64,000 nt of DNA from Bacilli bacterium (GTDB taxonomy: Bacteria; Bacillota_I; Bacilli_A; RFN20; CAG-826), in assembly GCA_022653695.1 (NCBI GenBank), contig JALCSW010000001.1, positions 425,034 to 489,033 of the forward strand, read 5' to 3'. The position numbers and the translations under genes were made by a program. Below are positions 1 through 64,000 of the stretch, one piece after another; position 1 is the first letter of the stretch, and every line of letters begins with the position of its first letter. A model generated the notes under the pieces. It was not told the DNA's origin and ran no database searches. It worked only from the letters and a program-made list of their open reading frames with translations.

Positions 1-1442
1 TCCTCGAACGTGTAAGCCCAAAGCAATTTGTTGGCGCCGGTGCTGTCAAAGGGCTGGCTATAGACCATCCAGACTCCGTCGAGGGCGCCATCTTGATCCA
101 AGTCGAATTCCTCGCAGGTGGTTCTGTAACGGACCTTGTACCAGGCGACCGCCTCTTCAAGAAGCCGCCAGGTCGGATCGTAGGATTTGAATTCGGTGCT
201 CGTCCAATTGGCGACGGTGCGGGCGGTGTAGCCGCATTGCCACCATTCGGAGATGGTACCGTGTAAGAGCAACTGACCGAAGGAGCTCTTGTAGTAGAAG
301 GAAGCAAGGGACTCCCAACCGGTCTCCTCGGGATCGCCGAAGAAGGTCTTGTAAAGGTTGCCGCGCGTGGCCTCGTTGGCGGCGTTCTCTTCGTCGCCCG
401 CGAAGCAAACCGGGATAACGAGGATGTTTTTGGTGCCGGTGCTGGGAAGATCGTAGAATTCCTGAGCAGCGCTAAGCTGATGCTGGTTGATCGAGGTGGC
501 CGTGGCGGCGTAATTGGTTCCATCGGCGTAATCGGTCGAAGGAATATCGCCATAGGTGCTGCCGTCCTTGGTTGAAGTCAACAGACTCGCGATGGGGTCG
601 ATGACCTCGACGTTGACGTTCGAAACGATGTCGTTGCCCGAAGCGCTATGGGCGCCCGGAAGGGTGACGGTGACGACGGTGTTGCCTTTTTTGACGCCGG
701 TGACGGTTCCGTCGCCGTCGACTGTAGCGATGCCTTCGTCAGCGGAGGCATAGGCGCAATCGGGATAGGTGACCCCGCTTGGGAGAATCGTCATTTCGAT
801 CTGGCTCGTCTCGCCCATCGGCAATTCAGTGATATCGCCGCTTGCCACGCTCATGGAATCGGCTTTGGTTTCCTCGCCGTCCTGAAGCCCAAAGGTCAAA
901 CTCGCGAGGTAAATCGGAGCCGCTTTGGGGACGGAAACGGTGAACTCAACGACCGAGCCGGTCGGGTTGCTGAGCGAAGGGAACGCATAATCGGCGAACT
1001 CGATGCCGGTGACGGTCGCACTGACCCCATCGGGGTTGGCCGAATCGGCGAAAGTCACGGTTTGGGTGCCGTCATTGACCATGGCGGCGTTCATTTTGAC
1101 GCTCGTGATGGCTTTGCTGCCGTCGAGGGTGAAAGTAATGGCGCCGGCCGTGCTTCTAATACCGATTTTGATATAGGACTCACCCGTGCCGTAGACATTC
1201 GTGCAGTTGACGCCGGTAACGTTCACCCCATCGGTGGAGTAGTAACCGGAATCGTCGTTCGTGATCTTGGTGGCGTTAGCGAAAGACGAGGCCGCGAAAG
1301 CCATGGTCGGTTTGCTTTCGACGCTTCCCGAAGAGGAGGAGTTCGAGGCTCCGGAAATCGCGCTGCTGCTAGAACTGTCGCATCCTGCGATAAGCATGGA
1401 GGCGGCAGCGAGGGCGGCGATCATCAACTTCTTATTTTTCAT
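1..1442 (-). CDS. M6-like metalloprotease lipoprotein (C-terminus beyond window)
   Basis: The reading frame starts at 1442 behind an AAGGAG site and runs off the left edge, so about 480 residues are visible. The N-terminus is a lipoprotein signal with lipobox LIAGC near residue 22, then a Ser-rich linker. A beta-rich region follows, then a Big2-like Ig domain around residues 215-300 (GTVTGVKKGNTVVTVT). From about residue 345 the sequence resembles the M6/immune-inhibitor-A peptidase family: ILVIPVCFAGDEEN, SFYYKSSFGQLLLHG and DLDQDGALDGVWMVYS. The zinc site (HExxH) would lie outside the window, so catalytic competence cannot be judged. It lies just downstream of the opp operon, so a role in making peptides for import is plausible, but it has its own promoter. 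Confidence 0.75.
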   Translation of the reverse strand, partial: MKNKKLMIAALAAASMLIAGCDSSSSSAISGASNSSSSGSVESKPTMAFAASSFANATKITNDDSGYYSTDGVNVTGVNCTNVYGTGESYIKIGIRSTAGAITFTLDGSKAITSVKMNAAMVNDGTQTVTFADSANPDGVSATVTGIEFADYAFPSLSNPTGSVVEFTVSVPKAAPIYLASLTFGLQDGEETKADSMSVASGDITELPMGETSQIEMTILPSGVTYPDCAYASADEGIATVDGDGTVTGVKKGNTVVTVTLPGAHSASGNDIVSNVNVEVIDPIASLLTSTKDGSTYGDIPSTDYADGTNYAATATSINQHQLSAAQEFYDLPSTGTKNILVIPVCFAGDEENAANEATRGNLYKTFFGDPEETGWESLASFYYKSSFGQLLLHGTISEWWQCGYTARTVANWTSTEFKSYDPTWRLLEEAVAWYKVRYRTTCEEFDLDQDGALDGVWMVYSQPFDSTGANKLLWAYTFE

Positions 1443-1470
1443 AGATTTCTCCTTAATTTCTCGCAAGCGA

Positions 1471-1498
1471 ATGATAGCGCGCATGCGCGCAATGTCAA
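1471..1498 (-). promoter_or_regulatory. Promoter of the M6 protease gene with a GC palindrome in its spacer
   Basis: On the minus strand TTGACA (1493-1498) is followed after 16 bp by TATCAT (1471-1476). The 16-bp spacer holds the perfect 14-bp palindrome GCGCGCATGCGCGC (1477-1490). The predicted start of transcription is about 20 nt upstream of the ATG. An operator for an unknown regulator is one explanation of the palindrome. Confidence 0.6.
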
Positions 1499-1502
1499 TA
1501 AA

Positions 1503-1537
1503 ATATATGTGATGACGCCCGCTTGGCGACGTCACTT
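1503..1537 (-). terminator. Stem-loop at the end of the opp operon
   Basis: On the minus strand an imperfect 11-bp stem (GTGACGTCGCC with GGCGTCATCAC, two mismatches) overlaps the oppF stop codon. It is followed by an AT-rich tract (ATATATTTTATT). It resembles an intrinsic terminator, though the U-run is interrupted. Confidence 0.4.
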
Positions 1538-3595
1538 CTCTTTTGCTTTGGCTTTTTCGTCGAGGGCAGCGATTTCCTGACGGTACTTTGCCATTTCGGG
1601 GGCATTGGCAAGCACGAAGTGCCCTGGCAGAATTTCCTGGAAAGACGGCTTTTCGTGCGAATAGTCATGGACTTCGGAAGGCTTATAAACGATGCGAACG
1701 CGGTTCTTCTCGCTCGCCGGATCCGGTTTCGGAATGGCCGAAAGCAAGGATTTCGTGTAGGGGTGAAGCGGGTGCTTGAAGAGCTCGCCGCTCGTGGCTA
1801 GCTCAACTAGGTTGCCATAATACATGACGGCGATGCGGTCGCAGAAATACTTGACGACCGAAAGGTCGTGGGCGATGAAGAGGATGGAAACCCCCATCTC
1901 GTCCTTGACGTCGTTAAGAAGATTCAGGATCTGGGCGCGGATGGAAACGTCGAGGGCGCTGATCGGCTCATCGCAGATAAGGAATTTCGGGTTCATGACG
2001 ATGGAACGGGCGATGCCGATACGCTGACGTTGACCGCCGCTGAACTCGTGGGGATAACGCGAGGCGTATTCCGGAATAAGCCCGACTTTGTTAAGGATGT
2101 CAGCCACTTTCCTCTCGTTCTCGGCGGCGTTGTGCTTCCCTTGGATGCGCAACCCTTCCTGGATGATGTCGTTGACGGTCATGCGCGGGTCGAGCGAATC
2201 GACCGGATCCTGGAAAATCATTTGGATTTCGTTGACGAGGCGATGGTTGGGTTGCCTTTGCACTTTGGCCATGTTGGCGTCTTTAGGCAGATCATCGGGC
2301 AACATCAGTCTGTTGGCGTGCCTATTGTCGTACTTAATGTGCTTGATTTCCTCCTTTTGCTCCTGAACGTGAATACGCTCTTTGGCGCGGAGGGTTTTAA
2401 TCTCGTTTTCGTAATAGGACCTGATATTGGAGGCTTGCTTGGACTCAGTCATGCTCGCGGCCGCCTTAAGGGACTCAAGCTCGGCGCGTTGGCGGGCATA
2501 ATCGTTCCTGATCGAAAGGATGAGGTCGTCGCGATCGACGTCGCTAGGGTCCGCTTTTTCCTTTATTTCGGCCTCTTCGGCGGCGTTTAGGTCGTCAAGT
2601 CGTCTCACGATATCCGCGCTCTTGAGCGGAATCGAGGCGATTTCAGCCTTCTCCTTCTCGCGGAGAGCCTTGATTTTCTCCTTCGTATGAATGCGGCTCC
2701 ACTTGATTTCCTTATTGTTGAAGCGAACGCCGCCGCTGATACGGTAACCTTCATAATAGACGGCGCCGGAAGTGATGTCGTAAAGCTTGATGATGCAACG
2801 GCCGGTCGTGGTCTTGCCGCAACCGGATTCGCCGACAAGCCCAAAGCACTCGTTGCGCTTGATGTCGAAGGAAACGTCGTGAACGGCTTTCGTTTTGTAA
2901 CCACCGCCCATGTCGAAAAACTGTTTCATATGGCGAACGGAAAGAATTACGTCCTTGTCGACGAGGTCTTTCTTGTAACTGACGCGGGCCAAACGGCTCG
3001 CATCGCGATCGGTTTCAAGGGCCAAAAGATGCTTCCTGGCCTCCGGAGCGGCCCTAGAAGCCGCATCGGCGTAGTCTTTCTCAAGGGCGGCAAGTTTGTC
3101 CGCATAGGCCTTGTTCTCGGCCTTTATGGCCGCGCTGCCATTCGCGGGCCTGATCTTTTTCAGGGCGGCCTTGTGGGCGCTTAGAAGCGCCTTTTCTTTC
3201 TTCTCGAATTCGGCTTTCACCGGAAGAAGGGACGAAATGTCGTTCTGTCGGGCGATGGTTTGCTTTTCATAATCCTTCGCGAGAACGCGCGAACGGGTCA
3301 AGACGTTTTTGTGGCGGAGACGTTCCGCCTCGCTGTCGTTCCAATGGGAGAAAGAATAAAGGCGGAGGGTGCCACGAATGTCCTCAATTTGGCTTTGAAG
3401 GGCGTTTTTATCAGCGTCCGAGGCGTTCTTGTTCTTGAGCGCCTTCTTCTTCGCGGCCAAATCGGCGCGAAGCCCTTCCACGCGAAGGAATTTCTTTTCG
3501 TCGTCGTCCCTAATGAACTGCGGCTCGTTGCGGTGCAAAAAACCGATGGCGGACTCAATGAAGCCTTTGTTGGCCGGTCTCTTTTCTTTGCTCAT
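1532..3595 (-). CDS. oppF: Oligopeptide ABC transporter ATPase, OppF type, with long helical additions
   Basis: This is an ATP-hydrolysing subunit of a peptide importer. Walker A GESGCGKTT is at residues 255-263, the Q-loop is MIFQDP, the signature FSGGQRQR is at 518-525, and Walker B FLICDEP is near 538-544. The C-terminal HPLHPYTKSLLSAIPKPDP block is typical of OppD/OppF. The protein has 687 residues against about 320-350 usual for the family. The excess is a charged, Lys/Glu/Ala-rich helical region of about 215 residues before the ATPase domain, plus a second of about 165 residues between Walker A and the Q-loop (about 290-455). The ATG overlaps the oppD stop (ATGA). It is the last gene of oppABCDF. 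The role of the additions is unknown. Confidence 0.9.
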   Translation of the reverse strand: MSKEKRPANKGFIESAIGFLHRNEPQFIRDDDEKKFLRVEGLRADLAAKKKALKNKNASDADKNALQSQIEDIRGTLRLYSFSHWNDSEAERLRHKNVLTRSRVLAKDYEKQTIARQNDISSLLPVKAEFEKKEKALLSAHKAALKKIRPANGSAAIKAENKAYADKLAALEKDYADAASRAAPEARKHLLALETDRDASRLARVSYKKDLVDKDVILSVRHMKQFFDMGGGYKTKAVHDVSFDIKRNECFGLVGESGCGKTTTGRCIIKLYDITSGAVYYEGYRISGGVRFNNKEIKWSRIHTKEKIKALREKEKAEIASIPLKSADIVRRLDDLNAAEEAEIKEKADPSDVDRDDLILSIRNDYARQRAELESLKAAASMTESKQASNIRSYYENEIKTLRAKERIHVQEQKEEIKHIKYDNRHANRLMLPDDLPKDANMAKVQRQPNHRLVNEIQMIFQDPVDSLDPRMTVNDIIQEGLRIQGKHNAAENERKVADILNKVGLIPEYASRYPHEFSGGQRQRIGIARSIVMNPKFLICDEPISALDVSIRAQILNLLNDVKDEMGVSILFIAHDLSVVKYFCDRIAVMYYGNLVELATSGELFKHPLHPYTKSLLSAIPKPDPASEKNRVRIVYKPSEVHDYSHEKPSFQEILPGHFVLANAPEMAKYRQEIAALDEKAKAKEK

Positions 3596-5118
3596 TTTTT
3601 AAGCCCTGCCTTTCGTAAGGAGTTCTCGATGCGGGTCGAAACGATCTTCGGCATGACCGCTTTCGGAGCGCGCGGATCAAGGAGCCACGTCGAGGCGTAG
3701 TGGGTGTCGGAAAGTTTGTACATCGGCGGCTCTTCTTTGAAATCGATGCCAATCGCGTACTTGCTGCGAAGAGCGAAAGCGTCGCCTTTCGGCGGATAGA
3801 TCATGTTCGGAGGCGTGCCCGGAATAGCCTCAAGGCGCTCCTTGCTGTCGACATCCGGAATGGAGGAAAGCAAAGCCCAGGTGTAAGGGTGAACCGGGTG
3901 ATAGAAAACGTCGGCGGCCGTGCCGAATTCGACGATTTTGCCAGCGTACATGACAGCGACGCGGTCGGCCATGTTGGCGACGACGCCCAAATCGTGCGTG
4001 ATGAAAATAACGGACATGTGGTGAGCCGCCTTAAGACGGTTGATAAGCTCCAGGATCTGGGCTTGGATGGTGACATCGAGGGCGGTTGTCGGCTCATCGC
4101 AGATAAGAACGTCCGGATTGGCCGTCAAAGCGATGGCGATGACGATGCGTTGCCGCATGCCGCCCGAGAACTCGAACGGATACTGGCTAAAACGTTTTTC
4201 CGGGGAAGGGATTCCAACCTCGGCCATGACCTTAAGGGCCCTGGCTTTCGCTTCTTTTTGCGTCACGCGGATGTTTGAGATATATTCGCGGTGCTCTTTG
4301 ACGACGCTCTTGTAGAACAAATTGAGTTTGTGGTTATGTTTGAAGGCGTCAACGACTTTGCCCAAACGCCCCTTGTGATCCTCTTTGAGTTTGTCAGCCA
4401 TCTTCTTGACTTCGACGGCGGCCACCCTCTTCTTGTCGGCAAGAGCCTTGCGATCCTCTTTGATCTTTGGTCCCAATTCGGCTTTATTGGCCTCATAAAT
4501 CGCCTTCTTTTTGGCAAACTCGGCTTCGGCGGTTTTAATTTCCTCGGCGGTTTTTCCGTGCTTCTTGGCCCCGTTAAGGGATTTCTTGGCATAAATGAAA
4601 TCGTCGTGCGTGATCGAAAGAAGACGCTCATCGTTCTTGAGTCTGACGAGTTCGGCTTTGATGATCTCGTCGCGCTTGTGCTTAAGATGATTGCCGTTGA
4701 TGACCATGACCTCGGTGATCTGTTTGCCGATCCTCATGATCGGGTTAAGGGAAGAAAGAGGATCTTGGAAAATCATGCCGATTTTGTCGCCCCTGATGCG
4801 ATGGAACTCCTCTTCGGATACCTTGGTGAGATCCTCGCCTTCATAGGTTACGGAGCCGGAATCGATATGGCCGTTCCCGGCAAGGATGCCCATGATGGTG
4901 CGGCTCGTGACGGATTTGCCCGAGCCCGATTCGCCAACGATGCAAAGCGTTTCGCCGCGATATAGGTCAAAGGAAACCCCACGGACCGCGTGAACGCGGC
5001 CTTTGTCGGTATAAAAAGAGATGGCGAGGTTGCGAACGGAGAGCTTGACCTCTTTACCCGCGGGGACCGGCCCGACGGTGGTCGCGAAATCGATGGTTGG
5101 CAATGCTTGGCGTTCCAT
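3592..5118 (-). CDS. oppD: Oligopeptide ABC transporter ATPase, OppD type, with helical insertion
   Basis: This is the second ATPase of the peptide importer. Walker A GESGSGKSV starts at residue 62, the Q-loop is MIFQDPLSSLNP, the signature FSGGMRQR is at 317-324, and Walker B is VLICDEPTTALD. The C-terminal HPVHPYTWALLSSIPD block marks the OppD/DppD group. The length is 508 residues against about 330-350 usual. The extra is one charged, alpha-helical, probably coiled-coil segment of about 150 residues between the Q-loop and the signature (about 130-290), so it projects from the helical subdomain. The position differs from that in OppF. The gene follows oppC after one base and overlaps oppF by four. 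Confidence 0.92.
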   Translation of the reverse strand: MERQALPTIDFATTVGPVPAGKEVKLSVRNLAISFYTDKGRVHAVRGVSFDLYRGETLCIVGESGSGKSVTSRTIMGILAGNGHIDSGSVTYEGEDLTKVSEEEFHRIRGDKIGMIFQDPLSSLNPIMRIGKQITEVMVINGNHLKHKRDEIIKAELVRLKNDERLLSITHDDFIYAKKSLNGAKKHGKTAEEIKTAEAEFAKKKAIYEANKAELGPKIKEDRKALADKKRVAAVEVKKMADKLKEDHKGRLGKVVDAFKHNHKLNLFYKSVVKEHREYISNIRVTQKEAKARALKVMAEVGIPSPEKRFSQYPFEFSGGMRQRIVIAIALTANPDVLICDEPTTALDVTIQAQILELINRLKAAHHMSVIFITHDLGVVANMADRVAVMYAGKIVEFGTAADVFYHPVHPYTWALLSSIPDVDSKERLEAIPGTPPNMIYPPKGDAFALRSKYAIGIDFKEEPPMYKLSDTHYASTWLLDPRAPKAVMPKIVSTRIENSLRKAGLKK

Positions 5119-5119
5119 A

Positions 5120-7264
5120 TTATTGCTCCGTTCCTTTCAGCGAGGGGTTGAAGGCGTCTCGCAAGCCATTGCCGAACAAGTTGAAGCAAATCATGAGGAT
5201 GCTCACGATGATGGCGCCGCTGACGATGAGGTAAGGCTGGTCGCGCAAGAAATTCTGGGCATCGCTCAAGGCGACGCCGAAACTTTTCATGCCTTTTAGG
5301 CCAAGCCCCAAATAAGCGATCGTGGCTTCGGAGAAGATGACGCTTGGGATCATAAGGACGGAACCGGTCACGATGGTGCCGATGCCGTTTGGGAGGATGT
5401 GCTTGAAGATCAAGCGAACGTCGCTCGCGCCAAGGGTACGCGACGCAAGAACGTATTCGCGGCCTTTAAAGCGATAGAACTGTTCTCGGGATTCTTCCGC
5501 GACGCCAATCCAACCAGTCAAGCAAAGGGCCAGTAGGAAGGTCCAAAAGCTTTGGCCCAATGTCAAGAGGCATAGAGTCATGACGACGATCCACGGAACG
5601 CCGCCGAGAATCTCGATGAAGCGCTCCATGAAAATATCGGTCCAGCCGCCGAAATATCCGGAAAAAGAACCCCACACGAGACCGAAGGAAATGTTAATGG
5701 TCGCCGCGAAGACGCCTAGAAGCAAGGATGTTCGCAAACCAGTGAAGAGATATTTGAAATAATCCCAACCGTTTTTATCGGTGCCAAAGACAAACATCGG
5801 CATGGAACTGTAATTATTGTAACGATAGACACTCATAACCACAGTCAAGGAAAAAGCATAGGTCTTGCGAAGTTTGCCGTTATCGTCGTAGTAAGAAACG
5901 TCTTTAGCATCAACTTTCGTGACGTCACGAACCGGGCAACTGTCATCCAATATCTCAAACTCAAAATCGCTCTCCGGATCGAAGTCCTTGAAATCGAAAT
6001 TACTGAAGTTGTTGGGATCGGAAAGATCGTATCCATCAATGTGCAGACTCATAAGACCGGCGTCAATCCATTTTCTGGTTGAATCGAGCGGAACATCGGG
6101 TTTTGTTATATCCCCGAAAGCCGCTTCATAGGGATCGTAACGGAAACTGCAATTGATGATATGAACCCCACGAACGGAACGGACGCCGTAGTTATCGATA
6201 AGCCAAGACAATTTCTTTGTTTCCACGTCTTCGGAAGTGGAACGGAGATAGAGTTCGTTGCCTTCTTTGAAGCCAATCGAATCCCAAGTGGGGTCAACCG
6301 TGCCATCACTACGGCCGACAAGGTATGAGTACATGTAAATCGATGGATAATCGCCAGCACTTTCAGGGTCATATTCGGTGTTGGTCTTTAGGCGCAACCC
6401 AAACGAAGCGGAGAAAACCGTATCGGTGACGCCTTCCGGTTTGTTCTTGGCGATTATATCGGAGACATCCGGTATGACGACGTCGCTGTAATCGCCCTCC
6501 TTCGCCGGAACGTAAACGGTGACTTCGGTCGGATCCGTCGTCGAATCGCCATCGTAATCGACATAAGCGATAAGCGAATATTCCGGCTTAATAGCCGCGA
6601 CTTCGGCGATGGACTCGCGATCAAAAGCGACCGAAACCGTATAAGCCACGGAAGTGTCGTAATTGGCATAGGGAGAGAAAATCTCCGGATCGCTCGTATG
6701 ATTGCCGGCCGTCAAGCCCAACGAGCCGCCATAGCCATATTTGCTTGCGGCGTTAACCACCCCCCATTCGGACTTCAGGCTTCCTTCCACGATGCAATCG
6801 GTGTTGATATCGGTGCCGGTTGAAACCGGCAAAACGTTGTCAAGGTCGGTGCCGGCGCTAACTTCGCCCGTCGTATCGTAACCCACGACGCCCTCATAAC
6901 TCGTGGTTCCGTCCATGAATCCGGCGTCATTGACGCCCCACCATCTCGGAGGGAGGTTCTTTTGATAATCTTGAATGTTAACGATATCGTTGGGGTCGGC
7001 AAAGGGAACGACGATGGCCATTAAAACGAGAACTCCAAGGATGCAAGCCGCCACAACGGCGGAACGGCTCTTGGCGAAACGCTTCATCGCATCGCCCAAA
7101 TAAGTCGTCGGTTTCGTCTTGAAACGAACGTCGTGAATCGTTTTGTCCGTCTGAACAAAGGCAAAGTCCTCGCTGGCGGCGAAGGATTGTTGATCGCTGT
7201 CTTGATTCTTATCCATATCCAAGGGCCCTTTTTTCGCTTTGTCGGCGTTTTTCCTGAAACTCAT
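5120..7264 (-). CDS. oppC: Oligopeptide ABC transporter permease, OppC type, with ~400-aa extracellular insertion
   Basis: This is a membrane subunit of the peptide importer. Residues 1-67 are cytoplasmic and polar, and the first membrane helix is at about 68-88. From about residue 90 to 497 there is a large, acidic, Tyr/Asp-rich domain with no membrane segments. It sits between helix 1 and the rest, so it should lie outside the cell. The canonical BPD permease core resumes at NGWDYFKYLFTGLRTSLLLG (498 onward), with the EAA loop near LASRTLGASDVRLIFKHILPNG. OppC proteins usually have about 300 residues; this one has 714. The core is intact, so transport should be possible. The gene overlaps oppB (ATGA). 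Confidence 0.88.
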   Translation of the reverse strand: MSFRKNADKAKKGPLDMDKNQDSDQQSFAASEDFAFVQTDKTIHDVRFKTKPTTYLGDAMKRFAKSRSAVVAACILGVLVLMAIVVPFADPNDIVNIQDYQKNLPPRWWGVNDAGFMDGTTSYEGVVGYDTTGEVSAGTDLDNVLPVSTGTDINTDCIVEGSLKSEWGVVNAASKYGYGGSLGLTAGNHTSDPEIFSPYANYDTSVAYTVSVAFDRESIAEVAAIKPEYSLIAYVDYDGDSTTDPTEVTVYVPAKEGDYSDVVIPDVSDIIAKNKPEGVTDTVFSASFGLRLKTNTEYDPESAGDYPSIYMYSYLVGRSDGTVDPTWDSIGFKEGNELYLRSTSEDVETKKLSWLIDNYGVRSVRGVHIINCSFRYDPYEAAFGDITKPDVPLDSTRKWIDAGLMSLHIDGYDLSDPNNFSNFDFKDFDPESDFEFEILDDSCPVRDVTKVDAKDVSYYDDNGKLRKTYAFSLTVVMSVYRYNNYSSMPMFVFGTDKNGWDYFKYLFTGLRTSLLLGVFAATINISFGLVWGSFSGYFGGWTDIFMERFIEILGGVPWIVVMTLCLLTLGQSFWTFLLALCLTGWIGVAEESREQFYRFKGREYVLASRTLGASDVRLIFKHILPNGIGTIVTGSVLMIPSVIFSEATIAYLGLGLKGMKSFGVALSDAQNFLRDQPYLIVSGAIIVSILMICFNLFGNGLRDAFNPSLKGTEQ

Positions 7265-8298
7265 TTTCTGGCCCCCATTCTGATGCGCGGATCGACGAAT
7301 CCATAGGAGAGGTCAACGATGAGCGAAGCGGCCAAACTGATCATCGTGACGACCGCGAGGTCGGTCATGACGACGTTGTAATCTTTGGCGTTAAGCGCGT
7401 TGACGTAAAGGAAACCGATGCCCGGAATGGCGTATATTTGCTCAAGAATCATGGAGCCGCTGAGAATGCCGATGAATTCCCCGATGATCATCGGGAAAAT
7501 CGGGACCATGGAGTTTCTTAGAGCGTGCCGCAAAACGGTTTGGCCCTTGGTAAGTCCCTTGGTCCGGGCAAGAAGCAAGAATTCGGAAGACATGACCTCG
7601 GTCAATTCGGCCCTGATCCAACGGGTGAAACCCGCGATCGTGCCAAAACAAAGGCACATGACCGGAATGACGTATCCAGCGGCGATCGTCCCAGCGCTTT
7701 CCATGGTGCTTGGCCACGTCGAAGGAAGCCATTTGGCATAGAAGGACAGCAAAAGGATGAGAAACGAGATGAGAACGAAGGACGGAATCGAAACGCAAAC
7801 CATGATCAGCACCTGCACGACGTTGTCGTAGACGCTGTTCTTCTTGAGGGCGCTTGTGATACCTAAAAAGAAACCGATCGGAAGCGAGAAAAACATCGAG
7901 AGGATATTAAGCTTCATCGAAACGCCAAGGCGCGTTGAGATAATGGACATGGCACTCGAGCCAATCGAAACCGCGGTGGACGTGCCCCAGTCCCATTTGG
8001 TGAAAATATTATAGAGCCACACGCCATACTGATGGGGGATGGAGAAATCGTTGAAGTAGTAGTTCTTCGACGAGGAGCCGGAAGTGATCGTGACGACGTG
8101 TTTGGCGGTCGTCCCAATGATGTCTTCGACTTGGTAGCAATAGCCTAACGCCACCTGCTTCCGATAAAAAGATAGTACCTGCGGATTTGTGCCAGCGAAA
8201 TCGGAAGGCAGAAGTTTTAGGAGGAAAAAGGAAGCAGAAAGGATGATGAACGCGGTGACGAATATGAGCGCAATTCTTTGCAAGATGTATTTCCACAT
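7261..8298 (-). CDS. oppB: Oligopeptide ABC transporter permease, OppB type
   Basis: A 345-residue BPD-type permease with an N-terminal membrane helix (WKYILQRIALIFVTAFIIL), five further membrane segments and an EAA loop near LLARTKGLTKGQTVLRHALRN. The C-terminal DLSYGFVDPRIRMG is typical of OppB/DppB. It has a modest insertion (about 40-110) after helix 1 but is close to normal length, unlike its partner OppC. It pairs with OppC to form the channel. The gene follows oppA after a 167-bp gap holding two stem-loops and overlaps oppC by four bases. Confidence 0.92.
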   Translation of the reverse strand: MWKYILQRIALIFVTAFIILSASFFLLKLLPSDFAGTNPQVLSFYRKQVALGYCYQVEDIIGTTAKHVVTITSGSSSKNYYFNDFSIPHQYGVWLYNIFTKWDWGTSTAVSIGSSAMSIISTRLGVSMKLNILSMFFSLPIGFFLGITSALKKNSVYDNVVQVLIMVCVSIPSFVLISFLILLLSFYAKWLPSTWPSTMESAGTIAAGYVIPVMCLCFGTIAGFTRWIRAELTEVMSSEFLLLARTKGLTKGQTVLRHALRNSMVPIFPMIIGEFIGILSGSMILEQIYAIPGIGFLYVNALNAKDYNVVMTDLAVVTMISLAASLIVDLSYGFVDPRIRMGARK

Positions 8299-8361
8299 TT
8301 CGGATAATCCTTTCTGATTTCTTTACATGAACGACCTTATAAATTACTGAAGTACGATAGA

Positions 8362-8431
8362 AATGTTGCCAGCCTTGCGCGGGCTGGCAACATTCTATCA
8401 TCATTTTCCCCCTTAGTCATTAAGACTAAGG
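8362..8431 (-). promoter_or_regulatory. Two stem-loops between oppA and oppB
   Basis: Positions 8362-8394 form a perfect 13-bp stem (AATGTTGCCAGCC with its complement, 7-nt loop), extended past a bulge by GATAG/CTATC. A second hairpin at 8411-8431 has 8 bp (CCTTAGTC/GACTAAGG). Neither has a clean U-run on the minus strand. The position after the binding-protein gene suggests mRNA stabilisation or partial attenuation that keeps oppA levels above oppBCDF. Confidence 0.6.
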
Positions 8432-8465
8432 AAGTTTTTATCAGTTGCTAAACGTCCGCAACCTA

Positions 8466-10991
8466 TCAGGCGGCTTGAACGAATATGACGGTGACGTCGA
8501 TCTCAAGACCGGTCGTCATCACGCCAAGCACAGTCTGCGTGTAGTAGACGCAGATGATGCCGGCCGCAAAGCCGTCATACGGCTTGGCATCCTTGATGTC
8601 AACCGGAGCGTTAATGGTGATGGTGCCGTTGTCATCGTCGGAAACGACGGTATCAACATCATAAGGCGCTTCCTCTTTGGTGACTGGGTTGTACCAAGTG
8701 ACCTTATCGATCGTGATGAGAACCTGAGAATCGACATAGTAGGACAGCGTGAACTCGGCGTTGTTAACGCCTTCGTCAAGGCTAGCAACCGCAATCTGAA
8801 CCTGTCCGCCAGCGGAATCTTCGCCATAGGTGAAGGCCGGAGTGGACTCGCCTTCAACGGCGATGGCGCCCGCTGTGCCAGCTTCGTAAAGAGCGTCGAA
8901 TGACCAGGCTTTCCCATCATACATGATGGACCCTTCGCCAGTCTCTTCGTCGTATTCGCAAGCGCTGGTGTCGGTACCCCAGCTGAGGGTGAAGCCCGAG
9001 CGGTTGTCGCTGCAAACGGTGTTGCAGAAGGCAAGCGGGTCAAGCGTGTTGCCACTAATGGCGCCGAATCCGAAGTCGAACTGACCAACCATCATGTGCT
9101 GGTAATAGACGTCGCTCCAAACGGCCGGAGCTTGATTCTTGATCACAAGTTCAACGCCATACTTATCGCGGCAAGCCTCGTTGAAGGCGTTCTGCAAATA
9201 GGAAGCTTCAAGACCGCCTTCTTGAGAGATCTGACCGGTGGTTTGATACCAAGAATCGAGAGTGATGGTAACCGGCTCAGCGGCAGTGCCGCCAGTGTAG
9301 TTGCCTTTCTTTTGTTCTTGTTCGATGGCGATCTGGAAGAGTTTCTCGGCTTTGGTCAGATTATAACCGCAGGTGTCGGGGTCACGATCGGCAAGGACCG
9401 CTTTGCCTTCATCGCTGTCACGATAGGCCAAGCCATTGAGAGGATCGTAGTCATAAGCACCGGAGAAGAAGCCTTGAGCCGCGTTACGGCCGAGAGTGGT
9501 GGCAAGCTCGTTGCGGTTGATGGAAGCGTAGAGGCCGTTCAGGAAGTTGATGTTGCTCATGATCGGCTTGCACTGGTATCCATTGTCCTTGCCCTGATCG
9601 ATGGTTCCGTTGGTTCCGAAGAGCGCGTTCCATTCGGCTTGGGTGCAGGAATTAACCTGGAATTTCCAGACGGTGCTGCCCTTGGTCTTGCGGAGTTCGG
9701 GGTTGTTGGCCTCGGCCGAGAGTTTGGAAGCCGGGACGGCGACGGCATCGAGGTTTTTTTCCTCTTTGTACTGCGTGTAGGCATAGGTGCTATCGCTCGC
9801 GGCGCCTGGCCAAACGCTGTATTTGTAGCCAGCGAAGTGATATTCGTCGCTGACGCAGCAAGTGGTGTTCTTCTTGAAGATGATCTGTTTGCCGGCCTCA
9901 ATGGCTTCAGGCATATAAACGCCGGTCGAGAGAACGGAGTCAACGGCGTTCAAACCGCTTGCTCCGGCTCCGGTATCGTTGTAGATGCCATAATGATCGG
10001 CGCCGCCAATGGCCGTGATGAACGACTCCGGAAGCGGGGCGTACATCGAGCTGGAAACGTAATACATCGCGTAGAAAGGATCCTTGGCGGTGTTGAAGGT
10101 GAATTTGAGGGCTTTTTTGGCCGCGTCGATTTGAATGCCAACGCTATCCCAACTCGGCGTTTTGCCGGCGGAAACCGCATCGCTATAAGCGCTGACGCCA
10201 GCGAAGCCGGTGGTCGCATCGCCAAGATCGGTGGCGCGAGACCAACCATTGTCGAGAGTCAGCTTGTACATCGTAAGATAATCTTCAAGCTGAATCCTGC
10301 GTCCGGCGAAATCCTTGATGCCGTCCTTGGCGGATAGCGTGTTGTAAACAAAACCGTCTTCGTCCGCGTGAACTGGGACTTCCCATGTGTTGGCAAAGCC
10401 ATTTTCATCAGCATCGACGGCAATCGGCATGGCACTCGCGAGAACCGGATACCACTCGTATCCGTCGCTGGTAGCGTTCGGCTTCATGTCGTAGTAGGCG
10501 ATAGTGAACATATCGTTCATGTCACTCGTGACGCTGTCCGTAGAATTCGCGGCATTGAAAGTGCCCGGATCATTCGTCTGGAAATCATGGAAATAGCGCG
10601 TATAAGGGCCGGGGTCACCCGCAAGGTCAGCGTTGATGGTCGCACGACCGACGCCGAAGCCGTAGTTCGGGATGTAGTTATCTAATAGACCCGAAAGACG
10701 GGAGTTGTAGAGGACGGTGCCGCCGTCATCGTAAAGCGGGATGCCTCCTAGGAAATTGTCGAGGATGTATCCTTCCTCGGCCCCGAGGATCTTGTTCTTG
10801 TCGGCGTAATCGATAGCGGAATAGTTGTAAATGCCATTGGCACGAACATCCGCTTTTTCGCCGGAGGAAGAAGAAGAAGAGGAAGACGAGCTGGCTGGGG
10901 CGGAACTCGCAGGGGCGCTGCTGGCTTTTGTGCAAGCGACTAAAGGCAATGCAGCGAGCGCGAGAACCAAAGCGATTTTCTGATTCTTCAT
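8466..10991 (-). CDS. oppA: Peptide-binding lipoprotein of the opp importer
   Basis: Extracellular lipid-anchored binding protein that delivers peptides to OppBC. The start at 10991 is chosen because AAGGAG lies 7 nt upstream and a normal lipoprotein signal follows at once (MKNQKIALVLALAALPLVAC, lipobox VAC). A longer in-frame start at 11015 would spoil the signal. A Ser/Ala-rich linker follows the Cys. Sequence such as KYGVELVIKNQAPAVWSDVYYQHMMVGQFDFGF fits the C-terminal lobe of SBP family 5. The length of 841 residues is well above the usual 530-600. The extra is in the middle and in a C-terminal beta-rich region of about 150 residues with VTKEEAPYDVDTVV-like sequence. It is the first gene of the opp operon. 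Confidence 0.88.
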   Translation of the reverse strand: MKNQKIALVLALAALPLVACTKASSAPASSAPASSSSSSSSSSGEKADVRANGIYNYSAIDYADKNKILGAEEGYILDNFLGGIPLYDDGGTVLYNSRLSGLLDNYIPNYGFGVGRATINADLAGDPGPYTRYFHDFQTNDPGTFNAANSTDSVTSDMNDMFTIAYYDMKPNATSDGYEWYPVLASAMPIAVDADENGFANTWEVPVHADEDGFVYNTLSAKDGIKDFAGRRIQLEDYLTMYKLTLDNGWSRATDLGDATTGFAGVSAYSDAVSAGKTPSWDSVGIQIDAAKKALKFTFNTAKDPFYAMYYVSSSMYAPLPESFITAIGGADHYGIYNDTGAGASGLNAVDSVLSTGVYMPEAIEAGKQIIFKKNTTCCVSDEYHFAGYKYSVWPGAASDSTYAYTQYKEEKNLDAVAVPASKLSAEANNPELRKTKGSTVWKFQVNSCTQAEWNALFGTNGTIDQGKDNGYQCKPIMSNINFLNGLYASINRNELATTLGRNAAQGFFSGAYDYDPLNGLAYRDSDEGKAVLADRDPDTCGYNLTKAEKLFQIAIEQEQKKGNYTGGTAAEPVTITLDSWYQTTGQISQEGGLEASYLQNAFNEACRDKYGVELVIKNQAPAVWSDVYYQHMMVGQFDFGFGAISGNTLDPLAFCNTVCSDNRSGFTLSWGTDTSACEYDEETGEGSIMYDGKAWSFDALYEAGTAGAIAVEGESTPAFTYGEDSAGGQVQIAVASLDEGVNNAEFTLSYYVDSQVLITIDKVTWYNPVTKEEAPYDVDTVVSDDDNGTITINAPVDIKDAKPYDGFAAGIICVYYTQTVLGVMTTGLEIDVTVIFVQAA

Positions 10992-11021
10992 GTTTTGACT
11001 CCTTTCCAAAGTCATAGCACA

Positions 11022-11049
11022 ACAATAAAAGAGAGAGAAAAATTGTCAA
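11022..11049 (-). promoter_or_regulatory. Promoter of the opp operon
   Basis: On the minus strand TTGACA (11044-11049) is followed after 16 bp by TATTGT (11022-11027). The predicted start of transcription gives a short leader of about 25 nt before the AAGGAG site of oppA. Confidence 0.55.
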
Positions 11050-11072
11050 TAATTACTTTCACAATCCACAAA

Positions 11073-11477
11073 TTAAGCGCTGATTGTGGCTTCGACGAGC
11101 GATAAAACCAAAGATGCCGCGACGAAGATTCCGCCAACGATAAAGAAAGGCAAAGTATATGGTTTGTTCGCGGATCTTTTCTCCATCATGGCCTCATGGT
11201 AGTCGCTCGCTTGATCGTATTTTTTCTTGAGGGGATTCCGCCAGCTCTCAAAAAACCGGCGAAAAGCGAAAAGCGGAACGTCAAAAAGGCCGCTTCGATG
11301 AATATAAATCTGGATAATGACAAGAATGATGAGGCCCGAAGGAACGAACAGGGAATTGATCCACCACTTAAGCGAACCGTCGCCCAATCCGTAGAAAATG
11401 CCAAAAAAACAGGCTGTTGGCAAGACCAAAGCGATCACCCAAGAAAGCCATGCTTCAGTTTTGGAACCAGGTTTCAT
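11073..11477 (-). CDS. Small membrane protein, possibly DUF3899
   Basis: A 134-residue protein with three predicted membrane segments: about 10-32 (WVIALVLPTACFFGIFYGL), 37-58 (INSLFVPSGLIILVIIQIYI) and 108-130 (PFFIVGGIFVAASLVLSLV). A basic cytoplasmic loop lies between the last two. The RSGLFDVPLFAFRRF stretch after helix 2 recalls DUF3899 proteins of Firmicutes; I am only moderately sure. It follows the next membrane gene upstream by 17 bases, so the two are probably one transcript. Function unknown. Confidence 0.7.
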   Translation of the reverse strand: MKPGSKTEAWLSWVIALVLPTACFFGIFYGLGDGSLKWWINSLFVPSGLIILVIIQIYIHRSGLFDVPLFAFRRFFESWRNPLKKKYDQASDYHEAMMEKRSANKPYTLPFFIVGGIFVAASLVLSLVEATISA

Positions 11478-11494
11478 CGCGCTAAAACCGAAGC

Positions 11495-12232
11495 CTATCG
11501 TTGAGCGGAAGGCAGTGATTTATTGAAAACGGGATCCTTGTCCGGATCGTAGTCGTTGCTGACGCTGATGGTGAAGATAAAGATAAGCGAGAACACGGAG
11601 GCGCGGCTTTCGAAAAAGAGGGCCCAGAAATCGGCATCGAGGTTTGAGGTGCTATTGAGGAAGTTGACTTCGTTATAAGCCACGATGTAGACGAAAACCA
11701 AGGCGATGACGAACGAAAGGCCATACGTCCATCGGAATTCGCCATCAAGCGTCTTCTTGGCGGCGAAATAAAAGAGCGAAATGAGGGCGATGGCGCCAAT
11801 GGAACCGCAAACGGTGATGGTACGGGCCTCTTGCTCAAGTTTGATGACGGCTTGTGAGCGGGCAACGTCAGTCGTGTAATCGCTGTAATTGTACATAATG
11901 GAGGTCACTCGACCACTCAGCGCGACATCAGTCCAAATGACGCGGGTGAGCATATAGGCGACCAAAACGGCAAGGACGGCGTAAACCGCGGCGATCTTGC
12001 TCGTGTTTTTGAATCTGCGAAAACCGCCGATGGCGGAGATGACGACGAAAACCAAACCCATGAGACCGATGTAAATGGCATTGAGACGATATTCGTCGGT
12101 ATGAAGGGATTCGTTTCGAATGACCTTGACGATGGCGAGCAGGCAAACGGCGATGCCAAGCAAACCCATGACAAAAGTCATGTTGAATCTCCAAAATGGC
12201 TCTTTGCGACTCGATATGTTAGTGCCTTCCAT
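11495..12232 (-). CDS. Hypothetical six-helix membrane protein
   Basis: I do not recognise this 245-residue protein. It shows about six hydrophobic segments: near 18-38, 52-70, 80-97, 142-160, 170-188 and 213-232. A polar extracellular stretch between the third and fourth contains YNYSDYTTDVARSQAV. There are no obvious catalytic motifs. The start at 12232 is preceded by a weak GAGG. It is cotranscribed with the small membrane protein at 11073-11477. Confidence 0.7.
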   Translation of the reverse strand: MEGTNISSRKEPFWRFNMTFVMGLLGIAVCLLAIVKVIRNESLHTDEYRLNAIYIGLMGLVFVVISAIGGFRRFKNTSKIAAVYAVLAVLVAYMLTRVIWTDVALSGRVTSIMYNYSDYTTDVARSQAVIKLEQEARTITVCGSIGAIALISLFYFAAKKTLDGEFRWTYGLSFVIALVFVYIVAYNEVNFLNSTSNLDADFWALFFESRASVFSLIFIFTISVSNDYDPDKDPVFNKSLPSAQR

Positions 12233-12371
12233 GCTGCTTACCTCGCTCCCAAAAGACTTCTACGAAGCCCGCTTACATTATCACGGGCGCATAACAACTT
12301 AAAGAATAATTCGTTTTCCGCAAAACTTCACCTTGGAAACGGGTTCGCGCGCTTTTTTTGGCGAAGGCAAA

Positions 12372-12408
12372 GAAAAAGCCGCCCCGGGGAATAGCCCCGT
12401 GACGGCTT
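12372..12408 (-). terminator. Terminator of the PIN-domain gene
   Basis: On the minus strand AAGCCG...CGGCTT encloses a second stem CGGGG/CCCCG and is followed by TTTTTC. It lies directly after the stop codon at 12413. Confidence 0.8.
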
Positions 12409-12412
12409 GCGT

Positions 12413-14395
12413 TCACTTCTTGCCTAATTCAACGAGTTTGGCGGTTATTTTGGGGGAGGAGACGAGAAGTTTTTTCCTCTCGGCCTCGCTCAGTCCGCGG
12501 ATACGGGCCTTTTGCGCCTTCAGATCTTTAATCTTATTATCGACTGGATAATTCGGGTTATTGATATTGGCGCTTAGGACCTTGTCGGCGGCCAAGGCCT
12601 CGCTCAAGCTCGTCGATTTGGCTTTAGCCGTTTTCGCGGGGGCTTTCCTAGGAGCTTTGGTCCCCGCTTTTGGCTTGGACGCGGGCTTTTTGGCAACAGG
12701 CTTGCGTTTGCTGACAGGGGAACCGGTTTTTGGTTTCCGCCCGGCGCGAGCTGACGTCTTGGCCGGCTCGACGCGGTCGGCCCCCTTGGAGCCATCGCGA
12801 CGGACGATGCCGAGCGTTTGGCCGTCTTCGCGACGGCTTTTGCGCTCAATGTAGGCTTTGGTATCGTCGTTAGGGACGCCAACGATAAGGGTAGCTCCGG
12901 AAGGAGCGGCGATGTTCGTCTCCAAAACGGGGGCTTCCCTCTCGACGGCCTTCTTAGGACGGCCGCGGCGAGCCAAAGGCTTTGCCTCCGGCTTTGAAGC
13001 CACGGCTTTGGGGGCCTCTTCGGCAACGCCCTTCGTCGGTTCGGCTTTCGGGGCCACGACGGCCTTCGCGGGTTGGTTTGGCTTAATCATATAGGCTTTG
13101 TAATCCCGTTCCGTTTTCTCGACATGGACGAGAAGGCCGCCTATCGGCAGCTCTTTGCTTTCGCCGGTCGAGAGCGTTCCGACGTCTTTGCTCACGCGCG
13201 CCAAATCGTCGGTCGTGAGATCGACGGGACCGTGAACCCCCTTGAAGAAAGGGATCGAAGGGTCACGGAACATCAGCCCCTCATGGGTGCCGCAGGCTTT
13301 GATGGCGTCGGCCGGCGTCCGGCCGAATTCGAACCAGGAATGCGGTTTGCCCGCTTCTTTGATGGGGGACGAGACGAGCGGCCTCGTCATGCTGGGCTCG
13401 GGTTTCGAGGCTTCGGCTTTGACGAGGGGAACCGCCTTTGGGGCGGAAGCCGGCTTTTCGGAAACGGGCTTGACCGCCTCGAACTTGCCGCCGAGTTTGC
13501 TCAGTTCGGCTTTGAGCTGATCGATTGTGTAAGCCAAAGAAAGTTTGCTCAGTTCCTCGGGCTTCAAGGAAGCCAATGCCGTCAGTTGAGCATTAATGTC
13601 GGCAATCTTCTTCTCCTTTGGGTACTTAGGGTTGGGCAGGGCGCTGCAAAGGCGGAAATCCGCCTGAGCGATCGGGCTCTGCGCTTCCATGGGGCGCTCA
13701 AACGAATCGCGCCGCTCCTCACGATAACGATGGTCGTTGCCATCTTTAAAAGATCGGCCGGCTCTAAATGAACCGCTATGGCGGTCACTGCGATTGGATA
13801 TTCTAGTATGGTCATTCGAGACGCTGGGTCTCACGTTTTCTCGATGATGGCAGCTGCGATTGCTTTCGCCGGGTTCGCCAAGGTTTTCTTCGAGGTCGCC
13901 GTCCTTATTGATGCGGCAGACTTTCAGATACCGTCCGTGAATCGAACCAAGGGTGTTCAAACTTCGTAGGTCATACGCCAGTTTTTTGTCCTGCGTGATG
14001 ACGAGGATCTTGTTTTGAACGCGGAGAGATGAGATTTCGGCGTAGAGCGCCTCATCAGCGAAGCCCGTGCTGTTTTCGCTATACGGTGCCTTCCTGATTT
14101 CCAAGGTTCTGTCGTGCCACCTTTCGTGGCGCAGGATCTTGAGAGCGCGTTTCGCTTCAATGCGGGCCTCTTGGGCCTCTTTGTCTTTGCTCTTGGCGTG
14201 TTTTTTGAGCTCTTCCACGCACTCGGCGATGACAATAACGCTGAATCCTTCCCTCCAGTACTCCTTGGATGCCACTAAGGTATCCATGAAAACCGGGAAA
14301 CTGTCTTCCATCAGAGAACACGTATCGACGAACGCAAAGTCATAAGCGCTTAATTGCTTGGCTAGGTTCGAGGATTTGCTCTCCTCTTTGTACAT
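12413..14395 (-). CDS. PIN-domain protein with Lys/Ala/Pro-rich tail and two terminal repeats
   Basis: Residues 15-180 look like a PIN-fold nuclease domain. FAFVDTCSLMED gives the first acidic residue (D24), and later acidic residues include VITQDKKLAYD. PIN domains are Mg-dependent RNA nucleases, often toxin-like or in RNA processing. Residues 190-245 are Arg/Ser/His-rich. Two related 50-residue units follow: one near 255 (NPKYPKEKKIADINAQL) and one at the C-terminus from 613 (NPNYPVDNKIKDLKAQ). Between them are a domain near 340-430 (SWFEFGRTPADAIKACG) and a basic AT-hook-like region (PLARRGRPKKAVERE). The total of 660 residues is far longer than a plain PIN protein. Nucleic-acid binding through the tail is an inference. 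An AGGAGG lies about 21 nt before the ATG, too far for a normal site. Confidence 0.7.
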   Translation of the reverse strand: MYKEESKSSNLAKQLSAYDFAFVDTCSLMEDSFPVFMDTLVASKEYWREGFSVIVIAECVEELKKHAKSKDKEAQEARIEAKRALKILRHERWHDRTLEIRKAPYSENSTGFADEALYAEISSLRVQNKILVITQDKKLAYDLRSLNTLGSIHGRYLKVCRINKDGDLEENLGEPGESNRSCHHRENVRPSVSNDHTRISNRSDRHSGSFRAGRSFKDGNDHRYREERRDSFERPMEAQSPIAQADFRLCSALPNPKYPKEKKIADINAQLTALASLKPEELSKLSLAYTIDQLKAELSKLGGKFEAVKPVSEKPASAPKAVPLVKAEASKPEPSMTRPLVSSPIKEAGKPHSWFEFGRTPADAIKACGTHEGLMFRDPSIPFFKGVHGPVDLTTDDLARVSKDVGTLSTGESKELPIGGLLVHVEKTERDYKAYMIKPNQPAKAVVAPKAEPTKGVAEEAPKAVASKPEAKPLARRGRPKKAVEREAPVLETNIAAPSGATLIVGVPNDDTKAYIERKSRREDGQTLGIVRRDGSKGADRVEPAKTSARAGRKPKTGSPVSKRKPVAKKPASKPKAGTKAPRKAPAKTAKAKSTSLSEALAADKVLSANINNPNYPVDNKIKDLKAQKARIRGLSEAERKKLLVSSPKITAKLVELGKK

Positions 14396-14604
14396 AACTT
14401 ATTTCTTTTTGATGTACCTCCTGCCGCTATTCTAAACTAAAAACCCCGCAGGCGCTTGCAATATCCGCAAAATAGTTTCCTTTTTCCCTTGAAAACTATG
14501 AAAACCCTTTCATTTTTAGACAAAAAACATAAGGTTTTATCGGCACTTTTCGTGAAAGCAGTTTCAGAAAGGGCTACCAGAAACCGCTACCAAGGGAAAA
14601 AGGC
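14396..14604. other. Non-coding gap between divergent genes
   Basis: AT-rich sequence upstream of the PIN gene (minus) and of the small gene at 14707 (plus). I see no gene in it. A short direct repeat (GCTACCAGAAACC, GCTACCAAGG) lies near 14571-14595. Confidence 0.5.
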
Positions 14605-14632
14605 TTGAGACCCGTTTCTTTTCCGCTATATT
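14605..14632 (+). promoter_or_regulatory. Promoter of the 52-aa gene
   Basis: TTGAGA (14605-14610) and TATATT (14627-14632) are spaced by 16 bp. They predict a leader of about 68 nt ending in an AGGAGG site before the ATG at 14707. Confidence 0.6.
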
Positions 14633-14706
14633 TCATGGCGAGGGCAGAAGTCAATGACCCTCGAAGAGACGAAACGACACGAAACGAAAAAGGAGGAATT
14701 GCATCA

Positions 14707-14865
14707 ATGACCAATAAACGCAAAGATCTCAGTCTTGAGGATTATGGCGACAGCCGCAAAAGCGATATCGCCTATGGCGAATTGCTTAGCCAAATCGCCA
14801 GCGAGCCGAACCCGATCTTCAACGACGACGAAATCGATGAAGAGGCGCAGCGGAACTTCCGCTGA
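14707..14865 (+). CDS. Small acidic protein of 52 residues, function unknown
   Basis: The ATG at 14707 follows AAAGGAGG with good spacing and is preferred over an in-frame ATG at 14605 that overlaps the promoter. The product is MTNKRKDLSLEDYG... ending in EEAQRNFR. It is highly charged, with no membrane segment or cysteine. A promoter and a strong terminator make it a self-contained unit, which argues that it is a real gene. Confidence 0.7.
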   Translation: MTNKRKDLSLEDYGDSRKSDIAYGELLSQIASEPNPIFNDDEIDEEAQRNFR

Positions 14866-14884
14866 GCGCCGCAAGAGAAAAGAG

Positions 14885-14909
14885 GCATCCGCAACGGGAT
14901 GCTTTTTTT
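14885..14909 (+). terminator. Terminator of the 52-aa gene
   Basis: GCATCC and GGATGC form a 6-bp stem with a 6-nt loop, followed by seven T. Confidence 0.8.
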
Positions 14910-14915
14910 GTTGAT

Positions 14916-14944
14916 TTGAACCCAACCCTTTCTTGTCATATATT
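14916..14944 (+). promoter_or_regulatory. Promoter giving a leaderless XRE mRNA
   Basis: TTGAAC (14916-14921), a 17-bp spacer and TATATT (14939-14944). Only 7 nt separate the -10 box from the ATG at 14952, so transcription should start at or next to the start codon. Confidence 0.65.
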
Positions 14945-14951
14945 GTTTCTT

Positions 14952-15572
14952 ATGCAGGACATCGTCGAAACCGTGGCCAAGAATCTGGCGGATCTCCGGA
15001 AGAGCCGGAACCTCACCCAAGGGCAATTGGCCGAAAAATTCTCCTATAGCGACAAAGCCATCTCCAAATGGGAGCACGGCGAAACGTTGCCGGATTTAGG
15101 CACTTTGCAGCAATTGGCCGATTTTTATGGGGTCACGATCGATTACCTGACTCATGAGCCAACCGAAGATAACCGCAAACTCTATTCCAAGGGCCCCAAA
15201 CCCACCATCGCGCGACGTCACTGGTTCTCCATGGCGCTCACGCTGGTTTGCATTTTTTTCATCGCCACCGTCGCCACCGTCGCGGTCTATATCATGCATG
15301 CCGAGGACGAATTGTCGCCTTGGTTGCCTTTTCTTTGGGCCGCGGCGGGAGCCTGTTTCTCGCTCTCGTGTTTCTTCACCCACTGGCGGCTTAAAAACGA
15401 AGCGGTCGGTTGGTGGGTCGTCACCGATTGGGCGGTCCTTACCTCCATCTACGTCAGCATGGGCCTTTATCTTCCGAACGGAAGCGGATGGGCCCTTTGG
15501 GTTATCTATATCATCGGCGTGCCGGTGATGGTTGGCTTGCTGCTCTCGCTTCGTTACCAAGGTCGCGACTAG
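14952..15572 (+). CDS. XRE-family regulator with membrane domain
   Basis: Residues 1-65 form an HTH_3/XRE DNA-binding domain (LRKSRNLTQGQLAEKFSYSDKAISKWEHGETLPDLGTLQQL). After a short linker there are about four membrane helices, around 90-113, 120-140, 150-172 and 180-198. Membrane-anchored XRE regulators of this build are common in Firmicutes; they usually control a few nearby genes. The start at 14952 is chosen because there is no Shine-Dalgarno site and the promoter sits immediately upstream. An upstream in-frame ATG at 14916 lies inside the -35 box. The product has 206 residues. Confidence 0.85.
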   Translation: MQDIVETVAKNLADLRKSRNLTQGQLAEKFSYSDKAISKWEHGETLPDLGTLQQLADFYGVTIDYLTHEPTEDNRKLYSKGPKPTIARRHWFSMALTLVCIFFIATVATVAVYIMHAEDELSPWLPFLWAAAGACFSLSCFFTHWRLKNEAVGWWVVTDWAVLTSIYVSMGLYLPNGSGWALWVIYIIGVPVMVGLLLSLRYQGRD

Positions 15573-15596
15573 GCCTTTTCCGTCCGTTATCCCCTT

Positions 15597-16499
15597 TTAT
15601 TTTGTCGGCGTCCTTTCCATATGGGCGCGGAAAAAGGCGCACTCGTCGTCATTGGCTTGCTTGGCATGCCCTTCGTTGACCACTAAATGGAAAACGTGCT
15701 GAAGTCCGTTGCCTTCCTGGGAAACGTATTCCTTGAACGCGAACGGGATTTTCAGTTCCGTGAGCCTTTCGACGAGCGGCTTATTCATAGGTTTGATGAA
15801 ATCCTTTTCGGACGTCAAAACGTAGGAAGGCGGAAAATCCTTGGTCATATTAGCCAAAATCTCGTAACGCGGATCGCCGCGTTGGCGATAGCCTTTGCCG
15901 AGGTACCACCGCCACACGGAATCGGCATCCCGATCGAGGGCGGAGTAGTCATAACCCAGCGCGCAATAAAGACCGCAATTAAGGCCCAACCCTCGAATTT
16001 TAACCCTAGTTTGCAGGGAAAACAGGCTTTTGTATGACGGATTGGTCGCAATGGAGGCATACTGGGCCGCCATCTGCGCCCCCGAAGAATCGCCGGCAAG
16101 GAAAACGTTATTGAGATCGAATCCGTAACGATCCGCCTTATCCTCGGCGAACGAGAGAACGCGGTCGAGTTCCTCAAGGGCGTAAGGAAACTTCTTTCTC
16201 GGCGCGAGAACATAATTGTAGCAAATGACCGCGAAGCCTCTTGCGGCGAGGTCCTCGGCATAGAGACGATAGATCTCTTTGTCGCCATAGAACCAGCCAC
16301 CCCCATGAACCACCGCGATAAGAGGCAAGACGCCTCTCGTGTTGGCCGGGCGGAAAACGTCGAGGAGATGCCATTTCCCATAGCCTTTCATGTAACGGAC
16401 GTTCCGATACCCTATCACTCCATGGGGCTCCGGAATCAGGCGATTGCGATCGATATCGGCTTTATGGATGCGGTTTTTTATGGCGAAGCGCTTGAACAT
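15597..16499 (-). CDS. Alpha/beta-hydrolase esterase, HSL/lipase type
   Basis: Cytoplasmic serine hydrolase. The oxyanion-hole motif HGGGWFYGD and the nucleophile elbow AGDSSGAQ are those of the hormone-sensitive-lipase/BD-FAE group. The catalytic Asp should lie near LTSEKDFIKP and the His near QHVFHL. It probably acts on small esters; the substrate cannot be read from sequence. The start at 16499 gives 300 residues and leaves the clpB terminator outside the gene. A longer in-frame ATG at 16550 would place the terminator inside the coding region. Neither start has a clear ribosome site. Confidence 0.8.
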   Translation of the reverse strand: MFKRFAIKNRIHKADIDRNRLIPEPHGVIGYRNVRYMKGYGKWHLLDVFRPANTRGVLPLIAVVHGGGWFYGDKEIYRLYAEDLAARGFAVICYNYVLAPRKKFPYALEELDRVLSFAEDKADRYGFDLNNVFLAGDSSGAQMAAQYASIATNPSYKSLFSLQTRVKIRGLGLNCGLYCALGYDYSALDRDADSVWRWYLGKGYRQRGDPRYEILANMTKDFPPSYVLTSEKDFIKPMNKPLVERLTELKIPFAFKEYVSQEGNGLQHVFHLVVNEGHAKQANDDECAFFRAHMERTPTK

Positions 16500-16517
16500 C
16501 TTGGGATTATTGTCGCA

Positions 16518-16545
16518 CAAAAAAGGCCTGCGATGAGGCAGGTCC
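16518..16545 (-). terminator. Terminator of clpB
   Basis: On the minus strand CCTGC/GCAGG with a CTCATC loop is followed by CCTTTTTT, eight bases after the clpB stop codon. Confidence 0.8.
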
Positions 16546-16552
16546 TTCATTG

Positions 16553-18685
16553 TCAGGCTTTTTTGTCGTCGATGCCGATGACGACTTGATCGCCTTGAAC
16601 GTCGACGAGGTACTTGTCGGTCGTGTTGATCTTGCCCTCGACGATCGCGGTGGCCACCGCCGTCTCCACACGATCCTGGATGAACCGCCGCAACGGACGG
16701 GCGCCATAGTCGGGCGAATAGGCGTTATCGAGAATCCACTGTTTGAGCGCGCTTGAGAAAGCGAAAGAATAGAACTGCTCGACGAGGCGCGCGTTGAGCT
16801 CGCCGAGCATCTTTTCGACGATTTTGTATTGCACGTCTTTCGTGAGAGGGTTGAAGTAAACGATTTCGTCGACCCGGTTGAGGAATTCGGGTTTGAAAGC
16901 GCGATGGAGCAAAGCGTCCACGCGCTCTTTGTGGCCTTCGAGGATATCCTCGCTGCCAAGGTTCGAGGTCATGATGATGATCGTGTTTTTGAAATCGACG
17001 AGGCGGCCCTGGCTGTCGGTCAAGCGGCCATCGTCCAAAATCTGAAGCAAAAGGTTAAGGACCTCCGGGTCGGCTTTCTCGACTTCGTCGAAAAGGACCA
17101 CCGAATAAGGGTTTCGCCTCACTTTCTCGGTGAGTTGGCCCCCTTCTTCGTAGCCGACGTAACCCGGGGCGGCGCCGATAAGGCGCGAGACGCTGTATTT
17201 CTCCATGTACTCGGACATGTCGATGCGGATGATGTTGTTCTCGTTGTCGAAGAGGGCTTCCGCCAACGCGCGGGCCACTTCCGTCTTGCCAACCCCGGTC
17301 GGGCCCAGGAAAAGAAACGAGCCGATCGGGCGGTTCGGGTTCTTGATCCCGGCGCGCTGCCGCAAAATGGCGTTGCTCACGAGGGTGATGGCCTGATCTT
17401 GGCCGATAACCCGCCTGCCCAGCGTGTCCTTAAGATCGAGGACTTTCTCGCGGTCGCCCTTTTCGATGCGGGCGACGGGAATCCCCGTCATCTTGGCGAC
17501 TATTTTGGCGATGGCCTCCTCGTCCACGATCTCATCGACGAGATGGTGGCCATCCTTTGATTCCTTCTCAAGTTCGCGGAGCCTCTTTTCGTAATCGGGG
17601 ATGACCTTGTACTGCAACTCGCTCGCCTGCTCGTACTCGCCATGGGAGAAAGCCACGCCCAAATCGAACTTGGCCTTCTCCAATTTGCCTTTAAGGTCCT
17701 TTGACTCGGCGATTTGGCCTTTCTCAACGTCCCATTCCTTGCTGAGTTCGTTCATCTTGCCCTTGGCCGAAGCGAGGTCTTTTTGCAAGGATGCCAAGCG
17801 TTTTTGCGAAGATTCGTCGCTCTCTTTGCTGAGAGCGACCTTCTCAATCTCCAACTGCCGGATTTTGCGGTTGATTTCATCGAGTTCGGTCGGCATCGAT
17901 TCGATTTCGACCTTGATGCCCGCGCAGGCTTCGTCCACCAAATCGATGGCTTTGTCCGGCAAAAAGCGGTTCGTTATGTAGCGATTCGAAAGGGTCGCGG
18001 CCGCGATTAAGGCGTTATCCGTTATTTTGACGCCGTGGAACGACTCGAAGCGTTCCTTTAGACCCCTCAGGATCGAAATCGTGTCCTCCACGGACGGCTC
18101 CCCGATAAGAACGGGCTGAAAACGGCGCTCCAGCGCGCGGTCCTTTTCGATATACTCGCGGTACTCATTCAAGGTGGTGGCGCCGATGCAGTCGATCTCG
18201 CCGCGGGCGAGCAACGGTTTCAGCATGTTGCTTGCGTCGAGGGCCCCGTCGGCCCGGCCGGCCCCCACGATCAGGTGAATCTCATCGATGAAAAGGATGA
18301 TGCCGCCGTTCGAGGCTTTGATCTTGTTGAGCACGGCTTTGAGACGCTCCTCAAATTCCCCTCGGTATTTGGCCCCCGCCACAAGCGCGCCCATATCAAG
18401 CTCATAGATTTCCTTGTCCTTAAGGGTGTTAGGCACATCGTTTTTCACGATCCGCTCCGCAAGCCCTTCGATTATGGCCGTCTTGCCGACGCCAGGCTCG
18501 CCGATCAGAATGACGTTGTTTTTGGTTTTGCGCGCCAAAATCTGAACGACTTTGCGGATCTCTTCGTCCCTTCCGATGACCGGATCGACCTTGCCGGCCT
18601 TCACCAAATCGTTTATGTTGCGTCCGAACTTGTCGAGGACGTTCTCGTCTTTTGAATAATCTTCCATCCCATCGGGTCCCATCAT
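16553..18685 (-). CDS. clpB: ClpB-type disaggregase lacking the N-terminal domain
   Basis: ATP-driven hexameric chaperone that extracts proteins from aggregates, usually with DnaK. Walker A of AAA1 is GEPGVGKTA at residue 62 and of AAA2 GPTGVGKTE at 461. A coiled-coil middle domain (about 280-410, [16 protein letters not shown]...) between them identifies ClpB rather than ClpC or ClpA. The usual N-domain of about 150 residues is absent and the protein begins at [27 protein letters not shown]. The total is 710 residues against about 860. Some bacteria make a short ClpB by internal initiation; here the gene itself is short. The ATG at 18685 has AAGGAGG 8 nt upstream. A CIRCE operator indicates HrcA heat-shock control. 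Confidence 0.93.
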
Positions 18686-18721
18686 GGCGAAATCCTCCTT
18701 GAAAACAATATCGACAAAGCC

Positions 18722-18750
18722 ATTATAGCCCAGTTTTTAGCACTCGCAAG
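18722..18750 (-). promoter_or_regulatory. clpB promoter
   Basis: On the minus strand TTGCGA overlaps the CIRCE element and is followed after 16 bp by TATAAT (18722-18727). HrcA bound to CIRCE would cover the -35 box. Confidence 0.7.
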
Positions 18751-18763
18751 CAAAGAGTGCTAA
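18737..18763. promoter_or_regulatory. CIRCE operator (HrcA site)
   Basis: TTAGCACTC, nine bases, GAGTGCTAA: a perfect match to the CIRCE consensus. It lies on the clpB promoter and shows that the genome should encode HrcA. Confidence 0.95.
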
Positions 18764-18865
18764 TAAGTTTCGAATAAGACGACACTGTCGATAATACAGA
18801 GTTTTACCATCTTGAAATAAGCCTCGTTTTGCAACGAAAAACTTTGCAGATTAGGGTTAAACAGC

Positions 18866-18896
18866 CAAAAAATGGATTCGCCAAAGGCGATGAATC
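18866..18896 (-). terminator. Terminator of the hypB-hypA operon
   Basis: On the minus strand GATTC-AT-CGCC, loop TTT, GGCG-AATC, then CATTTTTTGG. It starts 16 bases after the hypA stop codon. Confidence 0.7.
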
Positions 18897-18911
18897 TTTT
18901 GGAAGGGCGGC

Positions 18912-19259
18912 TCATCGCTCGGCTTCGATTTGGGTGATTTCGATCCCCATCCCCGTAACCGGAACGAAATCGTTGACGGCTTGGCAATGAGGGCAAACGC
19001 GATCGTTCCTTTTCACGGAAAAAAGCATTCCGCATCGATTGCATTTCCCCTTGCAAGGAACGATTCTGATCTTGAGTTTGGCCTTTGCGAAAGGGGTGTC
19101 GATCGTCGCGGCCGACCAGCAATCGAGCATGTAACGCGGCACGACCATGGAGGCCTCGCCCAAAGAAAGGGTCACGGATTTCAGTTTGGTGACGCCTTTA
19201 TCCGAGCAGATTCGCTTCAAGGAATCGATCAGCTCGAAGGCGATGCCCATCTCATGCAT
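18912..19259 (-). CDS. hypA: HypA, nickel metallochaperone
   Basis: HypA delivers nickel to NiFe-hydrogenase (in some bacteria also urease) together with HypB. The 115-residue length is standard. The N-terminus MHEMGIA carries the nickel-binding MHE motif, and two Cys pairs (CNRCGMLF and CPHC) form the structural zinc site. The ATG overlaps the stop of the upstream flavoprotein (TGATG), so the two are translationally coupled. No hydrogenase structural gene is in the window. Confidence 0.93.
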   Translation of the reverse strand: MHEMGIAFELIDSLKRICSDKGVTKLKSVTLSLGEASMVVPRYMLDCWSAATIDTPFAKAKLKIRIVPCKGKCNRCGMLFSVKRNDRVCPHCQAVNDFVPVTGMGIEITQIEAER

Positions 19260-22111
19260 CAGCGAATCGACTCTTTTCGCTTCCTTGCAGCCTCGACGGC
19301 CTCGTCTTTGGCGACTTTCTTCGGCTTGCCTTTCCCCGTGAAAAGTATTTTCACGTTGCGGGCCAAAATATGGGGAACGCTCGAAGGGGCGATTTTCTCA
19401 TAGACGACGCCCGGCTCATTGAATCGCCTTTCAAGATGGATGGCGTCGAACTTGCAACGGGTCGTGCACAGACCGCAGCCGACGCACATCGTCTCGTCGA
19501 CGAACGTGCGGCCGCATTTGAGGCAACGGGCGCACTCGGCTTTGAGTTGCTTTTCGGTGAAGACGGAACGATCGTCGCGCATCTTGTCGGCGACCTTTAT
19601 TTTGGCCGGTTCCTGACGCGGCGCGTTGTCCCAGCCCTGAACGTCGATGTTATCCTTGTCGAGCTCATATTTGGCAAGATAGGGGTTTTGCGCGCGGCCG
19701 ATAATGAGGCTTTGGCCTTCATGGGCGTGGCGATGCATCGATTCGGCGCCTTCGCGACCCGTGGCGATCGCGTCGATCGCGAAACGGGCTCCATGATAAC
19801 AATCGCCGCCAACGAAAACGTCCGGATCGTCGGTTTGGTATGTCAGCGGATCGGCTTGCAAACGACCATGACTGACGACGCACTTGGTGCCAGCAAGGAG
19901 TTGGCCCCACTCGAAGGACTGACCGATCGCGGCGAGGAAGAAGTCGCACGGAACCGCGATTGTGCTTTTCTCGTCATAGGTCGGGTTGAATCTATGGTCG
20001 GCGTCGAAAACGGAAACGCACTTTTTCAGCACCGCCTCCTTAAGATGGCCTTTTTCGTCTTTGCGGAACTCTTTGACGCCCCACATATTGTTGATCTTGA
20101 CGCCTTCTTCCTCAGCCTCGGCGATCTCGTCTTTGGCGGCCGGCATGGCGTCGCGGCTTTCAAGGCAATAAATCTCGACCGTCTTGGCGCCGCTTCGGAC
20201 GGCGGTCCTGGCGACGTCGATCGCGACGTTGCCCGAACCCATGACGATGACTTTGCCATGAAGTCTCTCGCCTTTTCCAAGGTTGACGGAACGGAGGAAG
20301 TCGATGCCGGAGACAATGCCTTTCGCATCCTCGCCTTCGACTCCGAGTTTGCGGCCGCCTTGGGCGCCGATCGCGACGTAAATCGCCACGAAACCGTCTT
20401 TCTTAAGACCGGGGATCGTGACATCCTTGCCGACTTCCACGCCGGTCTTGAACTCGACCCCCATATCCTTGATGACGTCGATTTCGGCATTCACGACATC
20501 CTTTTCGAGACGGAAGGAAGGAATGCCAAGCGTCAGCATGCCGCCGAGTTTCCTCTCTTTCTCGAACACCGTCACCGAATAGCCTTTCGCGGCCAGATAA
20601 TAGGCGCAGCTCAAACCGGCCGGGCCGGCGCCGATGACGGCCATTTTGATGTCATGGAACTCAGGGTGCTCGACGCGCGGAAGGACCCGGGTCTTCGGAT
20701 CGAGGTCGAGCTGAGCGACGAATTTCTTGATTTCGTCGATGGAGACGGCCTCGTCGATCGCGCCCCGGGTGCAGGCGTCCTCGCAGGCTTTGTTGCAAAC
20801 GCGCCCGCAGACGGCCGGGAAGGGGTTCTTCTTTTTGATGAGCTCAAGCGCTTCGGCGTAACGCCCCTCCTTGGCGAGCTCGATGTAGCCCTCGATCGAA
20901 ATGTGGGCCGGGCAGGCGAGTTTGCAAGGGGCGGTGCCCGTCTCGCGCATGACGTACTCGCGGTCGTAACGGTAATAGGGATTCCACTTGTCGGCGCCCC
21001 ATTTGTAGTCATAGGCCCTTTGCGGCTCGGCGATGGGGATCGGCCTCTTGTTCTCGAGGCGCTCGCCCATCCGAAGGGCGTTCATCGGGCAAACTTCGAC
21101 GCATTCCCCGCAAGCGACGCATTTATCGGGATCGACGATGGAGCAATAGTTGCTCCTCACGAGGGTGTTCGTATGGAAATACTCACCGGTGCGAAGCGAA
21201 AAGCAGGAGCAACCGCAGCAGTTGCAGATGGCATGCGTTTTGGCCTCCCCGTCGATGTTGGGGTATTCGTGCATCAGGCCGTTGTCCTCGGCCTTTTTGA
21301 TAATGGCGTAGCATTCTTCTTTGCTGATGCGGCGGCCGCGGCCGGTCTTGATGAAATCGCGGGCGGCCTCGTTGAACTGGAGGCACATGTCTTTCTCGAG
21401 GTGGCCGCATCCTTCGCCCTGAAGGCGCCTGGTGACGCGGCACGAGCAGTTGGAGACGCAGATGTCGGTCGCGGACTCAACGTAGTGGCTCACTTCCTCG
21501 CCGACGGTGTGTTTGGGATTGTCCTTGATCGCGGATTCGACCGGAATGACGCGCATGACGCCGTGGCCGACCGGAAGGTTCCCCGTCAAAGGGATGATGC
21601 GCCGGATCGTGTATTCGCTGAACGATTCGGCGATTATCGGGTATTTCTCAACGAGTTCGACGTTCCCGACCATGGCTTCGAGGATGCCGGGGACGAAAAT
21701 GGTGTACCAGAAGCCTTTCTGGGGTTTGCCATCGGGACCTGGCTCGACTTCGGGATCGGTGGGATCCTCGGTGAGTAGCCCAAGAAGAGCGGCGTGCTCC
21801 AGAATCGGGAGCAGTTTCTCGGGGCTCATCCCGTTCTTTTTGCAGAGAGTGGGAAGGCTGTAGTGCTTTCTCAGTTTCATCGTGAGGGCGACTTTGGCTT
21901 CCTCGTCGCTCACGCAGCAGGCTAAAGCGTTGTACTCCGGATCGCCCGGACGCACGACGACGCCCGGCAGATCCTGGATGTGGTTGCATAGCCTAGTGAT
22001 GATCTTCCGTTCCTTGGTCCCGGGAGCCATGCCGACGTTCTTGGCTTTGCCGTTTTTGTAGCGTTCCTCGGCATGCTTCTGATCGCTCTGCAACTTGACC
22101 TCGTCTGCCAT
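19259..22111 (-). CDS. Iron-sulfur flavoprotein, GltD-like NAD(P)H oxidoreductase with Fe-S domains
   Basis: A 950-residue multidomain protein. The N-terminal 210 residues are not recognised. Cys-rich clusters follow at about 220-300 (CVSNCSCRVTRR and CNCCGCSCF), then a 4Fe-4S motif CVACGECVEVCP (about 335). The GltD-type Fe-S domain (CKLACPAHISIEGYI... VCGRVCNKACEDAC) lies near 395-460. An FAD/NAD(P) pyridine-nucleotide oxidoreductase core follows from about 490 (VIGAGPAGLSCAYYLA). A C-terminal Cys-rich ferredoxin-like end (CVGCGLCTTRC) completes it. This build moves electrons between NAD(P)H and ferredoxin-like centres. It sits between hypB and hypA in one operon, suggesting it serves a nickel or hydrogen enzyme. 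The true partner is unknown. Confidence 0.85.
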   Translation of the reverse strand: MADEVKLQSDQKHAEERYKNGKAKNVGMAPGTKERKIITRLCNHIQDLPGVVVRPGDPEYNALACCVSDEEAKVALTMKLRKHYSLPTLCKKNGMSPEKLLPILEHAALLGLLTEDPTDPEVEPGPDGKPQKGFWYTIFVPGILEAMVGNVELVEKYPIIAESFSEYTIRRIIPLTGNLPVGHGVMRVIPVESAIKDNPKHTVGEEVSHYVESATDICVSNCSCRVTRRLQGEGCGHLEKDMCLQFNEAARDFIKTGRGRRISKEECYAIIKKAEDNGLMHEYPNIDGEAKTHAICNCCGCSCFSLRTGEYFHTNTLVRSNYCSIVDPDKCVACGECVEVCPMNALRMGERLENKRPIPIAEPQRAYDYKWGADKWNPYYRYDREYVMRETGTAPCKLACPAHISIEGYIELAKEGRYAEALELIKKKNPFPAVCGRVCNKACEDACTRGAIDEAVSIDEIKKFVAQLDLDPKTRVLPRVEHPEFHDIKMAVIGAGPAGLSCAYYLAAKGYSVTVFEKERKLGGMLTLGIPSFRLEKDVVNAEIDVIKDMGVEFKTGVEVGKDVTIPGLKKDGFVAIYVAIGAQGGRKLGVEGEDAKGIVSGIDFLRSVNLGKGERLHGKVIVMGSGNVAIDVARTAVRSGAKTVEIYCLESRDAMPAAKDEIAEAEEEGVKINNMWGVKEFRKDEKGHLKEAVLKKCVSVFDADHRFNPTYDEKSTIAVPCDFFLAAIGQSFEWGQLLAGTKCVVSHGRLQADPLTYQTDDPDVFVGGDCYHGARFAIDAIATGREGAESMHRHAHEGQSLIIGRAQNPYLAKYELDKDNIDVQGWDNAPRQEPAKIKVADKMRDDRSVFTEKQLKAECARCLKCGRTFVDETMCVGCGLCTTRCKFDAIHLERRFNEPGVVYEKIAPSSVPHILARNVKILFTGKGKPKKVAKDEAVEAARKRKESIR

Positions 22112-22146
22112 AATGGTTGTCTCCTTGGGATTCCCTTTTTATGTCG

Positions 22147-22821
22147 TTAGGCCTTTTGGTAGGCCCGAACTTCCTTTTCGATATGGGCGGCGAGTTCGTC
22201 CATGCCCATGCCGGTTTTGGCGCTGATGGGGAAGAAAACGGCCTTCTTGTTGAGCTTCAGGATCCTCTCCTCGGCCTTCTTGAGGTCGAAGTCGAAGAAG
22301 GAGACGGCATCCATCTTCGAGAAGACGAAGAGGGTGCTCACGGTGAACATGAGGGGGTATTTGAGCGGTTTGTCGTCGCCCTCCGGGATCGAGAGGATCG
22401 TCATGTTGAGGGTAGCCCCGGTGTCGAATTCGGCGGGGCAAACGAGATTGCCGATATTCTCGAGGATCACGAGGTCAAGCCCATCGACCCCGAAACTTTC
22501 GACGCCCTCCTCGGTCATTTTGGCGTCGAGGTGGCATTCGCCCGAAGTGTGGAGCTGAATCGTCTTGACGCCGGTCTTGGTCTCAATCGTCTTGGCGTCC
22601 ACGACCGCGTCCATGTCCGCTTCCATGACCCCGATGCGAAGTTTGCCCTTGAGCCGGTTGATAAGCGAGACGAGCATCGTCGTCTTCCCGCTTCCGGGGC
22701 TTGACATCAAGTTAATCAAAAAGACTTTTTTGGCCTTCAGTTTCCGCCGCAGTTCATCGGCCCGCGCATCGTTGTTCGCGAAAACCGACTGCTTGACCTT
22801 AATCACGCGCACATCATCCAT
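22147..22821 (-). CDS. hypB: HypB, GTPase for nickel insertion
   Basis: SIMIBI-class GTPase that works with HypA to load nickel. The P-loop SSPGSGKTT is near residue 41. The HypB-specific stretches MEADMDAVVDA and SGECHLDAKM follow, with VICP-like LVCPAEFDTG and FSKMD (guanine specificity). A length of 224 is normal. There is no N-terminal His-rich nickel store. The ATG at 22821 has AGGAG 8 nt upstream. First gene of the hypB-flavoprotein-hypA operon; TACAAT lies about 30 nt upstream as a possible -10 box. Confidence 0.94.
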   Translation of the reverse strand: MDDVRVIKVKQSVFANNDARADELRRKLKAKKVFLINLMSSPGSGKTTMLVSLINRLKGKLRIGVMEADMDAVVDAKTIETKTGVKTIQLHTSGECHLDAKMTEEGVESFGVDGLDLVILENIGNLVCPAEFDTGATLNMTILSIPEGDDKPLKYPLMFTVSTLFVFSKMDAVSFFDFDLKKAEERILKLNKKAVFFPISAKTGMGMDELAAHIEKEVRAYQKA

Positions 22822-23020
22822 ATGAATAATCTCCTACTTAATAATTGTAACCAAGAAAAGGAGGAAATGAGATAGATGTTGTCGGCCCAAAACCGACTGA
22901 AACGAATTGCCTAGCGCACATCGAGCGATTTGCGAAAAAGAAAAAAACGCCGCGGAAGCAAAACCCCCAATTGCCTGAACTATCGCAAATTCAGCGAGGC
23001 GGCATCGATCGCGATCGCCC
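22822..23020. other. Divergent intergenic region between hypB and the TetR gene
   Basis: Holds the hypB leader and promoter region on the minus strand. A short element at 22881-22902 (GTCGGCC...ACCGACTGAAA) also occurs near 30429. I see no gene. Confidence 0.4.
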
Positions 23021-23021
23021 C

Positions 23022-23079
23022 TTGTGAAAGCCCTTTCAGTGTCCTAGTATAATAATATATATGTCGGGCGGTCGCCCGA
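23022..23079 (+). promoter_or_regulatory. Promoter and 18-bp palindrome before the TetR gene
   Basis: TTGTGA (23022-23027) lies 17 bp before TAGTAT and overlaps a better -10, TATAAT (23048-23053). Downstream, GTCGGGCGGTCGCCCGAC (23062-23079) is an 8-bp inverted repeat with two central bases. It is a likely operator for the TetR protein itself, or a leader hairpin. Confidence 0.5.
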
Positions 23080-23099
23080 CTGAATGCGGGAGGCCCGTT

Positions 23100-23675
23100 A
23101 TGGCTAAGCGAAGGAACGATGTGGACCGCGGCAAATTCATCGCCACGGCGGAGCGGCTTATCCTCGACAAGGGGGCCAACGACTTTTCGCTGGCCGACCT
23201 CGCCAAGACGATGGGCATCTCCAAAGGCACCCTCTACTACCACTACCCCACCAAGGATGAGCTCATCCTCGACATCATGGAGGAGCACATGAGCCAACTC
23301 TCAAAGGATTACGTTGATTGGTTCGCGCGCCATAAGGACGACCAGATCAGCGAGGAACGTTTTCTCGACGTCATCTTCTACAAGGGCGTCAAACTGTTCA
23401 ACCGCTCCAAGATGCAGATATACATCGTGAACGAATGCATGCGAGGGAACGAGTCCCTCCGCGACCGTTACGTCGAATTGTGGGAGAGTTGGGAAAGGAA
23501 AATCCTCGAAGGCATCGCGAAAGTGTTCCCTGAGGCCAAGGACAAGGAGGGGTTCGCCTACACCCTCATGCTCCTCATCAACGGCATGGTCATGGAGGAC
23601 GCGCTTAACCACGACGACGAAGAAATGGCCGAGCGGATGAAGGCCATCGTCCTCGAAAAAGGAGCGAAAGCATGA
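23100..23675 (+). CDS. TetR-family regulator
   Basis: Residues 10-60 form the TetR_N helix-turn-helix (LADLAKTMGISKGTLYYHYPTKDELI). The remainder is an all-helical ligand/dimer domain. The ATG at 23100 is preferred over an in-frame ATG at 23061 because GGGAGG lies 7 nt upstream and the earlier start overlaps the palindrome. The length is 191 residues. The stop overlaps the next start (ATGA), so it is the first gene of the flavoprotein operon and probably its autoregulated repressor. Confidence 0.9.
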   Translation: MAKRRNDVDRGKFIATAERLILDKGANDFSLADLAKTMGISKGTLYYHYPTKDELILDIMEEHMSQLSKDYVDWFARHKDDQISEERFLDVIFYKGVKLFNRSKMQIYIVNECMRGNESLRDRYVELWESWERKILEGIAKVFPEAKDKEGFAYTLMLLINGMVMEDALNHDDEEMAERMKAIVLEKGAKA

Positions 23676-25381
23676 ATAAGCTAGCCAAATTCCAAAAACG
23701 CCTCGCCAAAAAATACCCATCTTTTAAGGCGGAGGCCAAAGACGACTGCCTCGTCCTCACAGGCGAGACGGACGAATACCTGGATAAGGTCCGCGCGGGT
23801 CAGATGGCCGCCAAGACCCACTATTTCTACGGGGTTATCAACGACATCAAACTGAAGGGTTATAAGGAAAAGCCGATCAAGGCCCCATCGATCAGGGACA
23901 AAAGCCTCGATGGCCGGAAGGTCGACGTCCTCGTCGTCGGGGGCGGGGTCGTGGGGTGCGCGATCCTCCGCGAACTGTCCAAATACGATTGCAGCGCCCT
24001 CCTCGTCGAAAAGGAAGAGGATCTTGCGATGGGGGCCAGCTCCCGCAACGACGGTTGCGTCCACGTCGGCATCGACCTTCATAAAGGAAGCAAAAAACTG
24101 AAATATCTCATCAGGGCGCGCGCCTTTTACGAGCAAATGTGCAAGGATCTCGACGTCCCATATCGTCAGGATGGCCAATCGGTCGGTTTCACCAACGCCT
24201 GGCTTCGCCTGCCCGTCGGGATTTTCATGCGCCACCAAGCCAAGGCCAACCGCGTTCCGGGCGGGGCGATCGTCATGGGACGCAAGAAGTTCATGAAAAT
24301 CGAACCGCACCTCGCCGACGAGGTCAAGTTCGGGGTATATCTCCCGGGCGGGGCCTGCACCTCGCCCTACGAGCTTACGGTCGCTTTGGGCGAATCGGCC
24401 GTCAAAAACGGAGCCAAGGTTTCCCTAAGCACCATCGTCGAAGGCATGAAAGTCGAAAACCATAAGGTCGTCTCCGTCGCGACGAACCGGGGAACGATCT
24501 TCCCAAGGGTGGTGGTCAACGCCGCCGGAACCTATAGCGACGTCGTCGCCGGCATGATGGGCGACCGCTTCTTCTCGATCCACCCCCGCAAAGGGACGGA
24601 TTCGATCCTCGACAAGGCCGCGGAGCCCCATTTGAGCAAAACCTCAACCACCGTCTATCCTAAGCTTGGCGAATACGCGAAAACCCATAGCAAGGGCGGG
24701 GCCGTGATGCCGACCGCCGAAAGGAACGCCCTCGTGGGCCCGGATGCCGTCGAGGTTCCCGATCGCGAGGACTATTCGACCGCAAAGGAAAGCGTCAACG
24801 CCGTCTTCGCCAAGCAGCAACACATCATTAAGGGCTTGTCGCAACGCGATATCATCACTTATTTCTCGGGCGTCCGCGCCGCGACCTACGAAGAGGATTT
24901 CGTCGTCCAGAAAGGCAAATGGACCTCTAACGCCATCGAGGCGGCCGGCATCCAGTCCCCGGGCCTCACCGCGGCCCCCGCCATCGCCCAGGACGTCGCC
25001 AAGTGGGCGGGCGAAATGCTCGGCCTCGCCAAAAAGAAAAGCTGGGACCCGATCAGGAAAGGGCCGATCCGCACCCGCGAACTAAGCGATGAGGAACGCG
25101 GCGAACTGATCAAAAAGAACCCGGCGTACGGTCATATCGTCTGCCGCTGCGAGGAGATATCGGAGGGCGAAATCGTCGATGCCATCCATTCGCTCATCCC
25201 GCCCACCACGGTCGATGGGGTGAAACGGAGGGCAAGGGCCGGAATGGGCCGTTGCCAGGGCGGCTTCTGCCAGCCGCTCGTGGTATCCATCATGGCTCGC
25301 GAGGAAAAGCGCGACCCCCTTTCCATCGCGAAAAAAGGCGAAGGCAAACTATTTTTCCGCCACACGAAGGAGGATCGGTAA
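23672..25381 (+). CDS. GlpA-like FAD-dependent dehydrogenase with C-terminal BFD-type Fe-S domain
   Basis: A DAO-family flavoprotein of 569 residues related to the anaerobic glycerol-3-phosphate dehydrogenase GlpA and to L-2-hydroxyglutarate oxidase. The Rossmann FAD motif VLVVGGGVVGCAILREL is near residue 86; ASSRNDGCVHVGIDL follows. About 490-540 is a BFD-like [2Fe-2S] domain (CRCEEIS... GMGRCQGGFC), as in GlpA. An N-terminal 75 residues of unknown role precede the FAD domain. The likely reaction is oxidation of glycerol-3-phosphate or a related hydroxy compound, passing electrons to the next gene product. Confidence 0.85.
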   Translation: MNKLAKFQKRLAKKYPSFKAEAKDDCLVLTGETDEYLDKVRAGQMAAKTHYFYGVINDIKLKGYKEKPIKAPSIRDKSLDGRKVDVLVVGGGVVGCAILRELSKYDCSALLVEKEEDLAMGASSRNDGCVHVGIDLHKGSKKLKYLIRARAFYEQMCKDLDVPYRQDGQSVGFTNAWLRLPVGIFMRHQAKANRVPGGAIVMGRKKFMKIEPHLADEVKFGVYLPGGACTSPYELTVALGESAVKNGAKVSLSTIVEGMKVENHKVVSVATNRGTIFPRVVVNAAGTYSDVVAGMMGDRFFSIHPRKGTDSILDKAAEPHLSKTSTTVYPKLGEYAKTHSKGGAVMPTAERNALVGPDAVEVPDREDYSTAKESVNAVFAKQQHIIKGLSQRDIITYFSGVRAATYEEDFVVQKGKWTSNAIEAAGIQSPGLTAAPAIAQDVAKWAGEMLGLAKKKSWDPIRKGPIRTRELSDEERGELIKKNPAYGHIVCRCEEISEGEIVDAIHSLIPPTTVDGVKRRARAGMGRCQGGFCQPLVVSIMAREEKRDPLSIAKKGEGKLFFRHTKEDR

Positions 25382-26620
25382 ATGGATTACGACGTCATCG
25401 TGATCGGCGGGGGGCCAGCCGGCCTCGCCGCCGCCAAAAGCGCTGCCGATAACGGGGCTAGAACCCTTCTTATCGAGCGCGAGGCCGCTCTGGGCGGCAT
25501 CCTTAAGCAATGCATCCATGACGGATTCGGAGTGACCCGCTACGGCGAGAAACTCGCCGGTCCGGAATACGCTTACCGCGAAGTCAGGAAACTTCGCTCA
25601 AGCAAAGCGGAAGTGAGTTTGCTCACTTTCGTGACCCGCATCGAGAAACTCGATCCGGGCTTTGCCGTCACCGTCGTGAAACCCGAGGGGGTCTTCACCT
25701 ATAAGAGCGGAAAACTGATTTTAGCCACCGGATGCCGCGAAAGGACGTCGAAGCAGGTTTCGATCCACGGCACCAACCCAACCGGGGTCATGACCGCGGG
25801 TCAGTGTCAGTATTACATCAACATCATGGGCCTCATGCCCGTCAGGAAGTGCGTCATCCTGGGTTCGGGCGACATCGGCCTCATCATGGCTCGCCGCATC
25901 ACCCTGGAAGGCGGGGAGGTCGAAGGCGTCTACGAAGCCAAGAGCGTCCCTTCGGGCCTCGCCCGCAACATCGCCCAGTGCCTGACCGACTTCTCCATCC
26001 CGCTTCATCTCAGCCACACGGTGACCCGCGTGTTCGGGGTGGACCGCCTCGAAGCGGTCGAGATCGCGGAGGTGGACGCGAAAATGAACCCCATCGAAAG
26101 AACGGAGAGAATAGTCAAATGCGACTCCCTCATCCTCTCGGTCGGCCTGATCCCCGAGAACGAACTCGCCAAAACCTTGGGCGTTCCCCTTAGCCCCCTC
26201 ACCAAAGGGCCGGTCGTGGATCAGGAATTCATGACCGAAATCCCCGGAATCTACACCTGCGGCAACGCGATGCACGTCAACGACTTGGCCGATTACGTGA
26301 GCGAGTCGGGCGAAATCGCGGGGAAAGCCGCCGCCACGACGAAAGAAGAAAAGGGCGAGGCCGTCCGCGTCGAGATGGGCCCCGGTTTCGGCTACGTCGT
26401 CCCGGAAGTCGTCGACTTCGGGAAAAACGTCAAGGACATCATCTTCTATTTCCGGGTCAAAGAAACCTTTAGAAACAAGACGCTTAAGGTCTATCTCGAC
26501 AACGAGGAAATCCTAAAACGCCCCTTCCTCACGCTGCGACCCCCGGAGATGGAGCGGCTCGTTTTGAGCCTGCCCCGCAAAGGGAGGATCCGCTTCGAAT
26601 TGGAGGATATGAAAAAATGA
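25382..26620 (+). CDS. GlpB-like NAD(P)/FAD oxidoreductase
   Basis: A two-dinucleotide-binding flavoprotein of 412 residues. FAD motif VIVIGGGPAGLAAAKSA at the N-terminus, a second Rossmann motif VILGSGDIGLIMARR near 160, and IYTCGNAMHVNDLADYVSE near 282 for the FAD ribityl site. Proteins of this kind partner GlpA-like enzymes and DUF1667 proteins. The start lies one base after the previous stop and the end overlaps the DUF1667 gene, so the three are tightly coupled. Confidence 0.85.
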   Translation: MDYDVIVIGGGPAGLAAAKSAADNGARTLLIEREAALGGILKQCIHDGFGVTRYGEKLAGPEYAYREVRKLRSSKAEVSLLTFVTRIEKLDPGFAVTVVKPEGVFTYKSGKLILATGCRERTSKQVSIHGTNPTGVMTAGQCQYYINIMGLMPVRKCVILGSGDIGLIMARRITLEGGEVEGVYEAKSVPSGLARNIAQCLTDFSIPLHLSHTVTRVFGVDRLEAVEIAEVDAKMNPIERTERIVKCDSLILSVGLIPENELAKTLGVPLSPLTKGPVVDQEFMTEIPGIYTCGNAMHVNDLADYVSESGEIAGKAAATTKEEKGEAVRVEMGPGFGYVVPEVVDFGKNVKDIIFYFRVKETFRNKTLKVYLDNEEILKRPFLTLRPPEMERLVLSLPRKGRIRFELEDMKK

Positions 26621-26973
26621 GGGAGTTCACTTGCATCGTCTGCCCTAACGGCTGCTCGCTCGTCTATGACGAAGTCAAACGCGTCTGCACGGGCAACCGC
26701 TGCCCCCGGGGCGCCAAATACGCGGAAGCCGAGTGCGTGAACCCGACCCGGACCGTCTGCTCCAGCGTCCGCACCACGGTGAAGGGCTACCCCGTCATCT
26801 CGGTCCGCACGTCCGTGGAAATCCCAAAGAAACTGATTCCCGACCTCATGAAGGAAATCAACAAGGCGGTCGTCATTAAGCCTTTGCCGATCGATTCCAT
26901 AGTGATCCCCCACGTTCTGGGGACAAAAGCCGACCTCATCACCACATCGCCAATGTTAAAGGAGGAAAAATAA
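26617..26973 (+). CDS. DUF1667 cysteine-rich protein
   Basis: A 118-residue protein with CIVCPNGC at residues 5-12 and CTGNRCPRG near 24-32, the Cys pattern of DUF1667. Such proteins are nearly always next to GlpA/GlpB-like flavoproteins and may hold a metal or Fe-S centre that links the two; the precise role is not established. The gene overlaps its upstream neighbour by four bases. Confidence 0.9.
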   Translation: MREFTCIVCPNGCSLVYDEVKRVCTGNRCPRGAKYAEAECVNPTRTVCSSVRTTVKGYPVISVRTSVEIPKKLIPDLMKEINKAVVIKPLPIDSIVIPHVLGTKADLITTSPMLKEEK

Positions 26974-26974
26974 C

Positions 26975-28729
26975 ATGAGCAAACCATACAAGGGATTCGA
27001 GCCAAAATGGTACTATGGGAAAGTGCCCCCGAAGAGCTATCGCAGCATCTTCAAATGGGGCGATCCCGACTTTGTGAAGGTGCCGAAAGAGAACCTGTAC
27101 AAAATGCTGAAGAGCCGTTTTGGGATGACGGACAAGGATTTCGACCACTACAGCGAGGACCTGGGCCTCGACGAGGTCTCTTTCAAGGCCGAGCCCAAAG
27201 TCCTCACCGCCGAGGATATAGCCTTCCTTGAGTCGATATACGGCAAGGATTACGTGAAGACGGACCCCTACTCAAGGCTGTCGGTCGCCTATGGCAAAAC
27301 CATGTACGACCTGCTCCGCCTAAGGCAAAAGAAGGTCGAGAACGTCCCGGACGCGGTCGTCTATCCCGACACGCGCGAGCAAATCGAGAAGACGGTAGCT
27401 TACTGCGCGAAGAGGAAAATCCCCCTTTACGTCTACGGCGGCGGCTCCTCCGTCACCCGTGGGGTCGAATGCATGAAGGGCGGCCTCTCCCTCGACATGC
27501 GGCTCCGTTACAACAAAGTCCTCTCTTTCAACGAGACCGACCAAACCATCACCGTCCAAACCGGGCTTTTGGGGCCCGATCTTGAGAAATGGCTGAACGA
27601 CTGCCAAAAGGACGGCCATGGCAAGAGGGCCTACACCTGCGGGCACTTCCCGCAGTCCTTTGAGCACAGCTCGGTGGGCGGCTGGGTCGTCACGCGGGGC
27701 GCGGGGCAGAACAGCACCTATTACGGCAAAATCGAGGATATCGTCCTCAGCCAACGCTACGCGACCCCAATCGGAAACATCGTGACCTCGCACTATCCCC
27801 GGGAAGCCACCGGGCCTTCGCTCAATCAGATCATGATGGGCAGCGAGGGGACCTTCGGCGTCCTGACCGAGGTTACCCTGCGGGTGTTCCGTTTCATGCC
27901 GAAAGACCGCCAAAGGTTCTCCTATATGTTCAAAGACTGGGCCTCGGCTCAGGACGCGGCGCGGGAGATGATGCAGAGCGAGGCGGGCTTTAGCAGCGTC
28001 TTCCGCCTCTCCGACCCCGAGGAAACCTCGATCATGCTGACCCTCTATGGGGTCGACGAGACACCGCTTCCTAAACTTATGAAGATGCGTGGCATCGAAG
28101 TGGGCAAGTGCTGCCTCTTCCTCGGCTTCACGGACGGGGAGAAGGGATATGGGAGGAACGTGGCCAAGAACATCCGCAGAATCGCCCACGCCCACCATGC
28201 GATGAGCCTGACGGGCCTCGTCGTCAAAGGCTGGGAGAAAGGCCGCTTCAGCGACCCCTACATGCGCGACTCGATGCAGGACTTCGGCATCATGACGGAC
28301 ACGCTGGAATGCTGCGTTAACTGGAGCAACATGCCTCAGGTCTACAAGGACGTCCGCGCTTTCTGCAAAAGCCGGCCCAACACCATCCTAACGACGCACA
28401 TGTCGCACGCCTACCCCCAGGGGGCCAACCTCTACTTCATCTTCATCGCCAAGATGACGAGCCTCGAGGAATACAAGAAGTATCAGGACGGCATCCTCAA
28501 CGCCATCCAGAAATCCGGGGCCGCGATGAGCCACCACCACGGCATCGGCAAGAGCTTCGCCCCGTGGCTGGAGGGCTCGATGGGGCACCTCGAGTATTCG
28601 ACCTTCCTCGCCCTCAAGAAACACTTCGACCCCGATGGCATCATGAACCCAGGGGGAACCTTGGGGCTTGACCTGAAGCCCGAGCAAAAGATCGACAAGA
28701 ACGAACCCTTGAAGGACTTTAAACTCTAG
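26975..28729 (+). CDS. FAD-binding oxidase, alkyl-DHAP-synthase-like
   Basis: VAO/PCMH-fold flavoprotein of 584 residues. The FAD_binding_4 domain spans about 105-290, with VYGGGSSVTRGVE near 150 and GSEGTFGVLTEVTLRVF near 290. The C-terminal cap has HHHGIGKSFAPWLEGSMG. The order and motifs match alkyldihydroxyacetonephosphate synthase (ether lipid synthesis) and its bacterial relatives, some of which oxidise 2-hydroxyacids instead. The N-terminal GFEPKWYYGKVPPKSYRSIFKWGDP also fits the synthase group. AGGAGG lies 10 nt before the ATG. Last gene of the operon. Confidence 0.85.
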   Translation: MSKPYKGFEPKWYYGKVPPKSYRSIFKWGDPDFVKVPKENLYKMLKSRFGMTDKDFDHYSEDLGLDEVSFKAEPKVLTAEDIAFLESIYGKDYVKTDPYSRLSVAYGKTMYDLLRLRQKKVENVPDAVVYPDTREQIEKTVAYCAKRKIPLYVYGGGSSVTRGVECMKGGLSLDMRLRYNKVLSFNETDQTITVQTGLLGPDLEKWLNDCQKDGHGKRAYTCGHFPQSFEHSSVGGWVVTRGAGQNSTYYGKIEDIVLSQRYATPIGNIVTSHYPREATGPSLNQIMMGSEGTFGVLTEVTLRVFRFMPKDRQRFSYMFKDWASAQDAAREMMQSEAGFSSVFRLSDPEETSIMLTLYGVDETPLPKLMKMRGIEVGKCCLFLGFTDGEKGYGRNVAKNIRRIAHAHHAMSLTGLVVKGWEKGRFSDPYMRDSMQDFGIMTDTLECCVNWSNMPQVYKDVRAFCKSRPNTILTTHMSHAYPQGANLYFIFIAKMTSLEEYKKYQDGILNAIQKSGAAMSHHHGIGKSFAPWLEGSMGHLEYSTFLALKKHFDPDGIMNPGGTLGLDLKPEQKIDKNEPLKDFKL

Positions 28730-28735
28730 GGCTAT

Positions 28736-28769
28736 AAAGAGGGGACCGCTGACGAAGGGTCCCCTCTTT
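28736..28769 (+). terminator. Terminator of the TetR-flavoprotein operon
   Basis: AAAGAGGGGACC, a 10-nt loop, and GGTCCCCTC, followed by TTTT; seven bases after the last stop codon. Confidence 0.9.
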
Positions 28770-28779
28770 TGCTTGCCCG

Positions 28780-29045
28780 GTTTCGTTTTGAAGCCAGCCA
28801 ATCCCTTCACGAAAAGATCTTCGAGCGAATAAGGAACATCGGTTTCCTCGCGAAGACCCTTAACCGCTTAAATCGCGATCTTTTCGTCAGAAAGGCGTTT
28901 TCGTTATGCTTCGGAACGACCATGGGGAAACTGGCGCCCCTTCATTTTTCTTCGAGGCGAACAACGTGACTTTGAGCCCATATTCAAAAGCCGATTCGAC
29001 GTTTTGAAGGCCTTTATCTTGGAGTTTTTGGCAACCGAATTTTCA
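28780..29045 (-). pseudogene. Possible decayed reading frame
   Basis: On the minus strand two protein-like stretches lie in different frames. The first reads LQDKGLQNVESAFEYGLKV... and ends at a stop. The second reads GLREETDVPYSLEDLFV and runs on towards the terminator. Together they look like one short gene broken by a frameshift and stops. I do not recognise the family and chance cannot be excluded. Confidence 0.25.
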
Positions 29046-29265
29046 TAATGATGGCGGGGAGAAGGAGTAACTTAGTATCCACTAACTAAGAAATAAACAA
29101 CTTTTTCATTAATTGACAGTAACTAAATTACTCCGATTCATCGTGGTTTTTCATTACTATTATAATATAGCTTCAATTAAGTAACACTATTCAAAAGGCA
29201 AAAAAGAATGTATAAAATATCTACCGCAAGTCGCGGCGGAAGTATCATAAACGTAAAGGAGTGTC
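29046..29265 (+). promoter_or_regulatory. AT-rich control region of the diguanylate cyclase gene
   Basis: TATAAT at 29161-29166 is a clear -10 box with only a weak -35. Upstream, GGAGTAACTTAGT (29064-29076) and ACTAAATTACTCC (29122-29134) form an inverted repeat with one mismatch. TTAGT-ATCC-ACTAA (29072-29085) is embedded in it. The leader is about 90 nt and ends in AAGGAG. Confidence 0.45.
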
Positions 29266-30420
29266 ATGGAAGTTTATACCACCGTCGTCGTCATGTCGTC
29301 CTTCGCCCTTCTGGTGGCGATCGTTTCCCTTGCCGGCAACGGCTACATGGACAAACGGAAGAAAATCATCCTTTCCGTCGTGATGAGCCTCATCATCGCC
29401 GCCAACTTCGCCGAATGGCTCCCCGCCTATCTGGACGAACTGGGGGGCAACGGCTATAACCTCATCAAAACCATTTCGAAGTTCATCGAGCTGTCTTTAG
29501 CCCCGGCCATTCCTTTGCTCGTGGCGATGACGATCGGTTCCTCCCGATTCGAGAAATACGCCTGGATTCCCATCGGGTTGAACATCGTCCTGCAAATCGT
29601 CTCCGTATCCGGCACCGGCTGCGTCTTCGTTTATGACCCGATGAGCGGGGTTTATTCGCGGGGATTCCTTTATTACCTCTACGTCGGTTTCCTCGTTCTT
29701 GAGGCCCTCTACGTCCTGCTTTACGTGGTTCTGCTATCGCGCCACTACCAAAACCACGGACTCCTTTTCCTTCTTGGCATCGCCACTCTCGTGATCGGCG
29801 GGGTCGTTGTGGAACTCTTCGTCCCGAAGATCCGTCTCGACTGGACGTGCGCCGCCATCGGCATCATCCTCTTCTACGTCTATTACGATAGCCTCGTGAG
29901 TCAGGTCGATCCCTTGACGGGATTGTTCAACCGAAGGAGCCTCGACGTCCGCAAGAACCATCTTCGCAATCCCTGCGTCATCATCTTCCTTGACGTCGAC
30001 TACTTCAAAGAGGTCAATGACGATTATGGCCATCAGGTGGGCGACCAGATCCTCGCTTCCGTCACCGGATGCCTCCGCCACGTGTATGGCAAGTTCGGCG
30101 AATGCTACCGCTTCGGAGGCGACGAGTTCTGCGTCATCCTCACGAAGGAATACGATAAACTCGACGCGATCAACAAGAAGTTCGTCGCCGAGATCAAAAG
30201 CGCCCGGCTCCTAGAGGAACGGCTCCCTTACGTGTCCTTTGGAAGCACCCTTTTCGACCCCAAGACCGAAACGATCGACCAGGCTTTCGAAAAAGCGGAT
30301 CGCCTCATGTATCAGCAGAAACGCCTTCGCAAAAGCGAAGGCACGGGAAACCCGCCCCCAAAAGCCAAAAAGGCCCTCGAAAGACGAGTCGACAGAGCCA
30401 GAAAGAACGCTCGCCGCTAA
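29266..30420 (+). CDS. Membrane diguanylate cyclase
   Basis: Makes cyclic di-GMP from two GTP. About 200 N-terminal residues form roughly seven membrane helices with no recognised ligand domain. A GGDEF domain follows at 210-370, with DPLTGLFNRRSLD at its start and the active motif RFGGDEF intact. An inhibitory RxxD site is not evident. The basic tail (residues 355-384) is Lys/Arg/Pro-rich. No EAL or HD-GYP partner is in the window. AAGGAG lies 6 nt before the ATG. Confidence 0.9.
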   Translation: MEVYTTVVVMSSFALLVAIVSLAGNGYMDKRKKIILSVVMSLIIAANFAEWLPAYLDELGGNGYNLIKTISKFIELSLAPAIPLLVAMTIGSSRFEKYAWIPIGLNIVLQIVSVSGTGCVFVYDPMSGVYSRGFLYYLYVGFLVLEALYVLLYVVLLSRHYQNHGLLFLLGIATLVIGGVVVELFVPKIRLDWTCAAIGIILFYVYYDSLVSQVDPLTGLFNRRSLDVRKNHLRNPCVIIFLDVDYFKEVNDDYGHQVGDQILASVTGCLRHVYGKFGECYRFGGDEFCVILTKEYDKLDAINKKFVAEIKSARLLEERLPYVSFGSTLFDPKTETIDQAFEKADRLMYQQKRLRKSEGTGNPPPKAKKALERRVDRARKNARR

Positions 30421-30452
30421 GCAAACGATCGGCCTATAACCGACTGAAAGCG

Positions 30453-30506
30453 TTGGCTATATGCGTTCGATATGCTATATTATTAAACTGGTTAGTGAGT
30501 CACTAA
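30453..30506 (+). promoter_or_regulatory. Promoter and palindromic operator of the OB-fold lipoprotein gene
   Basis: TTGGCT (30453-30458), 17 bp, TATATT (30476-30481). Just downstream, TTAGTGAGTCACTAA (30492-30506) is a perfect 15-bp palindrome at the expected transcription start. Its half-sites also occur before the diguanylate cyclase gene. Confidence 0.6.
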
Positions 30507-30641
30507 TCCCCCCCAATAAAACGATTGTTTTTCGTTTATCTTGCGGAAAGGGTGGTGACGTTTTTTGATAGAACGAGGTGGCGAAAATCGAATCCGTCTT
30601 ATTGTTTGTCTATGACCCTAAAACATAAACAGGAGTCAATT

Positions 30642-32396
30642 ATGGCAAAGAAGAAAATCAGATTGGTCTGGCCGATTCTCATATCCACACTCATGCTCGC
30701 CGGATGCGCCGAGCCTTCCTCATCCACGTCGGCGAGCCTCTCCGCCTCGAGCGGGTACTCCTCATCCCTTGATGGCAGTGACTCATCAAGTTCCTCTTCT
30801 TCGAGCGTTATCGCGCCGAGCGCCATCGCGGCGGCCCGAAACGCGGCTGCAGGCACCGAAATCACGGTGGAAGGCGTCGTCGTCCACTACAACTACACCG
30901 GGCAAAGCACCCCTTACATCACCGGCTTCTGGCTCGCTGACGACACGGATAGCATCTATGTCTACGGCGAAGACGCCGCTAAGAGCGTGGCCGTGGGCAA
31001 CATGGTCACGGTCAAGGGCACGAAAGCCTATTACATCCCTAACACCGACAGCGGAAGCGCCGCCTCATTGTCCTACGAGGGCATGGCCCAACTGAAAGAT
31101 CCCACCATTCTGCATAACGATGGGCTGACCACCAACGAAATACCATCCGGGGCGATCAACGAAAGCACCGTGTCCGACCTCTCGAAAACCCCCTTGACCA
31201 CCGATATCAGCGGCAAGATCTACAAAGTAAAAGGCTATTACCACAAGTACCCGGCAACCGGATACACAAATTACGGGATAACCGACCTCAACCGCATGGA
31301 CAGGCTCAATGCCTACACCCAAAGCAACGGCAAGGATTTCTCCTGGACCGACGATTACGACGGAAAGGCCGTGGAAATGCTTCTCATCACCACTTTGGCC
31401 AAACCCGGTTCCGGCGAATGGAAGTTCTGTCCCGTTAAAATGATTCGGGAAATAACCGCGACCACCGAGGAAGAGGTCGCATACGGGGCCGAAAGAGCCC
31501 TTAGTGAATTCGCGGACGAATACGCCGTGACGACGGTCGTCACGATACCAACCGCCGATCCGAAACTGGATGGGCTCACAAGAGCCTTCTCGTCCGAATC
31601 GCCCCTTGTGAGCGTCCTCATCGACGGCGATGACGCGAAGGTGACTATCTCAGCGAACGAAAAAACCACCATCACGATCAAGGCGACCGCGACCTATAAG
31701 GGAGTGAGCAAAGACGACAGCAAAGACATCGTCATTTCGGGCAAGCCCCAAATCGACACAAAGACCATCGCCGAGGCTAACGCCCTCGAAGACGGGGCGA
31801 CGGCCACCATCGAAGGCGTCGTGGCCGCGGTGACGTACAAATCGTCGCTGGTCAAGCAGGGGCTCTTCTTGGCGGACGGCACCGGTTCGATCTTCATCTA
31901 TAACGGAACCAGCGCCCAAGCCAATCTCAAAGACGTCGAGAAAGGCAATAAAGTCATCGTCACGGGCACGCTCGTGCACTACATAAACAGCAAGAACGCG
32001 GATAATGCGGCGCGAGAAGGCTACTCCGGCGACCATCAGTTGGCCAACGTGAGCGTCGATTTCATCGACAGCAACGTCTATGAGGTTCCCGCCGCGGCGA
32101 TTCGGGAGAGCACCGTGGCGGCGATCGTCGGCACGGCGGCTTCCAATAACATCACCGGCAACATCTATCGGGTGAACGCCATCGTCAAGGCAGGAAGTTA
32201 CGGATCCTATAGCCTTGTCTCGCCCGATGAGACGAACGTCGCCTTATCTCTCTACACCCAGTGCGGCGGGGCGGATATGGCGTGGCTTTCCGATTACGCC
32301 TCGACGACCGTCTCCATCGTCGTGGGCATCCAAAACCTTAAGCTGACCTCCTCCAGTTGCAATTGGAGGGCCTGCCCCATCAGCGTCGTCGAATGA
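30642..32396 (+). CDS. Lipoprotein with two OB-fold-like domains
   Basis: The ATG at 30642 has CAGGAG 6 nt upstream and begins a lipoprotein signal with lipobox MLAGC near residue 20. An in-frame ATG at 30525 would bury the signal. After a Ser-rich linker there are two related units, about 60-215 and 375-580. Both begin ITVEGVV/ATIEGVV and contain GFWLADDTDSIYVYG and GLFLADGTGSIFIYN, the pattern of YhcR-type OB folds. An Ig-like beta domain lies between them. Such units occur beside secreted nucleases, but no nuclease domain is present here. The protein is surface-exposed; its ligand is unknown. Confidence 0.8.
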   Translation: MAKKKIRLVWPILISTLMLAGCAEPSSSTSASLSASSGYSSSLDGSDSSSSSSSSVIAPSAIAAARNAAAGTEITVEGVVVHYNYTGQSTPYITGFWLADDTDSIYVYGEDAAKSVAVGNMVTVKGTKAYYIPNTDSGSAASLSYEGMAQLKDPTILHNDGLTTNEIPSGAINESTVSDLSKTPLTTDISGKIYKVKGYYHKYPATGYTNYGITDLNRMDRLNAYTQSNGKDFSWTDDYDGKAVEMLLITTLAKPGSGEWKFCPVKMIREITATTEEEVAYGAERALSEFADEYAVTTVVTIPTADPKLDGLTRAFSSESPLVSVLIDGDDAKVTISANEKTTITIKATATYKGVSKDDSKDIVISGKPQIDTKTIAEANALEDGATATIEGVVAAVTYKSSLVKQGLFLADGTGSIFIYNGTSAQANLKDVEKGNKVIVTGTLVHYINSKNADNAAREGYSGDHQLANVSVDFIDSNVYEVPAAAIRESTVAAIVGTAASNNITGNIYRVNAIVKAGSYGSYSLVSPDETNVALSLYTQCGGADMAWLSDYASTTVSIVVGIQNLKLTSSSCNWRACPISVVE

Positions 32397-32421
32397 GAAT
32401 CCGATAACCTCGTGGATAAAT

Positions 32422-32455
32422 AAAGGGCCGGCTTCCGAAAGGGGGCCGGCCTTTT
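32422..32455 (+). terminator. Terminator of the OB-fold lipoprotein gene
   Basis: AAAGGGCCGGC and GCCGGCCTTTT enclose a 12-nt loop, 25 bases after the stop codon. Confidence 0.85.
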
Positions 32456-32533
32456 CGATCCGTAGAAAAAAGCCTTGAAATAAACCAAAAGACCGAAATA
32501 AAAGGGCAGGCAAGCTGCTATACTGTCAATAAT

Positions 32534-35338
32534 ATGTTCGACAAGGGGTTTTATACCAACGCAAGCGACATAACTTTCTTAGACAAAGCCATCGCTGATT
32601 TGGACGCTTGCGACAGTTTCGATTGGACTGTCTCTTTTATTAAGAAGGCGGGTCTTGCTTTGCTGTACCCCGCAATTGAGAAAGCGTTAAAAAGAGGCGC
32701 TCGTGGACGTATTGTCACGTCAACGTACCAGAACTTCACCGACGTTCCGGCCCTAGAGATGTTTTTGACGCTTCAAGACAGATACAAGAACTTCGAATGC
32801 CATCTCGATTACGGGTGTTTCGGCGACGATGGTTTCCATACCAAAGGCTATGTGTTCGCCATCAACGGCCGCCACGAAATCATCATCGGGTCCTCGAATA
32901 TCACGTATTGGGCCCTAAGGAAAAACAAAGAATGGGATCTGTCGGTCTTTTCGGACGAAAACGATGTTCTCTTAAAGGAAGTCGAAACGGAGTTCGACGG
33001 TTATTGGAAAGCCACTTACGCCCTTGACCGCGACATCGTAAAACGCTACGCGGTTCGGCTCGCATACGCGATCGAATCCTGGGACATGGATTACTTTGAC
33101 CCGACAAGCGATCGCCCCGTCCGCCCAAACCTTATGCAGCGCAGCGCCTTAAAGGAAATCGCCCGTTACCGAAGGGAAGGCGTCGACAAAGCCCTTGTTG
33201 TGGCCGCCACAGGAAGCGGAAAAACGTATTTGGCCGCGTTCGACGCTCTCAATTTCCAAGCCAAGAAACTTCTTTTTGTGGTTCATAAGGACATAATTCT
33301 CGAAGAAGCCCTTCAAACGTTCGCCAAGGTTTTCGGCCGGGAAAGAACCTATGGCGTCTACACCGACGAACAAAAAAGACTGGACACCGACTTCGTTTTC
33401 GCGTCGAACCAGATTTTGGCCAAACACCTTGACCTGTTTGCCCAGGACGAATTCGACTACATCGTGATCGACGAGGTCCATCACGCCGCGGCGAGCACTT
33501 ATCGCAAAATCATCGATTACTTCAAACCGCAGTTCTTACTGGGCTTGACCGCCACGCCCGACCGTATGGACGAACAATCGGTTTATGATCTTTTCGACCG
33601 GAACGTGCCATACGACCTCCGTCTCCGCGAAGCCCTCGAGAACGACCTTGTAGTTCCGTTCCATTACTATGGAATCAAAGACTCCCTGCTCGACTACGAC
33701 GATACCGATTCGCAAGAAGGGATCCGCCGCATCGTCATGAGTTGCGCCAGTCAGGAGAATTGCCAATTCATCGCCAACGAAATCGAAAAGCACCGACCCA
33801 AAGGCAAACTGAGGTGCGTCGCCTTCTGCCGCAACGTCGAGCAGTGCCGGCTCATGAAGGAAGGCATGGAGGAACTCGGCTACGATTGCTGCTATTTGAC
33901 GGGCACAAACACCACAGGCGAAAGAATCAAAGCGTTCGACGATCTCCAAGACGAGGGCAGTCCGCTGAGCATCATCTTCTGCGTCGATATCCTGAACGAA
34001 GGCGTTGACGTCCCCTCCATGAACATGGTCCTCTTTCTCCGTCCGACCGAATCGAGCACGATATTCATCCAGCAACTAGGGCGCGGACTCCGCAAATACC
34101 AAGGCAAACCATATCTCACCGTCCTCGATTTCATTGGCAACTCCTATACGAGAAGCGTCCAAATCGCGATCGCTCTCGGCTCTTTGTCCAAAGGCGGTTC
34201 GCCCGACAAACGCGCCATGATCGATTATGTCCGAAGCGACTTCGACAATATCGGCATCCCCGGTCTGGAGATCCATATCGACAAGGAATCCGTAAGTGAG
34301 ATACTGCATTCCATCGAGCGCACCAACTTCAACCACATCAACCTGCTCATCCAGGATTACAAGAACTTCAAGGCATACCTCAGTCTCAAGGCGGGCGAGT
34401 ATCCTCGACACGTCGATTTCCTGAATCCGGAAGTGAATGCCGACCTTCTCCGTTACACCAAGAAGAGCGGTTCCTATTACGACTTCCTCGTCAAGGCGGG
34501 CGAAGACGTCCCTTATTTCTCGGAGGGCGAAATCGACGTCATCCGAACCGTCTCCTGGTATCTGCCGCTTATTAGGCCCTACGAATACAGGATACTTGAA
34601 AGTTTGCTTGATGGGCCGAAGACCAAAGACGAACTTAAGGCCTTGTTCGCCGACTACGAAAACCACAACGACGAATCCTTCATTCACGCGCTGAAAATGC
34701 TCATGGGCGAAGTGACATTAACCAAGAACAACTGGTATGTCCCACTCGTCAAAGAGACGGACGGAATATATAAGGCGAACTTCGATATCTCCAGCAAAAC
34801 CCTCACGGATTGGCTCCGCGATCTCCTTTCCTATGGCTTGCAGCGCTTCGAAAGCGAGTTCTATGGAATCAAAGGACCCTTGCGTATCTACGGGCCCTAT
34901 ACGATGGCCACAAGCCTTCAGGCGATCAACAACCATTCCCTGTATAACATGACGGGCGTGACATACGCCAAAGGCCGCCTCCTTCTATATATCAACCTCA
35001 ACAAGGATTTCCAAAGCGAGGAACGGCTGAAGTACAAAGACAAATTCCTTTCGCCCAAGGTCCTGCAATGGGAATCCCAGACGGGCACCACCCTCGCGAA
35101 CTTCAAAGGCCATAAGCTCATGGGCTTTGGCGAGGCGGACATTTTCGTCCGCAAAACGAAGAAGGACGACGGGATCGAAAACCCATTCGTGTATTTAGGC
35201 AAAGGCAAACTGACCAACCCCCGTGACAGCGGCAACCCCGCCCGAGCTCTGCTGTTCGATATCGTTCTGACGCAACCAGTCCCCGAGGAGTTCAAGTATG
35301 ACTTCGGAATCGAAGACACCGACGAAAAAACGAATTAG
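32534..35338 (+). CDS. PLD-like nuclease / SF2 helicase / DUF3427 protein
   Basis: Three parts in 934 residues. The N-terminal 170 form a phospholipase-D-like nuclease fold with HTKGYVF (near 102) and IIIGSSN. The D of the usual HxKx4D is missing, as in restriction-type PLD proteins. Residues 200-560 are an SF2 ResIII/SSL2-like helicase: Walker A ATGSGKT (about 224), DEVHH (313-317), LGLTATPDRMD, and motif VI QQLGRGLRK. The C-terminal 370 residues match DUF3427 in layout. Proteins of this build are thought to act in DNA repair or defence. No ribosome site is visible; TATACT lies 9 nt before the ATG, so the mRNA may be leaderless. It overlaps the Nudix gene by 41 bases. Confidence 0.88.
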   Translation: MFDKGFYTNASDITFLDKAIADLDACDSFDWTVSFIKKAGLALLYPAIEKALKRGARGRIVTSTYQNFTDVPALEMFLTLQDRYKNFECHLDYGCFGDDGFHTKGYVFAINGRHEIIIGSSNITYWALRKNKEWDLSVFSDENDVLLKEVETEFDGYWKATYALDRDIVKRYAVRLAYAIESWDMDYFDPTSDRPVRPNLMQRSALKEIARYRREGVDKALVVAATGSGKTYLAAFDALNFQAKKLLFVVHKDIILEEALQTFAKVFGRERTYGVYTDEQKRLDTDFVFASNQILAKHLDLFAQDEFDYIVIDEVHHAAASTYRKIIDYFKPQFLLGLTATPDRMDEQSVYDLFDRNVPYDLRLREALENDLVVPFHYYGIKDSLLDYDDTDSQEGIRRIVMSCASQENCQFIANEIEKHRPKGKLRCVAFCRNVEQCRLMKEGMEELGYDCCYLTGTNTTGERIKAFDDLQDEGSPLSIIFCVDILNEGVDVPSMNMVLFLRPTESSTIFIQQLGRGLRKYQGKPYLTVLDFIGNSYTRSVQIAIALGSLSKGGSPDKRAMIDYVRSDFDNIGIPGLEIHIDKESVSEILHSIERTNFNHINLLIQDYKNFKAYLSLKAGEYPRHVDFLNPEVNADLLRYTKKSGSYYDFLVKAGEDVPYFSEGEIDVIRTVSWYLPLIRPYEYRILESLLDGPKTKDELKALFADYENHNDESFIHALKMLMGEVTLTKNNWYVPLVKETDGIYKANFDISSKTLTDWLRDLLSYGLQRFESEFYGIKGPLRIYGPYTMATSLQAINNHSLYNMTGVTYAKGRLLLYINLNKDFQSEERLKYKDKFLSPKVLQWESQTGTTLANFKGHKLMGFGEADIFVRKTKKDDGIENPFVYLGKGKLTNPRDSGNPARALLFDIVLTQPVPEEFKYDFGIEDTDEKTN

Positions 35339-35735
35339 GGTCGCGGCCGCTCTGATCCACGACGGGACGAAGATCTTTTTGGCCCAGCGCGATTATGGTT
35401 TCCTGAAGGGCAAATGGGAATTCCCGGGCGGCAAGATCGAGTCCGGCGAAACCCCAGAACGGGCCCTTGTCCGAGAAATCAAAGAAGAACTCGACACGAC
35501 TATTTCCGTTGATTCCTTTTTCATGAACATCGTATACGAATACCCGGATTTCATTATCGACATGGACGCGTTCAACTGCCATATCAAGTCCGGGGAACTT
35601 GAAGTCGAAAAAGGAATCCATTCCGCCGAAGCGTGGAAAGAAATCAAAGATTTGAATAAAGAAGATTGGTGTCCGGCCGATCGGTTAATCGTCGAAAAAC
35701 TAACTGATAAAAACACTAAGCAGTCCATCTCCTGA
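35298..35735 (+). CDS. Nudix hydrolase, MutT-like
   Basis: A 145-residue Nudix protein. The box is complete: G-KIESG-E-TPERALV-RE-I-K-EE-L at about 40-62. The family removes damaged or excess nucleoside triphosphates such as 8-oxo-dGTP. GAGGAG lies before its ATG inside the helicase gene, and the 41-base overlap implies coupled translation. The pairing of a DUF3427 helicase with a Nudix enzyme suggests a joint job, perhaps altering or sensing a nucleotide. Confidence 0.9.
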   Translation: MTSESKTPTKKRIRVAAALIHDGTKIFLAQRDYGFLKGKWEFPGGKIESGETPERALVREIKEELDTTISVDSFFMNIVYEYPDFIIDMDAFNCHIKSGELEVEKGIHSAEAWKEIKDLNKEDWCPADRLIVEKLTDKNTKQSIS

Positions 35736-35794
35736 ACAACGAATCAGAAAACAATAAGCTGTACAATAAGGGACAAGAAACAAGAGAAATTTCT

Positions 35795-36112
35795 ATGAAA
35801 GCCTATAACAAATTGGTTCGAGACAATATCCCCGAAATCATCGCCAAAGACGGGAAAGTCTGCCATACACGGATTCTTTCCGACGAAGAATTCAAGAAAT
35901 ACGCTTTCGCAAAACTCCTTGAAGAGTCAAAAGAAGCGAACGAATCGCAATCAGCCGAAGAATTGGCGGACCTCGAGGAAGTGGTTCTAACCGCCGCCAA
36001 ATCAATCGGATGCTCGCGAGGAGAACTGGAGAAAATCCGCTTAGCCAAATCCAAGAGAAACGGCGCGTTTGAAAAGAAAATACTGCTGATCGACGTCAAG
36101 GAAAGCAAATGA
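35795..36112 (+). CDS. MazG-like nucleotide pyrophosphohydrolase
   Basis: A 105-residue all-helical protein starting MKAYNKLVRDNIPEII, the signature of a small MazG/phosphoribosyl-ATP pyrophosphohydrolase-like family. The acidic metal-binding residues are in EESKEANES and EELADLEEVV. It probably hydrolyses a non-canonical NTP to the monophosphate. It is 59 bases after the Nudix gene and ends 16 bases from the CRISPR array. TACAAT near 35762 could give it a promoter of its own. Confidence 0.82.
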   Translation: MKAYNKLVRDNIPEIIAKDGKVCHTRILSDEEFKKYAFAKLLEESKEANESQSAEELADLEEVVLTAAKSIGCSRGELEKIRLAKSKRNGAFEKKILLIDVKESK

Positions 36113-36128
36113 CTGATTACTTGAAAAC

Positions 36129-38392
36129 AAGGGTCGAACTTTTAGATAACACTACCCTCAAACTAGGAGACGTCGCCGTTCCAAAGCGCGCCGGTTGAGG
36201 ATACTTTTAGATAACACTACCCTCAAACGATAACTACGCATGGCAATACGAAGGCAAATGTTGAGGATACTTTTAGATAACACTACCCTCAAACCCTTAT
36301 CGATTCGGCGTCGCTCATATCTAAGTTGAGGATACTTTTAGATAACACTACCCTCAAACGAGCTCTGTTTGACATCCAGTAAATGATTGGTTGAGGATAC
36401 TTTTAGATAACACTACCCTCAAACAGCACGAACACGCGCACGAGGACACCCATAGGTTGAGGATACTTTTAGATAACACTACCCTCAAACTCGCCGTTTG
36501 GGTTCTCCGCCCCAGGCTTTGGTTGAGGATACTTTTAGATAACACTACCCTCAAACCCTTGACGAGTTGCTTTTCGACCGAATCGAGTTGAGGATACTTT
36601 TAGATAACACTACCCTCAAACGATGTCCTTGTGATGGAGAACGTACCTCAAGTTGAGGATACTTTTAGATAACACTACCCTCAAACGGTATAAGAGACCG
36701 CTACGAAAGCCTTCTCGTTGAGGATACTTTTAGATAACACTACCCTCAAACCTTATAACCCGGAAAGCATCAATGACGTAGGCGTTGAGGATACTTTTAG
36801 ATAACACTACCCTCAAACTAATGGGATTTATGCCCTATTCCCTTGGGTCGTTGAGGATACTTTTAGATAACACTACCCTCAAACCTACCGAGCGGCGAAG
36901 GGCTACGATCGCGTCGTTGAGGATACTTTTAGATAACACTACCCTCAAACGTGTCAGTCAGCAATAGTATATCAAGAGTAGTTGAGGATACTTTTAGATA
37001 ACACTACCCTCAAACTTGATAAGTTCGTCGATTTCGTTGATGGCGAGTTGAGGATACTTTTAGATAACACTACCCTCAAACTCATCAGTCACCGGGTTCA
37101 AGGGCTTGAAGTTGAGGATACTTTTAGATAACACTACCCTCAAACAAACAAAATCGCTTTGCCGACATTCCAAGCGTTGAGGATACTTTTAGATAACACT
37201 ACCCTCAAACCGAAGATTTTGACGGCTTGGACATCATCAACGTTGAGGATACTTTTAGATAACACTACCCTCAAACCGTTGACGAAGGTTATCCCGCGAA
37301 TCAAACCGTTGAGGATACTTTTAGATAACACTACCCTCAAACTGCTCATTTTTTAACCTCGGCTTTCTCGGTCGTTGAGGATACTTTTAGATAACACTAC
37401 CCTCAAACTGGGAACCCCACACGGAACCCTCGGTATCGCGTTGAGGATACTTTTAGATAACACTACCCTCAAACACCTCGGCGCAGAACTCGGTCTGGGT
37501 CTTCGTTGAGGATACTTTTAGATAACACTACCCTCAAACTTGTAAGCGGGGTCGTAAACGTCCGCATTGGTTGAGGATACTTTTAGATAACACTACCCTC
37601 AAACATACCGCTTGGGTGCTTTTCGTCGGCGGGGGGTTGAGGATACTTTTAGATAACACTACCCTCAAACATCGAACAAGCGGGAACGACCGCGTAGGAA
37701 GGTTGAGGATACTTTTAGATAACACTACCCTCAAACTTTACAAGCGTGAGTTGTTCGTTGATTCACGGTTGAGGATACTTTTAGATAACACTACCCTCAA
37801 ACTATTCGGCGGAGGGACGGGCGGGGCGACATTGGTTGAGGATACTTTTAGATAACACTACCCTCAAACTTAGCCAACATGATAACGAAGGCCAAGACCG
37901 TTGAGGATACTTTTAGATAACACTACCCTCAAACTATGTTCATAGAACGTCGCGTCCGGAACGCCGTTGAGGATACTTTTAGATAACACTACCCTCAAAC
38001 CGCGAATTGTTCCTAAAGGAATTCCATAGACGTTGAGGATACTTTTAGATAACACTACCCTCAAACCTTTTGGACAAATGCCGCTTCGCTTTATCGGTTG
38101 AGGATACTTTTAGATAACACTACCCTCAAACTGCTGTCAACTAATCGTTTCATATTCTTGCGTTGAGGATACTTTTAGATAACACTACCCTCAAACCCTT
38201 ATCGATTCGGCGTCGCTCATATCTAACGTTGAGGATACTTTTAGATAACACTACCCTCAAACGTGTGGTGCCAACTACTGGCCTCCAAAAAAGTTGAGGA
38301 TACTTTTAGATAACACTACCCTCAAACATTTTCGGGGACACCCGCCGAAATCGGGTAGTTGAGGATACTTTTAGATAACACTACCCTCAAAC
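36129..38392 (-). CRISPR. CRISPR array, 35 repeats and 34 spacers, type II-A
   Basis: Thirty-four identical 35-bp repeats plus one degenerate terminal repeat (36129-36163) are separated by spacers of 29-32 nt, mostly 30-31. In the predicted crRNA sense (minus strand) the repeat starts GTTTGAGGGTAGTGTT and ends AAAAGTATCCTCAAC. The terminal repeat has lost its last nine bases on the left, which marks the trailer end; the leader is therefore on the right beside csn2. The first and last intact repeats are at 36194-36228 and 38358-38392. One spacer occurs twice (36295-36324 and 38197-38227). Confidence 0.98.
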
Positions 38393-38437
38393 CTCAAAAT
38401 AAGGCAGTGATACCTGCTATTAATATAGCAACTAAGT
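38393..38437 (-). promoter_or_regulatory. CRISPR leader
   Basis: Only 45 bases separate csn2 from the first repeat. On the minus strand it is AT-rich, holds TATATT in a short hairpin (GCTAT/ATAGC), and ends TTTTGAG at the repeat. This resembles the ATTTGAG leader-anchoring sequence known from type II-A systems. The array promoter must lie here or in the end of csn2. Confidence 0.6.
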
Positions 38438-39103
38438 CTATAAAGAGCACATATCTTTATCCAAAACGACAACATTCTCGCTTTTGGCAAGGACATCGGG
38501 AACGCAATTTTCGATATCGATAGTGGATATCCTTTTGTAATCCAAGCTATGCAAAAGATCTTGCATCTCAGTCTCGCCTAAAAGCTCGTGCAAACCGAAA
38601 AAAACGAAAACGGAAATGCCTCGTAGTTCCTGGATCGCCGAAACATAACCTAAAAAAGCACCGGAAAACCCTTCATCGTTTTCTTTCAGTCTGATGTTGC
38701 CGATTTTAAAGAGGTCATCGAGAGTCAGATCGATCTGATATTCCAGTTCAAGGTCGAAATCCAAAGCGATTTTCTCCATCGCCTCTTCCATAAGTTTCTT
38801 TAGATTCTCGACGTTGTCGGACATCTCGATCGAATAGGCCTTCCTTAGTATTTTCAATAAGGCGTTCGCGTTCTGCCGCGAGTTTAGGTTCAAATCGAAA
38901 AGGTTTGGAATGAAATGTACGTTCTTGTCCAATGGAACTTCATCGTTGTCATCGAAAATGGAAATCAAGTCGCCTATGTCATCGTTGATGAATTTCCGTA
39001 GAACCCGATAACGGAACGCTTTGTTTTCTATGCTCCAAACAAGATGGGTGGAGGCATCGAAAGGCAACTCGTTTTCGCATCCGAAAAGTTTAAGCGTTTT
39101 CAT
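38438..39103 (-). CDS. csn2: Csn2, type II-A adaptation protein
   Basis: A 221-residue protein at the array-proximal end of the operon. Csn2 forms a tetrameric ring on DNA ends and is needed for spacer acquisition in II-A systems. The sequence is divergent. Family features are the position, the size and the pattern KLFGCENELPFDASTHLVWSIENKAFRYRVLRKF at the start, with VFFGLHELLGETEMQDLL in the second half. The ATG overlaps the cas2 stop. The presence of this gene defines the subtype. Confidence 0.85.
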   Translation of the reverse strand: MKTLKLFGCENELPFDASTHLVWSIENKAFRYRVLRKFINDDIGDLISIFDDNDEVPLDKNVHFIPNLFDLNLNSRQNANALLKILRKAYSIEMSDNVENLKKLMEEAMEKIALDFDLELEYQIDLTLDDLFKIGNIRLKENDEGFSGAFLGYVSAIQELRGISVFVFFGLHELLGETEMQDLLHSLDYKRISTIDIENCVPDVLAKSENVVVLDKDMCSL

Positions 39104-39420
39104 AGTTTTATGACCTTCTCCTCATTCACGATTAAGTCCGTCTTCATCTCGCCCAGCAAATGCTCAATTGACGAGAACTCTTTTTCGGTAAGCGTCAGAA
39201 CGGATACCATCCCGTCTCTGGGCAACATCTTTTTCACTTCCGCGATTGTTTTCTCCGCGACGGCGGGATTGATCGAAAGTTTCGTGTAGACGCTTTCTTG
39301 CATCATGTCAAAGCCGCATTTCCTGATGGATTTCACAAAATGGGTATATTCGCGATGATCGGTTTTGGTCACCGCCGGCAAATCGAAGAACAAAATGGTT
39401 CTCATAAACCTGATTATCAT
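39100..39420 (-). CDS. cas2: Cas2
   Basis: Part of the Cas1-Cas2 integrase. The start at 39420 is chosen because its ATG overlaps the cas1 stop and gives MIIRFMRTILFFDLPAVTK, close to known type II Cas2 starts; the product has 106 residues. A longer frame from 39486 would overlap cas1 by 70 bases. The FFDLP strand with its conserved Asp is present. Confidence 0.92.
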   Translation of the reverse strand: MIIRFMRTILFFDLPAVTKTDHREYTHFVKSIRKCGFDMMQESVYTKLSINPAVAEKTIAEVKKMLPRDGMVSVLTLTEKEFSSIEHLLGEMKTDLIVNEEKVIKL

Positions 39421-40283
39421 TGCCGTTCGAGGAATTTCACGTTTGAAGCCTTGCCGCATTGAAGGGCCGAGAACACGGAATCGCAATATATGCCGATCGC
39501 GTTGGATAAGGTCTGCCTGCTATCGTTGATGACGACCTCTTTCCCAAGAAGATCAACGCATAGTTCCTTAAAATCGGAATCGGGTTTCAGAGACTCTGCG
39601 ACCTCATCGACCAAGTAACGAAACGGCTCCATCAAATCGCATGAAAGGTTGAACTCATTGAACTCGCTTTTGTGATGGATCCCAAGCTGGGTGATATACC
39701 CCGCCGCCACAACCGCGCGATTGAATTGCGAAAGGATGATCGTGTACCCGTAGTTCAGGCACGCATTGATGGGGCATTCCTCATCTCTAGTGAACCCATC
39801 GTAGAAAACACGATTGAAATAAACCTTGGCCGCGTGGCCTTCTCTATTCGTCGGATCGCCGGGCGCGACTTCTTTTGAGAACGCAACGAGGTCAGCGCCC
39901 TCTTGCGTGAAACCTTTGCCCGACAACAGGATGGCCTGGTTCTCGATTTTCCTTTTCACCAAAGCGGCCCAAACGTTGTCCTTCGTTTCCTGATCCCATC
40001 GCGTCTGCTCCAAAACCTTCTTCGAGCAACGAGAGTTCGAATGGCACGGAACCAATTCGGAACAAGGGTTGCTTTTCTCGTCGCAGAAAACCACTTTGAT
40101 GTTCCGTCTGGATAGCTCCGCCAAAAGAGCGCTCGTGATAGAAACGGCCGTGGACTGAACAATAAGCGTATGAACTTCGTCAAGAAGGATTCGCTTTGTC
40201 TCGTCAACGGTTCGAAAAACAAGATAGTTCAACGAGCATTCAAGCTTTGAGTGCGAATCGACGATAACGGTTCTGAAAGCCAT
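39417..40283 (-). CDS. cas1: Cas1
   Basis: Integrase that inserts new spacers at the leader end. The 288-residue length is usual for type II. The C-terminal half has the catalytic pattern with ECPINACLNYGYTIILSQFNRAVVAAGY, then LGIHHKSEFNEFNLSCDLMEPFRYLVDE. This supplies the metal-binding Glu, His and Asp. It starts four bases after the cas9 stop. Confidence 0.96.
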   Translation of the reverse strand: MAFRTVIVDSHSKLECSLNYLVFRTVDETKRILLDEVHTLIVQSTAVSITSALLAELSRRNIKVVFCDEKSNPCSELVPCHSNSRCSKKVLEQTRWDQETKDNVWAALVKRKIENQAILLSGKGFTQEGADLVAFSKEVAPGDPTNREGHAAKVYFNRVFYDGFTRDEECPINACLNYGYTIILSQFNRAVVAAGYITQLGIHHKSEFNEFNLSCDLMEPFRYLVDEVAESLKPDSDFKELCVDLLGKEVVINDSRQTLSNAIGIYCDSVFSALQCGKASNVKFLERQ

Positions 40284-40287
40284 TTTC

Positions 40288-43200
40288 CTATAACTTTTTA
40301 ACCGTCCGATAGAGACCAGTCACCGACTCATAGACAAACGACAAGTCCAAATCGCCAAGAGAACCATAAGATTTAAGAAAAACAGTGGTTGGGATTCCCT
40401 CTATCTTTGAGTCACGAGAAGATCTTGTGAACAGTTTCATCACAGACACCAATTCAGTTACCTGATCAAATAGTTTGGCATTATCAAAGCTTTGTATGCC
40501 AATGTCTTCCTCAAACAACTTAAGGAGTTTGCCATCATAAGGGATTATCGATAACCTTGGATTACGCGCATAAGAAAGAAAAGACATCAAAACCTTTTTG
40601 TTTAGTTCCTTCGATACCGTTTTCTTTACAAGACCGTCTTTATCGGTCGAGAAAGTAAATGAGTCATCGTCGCATTCCTCGAATTTCTTTTGGAAACGAA
40701 TCGCCAACGCCAAGTATTCGCTGTCATCTTTCGGCAAAAACAAAGGCGTAACGAGTTCTAAAGATGCACAATTCTTATTTTTTGACTTAATCAAAAATTC
40801 CAAATCATTGATTATAACCTTCTGATTGGGATAAATTATCGATTCGTTTTTGAGTTCGCCGCGTTTCAAAGACATCAGCGAAACCGGCTCAAGCGTCTTC
40901 TTTCCTTCCTTTCCATCCACAATTCGGAAACCGGTCGTGGAAAGTTGGGTATAGCCGCCGTATTTCTTCGTGTCATGAAGAGGGTTATCGCCACTAGAAT
41001 GAACGGGAATCAAATCGCCTTCGCCCTTTTTCATGATCGTTTGCTTATACAGGGCGTCTTCTTGATACGTGTTGCGGTATGTCAGCAAGAAATCGTGCCG
41101 CCAGCAGGTGTCGACGACAAGCTTCTTGAAACTGTCCTCAGACATTATTTTGTCCAAGTAACTTTCCATGTTGTACGTGAACTTAACGCCGGCTTTCTTT
41201 TGGGCATATGCCAGTTTAGGATCGCCATAATGTTTTTGAAGAATAACGCCAGCCACGATGTTCAGATAAGCGTCGATCGCGTGATGGCAATCGTTAAGGT
41301 CACGGATTTTTGGAATCGACAGGCTCTTCCTTAGATATGAGGGGTATTGGGCTTTGGAAAAGATGGGTTTTATCCCATAAAGTTCGACGATGCAGTCGCG
41401 AATGAGGACATTCGTGATATTAAGCGAATTGAGCTGTCTGGCCACGAACTCCTGAAGTTCCTGATCCGTCAAGGGTTCATCCCTTATAAGATTGTTGTAT
41501 TTTTTCTCGGTTATTCCTTTTTTCTTCAAGAGGAAGCGCCACAAAGACCTCACCGTCTGGTTGTCGCGAATCGTTTCCGGCAACGGGTATTTGTCCTGCT
41601 TCAGCCTTTGGTTGGCTTCGCGGTTGACGAGGGCGAGATTGTCCATCGAATCGTCTTTCATCTTGCTTTGCGGAATAATGTGGTCCGTGTCGTATTTCGT
41701 GGCGTCGTTGATGTCGTTGATGTCGATCTTCTTGCCCGTGTAGAGATCGAGCCCCGCTTGCTTGAAATAAAGGTAAAGGTGCTTGCCGCGCAAGGCATTA
41801 AGGTCCTGCTTCTCAAGTTCGCCCAAAACGTCTTTCGCCTGACTGGCGAGCATGGTTTCTTTCTTCTCTTTGACGAGGGATTTCAAGAACGCCGAGAGTT
41901 CTTTTTTCCGCGACAAAGCCTGATTTTTTTTCTTGTCGTGCTTTCGCGTCACCTCAATGGATATTTCCGAGGGTGGGCATTTTTTGATCTTCGCTATTTC
42001 GGCGATGATGCGAAGGGCTTGGATCGTGCTGCGCCGCGTCATCGGCGAGGCGCTCTCGATCAGTTCGTTGACGCGGTCTTGCTTGCTTTCCGTTCCGAAG
42101 GCGGCCCCGTTGGCCTCCTCAACGAGTTTTTGGAACCCATACCGCTCATCGTGGTATATCTCCATGAAAGTTTCCGTCGTTTCCAAAAGCAAATCCATGA
42201 TCGAGTGGACCACGCCCACGGGATCGACCCATTTCAGCCCTTTAAGCAGTTTAAGCGACAAATTTCCCCATCCGCCGGGGACAAAAGATTTGATGGCTTT
42301 CTGCTGCTTGGGGGTAAGGGAAGGATACCTCTTTTTCAAATAGGCAAGACCATCGTCGAGATCGTCCTTATAGATCGTTTGGATGTTGATGATGTCTTCG
42401 ACCATCGCCCCGTCTTTCTCAAGATCGAAAGCCTCGCGGAAGGCGAACCGGGCCTTGCAGGAGAATTTGTCGGTTTCGTTGAGGCCGGAGATGACGACGC
42501 CGTCTTGGCCGAATATATCCTTGTGTTTGCTCAACAAGAAACGCTTCAAACCCCGGACGCTCACCGTCTGGCCATGGTTGGAATTGATGAAGCCGAACAA
42601 CTCTTTCTTCGTGCCCTCGTCGATGCGCTCGCCGTCGATGCGCATCCCGTTAAGCCGATTAAGGTTCACGTAATCGGCATAAACGATAGAGTCGCTCGCT
42701 AGGACCTTCTCCCCATGAAGATACTGGCAATTGTTGGTCAGGCGGTTGATAAACGCCTCTTTGGTCGCGTCCACATCGACGATCTCATTTACGTTCCATG
42801 GCGTGATGGCTTCGTTGCTTTTGCGGACGAGCCACGCATGCTCCGATTTCTTTGATGTGGCCAAAGGCCCGAAGTAATAAGGGACCCGCCACCTGAAAAG
42901 GGCCATCACTTTGTCCTTGATTCCATTAACGAACGGATAACGTTTGCCTGCGTTATCGAGGATTTTGGCCAGTTCGACCTCGTGCAACTGATGGGGGATG
43001 ACGCTCGTCGATTTGTTGGCGACGATCGATAAGAGGTCCTCGTTTTCCAATGCCTTCATGAGGGGGCCATAAGTCGGCTCTGATCCGATGACGTCCTTAT
43101 GCGGCTCCAAAACCGAACGGACGAACTTATTGAAATCCTGAACCGACGGCCGTTTCCCAATGTTGGTGCGAACGTGGACGAAAGCGGGATAGTTATTCTC

Positions 43201-44319
43201 GCAGTCGGGGTCGACGAACAGAGAAAAATACGCCCCCTTCTCCTTTTTGAAGTCCGTGATGCCGGCCGCCGAGTCGATAAGTTTCGCAAGACGCTTCAAT
43301 TCCCTCAAATCATTTTTATGGTTTTCATAGACTTTCACGAAGGCTTCCGAAAGCCATTGGCTGTCGCCTTTGAGGTCGGAAAGGAAAACCGTGTCATGGA
43401 TCCGTTTGGCCGCTTCCACGATCGGGTAATAGTCGCCGAACAAGGAACGGTATTGCCCCTCGAGATCATCGAAATCGGCTCCGAAGGAAATGTCTTTCGG
43501 GTCCGGGTCGTCGAAAATGGTTTTCAAAGCGTATTTCCCGCCGACGAGCAGCGAACGGAGCATATCCAAATAAGCGTCGACCTTCTCGGAGCCCTGATAG
43601 TTTTGGATGACTTCTTGCTTCAGCTCCTTCCGTTTTTGGACCTTGTTGGTATCTTTGTTCTTCAGGATCCTGAAAAGGCTTTCCCGCTTATCGGAGGGGA
43701 TCGCCGTATAATCCGAGTCGCTGATCTCGGAATCCGTTTCCTCGGCTATGAGCGAGGCGACGGCCTCGTTTATGGAATCGAACACCGCGTCGTCCACTTT
43801 GTCGGTTGAGACGGCGCCTTTAATGAGGAAATTGCCGCGATACTTGATGATGTGATGGATGGCCAAATACACATAGCGGACGTCCGCGAACGCTTCGGGA
43901 TTGTCGTTAAGCATGTCGGCGCGGAGATGCCAAATTGTCGGCCAACTCCTGTAGAAAGCCACCTCTTCCTTTCTGGTCTTGAAAAGAGGATACGGCGCGT
44001 TCACCGGCCCGCTCTTGTCGTCGATTTGATAAGCCGACTGAGCCAGCCGCTCAAAGAAGGAATCGTCGACTTTGGCGATCTCGGGCGCGAACAGCTGATT
44101 TAACAACTGAATGCGGTATTTCCTTCTGGCAAGGCGCCGTCCGGTGGTTCGGAAGACCCTCCGGCTTTTCGCGTCGCTGGCTTCGCTGAAAATGCGGGAA
44201 CCCCAAGCGGTTTTCCCTTTCATTCTCATCAGTTTGTAGTGTTCGTCCGTGACGGCCCACCCCACCGAATCAGTCCCAATGTCCAAACCGACAAAATACT
44301 TTTCGCCCATGGTAATCAT
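40288..44319 (-). CDS. cas9: Cas9 nuclease, type II-A size
   Basis: RNA-guided DNA endonuclease of 1343 residues. RuvC-I is GLDIGTDSVGWAV with D13, the Arg-rich bridge helix follows near 60 (RRLARRKYRIQLLNQLF), and RuvC-II has E789 (ISIEVTR). The HNH domain has H880 in YDTDHIIPQS, and RuvC-III has HHAIDAYL with D1016. All four catalytic residues expected from SpCas9 (D10, E762, H840, D986) are present, so it should be active. The C-terminal third would read the PAM. The ATG at 44319 follows AAAGGGG closely; a second ATG at 44310 (MGEKYFVG) is equally possible. It leads the cas9-cas1-cas2-csn2 operon. Confidence 0.98.
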   Translation of the reverse strand: MITMGEKYFVGLDIGTDSVGWAVTDEHYKLMRMKGKTAWGSRIFSEASDAKSRRVFRTTGRRLARRKYRIQLLNQLFAPEIAKVDDSFFERLAQSAYQIDDKSGPVNAPYPLFKTRKEEVAFYRSWPTIWHLRADMLNDNPEAFADVRYVYLAIHHIIKYRGNFLIKGAVSTDKVDDAVFDSINEAVASLIAEETDSEISDSDYTAIPSDKRESLFRILKNKDTNKVQKRKELKQEVIQNYQGSEKVDAYLDMLRSLLVGGKYALKTIFDDPDPKDISFGADFDDLEGQYRSLFGDYYPIVEAAKRIHDTVFLSDLKGDSQWLSEAFVKVYENHKNDLRELKRLAKLIDSAAGITDFKKEKGAYFSLFVDPDCENNYPAFVHVRTNIGKRPSVQDFNKFVRSVLEPHKDVIGSEPTYGPLMKALENEDLLSIVANKSTSVIPHQLHEVELAKILDNAGKRYPFVNGIKDKVMALFRWRVPYYFGPLATSKKSEHAWLVRKSNEAITPWNVNEIVDVDATKEAFINRLTNNCQYLHGEKVLASDSIVYADYVNLNRLNGMRIDGERIDEGTKKELFGFINSNHGQTVSVRGLKRFLLSKHKDIFGQDGVVISGLNETDKFSCKARFAFREAFDLEKDGAMVEDIINIQTIYKDDLDDGLAYLKKRYPSLTPKQQKAIKSFVPGGWGNLSLKLLKGLKWVDPVGVVHSIMDLLLETTETFMEIYHDERYGFQKLVEEANGAAFGTESKQDRVNELIESASPMTRRSTIQALRIIAEIAKIKKCPPSEISIEVTRKHDKKKNQALSRKKELSAFLKSLVKEKKETMLASQAKDVLGELEKQDLNALRGKHLYLYFKQAGLDLYTGKKIDINDINDATKYDTDHIIPQSKMKDDSMDNLALVNREANQRLKQDKYPLPETIRDNQTVRSLWRFLLKKKGITEKKYNNLIRDEPLTDQELQEFVARQLNSLNITNVLIRDCIVELYGIKPIFSKAQYPSYLRKSLSIPKIRDLNDCHHAIDAYLNIVAGVILQKHYGDPKLAYAQKKAGVKFTYNMESYLDKIMSEDSFKKLVVDTCWRHDFLLTYRNTYQEDALYKQTIMKKGEGDLIPVHSSGDNPLHDTKKYGGYTQLSTTGFRIVDGKEGKKTLEPVSLMSLKRGELKNESIIYPNQKVIINDLEFLIKSKNKNCASLELVTPLFLPKDDSEYLALAIRFQKKFEECDDDSFTFSTDKDGLVKKTVSKELNKKVLMSFLSYARNPRLSIIPYDGKLLKLFEEDIGIQSFDNAKLFDQVTELVSVMKLFTRSSRDSKIEGIPTTVFLKSYGSLGDLDLSFVYESVTGLYRTVKKL

Positions 44320-44336
44320 TTACCCCTTTTGAAATT

Positions 44337-44342
44337 ATTATA
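44337..44342 (-). promoter_or_regulatory. -10 box of the cas9 operon
   Basis: TATAAT on the minus strand, about 18 nt before the cas9 start codon. No good -35 box is at the usual distance; an AAAGCGCTTT palindrome lies in that space (44351-44360). Confidence 0.45.
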
Positions 44343-44372
44343 TGCTTAGGAAAGCGCTTTTTTTGACAAAAT

Positions 44373-44478
44373 AAAAACCCGTCTAGTTGAGACGGGATCT
44401 TATGGCCATATGGCCACCTTCAGAGAAGGCCTTGTAGCAGATGCTTATTTGAACTTGGTAGTGTTATCTGTTACCGCG
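44373..44478 (-). ncRNA. Predicted tracrRNA
   Basis: On the minus strand AGATAACACTACC (44457-44469) is exactly complementary to 13 bases of the crRNA repeat. AAGT then makes the bulge and TCAAAT pairs with the first six repeat bases (one G-U). This copies the lower stem, bulge and upper stem of known repeat:anti-repeat duplexes. Downstream come AAATAAG, two small hairpins (CCTTC/GAAGG; GGCCATATGGCC) and a terminator hairpin CCCGTCT/AGACGGG with TTTTT (44373-44396). A promoter TTGCAA-16 bp-GATAAT (about 44486-44513) would start it near 44478. Its length is about 105 nt. Confidence 0.88.
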
Positions 44479-44708
44479 ATCATTATCTCACACTCTTGAG
44501 CCATTGCAATAAGCTAAAGGCGTTCTCCGCCCCCTGAACCCCTATCGCCTATAATATGAGCCCGCTGGCGGTTAGCCGCCTTAAACGGCCCCGTTTCGCT
44601 TTCTAGGCCCACTTTCATGGACCCCCTCATCCACAAAAACGACACATCGGAAGGAAAGCTTCCTTTTGGCGAACGAAGAGGACCCGCTCGTTAGGCGCTT
44701 CTCTTATA
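44479..44708. other. Gap upstream of the tracrRNA
   Basis: About 230 bases with the tracrRNA promoter at its left end and a short GGCGG/CCGCC hairpin near 44572-44585. I see no gene. Confidence 0.5.
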
Positions 44709-44740
44709 TAAAAAGGCCCCGTTTCATGCTCACGGGGCCT
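44709..44740 (-). terminator. Terminator of the sugar importer-phosphorylase operon
   Basis: On the minus strand AGGCCCCGT/ACGGGGCCT with a 9-nt loop, followed by TTTTATAT. Confidence 0.85.
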
Positions 44741-44779
44741 TAGGGGATGGGAGCTGAAAGCCCATCTTTCTAGAAACGT

Positions 44780-47674
44780 CTATCCCTCGATAAGGATTTT
44801 GAGGTTGCCAGGCTTGATTTCGATGGGGCCATGAACAGGGACGCCGTTAAGGGTCGTCCTCGCGTTTTCGCCGTTGAAATAACGCCCTTTGGCTTTATGG
44901 GCCGTCACGGAAAGGCGGATGCCCTTATGCATGAACTCCACGCCTAGAGTCGACATCCCTAGAGGCATGGCCGGGTTGGCCGTGAGCGCGTCCCCTTCAA
45001 TCGAGACGCCCATCATCTCGAACAAGGCCAAAGTGACCCACGTCGCGGTGCCCGAGAGCATCGGGCCGATATGCTCTTTGGTTTCGGGGTTGATGTATTG
45101 GGTGCAGAAACGGGGATTGCCTTTGCTCACGAAGGGATCCTTAAGGACGTTATAAGGCAAAGCTTTCCCGAGCATGAAGAAGGCGTCGTCAAGCATCGCC
45201 ATTTTAAGTTCGGCGTCGCGAACGCCCTTGCTTCGCTTTAGAAGCGCGACGACCAGCATCATGGCCGCGTGCTTGAAGACGCCGCCGTTCTCGCGATCCC
45301 CCTCGTAGTAGTGGTTCGTGGCGCTTCCATTCGCGCCGGCTTTGCTGAGGTCGCTCGGGGAGCAAAGGAGGTAGCCCTCACTCGTTCTTAAATACCGGTC
45401 CACGGTCGGGAGCATCTCTTTGATCTGGCTCTCGTCGGCGATTCTAGAAAGGAGCGACCACGAGAACGAATTGAGGTAGTAGGTCCCCTCGATTTCCGAT
45501 GATGAGGACATGCCGTCGCCTAGGCTTCCGATATAATCGCGGCCCGTCATCTCCTTATTCGGCAGCAGGATCCGAGCGTAGAAGCCGTTACGATAGGCAC
45601 AGCTTCTGATCTTCTCGCCTAGGCGCGCCGACATTCCCTCGATCTCGGCGCGTCTAGAGGCGGGGAAGAAAGGCTCGGACTCCCGCAGAGCAATGGACAA
45701 AAGGAAAGCGTTCATGACCGACTCGGGGCGCTGGAAAGGAACCGACGCCCCGAATCGTAGCCCGCGTTTGAATATCTCCGCCTTGTAGGCCCTCTCTTTT
45801 TCGGGCCCGGACAGCGGGGCAAGATCGACGCGCAGACAATCGTTCCAATCCGCCGTGTCGAGTAGCGGCAGGCCATGGACCCCAACGGAAATGGAAGCGC
45901 TGTAACGCAAAATGGCATAGATGGTCTCAAGAAGCGGGCGGCTTTTTCGTTTGCCCGCCATGCGGAAGCGTTGCGACAGAATCCCCTCGTCCCCCGTCAT
46001 CCTTACGTAAAGGGATATCGCGTGGATGAGCCACAAGGCGTCGTCGCTGCATAATCCCGGCTCCTTCCCCTCGTAAAAGAAGTTATGGTTGGCATAGCCA
46101 AACTCGTGGACGTTTTCGATCCAATCGGAGAGGAGGCTCTTAACGAGTTTGGCTTTGCCTTCCCGCACGAAATAAGGTATCGACGCGTAGAGGTCCTGGA
46201 TCTCGCGGAAGCCGATCTCCCGATACCCTTTTTGGGTCTGGGCGAAACTCCGGGAGACGAAACTCTGGTAACGGACCTGAAAGGGCAGGTTGCGGTTGGC
46301 GTAACGCTCGAAATCGGCGTCGCTCGAGAAGAAGCGGAAACCTTTCCGATACTTGTTGAAGAGACTGCGGACGTGGCCCGGTTCTTTGGCAAGCGATCGC
46401 TCGTCGGGCAAAGACGCGAAAAGGGCGTCCAACTCCTCGGAAAGGGTCTTTTCGATCGCATCCCCGCCTTTTTTGTAGGCGGCTCCGACGAAAGAGGAGG
46501 CGTGAACCGGTTCCTTCGGCATAAGCAAGAACCTCTTCCGCAAGGCGAAGAAGGAAGCCCCGTGAAGGCTCGGAACGTTCGCGAAGCTCTCGATTCCTTC
46601 GGGAGCGAAAACGGAACCGCGCCCGATGAAGGAAGAAAGGTCGCTTGAATAGCCATCGAAGAAGGAACCGTCGACCCGCAACGAGGCGAACTTGGCGGTC
46701 TCGTTGTATTCGGGAAGCCGATAGGCCGGGGAGATGGCGACCGGGGCGTCCCGCTTATCAAGAAGAAGGCGCGTCTCGCAGATGAGGTTTTGGTAAATGA
46801 TGTCGTCGCGTTGGCCAAGCGGATTCGCCAAGCCGAAGACCCCGGCGCAGACGATGGTGAGATCGTGATTAAGGCCATCGAGGCTCGCGATGTCGATCGT
46901 CTGAGCCTCCACGGCGTCGGGTCCGCCCGCGATCTGAGGGACGATGAAGATGGTCCGCTTGATTTTCAGCGAGGCGGTTTCGTAGGTTATTTCCGTGAGG
47001 TTGTTGCGATGGACGCATTCGGCTTTCCTGACCGAATCGTCGACGTTGGCGCTATAGAAGACGATTTTGCCGTTCTCCAAGAGGTAGAACTGGCGGTTGA
47101 GGGGATTGCCGTTTTCCTCCTCGCTCACGTCCCAGCGGGTGGCGAGGATCTGAAAGTCGGCGCGGCCGCGGAAAGATCCTTGACCAAGCGAATTGACGAC
47201 GCTTTTGGGGGTGGATAGAAGCGCGTCCTTGCCCTTCTTGCCCTCGCCCAAAAGCAGGTTGACGTCATAATGGGGGCCGATCCGGCCCGCTTTGAGATTA
47301 AGATGCAGCGACCCTTCGTTATCGAGATACCCGGCTGACTTGCGCATCCTCAAGATGGCGTGGGCGATCTCGCGCCGCTCGGAGATGGAGCAAGCGAGGG
47401 CGGTTCCGTCCTCGCGAAGGAAGGACATGTCCTTTTTGCTGACGATGCGCAGCAAAACGGAGCGATCGTCGATGCGTTTATGAACGGCGGCCGTTTTCAT
47501 GAGGGCGTAGCAAAGGGGCTCATGGCGAGACAGGCGATCGCTCACGGCGAAAACCGCGTGATTTTCCAAGGAAAGATAGGCGGCGTCATTGATGCGCTCG
47601 GAGGGGAAAATTTCCTTTGCCCTTGCCTCGGGGGTAAGGAAGCCATCCCGGGCCCTTCGTGAACGGTAAGCCAT
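44780..47674 (-). CDS. GH94-like glycoside phosphorylase (long form)
   Basis: A 964-residue protein of the GH94/GT36 group, which cleaves beta-glucosides with phosphate to give a sugar 1-phosphate. The (alpha/alpha)6 barrel lies in the C-terminal half. The signature TADWNDC has D609 and D612, one of which is the expected general acid. GTYYLNSFSWSLLSR, NHYYEGDRENGGVFKHA and MLSGTATWV are family motifs. The extra N-terminal 250 residues resemble long GH94 members such as the 1,2-beta-oligoglucan phosphorylases; the substrate is not settled by sequence. It has no secretion signal and is the last gene of the importer operon, 13 bases after the second permease. Confidence 0.8.
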   Translation of the reverse strand: MAYRSRRARDGFLTPEARAKEIFPSERINDAAYLSLENHAVFAVSDRLSRHEPLCYALMKTAAVHKRIDDRSVLLRIVSKKDMSFLREDGTALACSISERREIAHAILRMRKSAGYLDNEGSLHLNLKAGRIGPHYDVNLLLGEGKKGKDALLSTPKSVVNSLGQGSFRGRADFQILATRWDVSEEENGNPLNRQFYLLENGKIVFYSANVDDSVRKAECVHRNNLTEITYETASLKIKRTIFIVPQIAGGPDAVEAQTIDIASLDGLNHDLTIVCAGVFGLANPLGQRDDIIYQNLICETRLLLDKRDAPVAISPAYRLPEYNETAKFASLRVDGSFFDGYSSDLSSFIGRGSVFAPEGIESFANVPSLHGASFFALRKRFLLMPKEPVHASSFVGAAYKKGGDAIEKTLSEELDALFASLPDERSLAKEPGHVRSLFNKYRKGFRFFSSDADFERYANRNLPFQVRYQSFVSRSFAQTQKGYREIGFREIQDLYASIPYFVREGKAKLVKSLLSDWIENVHEFGYANHNFFYEGKEPGLCSDDALWLIHAISLYVRMTGDEGILSQRFRMAGKRKSRPLLETIYAILRYSASISVGVHGLPLLDTADWNDCLRVDLAPLSGPEKERAYKAEIFKRGLRFGASVPFQRPESVMNAFLLSIALRESEPFFPASRRAEIEGMSARLGEKIRSCAYRNGFYARILLPNKEMTGRDYIGSLGDGMSSSSEIEGTYYLNSFSWSLLSRIADESQIKEMLPTVDRYLRTSEGYLLCSPSDLSKAGANGSATNHYYEGDRENGGVFKHAAMMLVVALLKRSKGVRDAELKMAMLDDAFFMLGKALPYNVLKDPFVSKGNPRFCTQYINPETKEHIGPMLSGTATWVTLALFEMMGVSIEGDALTANPAMPLGMSTLGVEFMHKGIRLSVTAHKAKGRYFNGENARTTLNGVPVHGPIEIKPGNLKILIEG

Positions 47675-47687
47675 GTCGACTCGGCCT

Positions 47688-48575
47688 TTAGCCTTTCACC
47701 GCGCCGACCGTAAGGCCTTTGATGATATTGCGGCTGAAGATGAAGAACACGATGAGAAGCGGCATGATGGCGACCGTCATGATGCAATAGACGCCACCGA
47801 GGTTGAAGGTCTCCGGCGAAGAGTTCTTAAGGAGCGAAATGATAAGCGGCAACAGGGTATGGTCGCCGGCGGCGTTAAGGAGCAACGACGGGATGAAGAA
47901 ATTGTTCCAGCTCCCGACGAAACTGAAGATGAACTGCAAGGCGATGGCCGGTTTCACCATCGGCATGGCGATCTGATGGAAAATCCTTATTTCGCTCGCC
48001 CCGTCGGCCCGAGCCGCCTCGATGACCTCCATCGGGAGGATGCTCTCAAGATATTGCTTCATATAGAAATAAGTGACCGGGGACGCGATGGCGGGCAAAA
48101 TGATCGGGATGAAGGTGTCGAGCATCTTCCATCGGATGGATAGAAGCACAAGGCCCAAGGACGAAACCTGGGTCGGGATCATCATGATGGCGATGATGAA
48201 GACCTCCACGAACTTCTTGCCTTTGAAGTGATAAATATGGGTGGCATAAGCCGTGAGGGAACTGAAATATACCGTCAGGGTCGCGCAAGCCAGCGACACC
48301 AGCAAGCTGTTCCGCAAGGCCGTTAGGGTCGGGATATTGATATTGGTGAAGACCCACTCGAGATTGTCGAAGAGGGCGGTGCCGAACCAAAAATTCACGC
48401 CCGTTGCGATCTCGGCATGGGTGTGAGTCGCGTTCACGAGCATCGAATAAAACGGCAAGATGCAGATTACGGCGAGCAAGGCGATGATGAAATACGCCAC
48501 GCCACGCTGAAGATAAAGGACGCCTTTGGCGCTCTTGCCGCGCTTAACGCCGTTAGTCGATATCGCTGCGTTCAT
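47688..48575 (-). CDS. Sugar ABC transporter permease, MalG type
   Basis: A 295-residue inner permease of a CUT1 importer with six membrane helices and EAA loop EVIEAARADGASEIRIFHQIAMPMVKPA. The start at 48575 has GGGAGGG 8 nt upstream and overlaps the end of the partner permease by 23 bases. A longer frame from 48659 would add 28 poorly placed residues. Confidence 0.9.
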   Translation of the reverse strand: MNAAISTNGVKRGKSAKGVLYLQRGVAYFIIALLAVICILPFYSMLVNATHTHAEIATGVNFWFGTALFDNLEWVFTNINIPTLTALRNSLLVSLACATLTVYFSSLTAYATHIYHFKGKKFVEVFIIAIMMIPTQVSSLGLVLLSIRWKMLDTFIPIILPAIASPVTYFYMKQYLESILPMEVIEAARADGASEIRIFHQIAMPMVKPAIALQFIFSFVGSWNNFFIPSLLLNAAGDHTLLPLIISLLKNSSPETFNLGGVYCIMTVAIMPLLIVFFIFSRNIIKGLTVGAVKG

Positions 48576-49626
48576 AAGCGAAGCCCTCCCCGTAGTTCTT
48601 GCACATCCTAAGCCACCGTTTTCTCTTGCGGCGGCTCTTGATTTCCTGTTTTTGGGCATTGCCGTGCGGCGTCATCGTCCGGAAGACGAAAACCGAAAGG
48701 ATGCCCGTGATGATGAAGAGAACGACCGACAAGGCTCCGGCCATGCCGTAGTTCTTGCTCGTCGAGATGAAGCTACGGAGCCACATCATGATGGTATAGG
48801 AACTTTGGTTCGGCCCACCGCCTTCGTTGGTGAAAATGTAGACCGTATCGAATAATTGCATGCCGCCGATAAGGGAAGTGATGAAAACGTAGATGAAGAT
48901 CGGAAGCAATAGGGGGAACGTGACGGAACGGAAGGTCCTCCAAGAGGACGCCCCGTCGAGTCGAGCGCTTTCGAATATGGAATCGTCGATGCCCATGATG
49001 CCCGACATCAGCAAAAGCATCGTGTTGCCAAGCCACAGCAAGACATTCATGAAGATAACGATCAGGCGAACGTAGAACTCACCGTCGAGTAGGCGTGTCG
49101 TATCACCGATAATGCCAAGGTTGCGGAGAATGATCCAAAGCGGGCCAACGTCGCTGCTTGAGAAAGCGAGCATCAAGTAGCCCAGGGCGCTCGCCATGAC
49201 AAGGTTCGGCATGTAAATGACGGCCTTGAAGAATGGCTGGCCTCGAATCTTAAGACGGGTATCGGTGAACCAAACCGCGAGCAGCAAAGCGATCGCGAAC
49301 TGCGGGATGGCCCCGATTATCCATAGGAGCATCGTGTTGCCCAAGTACTTCCAGAATGAGCCGTTATAACCGGCGAAGATAGCGGCGAAGTTGTCCCATC
49401 CGCTGAAAGTCGGGCCAACCCAACCGCCCGATCCGGTTTTGTAGTAAGAGAAGAAAGAATAATAGAAGGTTTGAGCGAGCGGAACGATTTGGAAAATGAT
49501 GAAGATGACGAAGAAAGGGACCAAGAAGATCGGACCCCAGACATTGAGGCTAAGATGGCGTTTCCTTTTCGGGTCGAGCTCGATGACGGTGTCGCCGGAT
49601 TTGTCGATGGTCGTTTTATTCCTCAC
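48553..49626 (-). CDS. Sugar ABC transporter permease, MalF type
   Basis: A 357-residue CUT1 permease. The start is GTG with AAGGAG 9 nt upstream. Six membrane helices; the EAA loop is SIFESARLDGASSWRTFRSVTFPLL. It forms the channel with the MalG-type permease. The basic C-terminal tail (KQEIKSRRKRKRWLR) is unusual. Confidence 0.9.
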   Translation of the reverse strand: MRNKTTIDKSGDTVIELDPKRKRHLSLNVWGPIFLVPFFVIFIIFQIVPLAQTFYYSFFSYYKTGSGGWVGPTFSGWDNFAAIFAGYNGSFWKYLGNTMLLWIIGAIPQFAIALLLAVWFTDTRLKIRGQPFFKAVIYMPNLVMASALGYLMLAFSSSDVGPLWIILRNLGIIGDTTRLLDGEFYVRLIVIFMNVLLWLGNTMLLLMSGIMGIDDSIFESARLDGASSWRTFRSVTFPLLLPIFIYVFITSLIGGMQLFDTVYIFTNEGGGPNQSSYTIMMWLRSFISTSKNYGMAGALSVVLFIITGILSVFVFRTMTPHGNAQKQEIKSRRKRKRWLRMCKNYGEGFAYERSDID

Positions 49627-49654
49627 CTTGTTTTTCTCCTTTCCTAAGAAGGCA

Positions 49655-49690
49655 AGGGGCCCCTAGCGGCTGCTAAGCGCCCCCTGTCGA
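49655..49690 (-). promoter_or_regulatory. Imperfect stem-loop between the binding-protein and permease genes
   Basis: On the minus strand GGGGC/GCCCC and TAGC/GCTA can form a two-part stem. It has no U-run. The position parallels the oppA-oppB hairpins and may tune expression of the membrane subunits. Confidence 0.4.
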
Positions 49691-49716
49691 ATCGTCAGTT
49701 GTCCTATCGCGTTAAA

Positions 49717-51093
49717 TCAAAGCGAGGGTTTCGTGACGCTGGTGATGTCAGGATAGTAGGTCTTGATCGTGGTCTCGAAGTTGGAGAAGGCTTCGTCAAA
49801 TGTTGAGTCTCCGCCAAAGTAGTCATGCATGGCGCCTTGGAACTTCTCGTTGCAGCCTTGGTCGTAAGCGGACATGTTCTTCATGTCGATGCCAGCGGCG
49901 CTCTTTTCGAAGAGGGCGACGTGGTTCTGCTGGAGGAATTCCGACTGGTAGTTGGGGTCGGTGGCGATTTCGTGCATGCCAGAAACCGTGTTGGTGTAGT
50001 CTTCGGTCTCAAGGGTGATCTTCTTCATCACGCTCTTGTTGGTGGTGAGGTCTCTCATAACGGACTTCACGAGCATCGGGTTGTCGGTGTCTTTCGCCGC
50101 GGCGAGCCAGGTGCCGCCCCAGTAGTAAGAGGCCGGGCCTTGGCAAACCTTGTATTTGCCATTGAGCAGGTCGTTGCCGGCGTCGTCTTTGACCTCGGCG
50201 TTGCCCTCGAGGGTGAAGTTGATGCCCCAAGTACTGTAGAAGAAGCCAAGGACCTTGCCTTTGATGGTTTGGTCAGCCTGCCAAGTGGTGTCCCACAAGA
50301 CACTCTTGTGCGAGTATCCGTTGTCGGTGTAGCTCTTGGTCTGCTTGACCCAGTCCATGATGCTCGGATCGACCGTGACGACTCCGTCCTTGACCCATGG
50401 GGCCGAGACGTTGTTGGAGAAAACGCGGTAACTGTCATCGTAGCCAGAGAGCATATAGATGCCCTTTTCTTTGGCTTTGGCAGCCGCGGCGTTGAATTTG
50501 TCCCAGGTGTTCAACTGTTCCTGAACGGCATCGGGATCGTGGGTGCCGAAGATCTCGTCGGCATAGTCCGTGCGATAGGCGTAAAGGCCCGGGGCCGCTT
50601 GCCAGGACGTGCCGTAGATACGGCCGTCGGAACCGGTGACGATGTCTTTCGTGTACTGATACTGATCGGCCAACTCGCTCTCGGTGAAGCCGAGGCCGTC
50701 TTTGGTGTTCTCGTCTTTGTCCATGAGCGGAAGGGCGTAGTCAGGCGAAGCGTATTTCTTCGCGGCGTCGGCCTCGAAGAGGAAGAGGTCGACCTTGTCG
50801 TCGGCTTTCGCGTCGGCGTTGTTGGCCAAAGCCTCATCAAGAGCGGTCTGGTAGGCGCCGCCGTCATTCGGGGTGACGTTCCATTTCACGATGGTGCCGT
50901 CGCGAAGAAGCTCGGTGCCGTCGTCGTTGGTCTTGACCCAATCGGTGCAGTAGTCTCTAAAACGGTTTTGGAACTCGTCGTTCCAGACGCGGATGTTAAG
51001 AACCCGCGGCGTGCTGGTGGCTCCGCAGCTGGCAAGCCCCGCCGCCATGGCGAAGGCCGCGACCGCTGTGATCACGTTTTTCTTAAATTTCAT
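49717..51093 (-). CDS. Sugar-binding lipoprotein of the ABC importer
   Basis: SBP family 1 protein of 458 residues. The signal MKFKKNVITAVAAFAMAAG and lipobox LASC precede a mature part starting NIRVWNDEFQNRFRDYC. The aromatic-rich middle (TSWQAAPGLYAYRTDYADEIFG, YWGGTWLAAAKD) fits oligosaccharide binding. AAAGGAGGG lies before the ATG. It follows the LacI gene by 100 bases and heads the importer genes. The ATPase for this importer is probably the one at 54858-56474. Confidence 0.9.
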   Translation of the reverse strand: MKFKKNVITAVAAFAMAAGLASCGATSTPRVLNIRVWNDEFQNRFRDYCTDWVKTNDDGTELLRDGTIVKWNVTPNDGGAYQTALDEALANNADAKADDKVDLFLFEADAAKKYASPDYALPLMDKDENTKDGLGFTESELADQYQYTKDIVTGSDGRIYGTSWQAAPGLYAYRTDYADEIFGTHDPDAVQEQLNTWDKFNAAAAKAKEKGIYMLSGYDDSYRVFSNNVSAPWVKDGVVTVDPSIMDWVKQTKSYTDNGYSHKSVLWDTTWQADQTIKGKVLGFFYSTWGINFTLEGNAEVKDDAGNDLLNGKYKVCQGPASYYWGGTWLAAAKDTDNPMLVKSVMRDLTTNKSVMKKITLETEDYTNTVSGMHEIATDPNYQSEFLQQNHVALFEKSAAGIDMKNMSAYDQGCNEKFQGAMHDYFGGDSTFDEAFSNFETTIKTYYPDITSVTKPSL

Positions 51094-51193
51094 AATTCCC
51101 TCCTTTTATGGTGTGAAATTTAAACGGCTCGTATCGGCTCGTCTCATTTCGGATCGGCTATTGAAAGCTAACTTGCGTCAGCCATTTCAACCT

Positions 51194-52207
51194 TCATTTT
51201 GCTTTTGCTGCTGTCCCCCCCTTCTGAACCACACCGTTTAAGGTGATGACTTCCGGAATGAACGTCGCCGGATTCTCGATCCGGGCAATGAGTTTTTGGG
51301 CGCTTAGACGCCCCAATTCGTTCGCCGGTTGCACGAAGGTCGTGAACACCGGGCGCATGATGCGAGAGAGGTTGACCCCATCGAATCCGGCGACCGAAAC
51401 GTCGTCGGGAATGCGAAGTCCCGCCTTGCCGATGGCGGAAATGCCGCCGATCATGGACACGTCGTCGGGATAGATGAGGCAAGTTGGGCGATCCGGTTTC
51501 GACATGAGGTCATAGGTGATGCGACCGGAAGTCTTGGGATCATGGTAAATGGCTGGGATGACAATGGAACGATCGACCGGAAGGCCCGCCTCGGTAAGGG
51601 CGCTTACGTAGCCGGCCAAACGCTTCTTGGTGACGTCGGTCTCCTCGCCATGGAGGAAGGCAATTCTCTTGTGGCCCAAGGAAATGAGGTATTCGGTCAA
51701 GGATTTGAGGCCATCGAAGTTGTTGCTCATGATGGCTGTGCTGTTATTGAAGACATAATCGATGGTGACGCACGGGATTTCGCTGTCAACGAGGGAAATG
51801 ATCTCCTTGCTCTTGAAATCAGCCGAAACGATGACGACCCCATCAAGGCCGCGGTAACGGGCCGATTCCAAATAAGACATCGGCTTCTCACGATTAAGGT
51901 TGTGCGAGAGGAAGCAAAACGAATAATCCTGCTTCTCGGCTTCGACGCGAATGGCTTCAAGGATGGAACTGAAGAACTCATGTTTCATGCCCCAATCGGT
52001 GTTATCGACGAACAAAACGCCGATAAGGCGGCTCTTTTTATTGATGAGGGCCCGCGCGGAAGCGTTGGGGACATAACCCATTTTCTCAGCCGCGCGACGC
52101 ACCCGCTCGATCGTGGAGGCGGGCAATTCCTTTGAGTTATGCAAAGCCTTGCTCACCGTCGCGGTGGAAACTTTGCACTTGTAAGCGATTTCTTTTATGG
52201 TTGCCAT
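51194..52207 (-). CDS. LacI-family repressor of the oligosaccharide regulon
   Basis: A 337-residue LacI/GalR protein. The HTH and hinge are MATIKEIAYKCKVSTATVSKALHNSKELPASTIERVRRAAEKMGYVPNASARAL in outline, shown here only as the family pattern at residues 1-52; the periplasmic-binding-protein-like effector domain follows. The divergent promoters carry a shared 12-bp site that is its likely operator. An effector from the phosphorylase pathway is expected. Confidence 0.92.
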   Translation of the reverse strand: MATIKEIAYKCKVSTATVSKALHNSKELPASTIERVRRAAEKMGYVPNASARALINKKSRLIGVLFVDNTDWGMKHEFFSSILEAIRVEAEKQDYSFCFLSHNLNREKPMSYLESARYRGLDGVVIVSADFKSKEIISLVDSEIPCVTIDYVFNNSTAIMSNNFDGLKSLTEYLISLGHKRIAFLHGEETDVTKKRLAGYVSALTEAGLPVDRSIVIPAIYHDPKTSGRITYDLMSKPDRPTCLIYPDDVSMIGGISAIGKAGLRIPDDVSVAGFDGVNLSRIMRPVFTTFVQPANELGRLSAQKLIARIENPATFIPEVITLNGVVQKGGTAAKAK

Positions 52208-52226
52208 ATGCTTGCTCGTCGTTACT

Positions 52227-52272
52227 TAAACGATTTCGCTAAAATTGTAATATCGGCTATTTCGGTTGTCAA
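52227..52272 (-). promoter_or_regulatory. LacI-gene promoter with operator
   Basis: On the minus strand TTGACA (52267-52272), 17 bp, TACAAT (52244-52249). The site TAAACGATTTCG (plus-strand reading, 52227-52238) lies just downstream at the transcription start. This suggests autorepression. Confidence 0.75.
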
Positions 52273-52359
52273 ACCCCCGAACGATAAAAATAAGATTTTA
52301 CCTACCATAATATATATATATTAAAGTTTTTCGAAAAAGATTCATTTGTGTTTCGCGTA

Positions 52360-52388
52360 TTGATTTTACGTAAACGATTTCGTATCAT
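52360..52388 (+). promoter_or_regulatory. Promoter of the cellobiose-phosphorylase-like gene with operator in the spacer
   Basis: TTGATT (52360-52365), 17 bp, TATCAT (52383-52388). The same 12-bp site TAAACGATTTCG occupies 52371-52382, exactly inside the promoter. LacI binding here would block RNA polymerase. Confidence 0.75.
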
Positions 52389-52419
52389 AGAGCCACATCA
52401 AATTTGAAAGCCCTTTTTT

Positions 52420-54840
52420 ATGAAATACGGACACTTCGACGATAAAAACAGAGAATACGTGATCGCGGATCCCCGCACTCCGTCCCCATGGATCAACTAT
52501 TTGGGGCACGACCAGTTTTTCTCGCTCATCTCCAACACTTTAGGTGGCTATAGTTTCTATAAAGACGCAAAACTAAGAAGAATAACCAGGTATCGTTATA
52601 ACAATGTCCCTTCCGACGTGAGCGGGCGTTTCTATTACATAAAAGATGGCGGCGTCGCCTGGAACGTGGGTTACCTTCCGATGAAAACCCCGCTCGACGG
52701 CTATGAGTGCCGCCATGGTCTTGGCTACACGATCGTCGACGCTAAGAAAAACGGGTTGCGGGCCACCGTGACCTGCTTCGTTCCCAATAAGAAAAACGCC
52801 GAAGCCGATAAGTTGGTCCTCATCAACGAAAGCGACGAGGCCAAAGACGTCAAGCTTTTCGCCTGCGCCGAGTTCTGCCTCTATAACGCGGTCGACGACG
52901 CCACCAATTTCCAACGCAACCTCAACATCGCCGAGGTCGAGGTGGACTCCAACTGCGTTTATCACAAAACCGAATACCGCGAAAGGAGAAACCACTTCTC
53001 CTTCTTTTATTGCTCAAAACCCCATGACTCCTTCGACTCCGATCGCGATAGCTTCCTCGGTCTCATGAACGGGTTCGACGATCCTGAGGCCATCAGAAAC
53101 GGCAAGTGCTCCGATTCCATCGCCTCGGGCCTCTATCCTATCGGCGCCCATCAGGTGAACATCCGTCTCCAGCCAGGCGAAAGGAAAGCGTTGGTCTTCA
53201 TCCTTGGCTACGTCGAGAACGAGCCCGAAGAAAAGTTCATCGCGCCGAACCTCATTAACAAAACGAAAGCCTACGAACTGATCGAGTCGCTCGGGACCCC
53301 GGAGAAGTTCGACGGTGAATTCGCTAAGTCCAAAGCCTATTGGGACAAGGCCCTATCCGTCTTCCACGTCAGGACGGGAGACGACAAGTTCGACCGCATG
53401 GCCAACGTCTGGAACCAGTATCAGTGCATGATCACCTATTGCATCTCCCGAAGCGCCTCCTATTACGAGACCGGCACGGGACGGGGCATGGGCTTCCGCG
53501 ACAGTTGCCAGGATCTATTGGGTTTCGTTCACATGATCCCCTCTCTCGCCCGGCAACGCATCATCGACATCGCCTCGATCCAATTCGAGGACGGATCGAC
53601 TTACCATCAATATCAGCCGCTCACGAAGCGCGGCAACGGCGACGTCGGCACCGGCTTCAACGACGACCCCTTGTGGCTCGTGGCCGCCACGGGAGCCTAC
53701 ATCCGCGAAACGGGTGACTATGGGATCCTCAAAGTCCCGACCCCTTTCAATAACGCGATCGGCAGCGAAAAGCCTCTTTATGAGCATCTATGCGCCTCCA
53801 TGAAATTCGTTCTGACCCATCTGGGGCCGCACGGCCTTCCGCTCATCGGGCGGGCCGATTGGAACGACTGCCTTAACCTCAACTGCTTCAGCGAGAAAGA
53901 CGGGGAACCCTTCCAGACCACCTCCAATTTCGAAAGCGGGGTCGCCGAGTCCGTCTTCATCGCCGCGATGTTCATCGTCTACGGCAAGGATTTCGTGGCC
54001 ATCTCTAATAAAATCGGGCGGGCCGAAAACGCCGAAGCGGCCGAGAAAGCCATAGCCAAGATGAACCAAGACGTCAAGACAGCCGGCTGGGACGGGGACT
54101 GGTACCTTCGCGCCTACGATGCCTTTGGCCGAAAAATCGGTTCCAGGGAATGCGAGGAAGGCCGAATTTTCATCGAAACCCAGGGCTTTTGCTCTTTGGC
54201 TGGGATCGGGGAAGAGGACAAGATGCCGGAAAAGGCCTTGGCCTCGACCGAAAAGTACCTCGTGGACGATTACGGGGTCGAATTGGTCTACCCGCCTTTC
54301 ACTCATTATCAAAAAGAACTGGGCGAGATTTCATCCTACCCCCCGGGATACAAGGAAAACGGATCCGTCTTCTGCCATACCAACCCATGGATCACCCTGG
54401 CCTATTGCTCGATCCGCGAGGGCGACAAGGCTTTCGCCATCTATAAGAAAAACGCGCCAGCCTATATCGAGAACGACGCCGAAAAGCACACGACCGAGCC
54501 TTACGTCTATTCGCAAACGATCGCCGGGCGGGCCTCCAAACGTTATGGCCAAGCCAAAAACTCATGGCTCACCGGAACGGCGAGTTGGAGTTTCGTCGCG
54601 TTAAGCCAAGGCATCCTCGGCATCATTCCCGACTATGAAGGGCTTCGCATCGCCCCCGCACTCCCAAGTTCGATGAAGGAAGTCCGTGTGAAACGCGTCT
54701 ATCAGGGCACCGCATACGACATTTCGATCCATAACCACGGGGGCAAATTCGCCAAAATAACCGTGGATGGAAAACCGCTGACGGGCGATGTCATCCCGCC
54801 CAGCGGCAAGAAAAAGGCAACTGTCGACGTTTTGTTATAA
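52420..54840 (+). CDS. GH94 phosphorylase, cellobiose-phosphorylase-like
   Basis: An 806-residue cytoplasmic enzyme that should split a beta-linked disaccharide with phosphate into glucose 1-phosphate and a free sugar. The start MKYGHFDDKNREYVIADPRTPSPWINYLG is close to cellobiose and chitobiose phosphorylases and the length is normal. The ADWNDCLNL motif has D480 and D483, holding the catalytic acid. GRGMGFRDSCQD and YVYSQTIAGRASKRYG are also family features. Its ribosome site is weak (GAAAG). It is divergent from lacI and followed 17 bases later by the importer ATPase. Confidence 0.9.
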   Translation: MKYGHFDDKNREYVIADPRTPSPWINYLGHDQFFSLISNTLGGYSFYKDAKLRRITRYRYNNVPSDVSGRFYYIKDGGVAWNVGYLPMKTPLDGYECRHGLGYTIVDAKKNGLRATVTCFVPNKKNAEADKLVLINESDEAKDVKLFACAEFCLYNAVDDATNFQRNLNIAEVEVDSNCVYHKTEYRERRNHFSFFYCSKPHDSFDSDRDSFLGLMNGFDDPEAIRNGKCSDSIASGLYPIGAHQVNIRLQPGERKALVFILGYVENEPEEKFIAPNLINKTKAYELIESLGTPEKFDGEFAKSKAYWDKALSVFHVRTGDDKFDRMANVWNQYQCMITYCISRSASYYETGTGRGMGFRDSCQDLLGFVHMIPSLARQRIIDIASIQFEDGSTYHQYQPLTKRGNGDVGTGFNDDPLWLVAATGAYIRETGDYGILKVPTPFNNAIGSEKPLYEHLCASMKFVLTHLGPHGLPLIGRADWNDCLNLNCFSEKDGEPFQTTSNFESGVAESVFIAAMFIVYGKDFVAISNKIGRAENAEAAEKAIAKMNQDVKTAGWDGDWYLRAYDAFGRKIGSRECEEGRIFIETQGFCSLAGIGEEDKMPEKALASTEKYLVDDYGVELVYPPFTHYQKELGEISSYPPGYKENGSVFCHTNPWITLAYCSIREGDKAFAIYKKNAPAYIENDAEKHTTEPYVYSQTIAGRASKRYGQAKNSWLTGTASWSFVALSQGILGIIPDYEGLRIAPALPSSMKEVRVKRVYQGTAYDISIHNHGGKFAKITVDGKPLTGDVIPPSGKKKATVDVLL

Positions 54841-54857
54841 ATAAAGGAGGACAGTCT

Positions 54858-56474
54858 ATGAATGATGAAGTGAACAGCGAGGGGAAAATCATCCTCACGT
54901 GCCCCAAGGACGCCTATGTGTCCTTGCAGCACATCGACAAGGTCTATGACAACGGGGTCCAAGCCGTCTTCGACTTCAGCCTCGACGTCAAACAACACGA
55001 GTTCATCGTCTTCGTCGGGCCTTCCGGGTGCGGCAAATCGACGACGCTCCGCATGATCGCCGGGCTTGAGGACATCACCGGCGGCCACTTGTTCATCGAC
55101 CACGAATACGTCAATGACGCGGCCAGCAAAGATCGCAATATCGCGATGGTCTTCCAGAGCTACGCCCTCTATCCCCATATGTCGGTCTACGACAACATGG
55201 CCTTCTCGCTCAAGATCAACAAAGTCCGTCGCCCCATCATGAGCGAGGAATCGCGGACTCAGGTGGACGCCAAGCAAAAAGAGCTGAATGCCCTTTACGC
55301 CCACTACCACAAAGTGATGCGCCACATGGATAATCTCGCGGTCATCAAAAACCAACATCAGAACGCCACGCGGGACCTTAAGTGCGTCAGCGACCCCAAA
55401 AAGGCCGCCAAGTTCCAAAAAAAGGTGGATAGACTTGGTAAGAAACTCGTCGATTACGATGAGACGAAAGCCGCTTATGAGGAGTACCTCGGCAAAATAA
55501 AAAAGGGCACCGACGAGCTGAATGAGATCATCGCCCACGCCAATTACGTCTATGGCGTCGACGAGGAGAGGATCAAGGAACTCCAGGCCAAACTCGAAGA
55601 TGCCGAAAAGATCAACAACGCGACCAAGATCGCCGAGCTTAACGCCCAAATCGAAAAACTTCGGAACACCCCGAGCCGGCTCATGAAGTACACCCACCTT
55701 TCAAAAGAGGAGATCAACCGCCGCATCCACGAAGCGGCCAAAATCCTTCAAATCGAGGATTATCTCGACCGCAAACCAAAGGCCCTCTCCGGCGGCCAGC
55801 GCCAGCGCGTGGCCCTCGGCCGGGCGATCGTCCGCAACCCGAAAGTCTTCCTCATGGACGAGCCGCTCAGCAACCTCGACGCCAAGCTCCGCGTTCAGAT
55901 GCGCACCGAGATCGTCGCGCTCCACAACAAACTGAACGCCACGACCATCTACGTCACCCACGACCAGACCGAGGCCATGACCATGGCGAGTCGAATCGTC
56001 GTCATGCGCGAAGGGCGCATCCAGCAGATCGGCACCCCGATCGAGATCTATCAGCATCCGTCGAATCTCTTCGTGGCCAGTTTCATCGGCAGCCCGAGCA
56101 TGAACTTCTTCGATGCCACATATAGCAAAGGCGTCGTGACGCTAAAAGGCGGGCTTAAGATCAAAGTGCCGGCCAACCTCTACGAGGGGAAAGACATCCC
56201 AAAGAACATCGTCTTCGGCATCCGCCCGGACGACGTCCACCCTTCGACGAGCGATTACGCGAAGGATTACCCCGACAGCGTCATCGAACTCAAAGTCCGT
56301 ACGAGCGAACTCTTGGGTTCCGAATACTTCATCCACAGCGACTACGCGGGCACGGACTTCGTCTCCAAACTCGCCGCCAAGGACATGATCAAAGCCGGGG
56401 ACACCATCAAAATCTGCCTCAATCTCGGCGCCCTCCATATCTTCGACAAGGAAACCGAGAAGACGATCATCTGA
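54858..56474 (+). CDS. msmK: Sugar ABC importer ATPase, MsmK/UgpC type, with coiled-coil insertion
   Basis: A 538-residue CUT1-type ATPase with Walker A GPSGCGKST near residue 54, Q-loop VFQSYALYPHMSV, signature LSGGQRQR at 310-317, Walker [13 protein letters not shown] and switch His in VTHDQTEAM. The TOBE regulatory domain is at the C-terminus. The signature normally lies near residue 135; here about 175 extra residues of charged helix (about 125-295) stand between the Q-loop and it. The rest matches MsmK closely. It lies after the phosphorylase in the LacI regulon and probably powers the importer at 47688-51093. Confidence 0.92.
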   Translation: MNDEVNSEGKIILTCPKDAYVSLQHIDKVYDNGVQAVFDFSLDVKQHEFIVFVGPSGCGKSTTLRMIAGLEDITGGHLFIDHEYVNDAASKDRNIAMVFQSYALYPHMSVYDNMAFSLKINKVRRPIMSEESRTQVDAKQKELNALYAHYHKVMRHMDNLAVIKNQHQNATRDLKCVSDPKKAAKFQKKVDRLGKKLVDYDETKAAYEEYLGKIKKGTDELNEIIAHANYVYGVDEERIKELQAKLEDAEKINNATKIAELNAQIEKLRNTPSRLMKYTHLSKEEINRRIHEAAKILQIEDYLDRKPKALSGGQRQRVALGRAIVRNPKVFLMDEPLSNLDAKLRVQMRTEIVALHNKLNATTIYVTHDQTEAMTMASRIVVMREGRIQQIGTPIEIYQHPSNLFVASFIGSPSMNFFDATYSKGVVTLKGGLKIKVPANLYEGKDIPKNIVFGIRPDDVHPSTSDYAKDYPDSVIELKVRTSELLGSEYFIHSDYAGTDFVSKLAAKDMIKAGDTIKICLNLGALHIFDKETEKTII

Positions 56475-56498
56475 CCGCCCAAAGCCCAAAACGAAACG

Positions 56499-56524
56499 AA
56501 AAGCCGGCCTCAAAACCGGCTTTT
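56499..56524 (+). terminator. Terminator after msmK
   Basis: AAAAGCCGG, an 8-nt loop, CCGGCTTTT; 24 bases after the stop codon. Confidence 0.9.
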
Positions 56525-56584
56525 GTTTCATTTGGGTTGGCTTTTAATCGCATAATAACATGAAGTCAAACAGAGGTACGAACC

Positions 56585-57256
56585 ATGAACTACCACATCG
56601 TCGACATGTCGACCTATTACCGCAAAAGGACATACGAGAGGTTCGCCAAAGGACCCAAATGCTCCATTTCGATGACCTCTCAAATGGACATAAGCCAACT
56701 CCGCGAATGGTGCCGGGAACGCAACGAGAAAATAAACATCGCGATTCTTTATCTCGTGAGCCGGGCCATCAATGCCCGTCCCGATTACCGGATGTTCTAC
56801 GATTTCAAGAAGGACGAGGTCCGTTGCTATGACCGCGTTAACCCCACCCATTACGTCTTCGATCCCAAAACGGAAACCTGCCACACCGTGAATACGCCCT
56901 ACGATCCCGATTATGCCGCTTTCTATAAACGGGCCCTTCGCGACACGGAAGACGCCAAGAAAAGCGACTACGCCGAACCAGCCGAGAAACCGGACTATTT
57001 CAACGCGTCCGTGATGCCGTGGGTCAGTTATGGAAGTTTCTCCATCGAGTTGCCGGATGGGTACCTGTATTTCAACCCCAACGTCAACTGGGGCAGGTTC
57101 TTTGAGAAAGACGGAAAGGTTTTTCTTCCTTTGACGATCAGGCTCAACCACGCGATCGCCGACGGGTATCTGGTCTCCAAGTTCTTCCTTCTTTTTGAAG
57201 AGGGCCTTCAAAATCTTGTCGCCAAAAAGCCGATCCGCTCTTTGGCGAATACTTGA
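56585..57256 (+). CDS. Chloramphenicol-acetyltransferase-like acyltransferase
   Basis: A 223-residue protein of the CAT fold. The catalytic motif HxxxDG is present in LNHAIADGYLVSKFF near residue 190, and the strand PWVSYGSFSIE is typical. CAT proteins use acetyl-CoA; real resistance enzymes and housekeeping relatives cannot be told apart from this sequence. It shows an inserted acidic stretch near 120-140. Stand-alone gene between two terminator-like sites. Confidence 0.82.
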   Translation: MNYHIVDMSTYYRKRTYERFAKGPKCSISMTSQMDISQLREWCRERNEKINIAILYLVSRAINARPDYRMFYDFKKDEVRCYDRVNPTHYVFDPKTETCHTVNTPYDPDYAAFYKRALRDTEDAKKSDYAEPAEKPDYFNASVMPWVSYGSFSIELPDGYLYFNPNVNWGRFFEKDGKVFLPLTIRLNHAIADGYLVSKFFLLFEEGLQNLVAKKPIRSLANT

Positions 57257-57262
57257 GGCATC

Positions 57263-57300
57263 CGCTTAAAAACAACCCTAATTTGCAAGGATTAAGCGCG
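57263..57300. terminator. Weak stem-loop between convergent genes
   Basis: CGCTTAA and TTAAGCG flank a 22-nt loop, with GTTTTG after it on the plus strand. It may end transcription from both sides. Confidence 0.3.
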
Positions 57301-57308
57301 TTTTGCCC

Positions 57309-58151
57309 TTATTTTCGAACGATGACCTGACCCGAACACGGATAGACGGAATCCTCCCGGATGACAAGGCAGGGCCGATCGATCCTGATGGTGCCTTTCA
57401 AGGGATTCTTGATTGAGGAGAGGGTTCCTTTTATCTCAGCGTCCACCTCGCTGTATTCGAAAGCCAAGTCGCAACCTTCCATCGTGCAATCGATGAGCTT
57501 GAGGCCCTTGCAATAACAAAAGGGCTGGCTGCCAACGATGGTGCAGTTGACGAGAGTCAAGTTCTCGCTGTACCAAGCCAGGTATTCCCCTTTGACGATT
57601 GAATCGCGGATCACGCAGTCGCGGCTATGCCAAAAAGCGTCCTTGGTTTCGAGGACGGAACGATCCACCTCGCAGCCTTGGCAATGCTGAAAAGAATACT
57701 TGCCCTTCAAAGTTAAGTCGGTAAAGAAAGAGCCGCTCTCCTCAAAGAAGGGATACTCGCTGTCAAGATGGCAGCCATCCATTTGGATACGCTCGCACTT
57801 CCAGCCAAATTCGGGGCTGACAATCGAGCAGTTCTTAAAAGAGATGTCTTTGGACTCGCGAAGGCACTTGATCGCCTCAATCGGGGTCGAGACGATTTCC
57901 CCATTGTGGCAATACCACAAAGGGGCCCTCGCCTTATCGTCGAAATGACAGCCGCCCATCGAAAAAGAAGAGCAATGCCACAAAGGATAGCGGAGCGAAA
58001 ACAAACAGTTTTCCAAAGTGATGTCGACGCTTTCTTTAAGGGGGCTTTCCCCGTCTTTAAGACCCGCGAAAGTCACGTTAGTCAGTTTGGCGTCCGTGAG
58101 ATTATAGAGCGCCCGTTCCTCGTCAAAGGTTTCCTCAGTGATTTTTTTCAT
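57309..58151 (-). CDS. DUF3737 beta-helix protein
   Basis: A protein of 280 residues built from repeats of about 20 residues rich in Cys, Ser and Asp (such as NVTFAGLKDGE, VDITLENCLF, DISFKNCSIV), the pattern of the DUF3737 right-handed beta-helix family. Its function is not known. The start at 58151 (MKKITEE) is the usual one in the family; ATGs at 58175 and 58187 are in frame but no start has a clear ribosome site. Confidence 0.85.
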   Translation of the reverse strand: MKKITEETFDEERALYNLTDAKLTNVTFAGLKDGESPLKESVDITLENCLFSLRYPLWHCSSFSMGGCHFDDKARAPLWYCHNGEIVSTPIEAIKCLRESKDISFKNCSIVSPEFGWKCERIQMDGCHLDSEYPFFEESGSFFTDLTLKGKYSFQHCQGCEVDRSVLETKDAFWHSRDCVIRDSIVKGEYLAWYSENLTLVNCTIVGSQPFCYCKGLKLIDCTMEGCDLAFEYSEVDAEIKGTLSSIKNPLKGTIRIDRPCLVIREDSVYPCSGQVIVRK

Positions 58152-58230
58152 GGTAAAACGGATTATGAACCTCATTGGCCCATTCATCTACTAATATGCA
58201 AAAAATATAAAATCGAAGCCTAATTTGCGC

Positions 58231-59088
58231 TTATTTCGCTTTCCCGATGCAACCAAAGACCTCGCACTTATGAGCGACGACTTCTTGGATGCCCTTTTTG
58301 CCAGGGCCGATGATTTTCCGCATATCCCAAACGTGGTCGGTCGAAGCGATGATCTCGCGGACGATCTTCTCCCAAGCCTGCTGATTTTCCGTGTTGACGT
58401 TGATTTTGGCGGTGCCGCGCTCGATGGCTTTCTTCAATTGCCAATCGGGAATGCCGCTTCCTCCGTGGAGGACGAGCGGAATCTGGCAAGCCTCATTGAT
58501 TTCCTCCATGCGCTCAAAACCGAGTTTCGGCTCGCCGTGATAAACCCCATGGACGCTTCCCAAGGCGGGGGCCAAAGCGTCGATATGGGTGTCTTTCACC
58601 ATCGTGAGGCACTCCTCCGGGACGGCGTACATGTTTTCGGCCACGACCTCCTCCTCTTTCCCACCGACGCGACCCAATTCGGTTTCGACGCTGACGTCGA
58701 AAGGCTTCGCGTAATCGACGACTTTCTTCGTCTCAGCCACGTTCTCAGCGAACGGTTTTCGCGAAGCGTCGATCATCACCGAGGTGAATCCGGCGTCGAT
58801 GGCAGCTTTGCAAACCTCGAACGAGGCCGCGTGATCCAAATGAATCGCCACCGGGACGGAAATGCCCTGATCCTTGATGTAGGCCTTGACCATCGCGACG
58901 ACGACGTCCCAGCCCCCCATGTACTTGGCGGCCCCTTGGCTCACCCCCAAAATGACCGGGGCTTCCAAAGTTTGGGCCTCATCGAGGATGGCTTGCATCC
59001 ACTCCAGGTTGTTGATGTTGAACTGCCCGACCGCGTAATGCTCCTTCCACGCTTTTTGAAGCATCCCTTTCATGTTGACTAATGGCAT
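58231..59088 (-). CDS. fba: Class II fructose-bisphosphate aldolase
   Basis: A zinc aldolase of 285 residues that splits fructose 1,6-bisphosphate into DHAP and glyceraldehyde 3-phosphate. [14 protein letters not shown], the zinc-binding [20 protein letters not shown] and [28 protein letters not shown] are those of the FbaA group in Firmicutes. It follows a paralogue by 17 bases. It is a core glycolytic enzyme downstream of the sugar phosphates made elsewhere in the window. Confidence 0.95.
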
Positions 59089-59105
59089 ATCTATTACTTC
59101 CTTTC

Positions 59106-59951
59106 TTAATCCTTTTTGTCGATCGTCTCGAAAATGCGTTTGGCGGCCTTTTTAAAAGCCTCGCGCCCCGCCCGAAGATATTTCTTTGGGTCCACGACGT
59201 CGGGGTCTTCCGCCAAACGCTCCATCACGGCGCGCGAGAAAGAGTCCCGAAGCTTCGTGCAGAAGTTGAAGCGGGATATCCCTAACCTGATGCACTCGCG
59301 GATGACCTCGCCACGAAGCCCATCAGCCCCGTGGAGGACAAGCGGAACATCGACTTCTTTTCTTATGGACCTCATAACGCCGAAATTGATGTCCGGCCCG
59401 CATTCATGGGAGCCATGGTTGCCGCCAATTGAGACGGCAAGGGAATCCACGCCGGTTTTGCTGAGGAAGTCTTTCGCCAAGGCGGGGTCCCCTAGAAGGC
59501 TTTCCTTTTCGCCGTCAAGGCCTTTTTCGTCTCCGCCATAGCCGAGTTTCGCCTCGACGGCGGCCCCATACGGCTGGCACATCTCGACGACGCGTTCCGT
59601 GATGTTGACGTTGCTCTCATAGGAATAGGAAGAGCCGTCATACATGATGGAGTTGAACCCAGCCCTCAGGCAACTCTCGACCGTCTCGAGTCTCGTAGCG
59701 TGGTCAAGATGGATTCCGTAGCGGACCTCAAGCGGAGCGGCGACGGCGCGGATCATGGCCACGAAGGTCGCCGGGGTGGCATAGGACAAAGTCCGCTCGC
59801 TCACGGCGACGAGCACCGGATCGGAGGATTCCGCGGCGGCTTCCAAAAGAGCTTGGACGGTCTCCATATTCTCGACGTTGATGCTGACGAGGGCCTTTTT
59901 GGCCTTCCGCGTTTCTTTCAGCAGCGTTTGCGCGCTGACGAGTTCACCCAT
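59106..59951 (-). CDS. Second class II aldolase-like protein
   Basis: A 281-residue paralogue of Fba with the zinc site [25 protein letters not shown] and SIGGNHGSH, and [29 protein letters not shown]. The usual GGSG phosphate loop is GADG, and the sequence is more like the GatY/KbaY and fructose-bisphosphate aldolase relatives than FbaA. It may act on tagatose- or another ketose-phosphate. It lies between the RDD gene and fba in the same orientation. Confidence 0.85.
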
Positions 59952-59953
59952 GG

Positions 59954-60835
59954 TTAGCGCCCTCCTTGGTGCCTTTCTTTTTCCAGTTCTTTCAACCGCT
60001 TTTCATTGATCTTCCGTTGCCTTTCTTTTTCAAGGAGGCGCTCCGCTTTGCTAGGATAGGGCGCGCGATTGACGAGACGGGTCTCCACAAGGCGAGAAGC
60101 GCTGCACAAACCGGACAAAGTGATGCGGCTCGGGATCGCCAAAATCATGATGAGGTTGGCCAGGGGGATGACGAGAAGGGACCAGTAATTGAGAAGCACC
60201 TTGAAACCGAACAGCTCAACGAGGAAGATAACCCCGAAACGGATCAGGATTTTGTATCCTTTCACCGGACGATCGTCGCTCGTGTTGACGCGCGAGGCCC
60301 CAAGAAGGAACCCGGACACGGTCTTCCGGTCTTTGTTCAAGAGAGGGACGGCCAACTCAAAAGCCATCGCGGGGATGAGGTAGGAGAGCATGTCGAAGAA
60401 GAGATACCACTTCTGAAATTCGCTATAGGCGGTCACGTAAGCGGCGTCGGCCTTCACTTCGCTCACCAGACCGTTATAGGCGTCGAAGTACTCGTCGTAG
60501 GCCTCCTCTTCGGTAAGCGAAGGGTCGTTGGACCGGAGATCGGCCACGTATTTCCCGTCGTCCATCTCGTAGAATCCGAAGTTGGCCTCGTTGGTGTAGT
60601 AAGGATAGCCGTGCCCTTCGCAATGAAGGGCGTAGGTGGCGTTGATGTCGCCGATCGCCATGGCGGAGACGTTCTTGATGATCGGGGTGGCCGCCAAAAA
60701 GAAAATAAGGCAATAAACGCCGATAAGAAGCCCGAAATCGATGAAGAAAGCGGCAATGCGACGACCAAGGCCGATTTTTTTGGCTTTGGCCTTCGCATTG
60801 TACAAGCGAGCTAGGTCTTCATCCGAATTGGGCAT
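59954..60835 (-). CDS. RDD-family membrane protein
   Basis: A 293-residue protein. The RDD motif region is GLGRRIAAFFIDFGLLIGVYCLIFF near residue 23, then a polar extracellular segment (about 60-130) and two further hydrophobic regions. The Lys/Glu-rich C-terminal tail (KERQRKINEKRLKELEKER) is cytoplasmic. RDD proteins are often ion or solute exchangers or assembly factors, but most are uncharacterised. The ATG at 60835 overlaps the ATPase stop (TGATG); a GTG at 60838 is possible. Confidence 0.82.
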   Translation of the reverse strand: MPNSDEDLARLYNAKAKAKKIGLGRRIAAFFIDFGLLIGVYCLIFFLAATPIIKNVSAMAIGDINATYALHCEGHGYPYYTNEANFGFYEMDDGKYVADLRSNDPSLTEEEAYDEYFDAYNGLVSEVKADAAYVTAYSEFQKWYLFFDMLSYLIPAMAFELAVPLLNKDRKTVSGFLLGASRVNTSDDRPVKGYKILIRFGVIFLVELFGFKVLLNYWSLLVIPLANLIMILAIPSRITLSGLCSASRLVETRLVNRAPYPSKAERLLEKERQRKINEKRLKELEKERHQGGR

Positions 60836-62109
60836 CACTTTTTGTCCACGCTGATGATTCTGAGGGTTCCGTTGCCGATCTTTTTCGTGCTCTTGCCATC
60901 ATATAGCAAGATCCCATCGCCCTCGAAAGCGACTTCGATCGGGGTATCGACCTTGTAGTCAATGATGCCGAAGACGACGGAGGTTATCGGGGTATCGCCC
61001 AAAATGAACTTGACGGTGGTTTCCATGCCCGAAGGCAAGGAACTGTAGACTTTGACGGGAATCCCGCCTTCTTTCACGAGTTTTATAAACTCCGGACGGA
61101 TGCCGAGAACGAACGGTTTGTTGATCCGATCGAGAATGGAGTTGCCCTTTGCCTTGACGAAAACCTTTTCCTCTTTCTTTTTGCGTTGGAAGATCCCTTT
61201 TTTCTTTGGTTCGGCCACAACCGTGGCCGCAGGAGCCGGAACGGCTTCGGGCACGCTAGGCTTCGTATCCGAAAGCGTGACATCCTCCGAAGCCTCGAAT
61301 TCCGCTTTGACGCCATGGAAACTGAGCTCGATCTTGCGCTTGCTCACCTGCCTAGCGTCGCACTGGATGAAATTCATGGACGGGTTGCCGACGAAATCGG
61401 CGACGAAAAGGTTGCTCGGCTCGCGATAGATGTCAAGAGGGGGCTCATATTGCTGCAGATTGCCTTCGCGGATCAGGCAAACCTGAGTGGCGAGGGTCAT
61501 GGCTTCAAGTTGATCGTGCGTTACGTAAACGAACGTGCTGTTGTTGGACTGATGAAGGCGTTTGAGCTCGCTGCGCATCTCCAAACGCAGCTTCGCGTCG
61601 AGGTTACTGAGCGGCTCGTCCATGAGGAGCACGGTCGGACGCGGCGCCAGCGTGCGGGCGATGGCGACGCGCTGCTGCTGGCCGCCGGAAAGCTCGTTCG
61701 GGTAACGTCCGTCGAACTGCTCGATGTCCATCATCTTCAGCAATTCGGAGATTCGGGCGTCGATGTCCTCTTTTTTCCATTTAAGGTTCTCAAGCCCGAA
61801 AGCGATGTTCTGCCGAACCGTCATGTGGGGCCAAAGGGCATAGTTCTGGAACAGAAAGCCGATGTCGCGTTTGCCTGGGGAGACGTTGATTCCGGAGTCG
61901 CTGTCAAAGACGACCTTCCCCCCGATGGAGATACGACCGCTGGTGGGCGTTTCAAGACCGGCTATCATGCGGAGCGTCGTGGTTTTGCCGCAGCCCGAGG
62001 GCCCAAGCAAAGTAACGAACGCATGATCGGCGATGGTCATGGAAAGATTGTTCACGCCGACGAATTTGCCCCACTTTTTCGTAACGTTATTCAAGACGAT
62101 CTCTGGCAT
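60835..62109 (-). CDS. ABC importer ATPase, FbpC/PotA type
   Basis: A 424-residue ATPase with Walker [11 protein letters not shown] near 36, Q-loop [12 protein letters not shown], signature LSGGQQQR near 138, Walker [13 protein letters not shown] and VTHDQLEAM. The ATPase core has normal length, unlike the other three ATPases in the window. The C-terminal TOBE domain is interrupted by a low-complexity Pro/Ala/Lys stretch (about 285-335). The start lies one base after the permease stop, so both are one unit. Iron or polyamine uptake is the family role. Confidence 0.9.
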
Positions 62110-62110
62110 A

Positions 62111-63937
62111 TTAATTTCCTCCCACGCCCTTGTCGATTGAGGCGCCCGTTATTTTGTTGACCAAGAAATTGATGATTAGAACCGATAGGATAATGATAAG
62201 GTTGATGCCGTTGCTGATCTGAGTGGCGTCGTAGGTCTCGTAGTTCTGCAGCACGGCGGTCAGGATAAGGCCGCTTGAGGAGATGAGGACGAACAAGGTC
62301 AATTCGCGCATGCAACTGATAAAGGGTAGCAAGTAGCCGCTTAAGAAACTGCTCTTTTGGATTGGGAACATGATTTTCGTCATGCGCTTCCACCACGGCA
62401 CGCCCATGGTGATCGCGGCTTCCTCGATCTCGCCGGAAACCTGCATCATGGCCGAGGTATCGCTTCGGGTGGCGAATGGCATGAACTTGACGGAGCCGAC
62501 GATCATAAGAAGGAAGATCGATTCGAATAACCATGAGAAAGCCGGGCTGCAACTGATGGCCAGATAGACGGCCGAGAAGGACATGGCCGGGATGAGATAG
62601 GGGAAAAAGGAGACGTTGCTTACGAAGTTGGCCAGGTGGGACCGTCTGTTTTTGCTGACCGCGTAGCCGATAAGCAAACCGAACGTGCCAGCGAAAACGG
62701 CCACCACGGCGCTTAAGAGCAAGCTGTTGCCGAAAGCTTTCCAAATCTCCGCGTTATGCAAGATGCCAAACGATCCCGGTATATAGGGGTTGGTCACATC
62801 CGTCGTCGTCCAGTAGTACCAAGTGAAGGTGGACAAGTCGCCAGATGTCGTCGTCACGCTTTCAAGGGCGAAAGAGATGAGGGGAACGATGGCGAAGAAG
62901 ATGACGTAAAGAAGGAGAAGCGGGGTGAAAATCCATTTGGTCCAACGAAGTTTGACGAAAGAGACCTGCGACGATTTGCCGGTGATGGTCGTATAGGATT
63001 TGCGCTTGCCCGTCATGTATTGGTTGATGAGCAAGATGGCGACGCTGAAGAGCAGAAGAACCACGGCGATGACATAGCCTTCGCCGACCTTTTGCGAGAC
63101 GTTAAGCAACGACTTCATTTTCAAGGACAGCGTCCAGAAGTCGCCTTTGATGCCTAAGAACATCGGCACGGTGTAACTCGAGACGCTGGAGGCGAAAACC
63201 AGAAGCACGGTGCTGAGCAAGGCCGGCATGACGATAGGAAGGGTGATTTTGCGCAATATCTTGAAACGGGAAGCCTTGAGGATCGTGGCGGCCTCCTCGA
63301 GGTTGGCGTCCATATTACGCAAAATGCCACCGATGAGAATATAAGCGAACGGGGCGTAGTGGATACCTAAGCAAATGGCGCAGGGAAAGAAACCATAGAC
63401 GAACCATTCCGGCATGCAAACGCCGGTCATGGACTGCCATATGCCGATCGCGTGGGTCCCTACGCCCGTGTTCCTGAACAAATTCTCCCAGAACATGGCG
63501 ATGGCCCAACTCGGCATCATGTACGGGAAGACGAAAACGGCGGAAATAAACTTCTTGCAGGGTATATCGCTTCTGGTCACGAACCAAGCGTTGGCCCCGC
63601 CGATTATAACGGCGAAGACGCAGGCGACGAGAGCCATCAAAACGGAATTGAGAAGCGGCATCCAGAAGTTATTGACCGCATAATTGTTGCTGCTCTTCGT
63701 CAGGATATTGATCCAATGCTGGAACGTATAGGAACCATAAGCGCCCAAATGGGTCTCCCCGATATGGACTTGAAAAGTATTGAGAACCAAGTAGATGAGC
63801 GGAACGATGACCGTCAAAGTAAGAAGGACGGCCGCGGCAACCAAAATCACATTGGAAGGATTTGAAAAATAGCTCTTCAGATGATTCCAAAATCTTTTTG
63901 GCTTTTGGGCTCGGCCGATCGTCATCGCCTCTTCCAT
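62111..63937 (-). CDS. Double-length ABC permease, FbpB type
   Basis: A 608-residue permease made of two fused BPD domains with about 12 membrane helices. The EAA loops are near DANLEEAATILKASRFKILRKITLPIVMPALL (first half) and GEIEEAAITMGVPWWKRMTKIMFPI (second half). This is the FbpB/AfuB build of iron(III), thiamine or phosphonate importers. Its binding-protein gene is expected to the right of the window. GGAGGAG lies before the ATG. Confidence 0.9.
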   Translation of the reverse strand: MEEAMTIGRAQKPKRFWNHLKSYFSNPSNVILVAAAVLLTLTVIVPLIYLVLNTFQVHIGETHLGAYGSYTFQHWINILTKSSNNYAVNNFWMPLLNSVLMALVACVFAVIIGGANAWFVTRSDIPCKKFISAVFVFPYMMPSWAIAMFWENLFRNTGVGTHAIGIWQSMTGVCMPEWFVYGFFPCAICLGIHYAPFAYILIGGILRNMDANLEEAATILKASRFKILRKITLPIVMPALLSTVLLVFASSVSSYTVPMFLGIKGDFWTLSLKMKSLLNVSQKVGEGYVIAVVLLLFSVAILLINQYMTGKRKSYTTITGKSSQVSFVKLRWTKWIFTPLLLLYVIFFAIVPLISFALESVTTTSGDLSTFTWYYWTTTDVTNPYIPGSFGILHNAEIWKAFGNSLLLSAVVAVFAGTFGLLIGYAVSKNRRSHLANFVSNVSFFPYLIPAMSFSAVYLAISCSPAFSWLFESIFLLMIVGSVKFMPFATRSDTSAMMQVSGEIEEAAITMGVPWWKRMTKIMFPIQKSSFLSGYLLPFISCMRELTLFVLISSSGLILTAVLQNYETYDATQISNGINLIIILSVLIINFLVNKITGASIDKGVGGN

Positions 63938-63961
63938 AACTCTCTCCTCCAGTAAGTAGGC

Positions 63962-63998
63962 AAAACGGGGGCGGGGAAACGGACCGCCCCCGTGTTTT
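63962..63998 (-). terminator. Hairpin before the FbpB-type permease gene
   Basis: On the minus strand ACGGGGGCGG/CCGCCCCCGT flanked by A and T runs, with GTTTTG at the end. It can end transcription of a gene beyond the right edge, or attenuate between a binding-protein gene and this permease. Confidence 0.7.
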
Positions 63999-64000
63999 GC

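What the first reader, a model, noticed from the sequence alone, without database searches (positions are those of the whole stretch)
32534..36112. Three-gene cassette of PLD-helicase-DUF3427, Nudix and MazG-like enzymes beside the CRISPR array
The sequence shows a nuclease/helicase protein overlapping a Nudix gene by 41 bases, followed by a small MazG-like gene that ends 16 bases from the array. Nudix and MazG enzymes both hydrolyse nucleotides. Known anti-phage systems combine nucleic-acid sensors with nucleotide-consuming enzymes. I infer a candidate defence system in which the helicase senses foreign or damaged DNA and the two hydrolases remove or alter nucleotides. A repair role (removing oxidised nucleotides) is the main alternative.
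Basis: partly seen in the sequence, partly recalled or inferred. Interest (0 to 1): 0.72.

Follow-up and report, generated by a model that had tools for sequence, protein, structure and literature searches.

The report
Restriction enzyme paired with nucleotide cleaner
The cassette is a SauUSI-type enzyme that should shred DNA carrying modified cytosine, next to a small enzyme whose best-studied relative destroys the same modified cytosine as a free DNA building block; the pair recurs across many bacteria, which suggests that such defences police both finished DNA and its precursors.

Summary
The three genes are real. Gene 1 (32534-35338) is not an unknown sensor but a SauUSI-family type IV restriction enzyme: PLD nuclease, SF2 motor and an SRA-like reader of modified cytosine. 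Full-length match to PDB 7CLG, 5e-112; catalytic and motor motifs intact. Gene 2 (35298-35735) is a Nudix hydrolase of a kind that sits next to SauUSI homologues in 52 of 64 evaluable loci, upstream, downstream, convergent, divergent, and once fused. SauUSI of S. aureus itself has one, 1 nt upstream. Its closest characterised relative (B. [quoted passage not shown] Related Nudix domains are also fused or adjacent to other SRA- or HNH-type nucleases. Best reading: a type IV restriction enzyme with a guard that keeps its trigger bases out of the dNTP pool. Chemistry is inferred for this locus and the biological role is untested. Gene 3 (35795-36112), probably MazG-like, is not conserved with the pair, although its own family often neighbours nucleases. 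Linkage of this Nudix class to type IV restriction was already seen in S. suis; I found no published explanation in the library searched.

The parts
32534..35338 (+). [quoted passage not shown]
   Evidence: PADLOC mREase_IV 1.9e-111 over residues 12-890; PDB 7CLG SauUSI 4.7e-112 over 14-892; Pfam PLDc_2, ResIII, Helicase_C, DUF3427
32666..33007 (+). PLD nuclease domain (residues 45-158) with catalytic H102 and K104, equal to SauUSI H119 and K121
   Evidence: Pfam; both residues invariant in 60 of 60 homologues
33125..34147 (+). SF2 motor (residues 198-538): Walker A GSGKT, DEVH, TATP, GRGLRK
   Evidence: Pfam, alignment
34562..35290 (+). DUF3427: coupler plus SRA-like reader; D836 and W846 equal SauUSI pocket D858 and W868; V809 stands where SauUSI has Tyr831
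   Evidence: Pfam 9.8e-30; pocket residues from PMC7913695; alignment
35298..35735 (+). Nudix hydrolase, probable 5-modified-dCTP pyrophosphohydrolase, partner of gene 1
   Evidence: Pfam NUDIX; PADLOC PDC-S07 5.9e-44; best solved relative 3GWY 7.3e-22; intact Nudix box and invariant D128
35795..36112 (+). Probable MazG-like (all-alpha) NTP pyrophosphohydrolase; accessory, not conserved with the pair
   Evidence: Invariant E43 E44 E47 ... E56 D59 E62 in 22 homologues; helical model pLDDT 95.8; MazG and PRA-PH chains among weak fold matches, best iMazG Z 5.9
36129..38392 (.). Neighbouring type II-A CRISPR array (35 repeats of 35 nt); shares the island but is not part of the cassette
   Evidence: csn2 and cas9 on the - strand beyond it

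Best explanation
A type IV restriction system with a nucleotide-pool guard. The SauUSI-type enzyme reads modified cytosine (5mC, 5hmC or a close relative) in incoming DNA with its SRA-like C-terminal domain, translocates using ATP, and cuts with its PLD domain. The adjacent Nudix enzyme hydrolyses the same modified cytosines as free (d)NTPs to monophosphates, so that bases released from shredded or phage DNA, or made by phage enzymes, are not built into host DNA, where they would trigger the nuclease against the host. Shown here: family membership, intact catalytic motifs, near-universal linkage in several gene orders and fusions, and relatedness of the Nudix to an enzyme with measured 5-Me-dCTP and 5-hydroxymethyl-dCTP activity. 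The MazG-like gene is a sporadic accessory, perhaps acting on another modified nucleotide.
For: Gene 1 matches SauUSI over nearly its whole length, with catalytic H/K invariant in 60 of 60 and pocket Asp in 58 of 60, Trp in 48 of 60 homologues. Nudix adjacent in 52 of 64 evaluable loci: 24 downstream and 14 upstream co-directional, 12 convergent, 1 divergent, 1 fused (with two loci corrected by hand in the script). At least 11 changes of arrangement on the tree while adjacency is kept. Distances of the two proteins are correlated, Mantel r 0.40, p <= 0.0005. Natural SauUSI-Nudix fusion of 1100 aa. S. aureus SauUSI has a Nudix 1 nt upstream. Within the window's family all 20 SauUSI genomes have a PDC-S07-type Nudix against 38 of 136 others, p 2e-10. 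Nearest solved relatives of the linked family: 5X1X (essentially the S. aureus linked Nudix) and 3GWY at 1.3e-43, far above MutT at 3.7e-25. 3GWY has kcat/Km 4.8e6 on 5-Me-dCTP and 4.4e6 /M/s on 5-hydroxymethyl-dCTP (PMC5158307) and nests among SauUSI-linked Nudix proteins, next to one from a Bacteroidota plasmid. SauUSI cuts 5mC and 5hmC DNA (PMC7913695; PMC3874153). Related Nudix domains are fused as SRA-Nudix-PD(D/E)XK (SRA fold Z 12.7), adjacent to an SRA-HNH enzyme and fused to an HNH enzyme.
Against: No activity was measured for this Nudix, and generic models rank the window copy closer to MutT than to NudG. Twelve of 64 loci lack an adjacent Nudix; two of these that were checked have a homologue elsewhere in the genome. 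Similar Nudix genes occur in housekeeping settings, and PADLOC's PDC-S07 model also matches E. coli MutT and NudG, so the label alone is not specific and the 20-of-20 count is loose. SauUSI's methyl-contacting Tyr831 is Val in this clade, so the exact modification may differ. SauUSI carriers do not avoid C5 methyltransferases within the family (7 of 23 against 53 of 133, p 0.49). Whether host cells make 5-modified dCTP without phage kinases is doubtful. The window genome is only 79% complete.
Confidence: 0.6

Rival explanations
1. Offensive pool control. The Nudix destroys phage-made 5-hydroxymethyl-dCTP or 5-methyl-dCTP, so the phage either keeps modified DNA and is cut by the SauUSI-type enzyme, or copies unmodified DNA and becomes open to CRISPR-Cas9 and ordinary restriction.
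For: Same linkage and substrate evidence as the best explanation; type II-A CRISPR-Cas lies next door.
Against: Linkage is kept in SauUSI loci regardless of CRISPR (neighbour lists), and phages with wholly modified cytosine are not known to me for most of these hosts. Genomics alone cannot separate this from self-protection.
Confidence: 0.2
2. Ordinary MutT-type sanitation of oxidised nucleotides or another repair role, with linkage through shared stress regulation.
For: Window Nudix scores 91.3 bits to TIGR00586 (8-oxo-dGTP diphosphatase), below its cut-off of 97.9.
Against: All 48 aligned linked Nudix proteins have Asp at MutT Asn119, as in NudG; the linked family is far closer to 3GWY than to MutT; fusion to SRA-containing nucleases is hard to explain by repair.
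Confidence: 0.07
3. Three-gene abortive system as first read: the helicase senses foreign DNA and two hydrolases deplete nucleotides.
For: Three close genes in one direction beside CRISPR; MazG domains are predicted defence parts (PMC13092281); this MazG family often neighbours nucleases.
Against: No other SauUSI locus has this MazG-like gene next to it; among 61 relatives DUF3427 (14) and this MazG family (7) co-occur only in the window's own genome; gene 1 is a complete restriction enzyme.
Confidence: 0.05
4. The Nudix protein is a structural or regulatory subunit of the SauUSI-type enzyme, for example tuning its ATPase or DNA reading, and its catalysis is secondary.
For: Fusions and conserved adjacency.
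Against: Nudix catalytic box invariant in all 48; SauUSI is active alone in vitro and in E. coli (PMC3874153).
Confidence: 0.06

Closest known systems
SauUSI type IV restriction endonuclease (S. aureus; PDB 7CLG)
   Same: Same domain order, catalytic H/K, motor motifs, SRA pocket Asp and Trp; also has an adjacent Nudix gene
   Different: About 30% identity; Val for methyl-contacting Tyr831; Nudix downstream and overlapping instead of upstream; MazG-like gene and CRISPR array beside it
PADLOC candidate PDC-S07 (Nudix), co-localised with type IV RM in S. suis (PMC12813430)
   Same: Same Nudix class and same partner; 23 of 23 co-localised in that study
   Different: No function was proposed there; the PDC-S07 model also hits housekeeping MutT and NudG
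Bacteroides fragilis Q5LBB1 / PDB 3GWY, 5-Me- and 5-hydroxymethyl-(d)CTP pyrophosphohydrolase
   Same: Closest characterised relative; same Nudix box and base-site Asp; nests among SauUSI-linked Nudix proteins
   Different: Genomic neighbours of the B. fragilis gene could not be checked here
E. coli NudG (Orf135)
   Same: 5-methyl-dCTP hydrolase with Asp118 at the same place; 35% identity
   Different: Housekeeping location without a restriction partner
SRA-HNH type IV enzymes (TagI, ScoMcrA)
   Same: Same reader fold; an SRA-HNH gene in Priestia overlaps a related Nudix gene
   Different: HNH nuclease, no ATP motor

Membership tests
SauUSI-type type IV restriction enzyme | PLD nuclease - SF2 ATPase - coupler - SRA (DUF3427) order | tested here: met
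   Pfam; 7CLG over residues 14-892
SauUSI-type type IV restriction enzyme | Catalytic PLD His and Lys | tested here: met
   H102 and K104
SauUSI-type type IV restriction enzyme | SF2 motor motifs | tested here: met
   GSGKT, DEVH, TATP, GRGLRK
SauUSI-type type IV restriction enzyme | SRA pocket for flipped 5-methylcytosine | tested here: inconclusive
   Asp and Trp kept, Phe to Tyr, Ile kept, Tyr831 to Val, Met829 to Thr
SauUSI-type type IV restriction enzyme | ATP- and modification-dependent DNA cleavage | not testable with these tools
   needs biochemistry
3GWY/NudG-type 5-modified-(d)CTP Nudix hydrolase | Catalytic Nudix box | tested here: met
   GGKIESGETPERALVREIKEEL; catalytic residues invariant
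3GWY/NudG-type 5-modified-(d)CTP Nudix hydrolase | Asp at NudG D118 in place of MutT N119 | tested here: met
   D in 48 of 48; that this residue reads the base is from memory, not tested
3GWY/NudG-type 5-modified-(d)CTP Nudix hydrolase | Nearest relative with known substrate | tested here: met
3GWY/NudG-type 5-modified-(d)CTP Nudix hydrolase | Score above a curated family cut-off | tested here: not met
   PRK10546 73.1 against 156 and mutt 91.3 against 97.9; no curated model exists for the 3GWY group, so filed as related to it, not as NudG itself
3GWY/NudG-type 5-modified-(d)CTP Nudix hydrolase | Measured activity | not testable with these tools
   needs assay
MazG / all-alpha NTP pyrophosphohydrolase (gene 3) | EExxE...ExxD metal-binding motif | tested here: met
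MazG / all-alpha NTP pyrophosphohydrolase (gene 3) | MazG-like fold | tested here: inconclusive
   best iMazG Z 5.9, within the range of common helical matches
Conserved three-gene defence system | Linkage of all three genes in other genomes | tested here: not met

The most novel reading that the evidence does not exclude
A general principle: restriction enzymes that attack modified DNA travel with hydrolases that destroy the matching modified dNTPs. SRA-type readers pair with 5-modified-dCTP Nudix domains across three nuclease types (PLD, HNH, PD-(D/E)XK), and MazG-like enzymes pair with SauUSI paralogues lacking DUF3427 and with HNH nucleases. Type IV immunity would then police the DNA and the nucleotide pool together.
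Probability: 0.45. Interest if true: 0.82.

Novelty: new variant of a known kind. Interest (0 to 1): 0.68.

Why it matters
SauUSI is a major barrier to gene transfer into S. aureus and has been treated as a one-gene system. A conserved partner that acts on the same chemistry in the nucleotide pool would explain an orphan defence candidate (PDC-S07), raise the question of how type IV enzymes avoid attacking the host when modified nucleotides circulate, and give a directly testable link between restriction and nucleotide-pool sanitation.

Tried and rejected
C5-methyltransferase avoidance as evidence for a 5mC target: strong at phylum level (17 of 54 carriers against 232 of 338 others, p 5e-7) but absent within the family (7 of 23 against 53 of 133, p 0.49), so set aside as a lineage effect. 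The MazG-like and DUF3427 families co-occur in the phylum sample (10 of 20 against 44 of 372, p 7e-5), but the genes are far apart except in the window, so I do not read this as linkage. The genome-contig scan with one protein gave only 3 loci; it should have been made with an alignment. The MazG model gave no significant Foldseek match, and the VIA-align matches are weak. The SRA-Nudix-NOV_C model has low overall confidence (pLDDT 58); only its SRA and Nudix parts are used. A scan of viral contigs for a duplicated CRISPR spacer found nothing; a viral-contig scan for the fusion found one partial Nudix-region match. No paper linking SauUSI with its Nudix neighbour was found beyond the S. suis co-localisation; the library lacks most subscription journals and preprints.
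Full report
What is there. The array belongs to a type II-A system on the other strand (csn2 and cas9).

Gene 1 is a SauUSI homologue. Pfam gives PLDc_2, ResIII, Helicase_C and DUF3427. PADLOC calls it a type IV methyl-directed restriction enzyme at 1.9e-111 over residues 12-890. The best solved structure is SauUSI 7CLG, 4.7e-112 over residues 14-892. In an alignment of 60 homologues on SauUSI numbering, catalytic H119 and K121 (H102 and K104 here) never vary. Pocket residues D858 and W868 (D836 and W846 here) are kept in 58 and 48 sequences. Tyr831, proposed to touch the methyl group (PMC7913695), is Val here. So it should be an ATP-driven, modification-dependent nuclease; its exact modified base is uncertain.

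Gene 2 is its partner. I collected SauUSI-like loci from relatives, from a 392-genome sample of the phylum, and from plasmid and phage records, and read the neighbourhoods. Of 68 loci, 4 end at contig edges. A Nudix gene is immediately adjacent in 52 of the other 64: 24 downstream and 14 upstream in the same direction, 12 convergent, 1 divergent, 1 fused. One search prints the raw script counts. L107 (wrong ORF chosen) and L024 (gene split by a frameshift) were corrected by hand from the neighbour lists (recorded in the script). Genomes hold about 2.6 detectable Nudix relatives each, so chance adjacency is well under 1%. The tree needs 11 changes of arrangement among adjacent, unfused rows; repeated rearrangement with adjacency kept argues for selection rather than simple co-inheritance. 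SauUSI and Nudix distances correlate (r 0.40, p <= 0.0005). SauUSI of S. aureus itself has the Nudix 1 nt upstream (L172; L162); the letters of L172 match every SauUSI residue named in the structure paper. L075 encodes PLD-ResIII-Helicase_C-DUF3427-NUDIX in one 1100-aa protein. In the window's own family all 20 SauUSI genomes have a PDC-S07-type Nudix at E <= 1e-30, against 38 of 136 others; in two of them, G032 and G018, it lies elsewhere in the genome. This threshold is loose, because the PDC-S07 model also hits E. coli MutT and NudG.

What the Nudix does. The profile of linked Nudix proteins finds 5X1X (S. aureus 'MutT', which is essentially the SauUSI-linked protein) and then B. fragilis 3GWY at 1.3e-43, NudG at 1.8e-28 and MutT at 3.7e-25. 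3GWY has been assayed: kcat/Km 4.8e6 on 5-Me-dCTP, 4.4e6 on 5-hydroxymethyl-dCTP, 6.7e6 on 5-Me-CTP, 8.5e4 on 5-OH-dCTP, all per M per s (PMC5158307). In a tree 3GWY sits among linked Nudix proteins, next to the one beside SauUSI on a Hymenobacter plasmid, 54% identical, support 89. The tree has few columns and many weak branches. All 48 aligned linked Nudix proteins have Asp where MutT has Asn119 and NudG has Asp118. NudG and human DCTPP1 are also 5-methyl-dCTP hydrolases (PMC10742078; PMC3744803). SauUSI cuts DNA with 5mC and 5hmC (PMC7913695; PMC3874153). So the pair plausibly acts on the same bases, one in DNA and one in the dNTP pool.

The association follows the modified-DNA nuclease class. 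Six relatives encode about 460-aa proteins of the form SRA-Nudix-NOV_C. The SRA part matches ScoMcrA, SUVH5, TagI and SauUSI SRA folds (Z 12.7 to 9.7) and the middle matches 3GWY (Z 9.3). The C-terminal part keeps D372 and E390-V-K392, a PD-(D/E)XK pattern. A Priestia plasmid has a related Nudix overlapping a gene for an HNH enzyme by 4 bases, and the N-terminus of that enzyme is 41% identical to the SRA part. A Paenibacillus plasmid has an HNH-Nudix fusion; its reader domain was not established. At one locus SauUSI in G317 is replaced in G429 by an MTaX1 gene and a C5 methyltransferase, with the Nudix and both flanks kept. Counter-cases exist: several relatives of this Nudix sit in housekeeping neighbourhoods.

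Gene 3. No Pfam hit, but an invariant EExxE...ExxDxxE pattern in 22 homologues and a confident helical model with weak MazG and PRA-PH matches. In other genomes this family is adjacent to an HNH endonuclease (8 loci) or to an SF2 helicase related to SauUSI, mostly with a PLD domain but without DUF3427 (7 loci, one of them broken), out of 23 loci besides the window. It is not next to SauUSI anywhere else. A different MazG family (PF12643) with an SLFN-g3 helicase lies beside SauUSI in three loci (L079, L086, L165) and beside the SRA-Nudix-NOV_C fusion in three (L204, L207, L209).

Interpretation. The best-supported reading is a type IV restriction enzyme with a dedicated sanitiser of its trigger bases. 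The S. suis study reported PDC-S07 next to type IV RM in 23 of 23 cases (PMC12813430) without a mechanism.

Limits. The sample is mostly one phylum; other phyla come from a few plasmids, where a Fusobacterium locus and a Rhodobacter locus lack the Nudix. No activity was measured.

Noticed in passing
L204:3370-4752, L205:3847-5247, L206:764-2140, L207:3316-4689, L208:3120-4505, L209:3498-4874: SRA-Nudix-NOV_C (PD-(D/E)XK-like) single-chain proteins of about 460 aa, apparently an undescribed type IV-like architecture; three lie beside a PF12643 MazG gene and an SLFN-g3 helicase gene.
   Followed up: partly
L226:1497-4335 against L087:8143-11317: At the same locus in two relatives, SauUSI is replaced by an MTaX1 gene plus a C5 methyltransferase, while the Nudix gene and both flanks stay.
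   Followed up: partly
L039, L040, L041, L142, L144-L146, L148-L153, L155, L159: The window-type MazG-like gene is recurrently adjacent to an HNH endonuclease or to an SF2 helicase (mostly PLD-bearing SauUSI paralogues without DUF3427): possibly a separate small defence pair.
   Followed up: partly
L079:6074-8005, L086:2180-4187, L165:6308-8388: PF12643 MazG plus GIY-YIG/SLFN-g3 helicase pair next to SauUSI.
   Followed up: partly
L029, L030, L031: A long-branch SauUSI lineage without an adjacent Nudix; in G032 and G018 (L029, L031) a C5 methyltransferase lies 6 to 7 kb away and a related Nudix lies elsewhere in the genome.
   Followed up: no
window 36295-36324 and 38197-38227: The same CRISPR spacer occurs twice, near both ends of the array; no exact match in viral contigs.
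   Followed up: partly
PADLOC model PDLC04899 (PDC-S07): The model matches E. coli MutT (6e-39) and NudG (5e-44) strongly, so PDC-S07 calls without a linked nuclease may be housekeeping genes.
   Followed up: yes
L248:3498-6996, L250:3441-6036: Plasmid-borne PDC-S07-type Nudix genes near GmrSD_N (DUF262) genes, another type IV class, at 0.4 to 1.3 kb.
   Followed up: no
window 30525-32396: Large predicted lipoprotein-like ORF with two similar halves upstream of the cassette; not examined.
   Followed up: no
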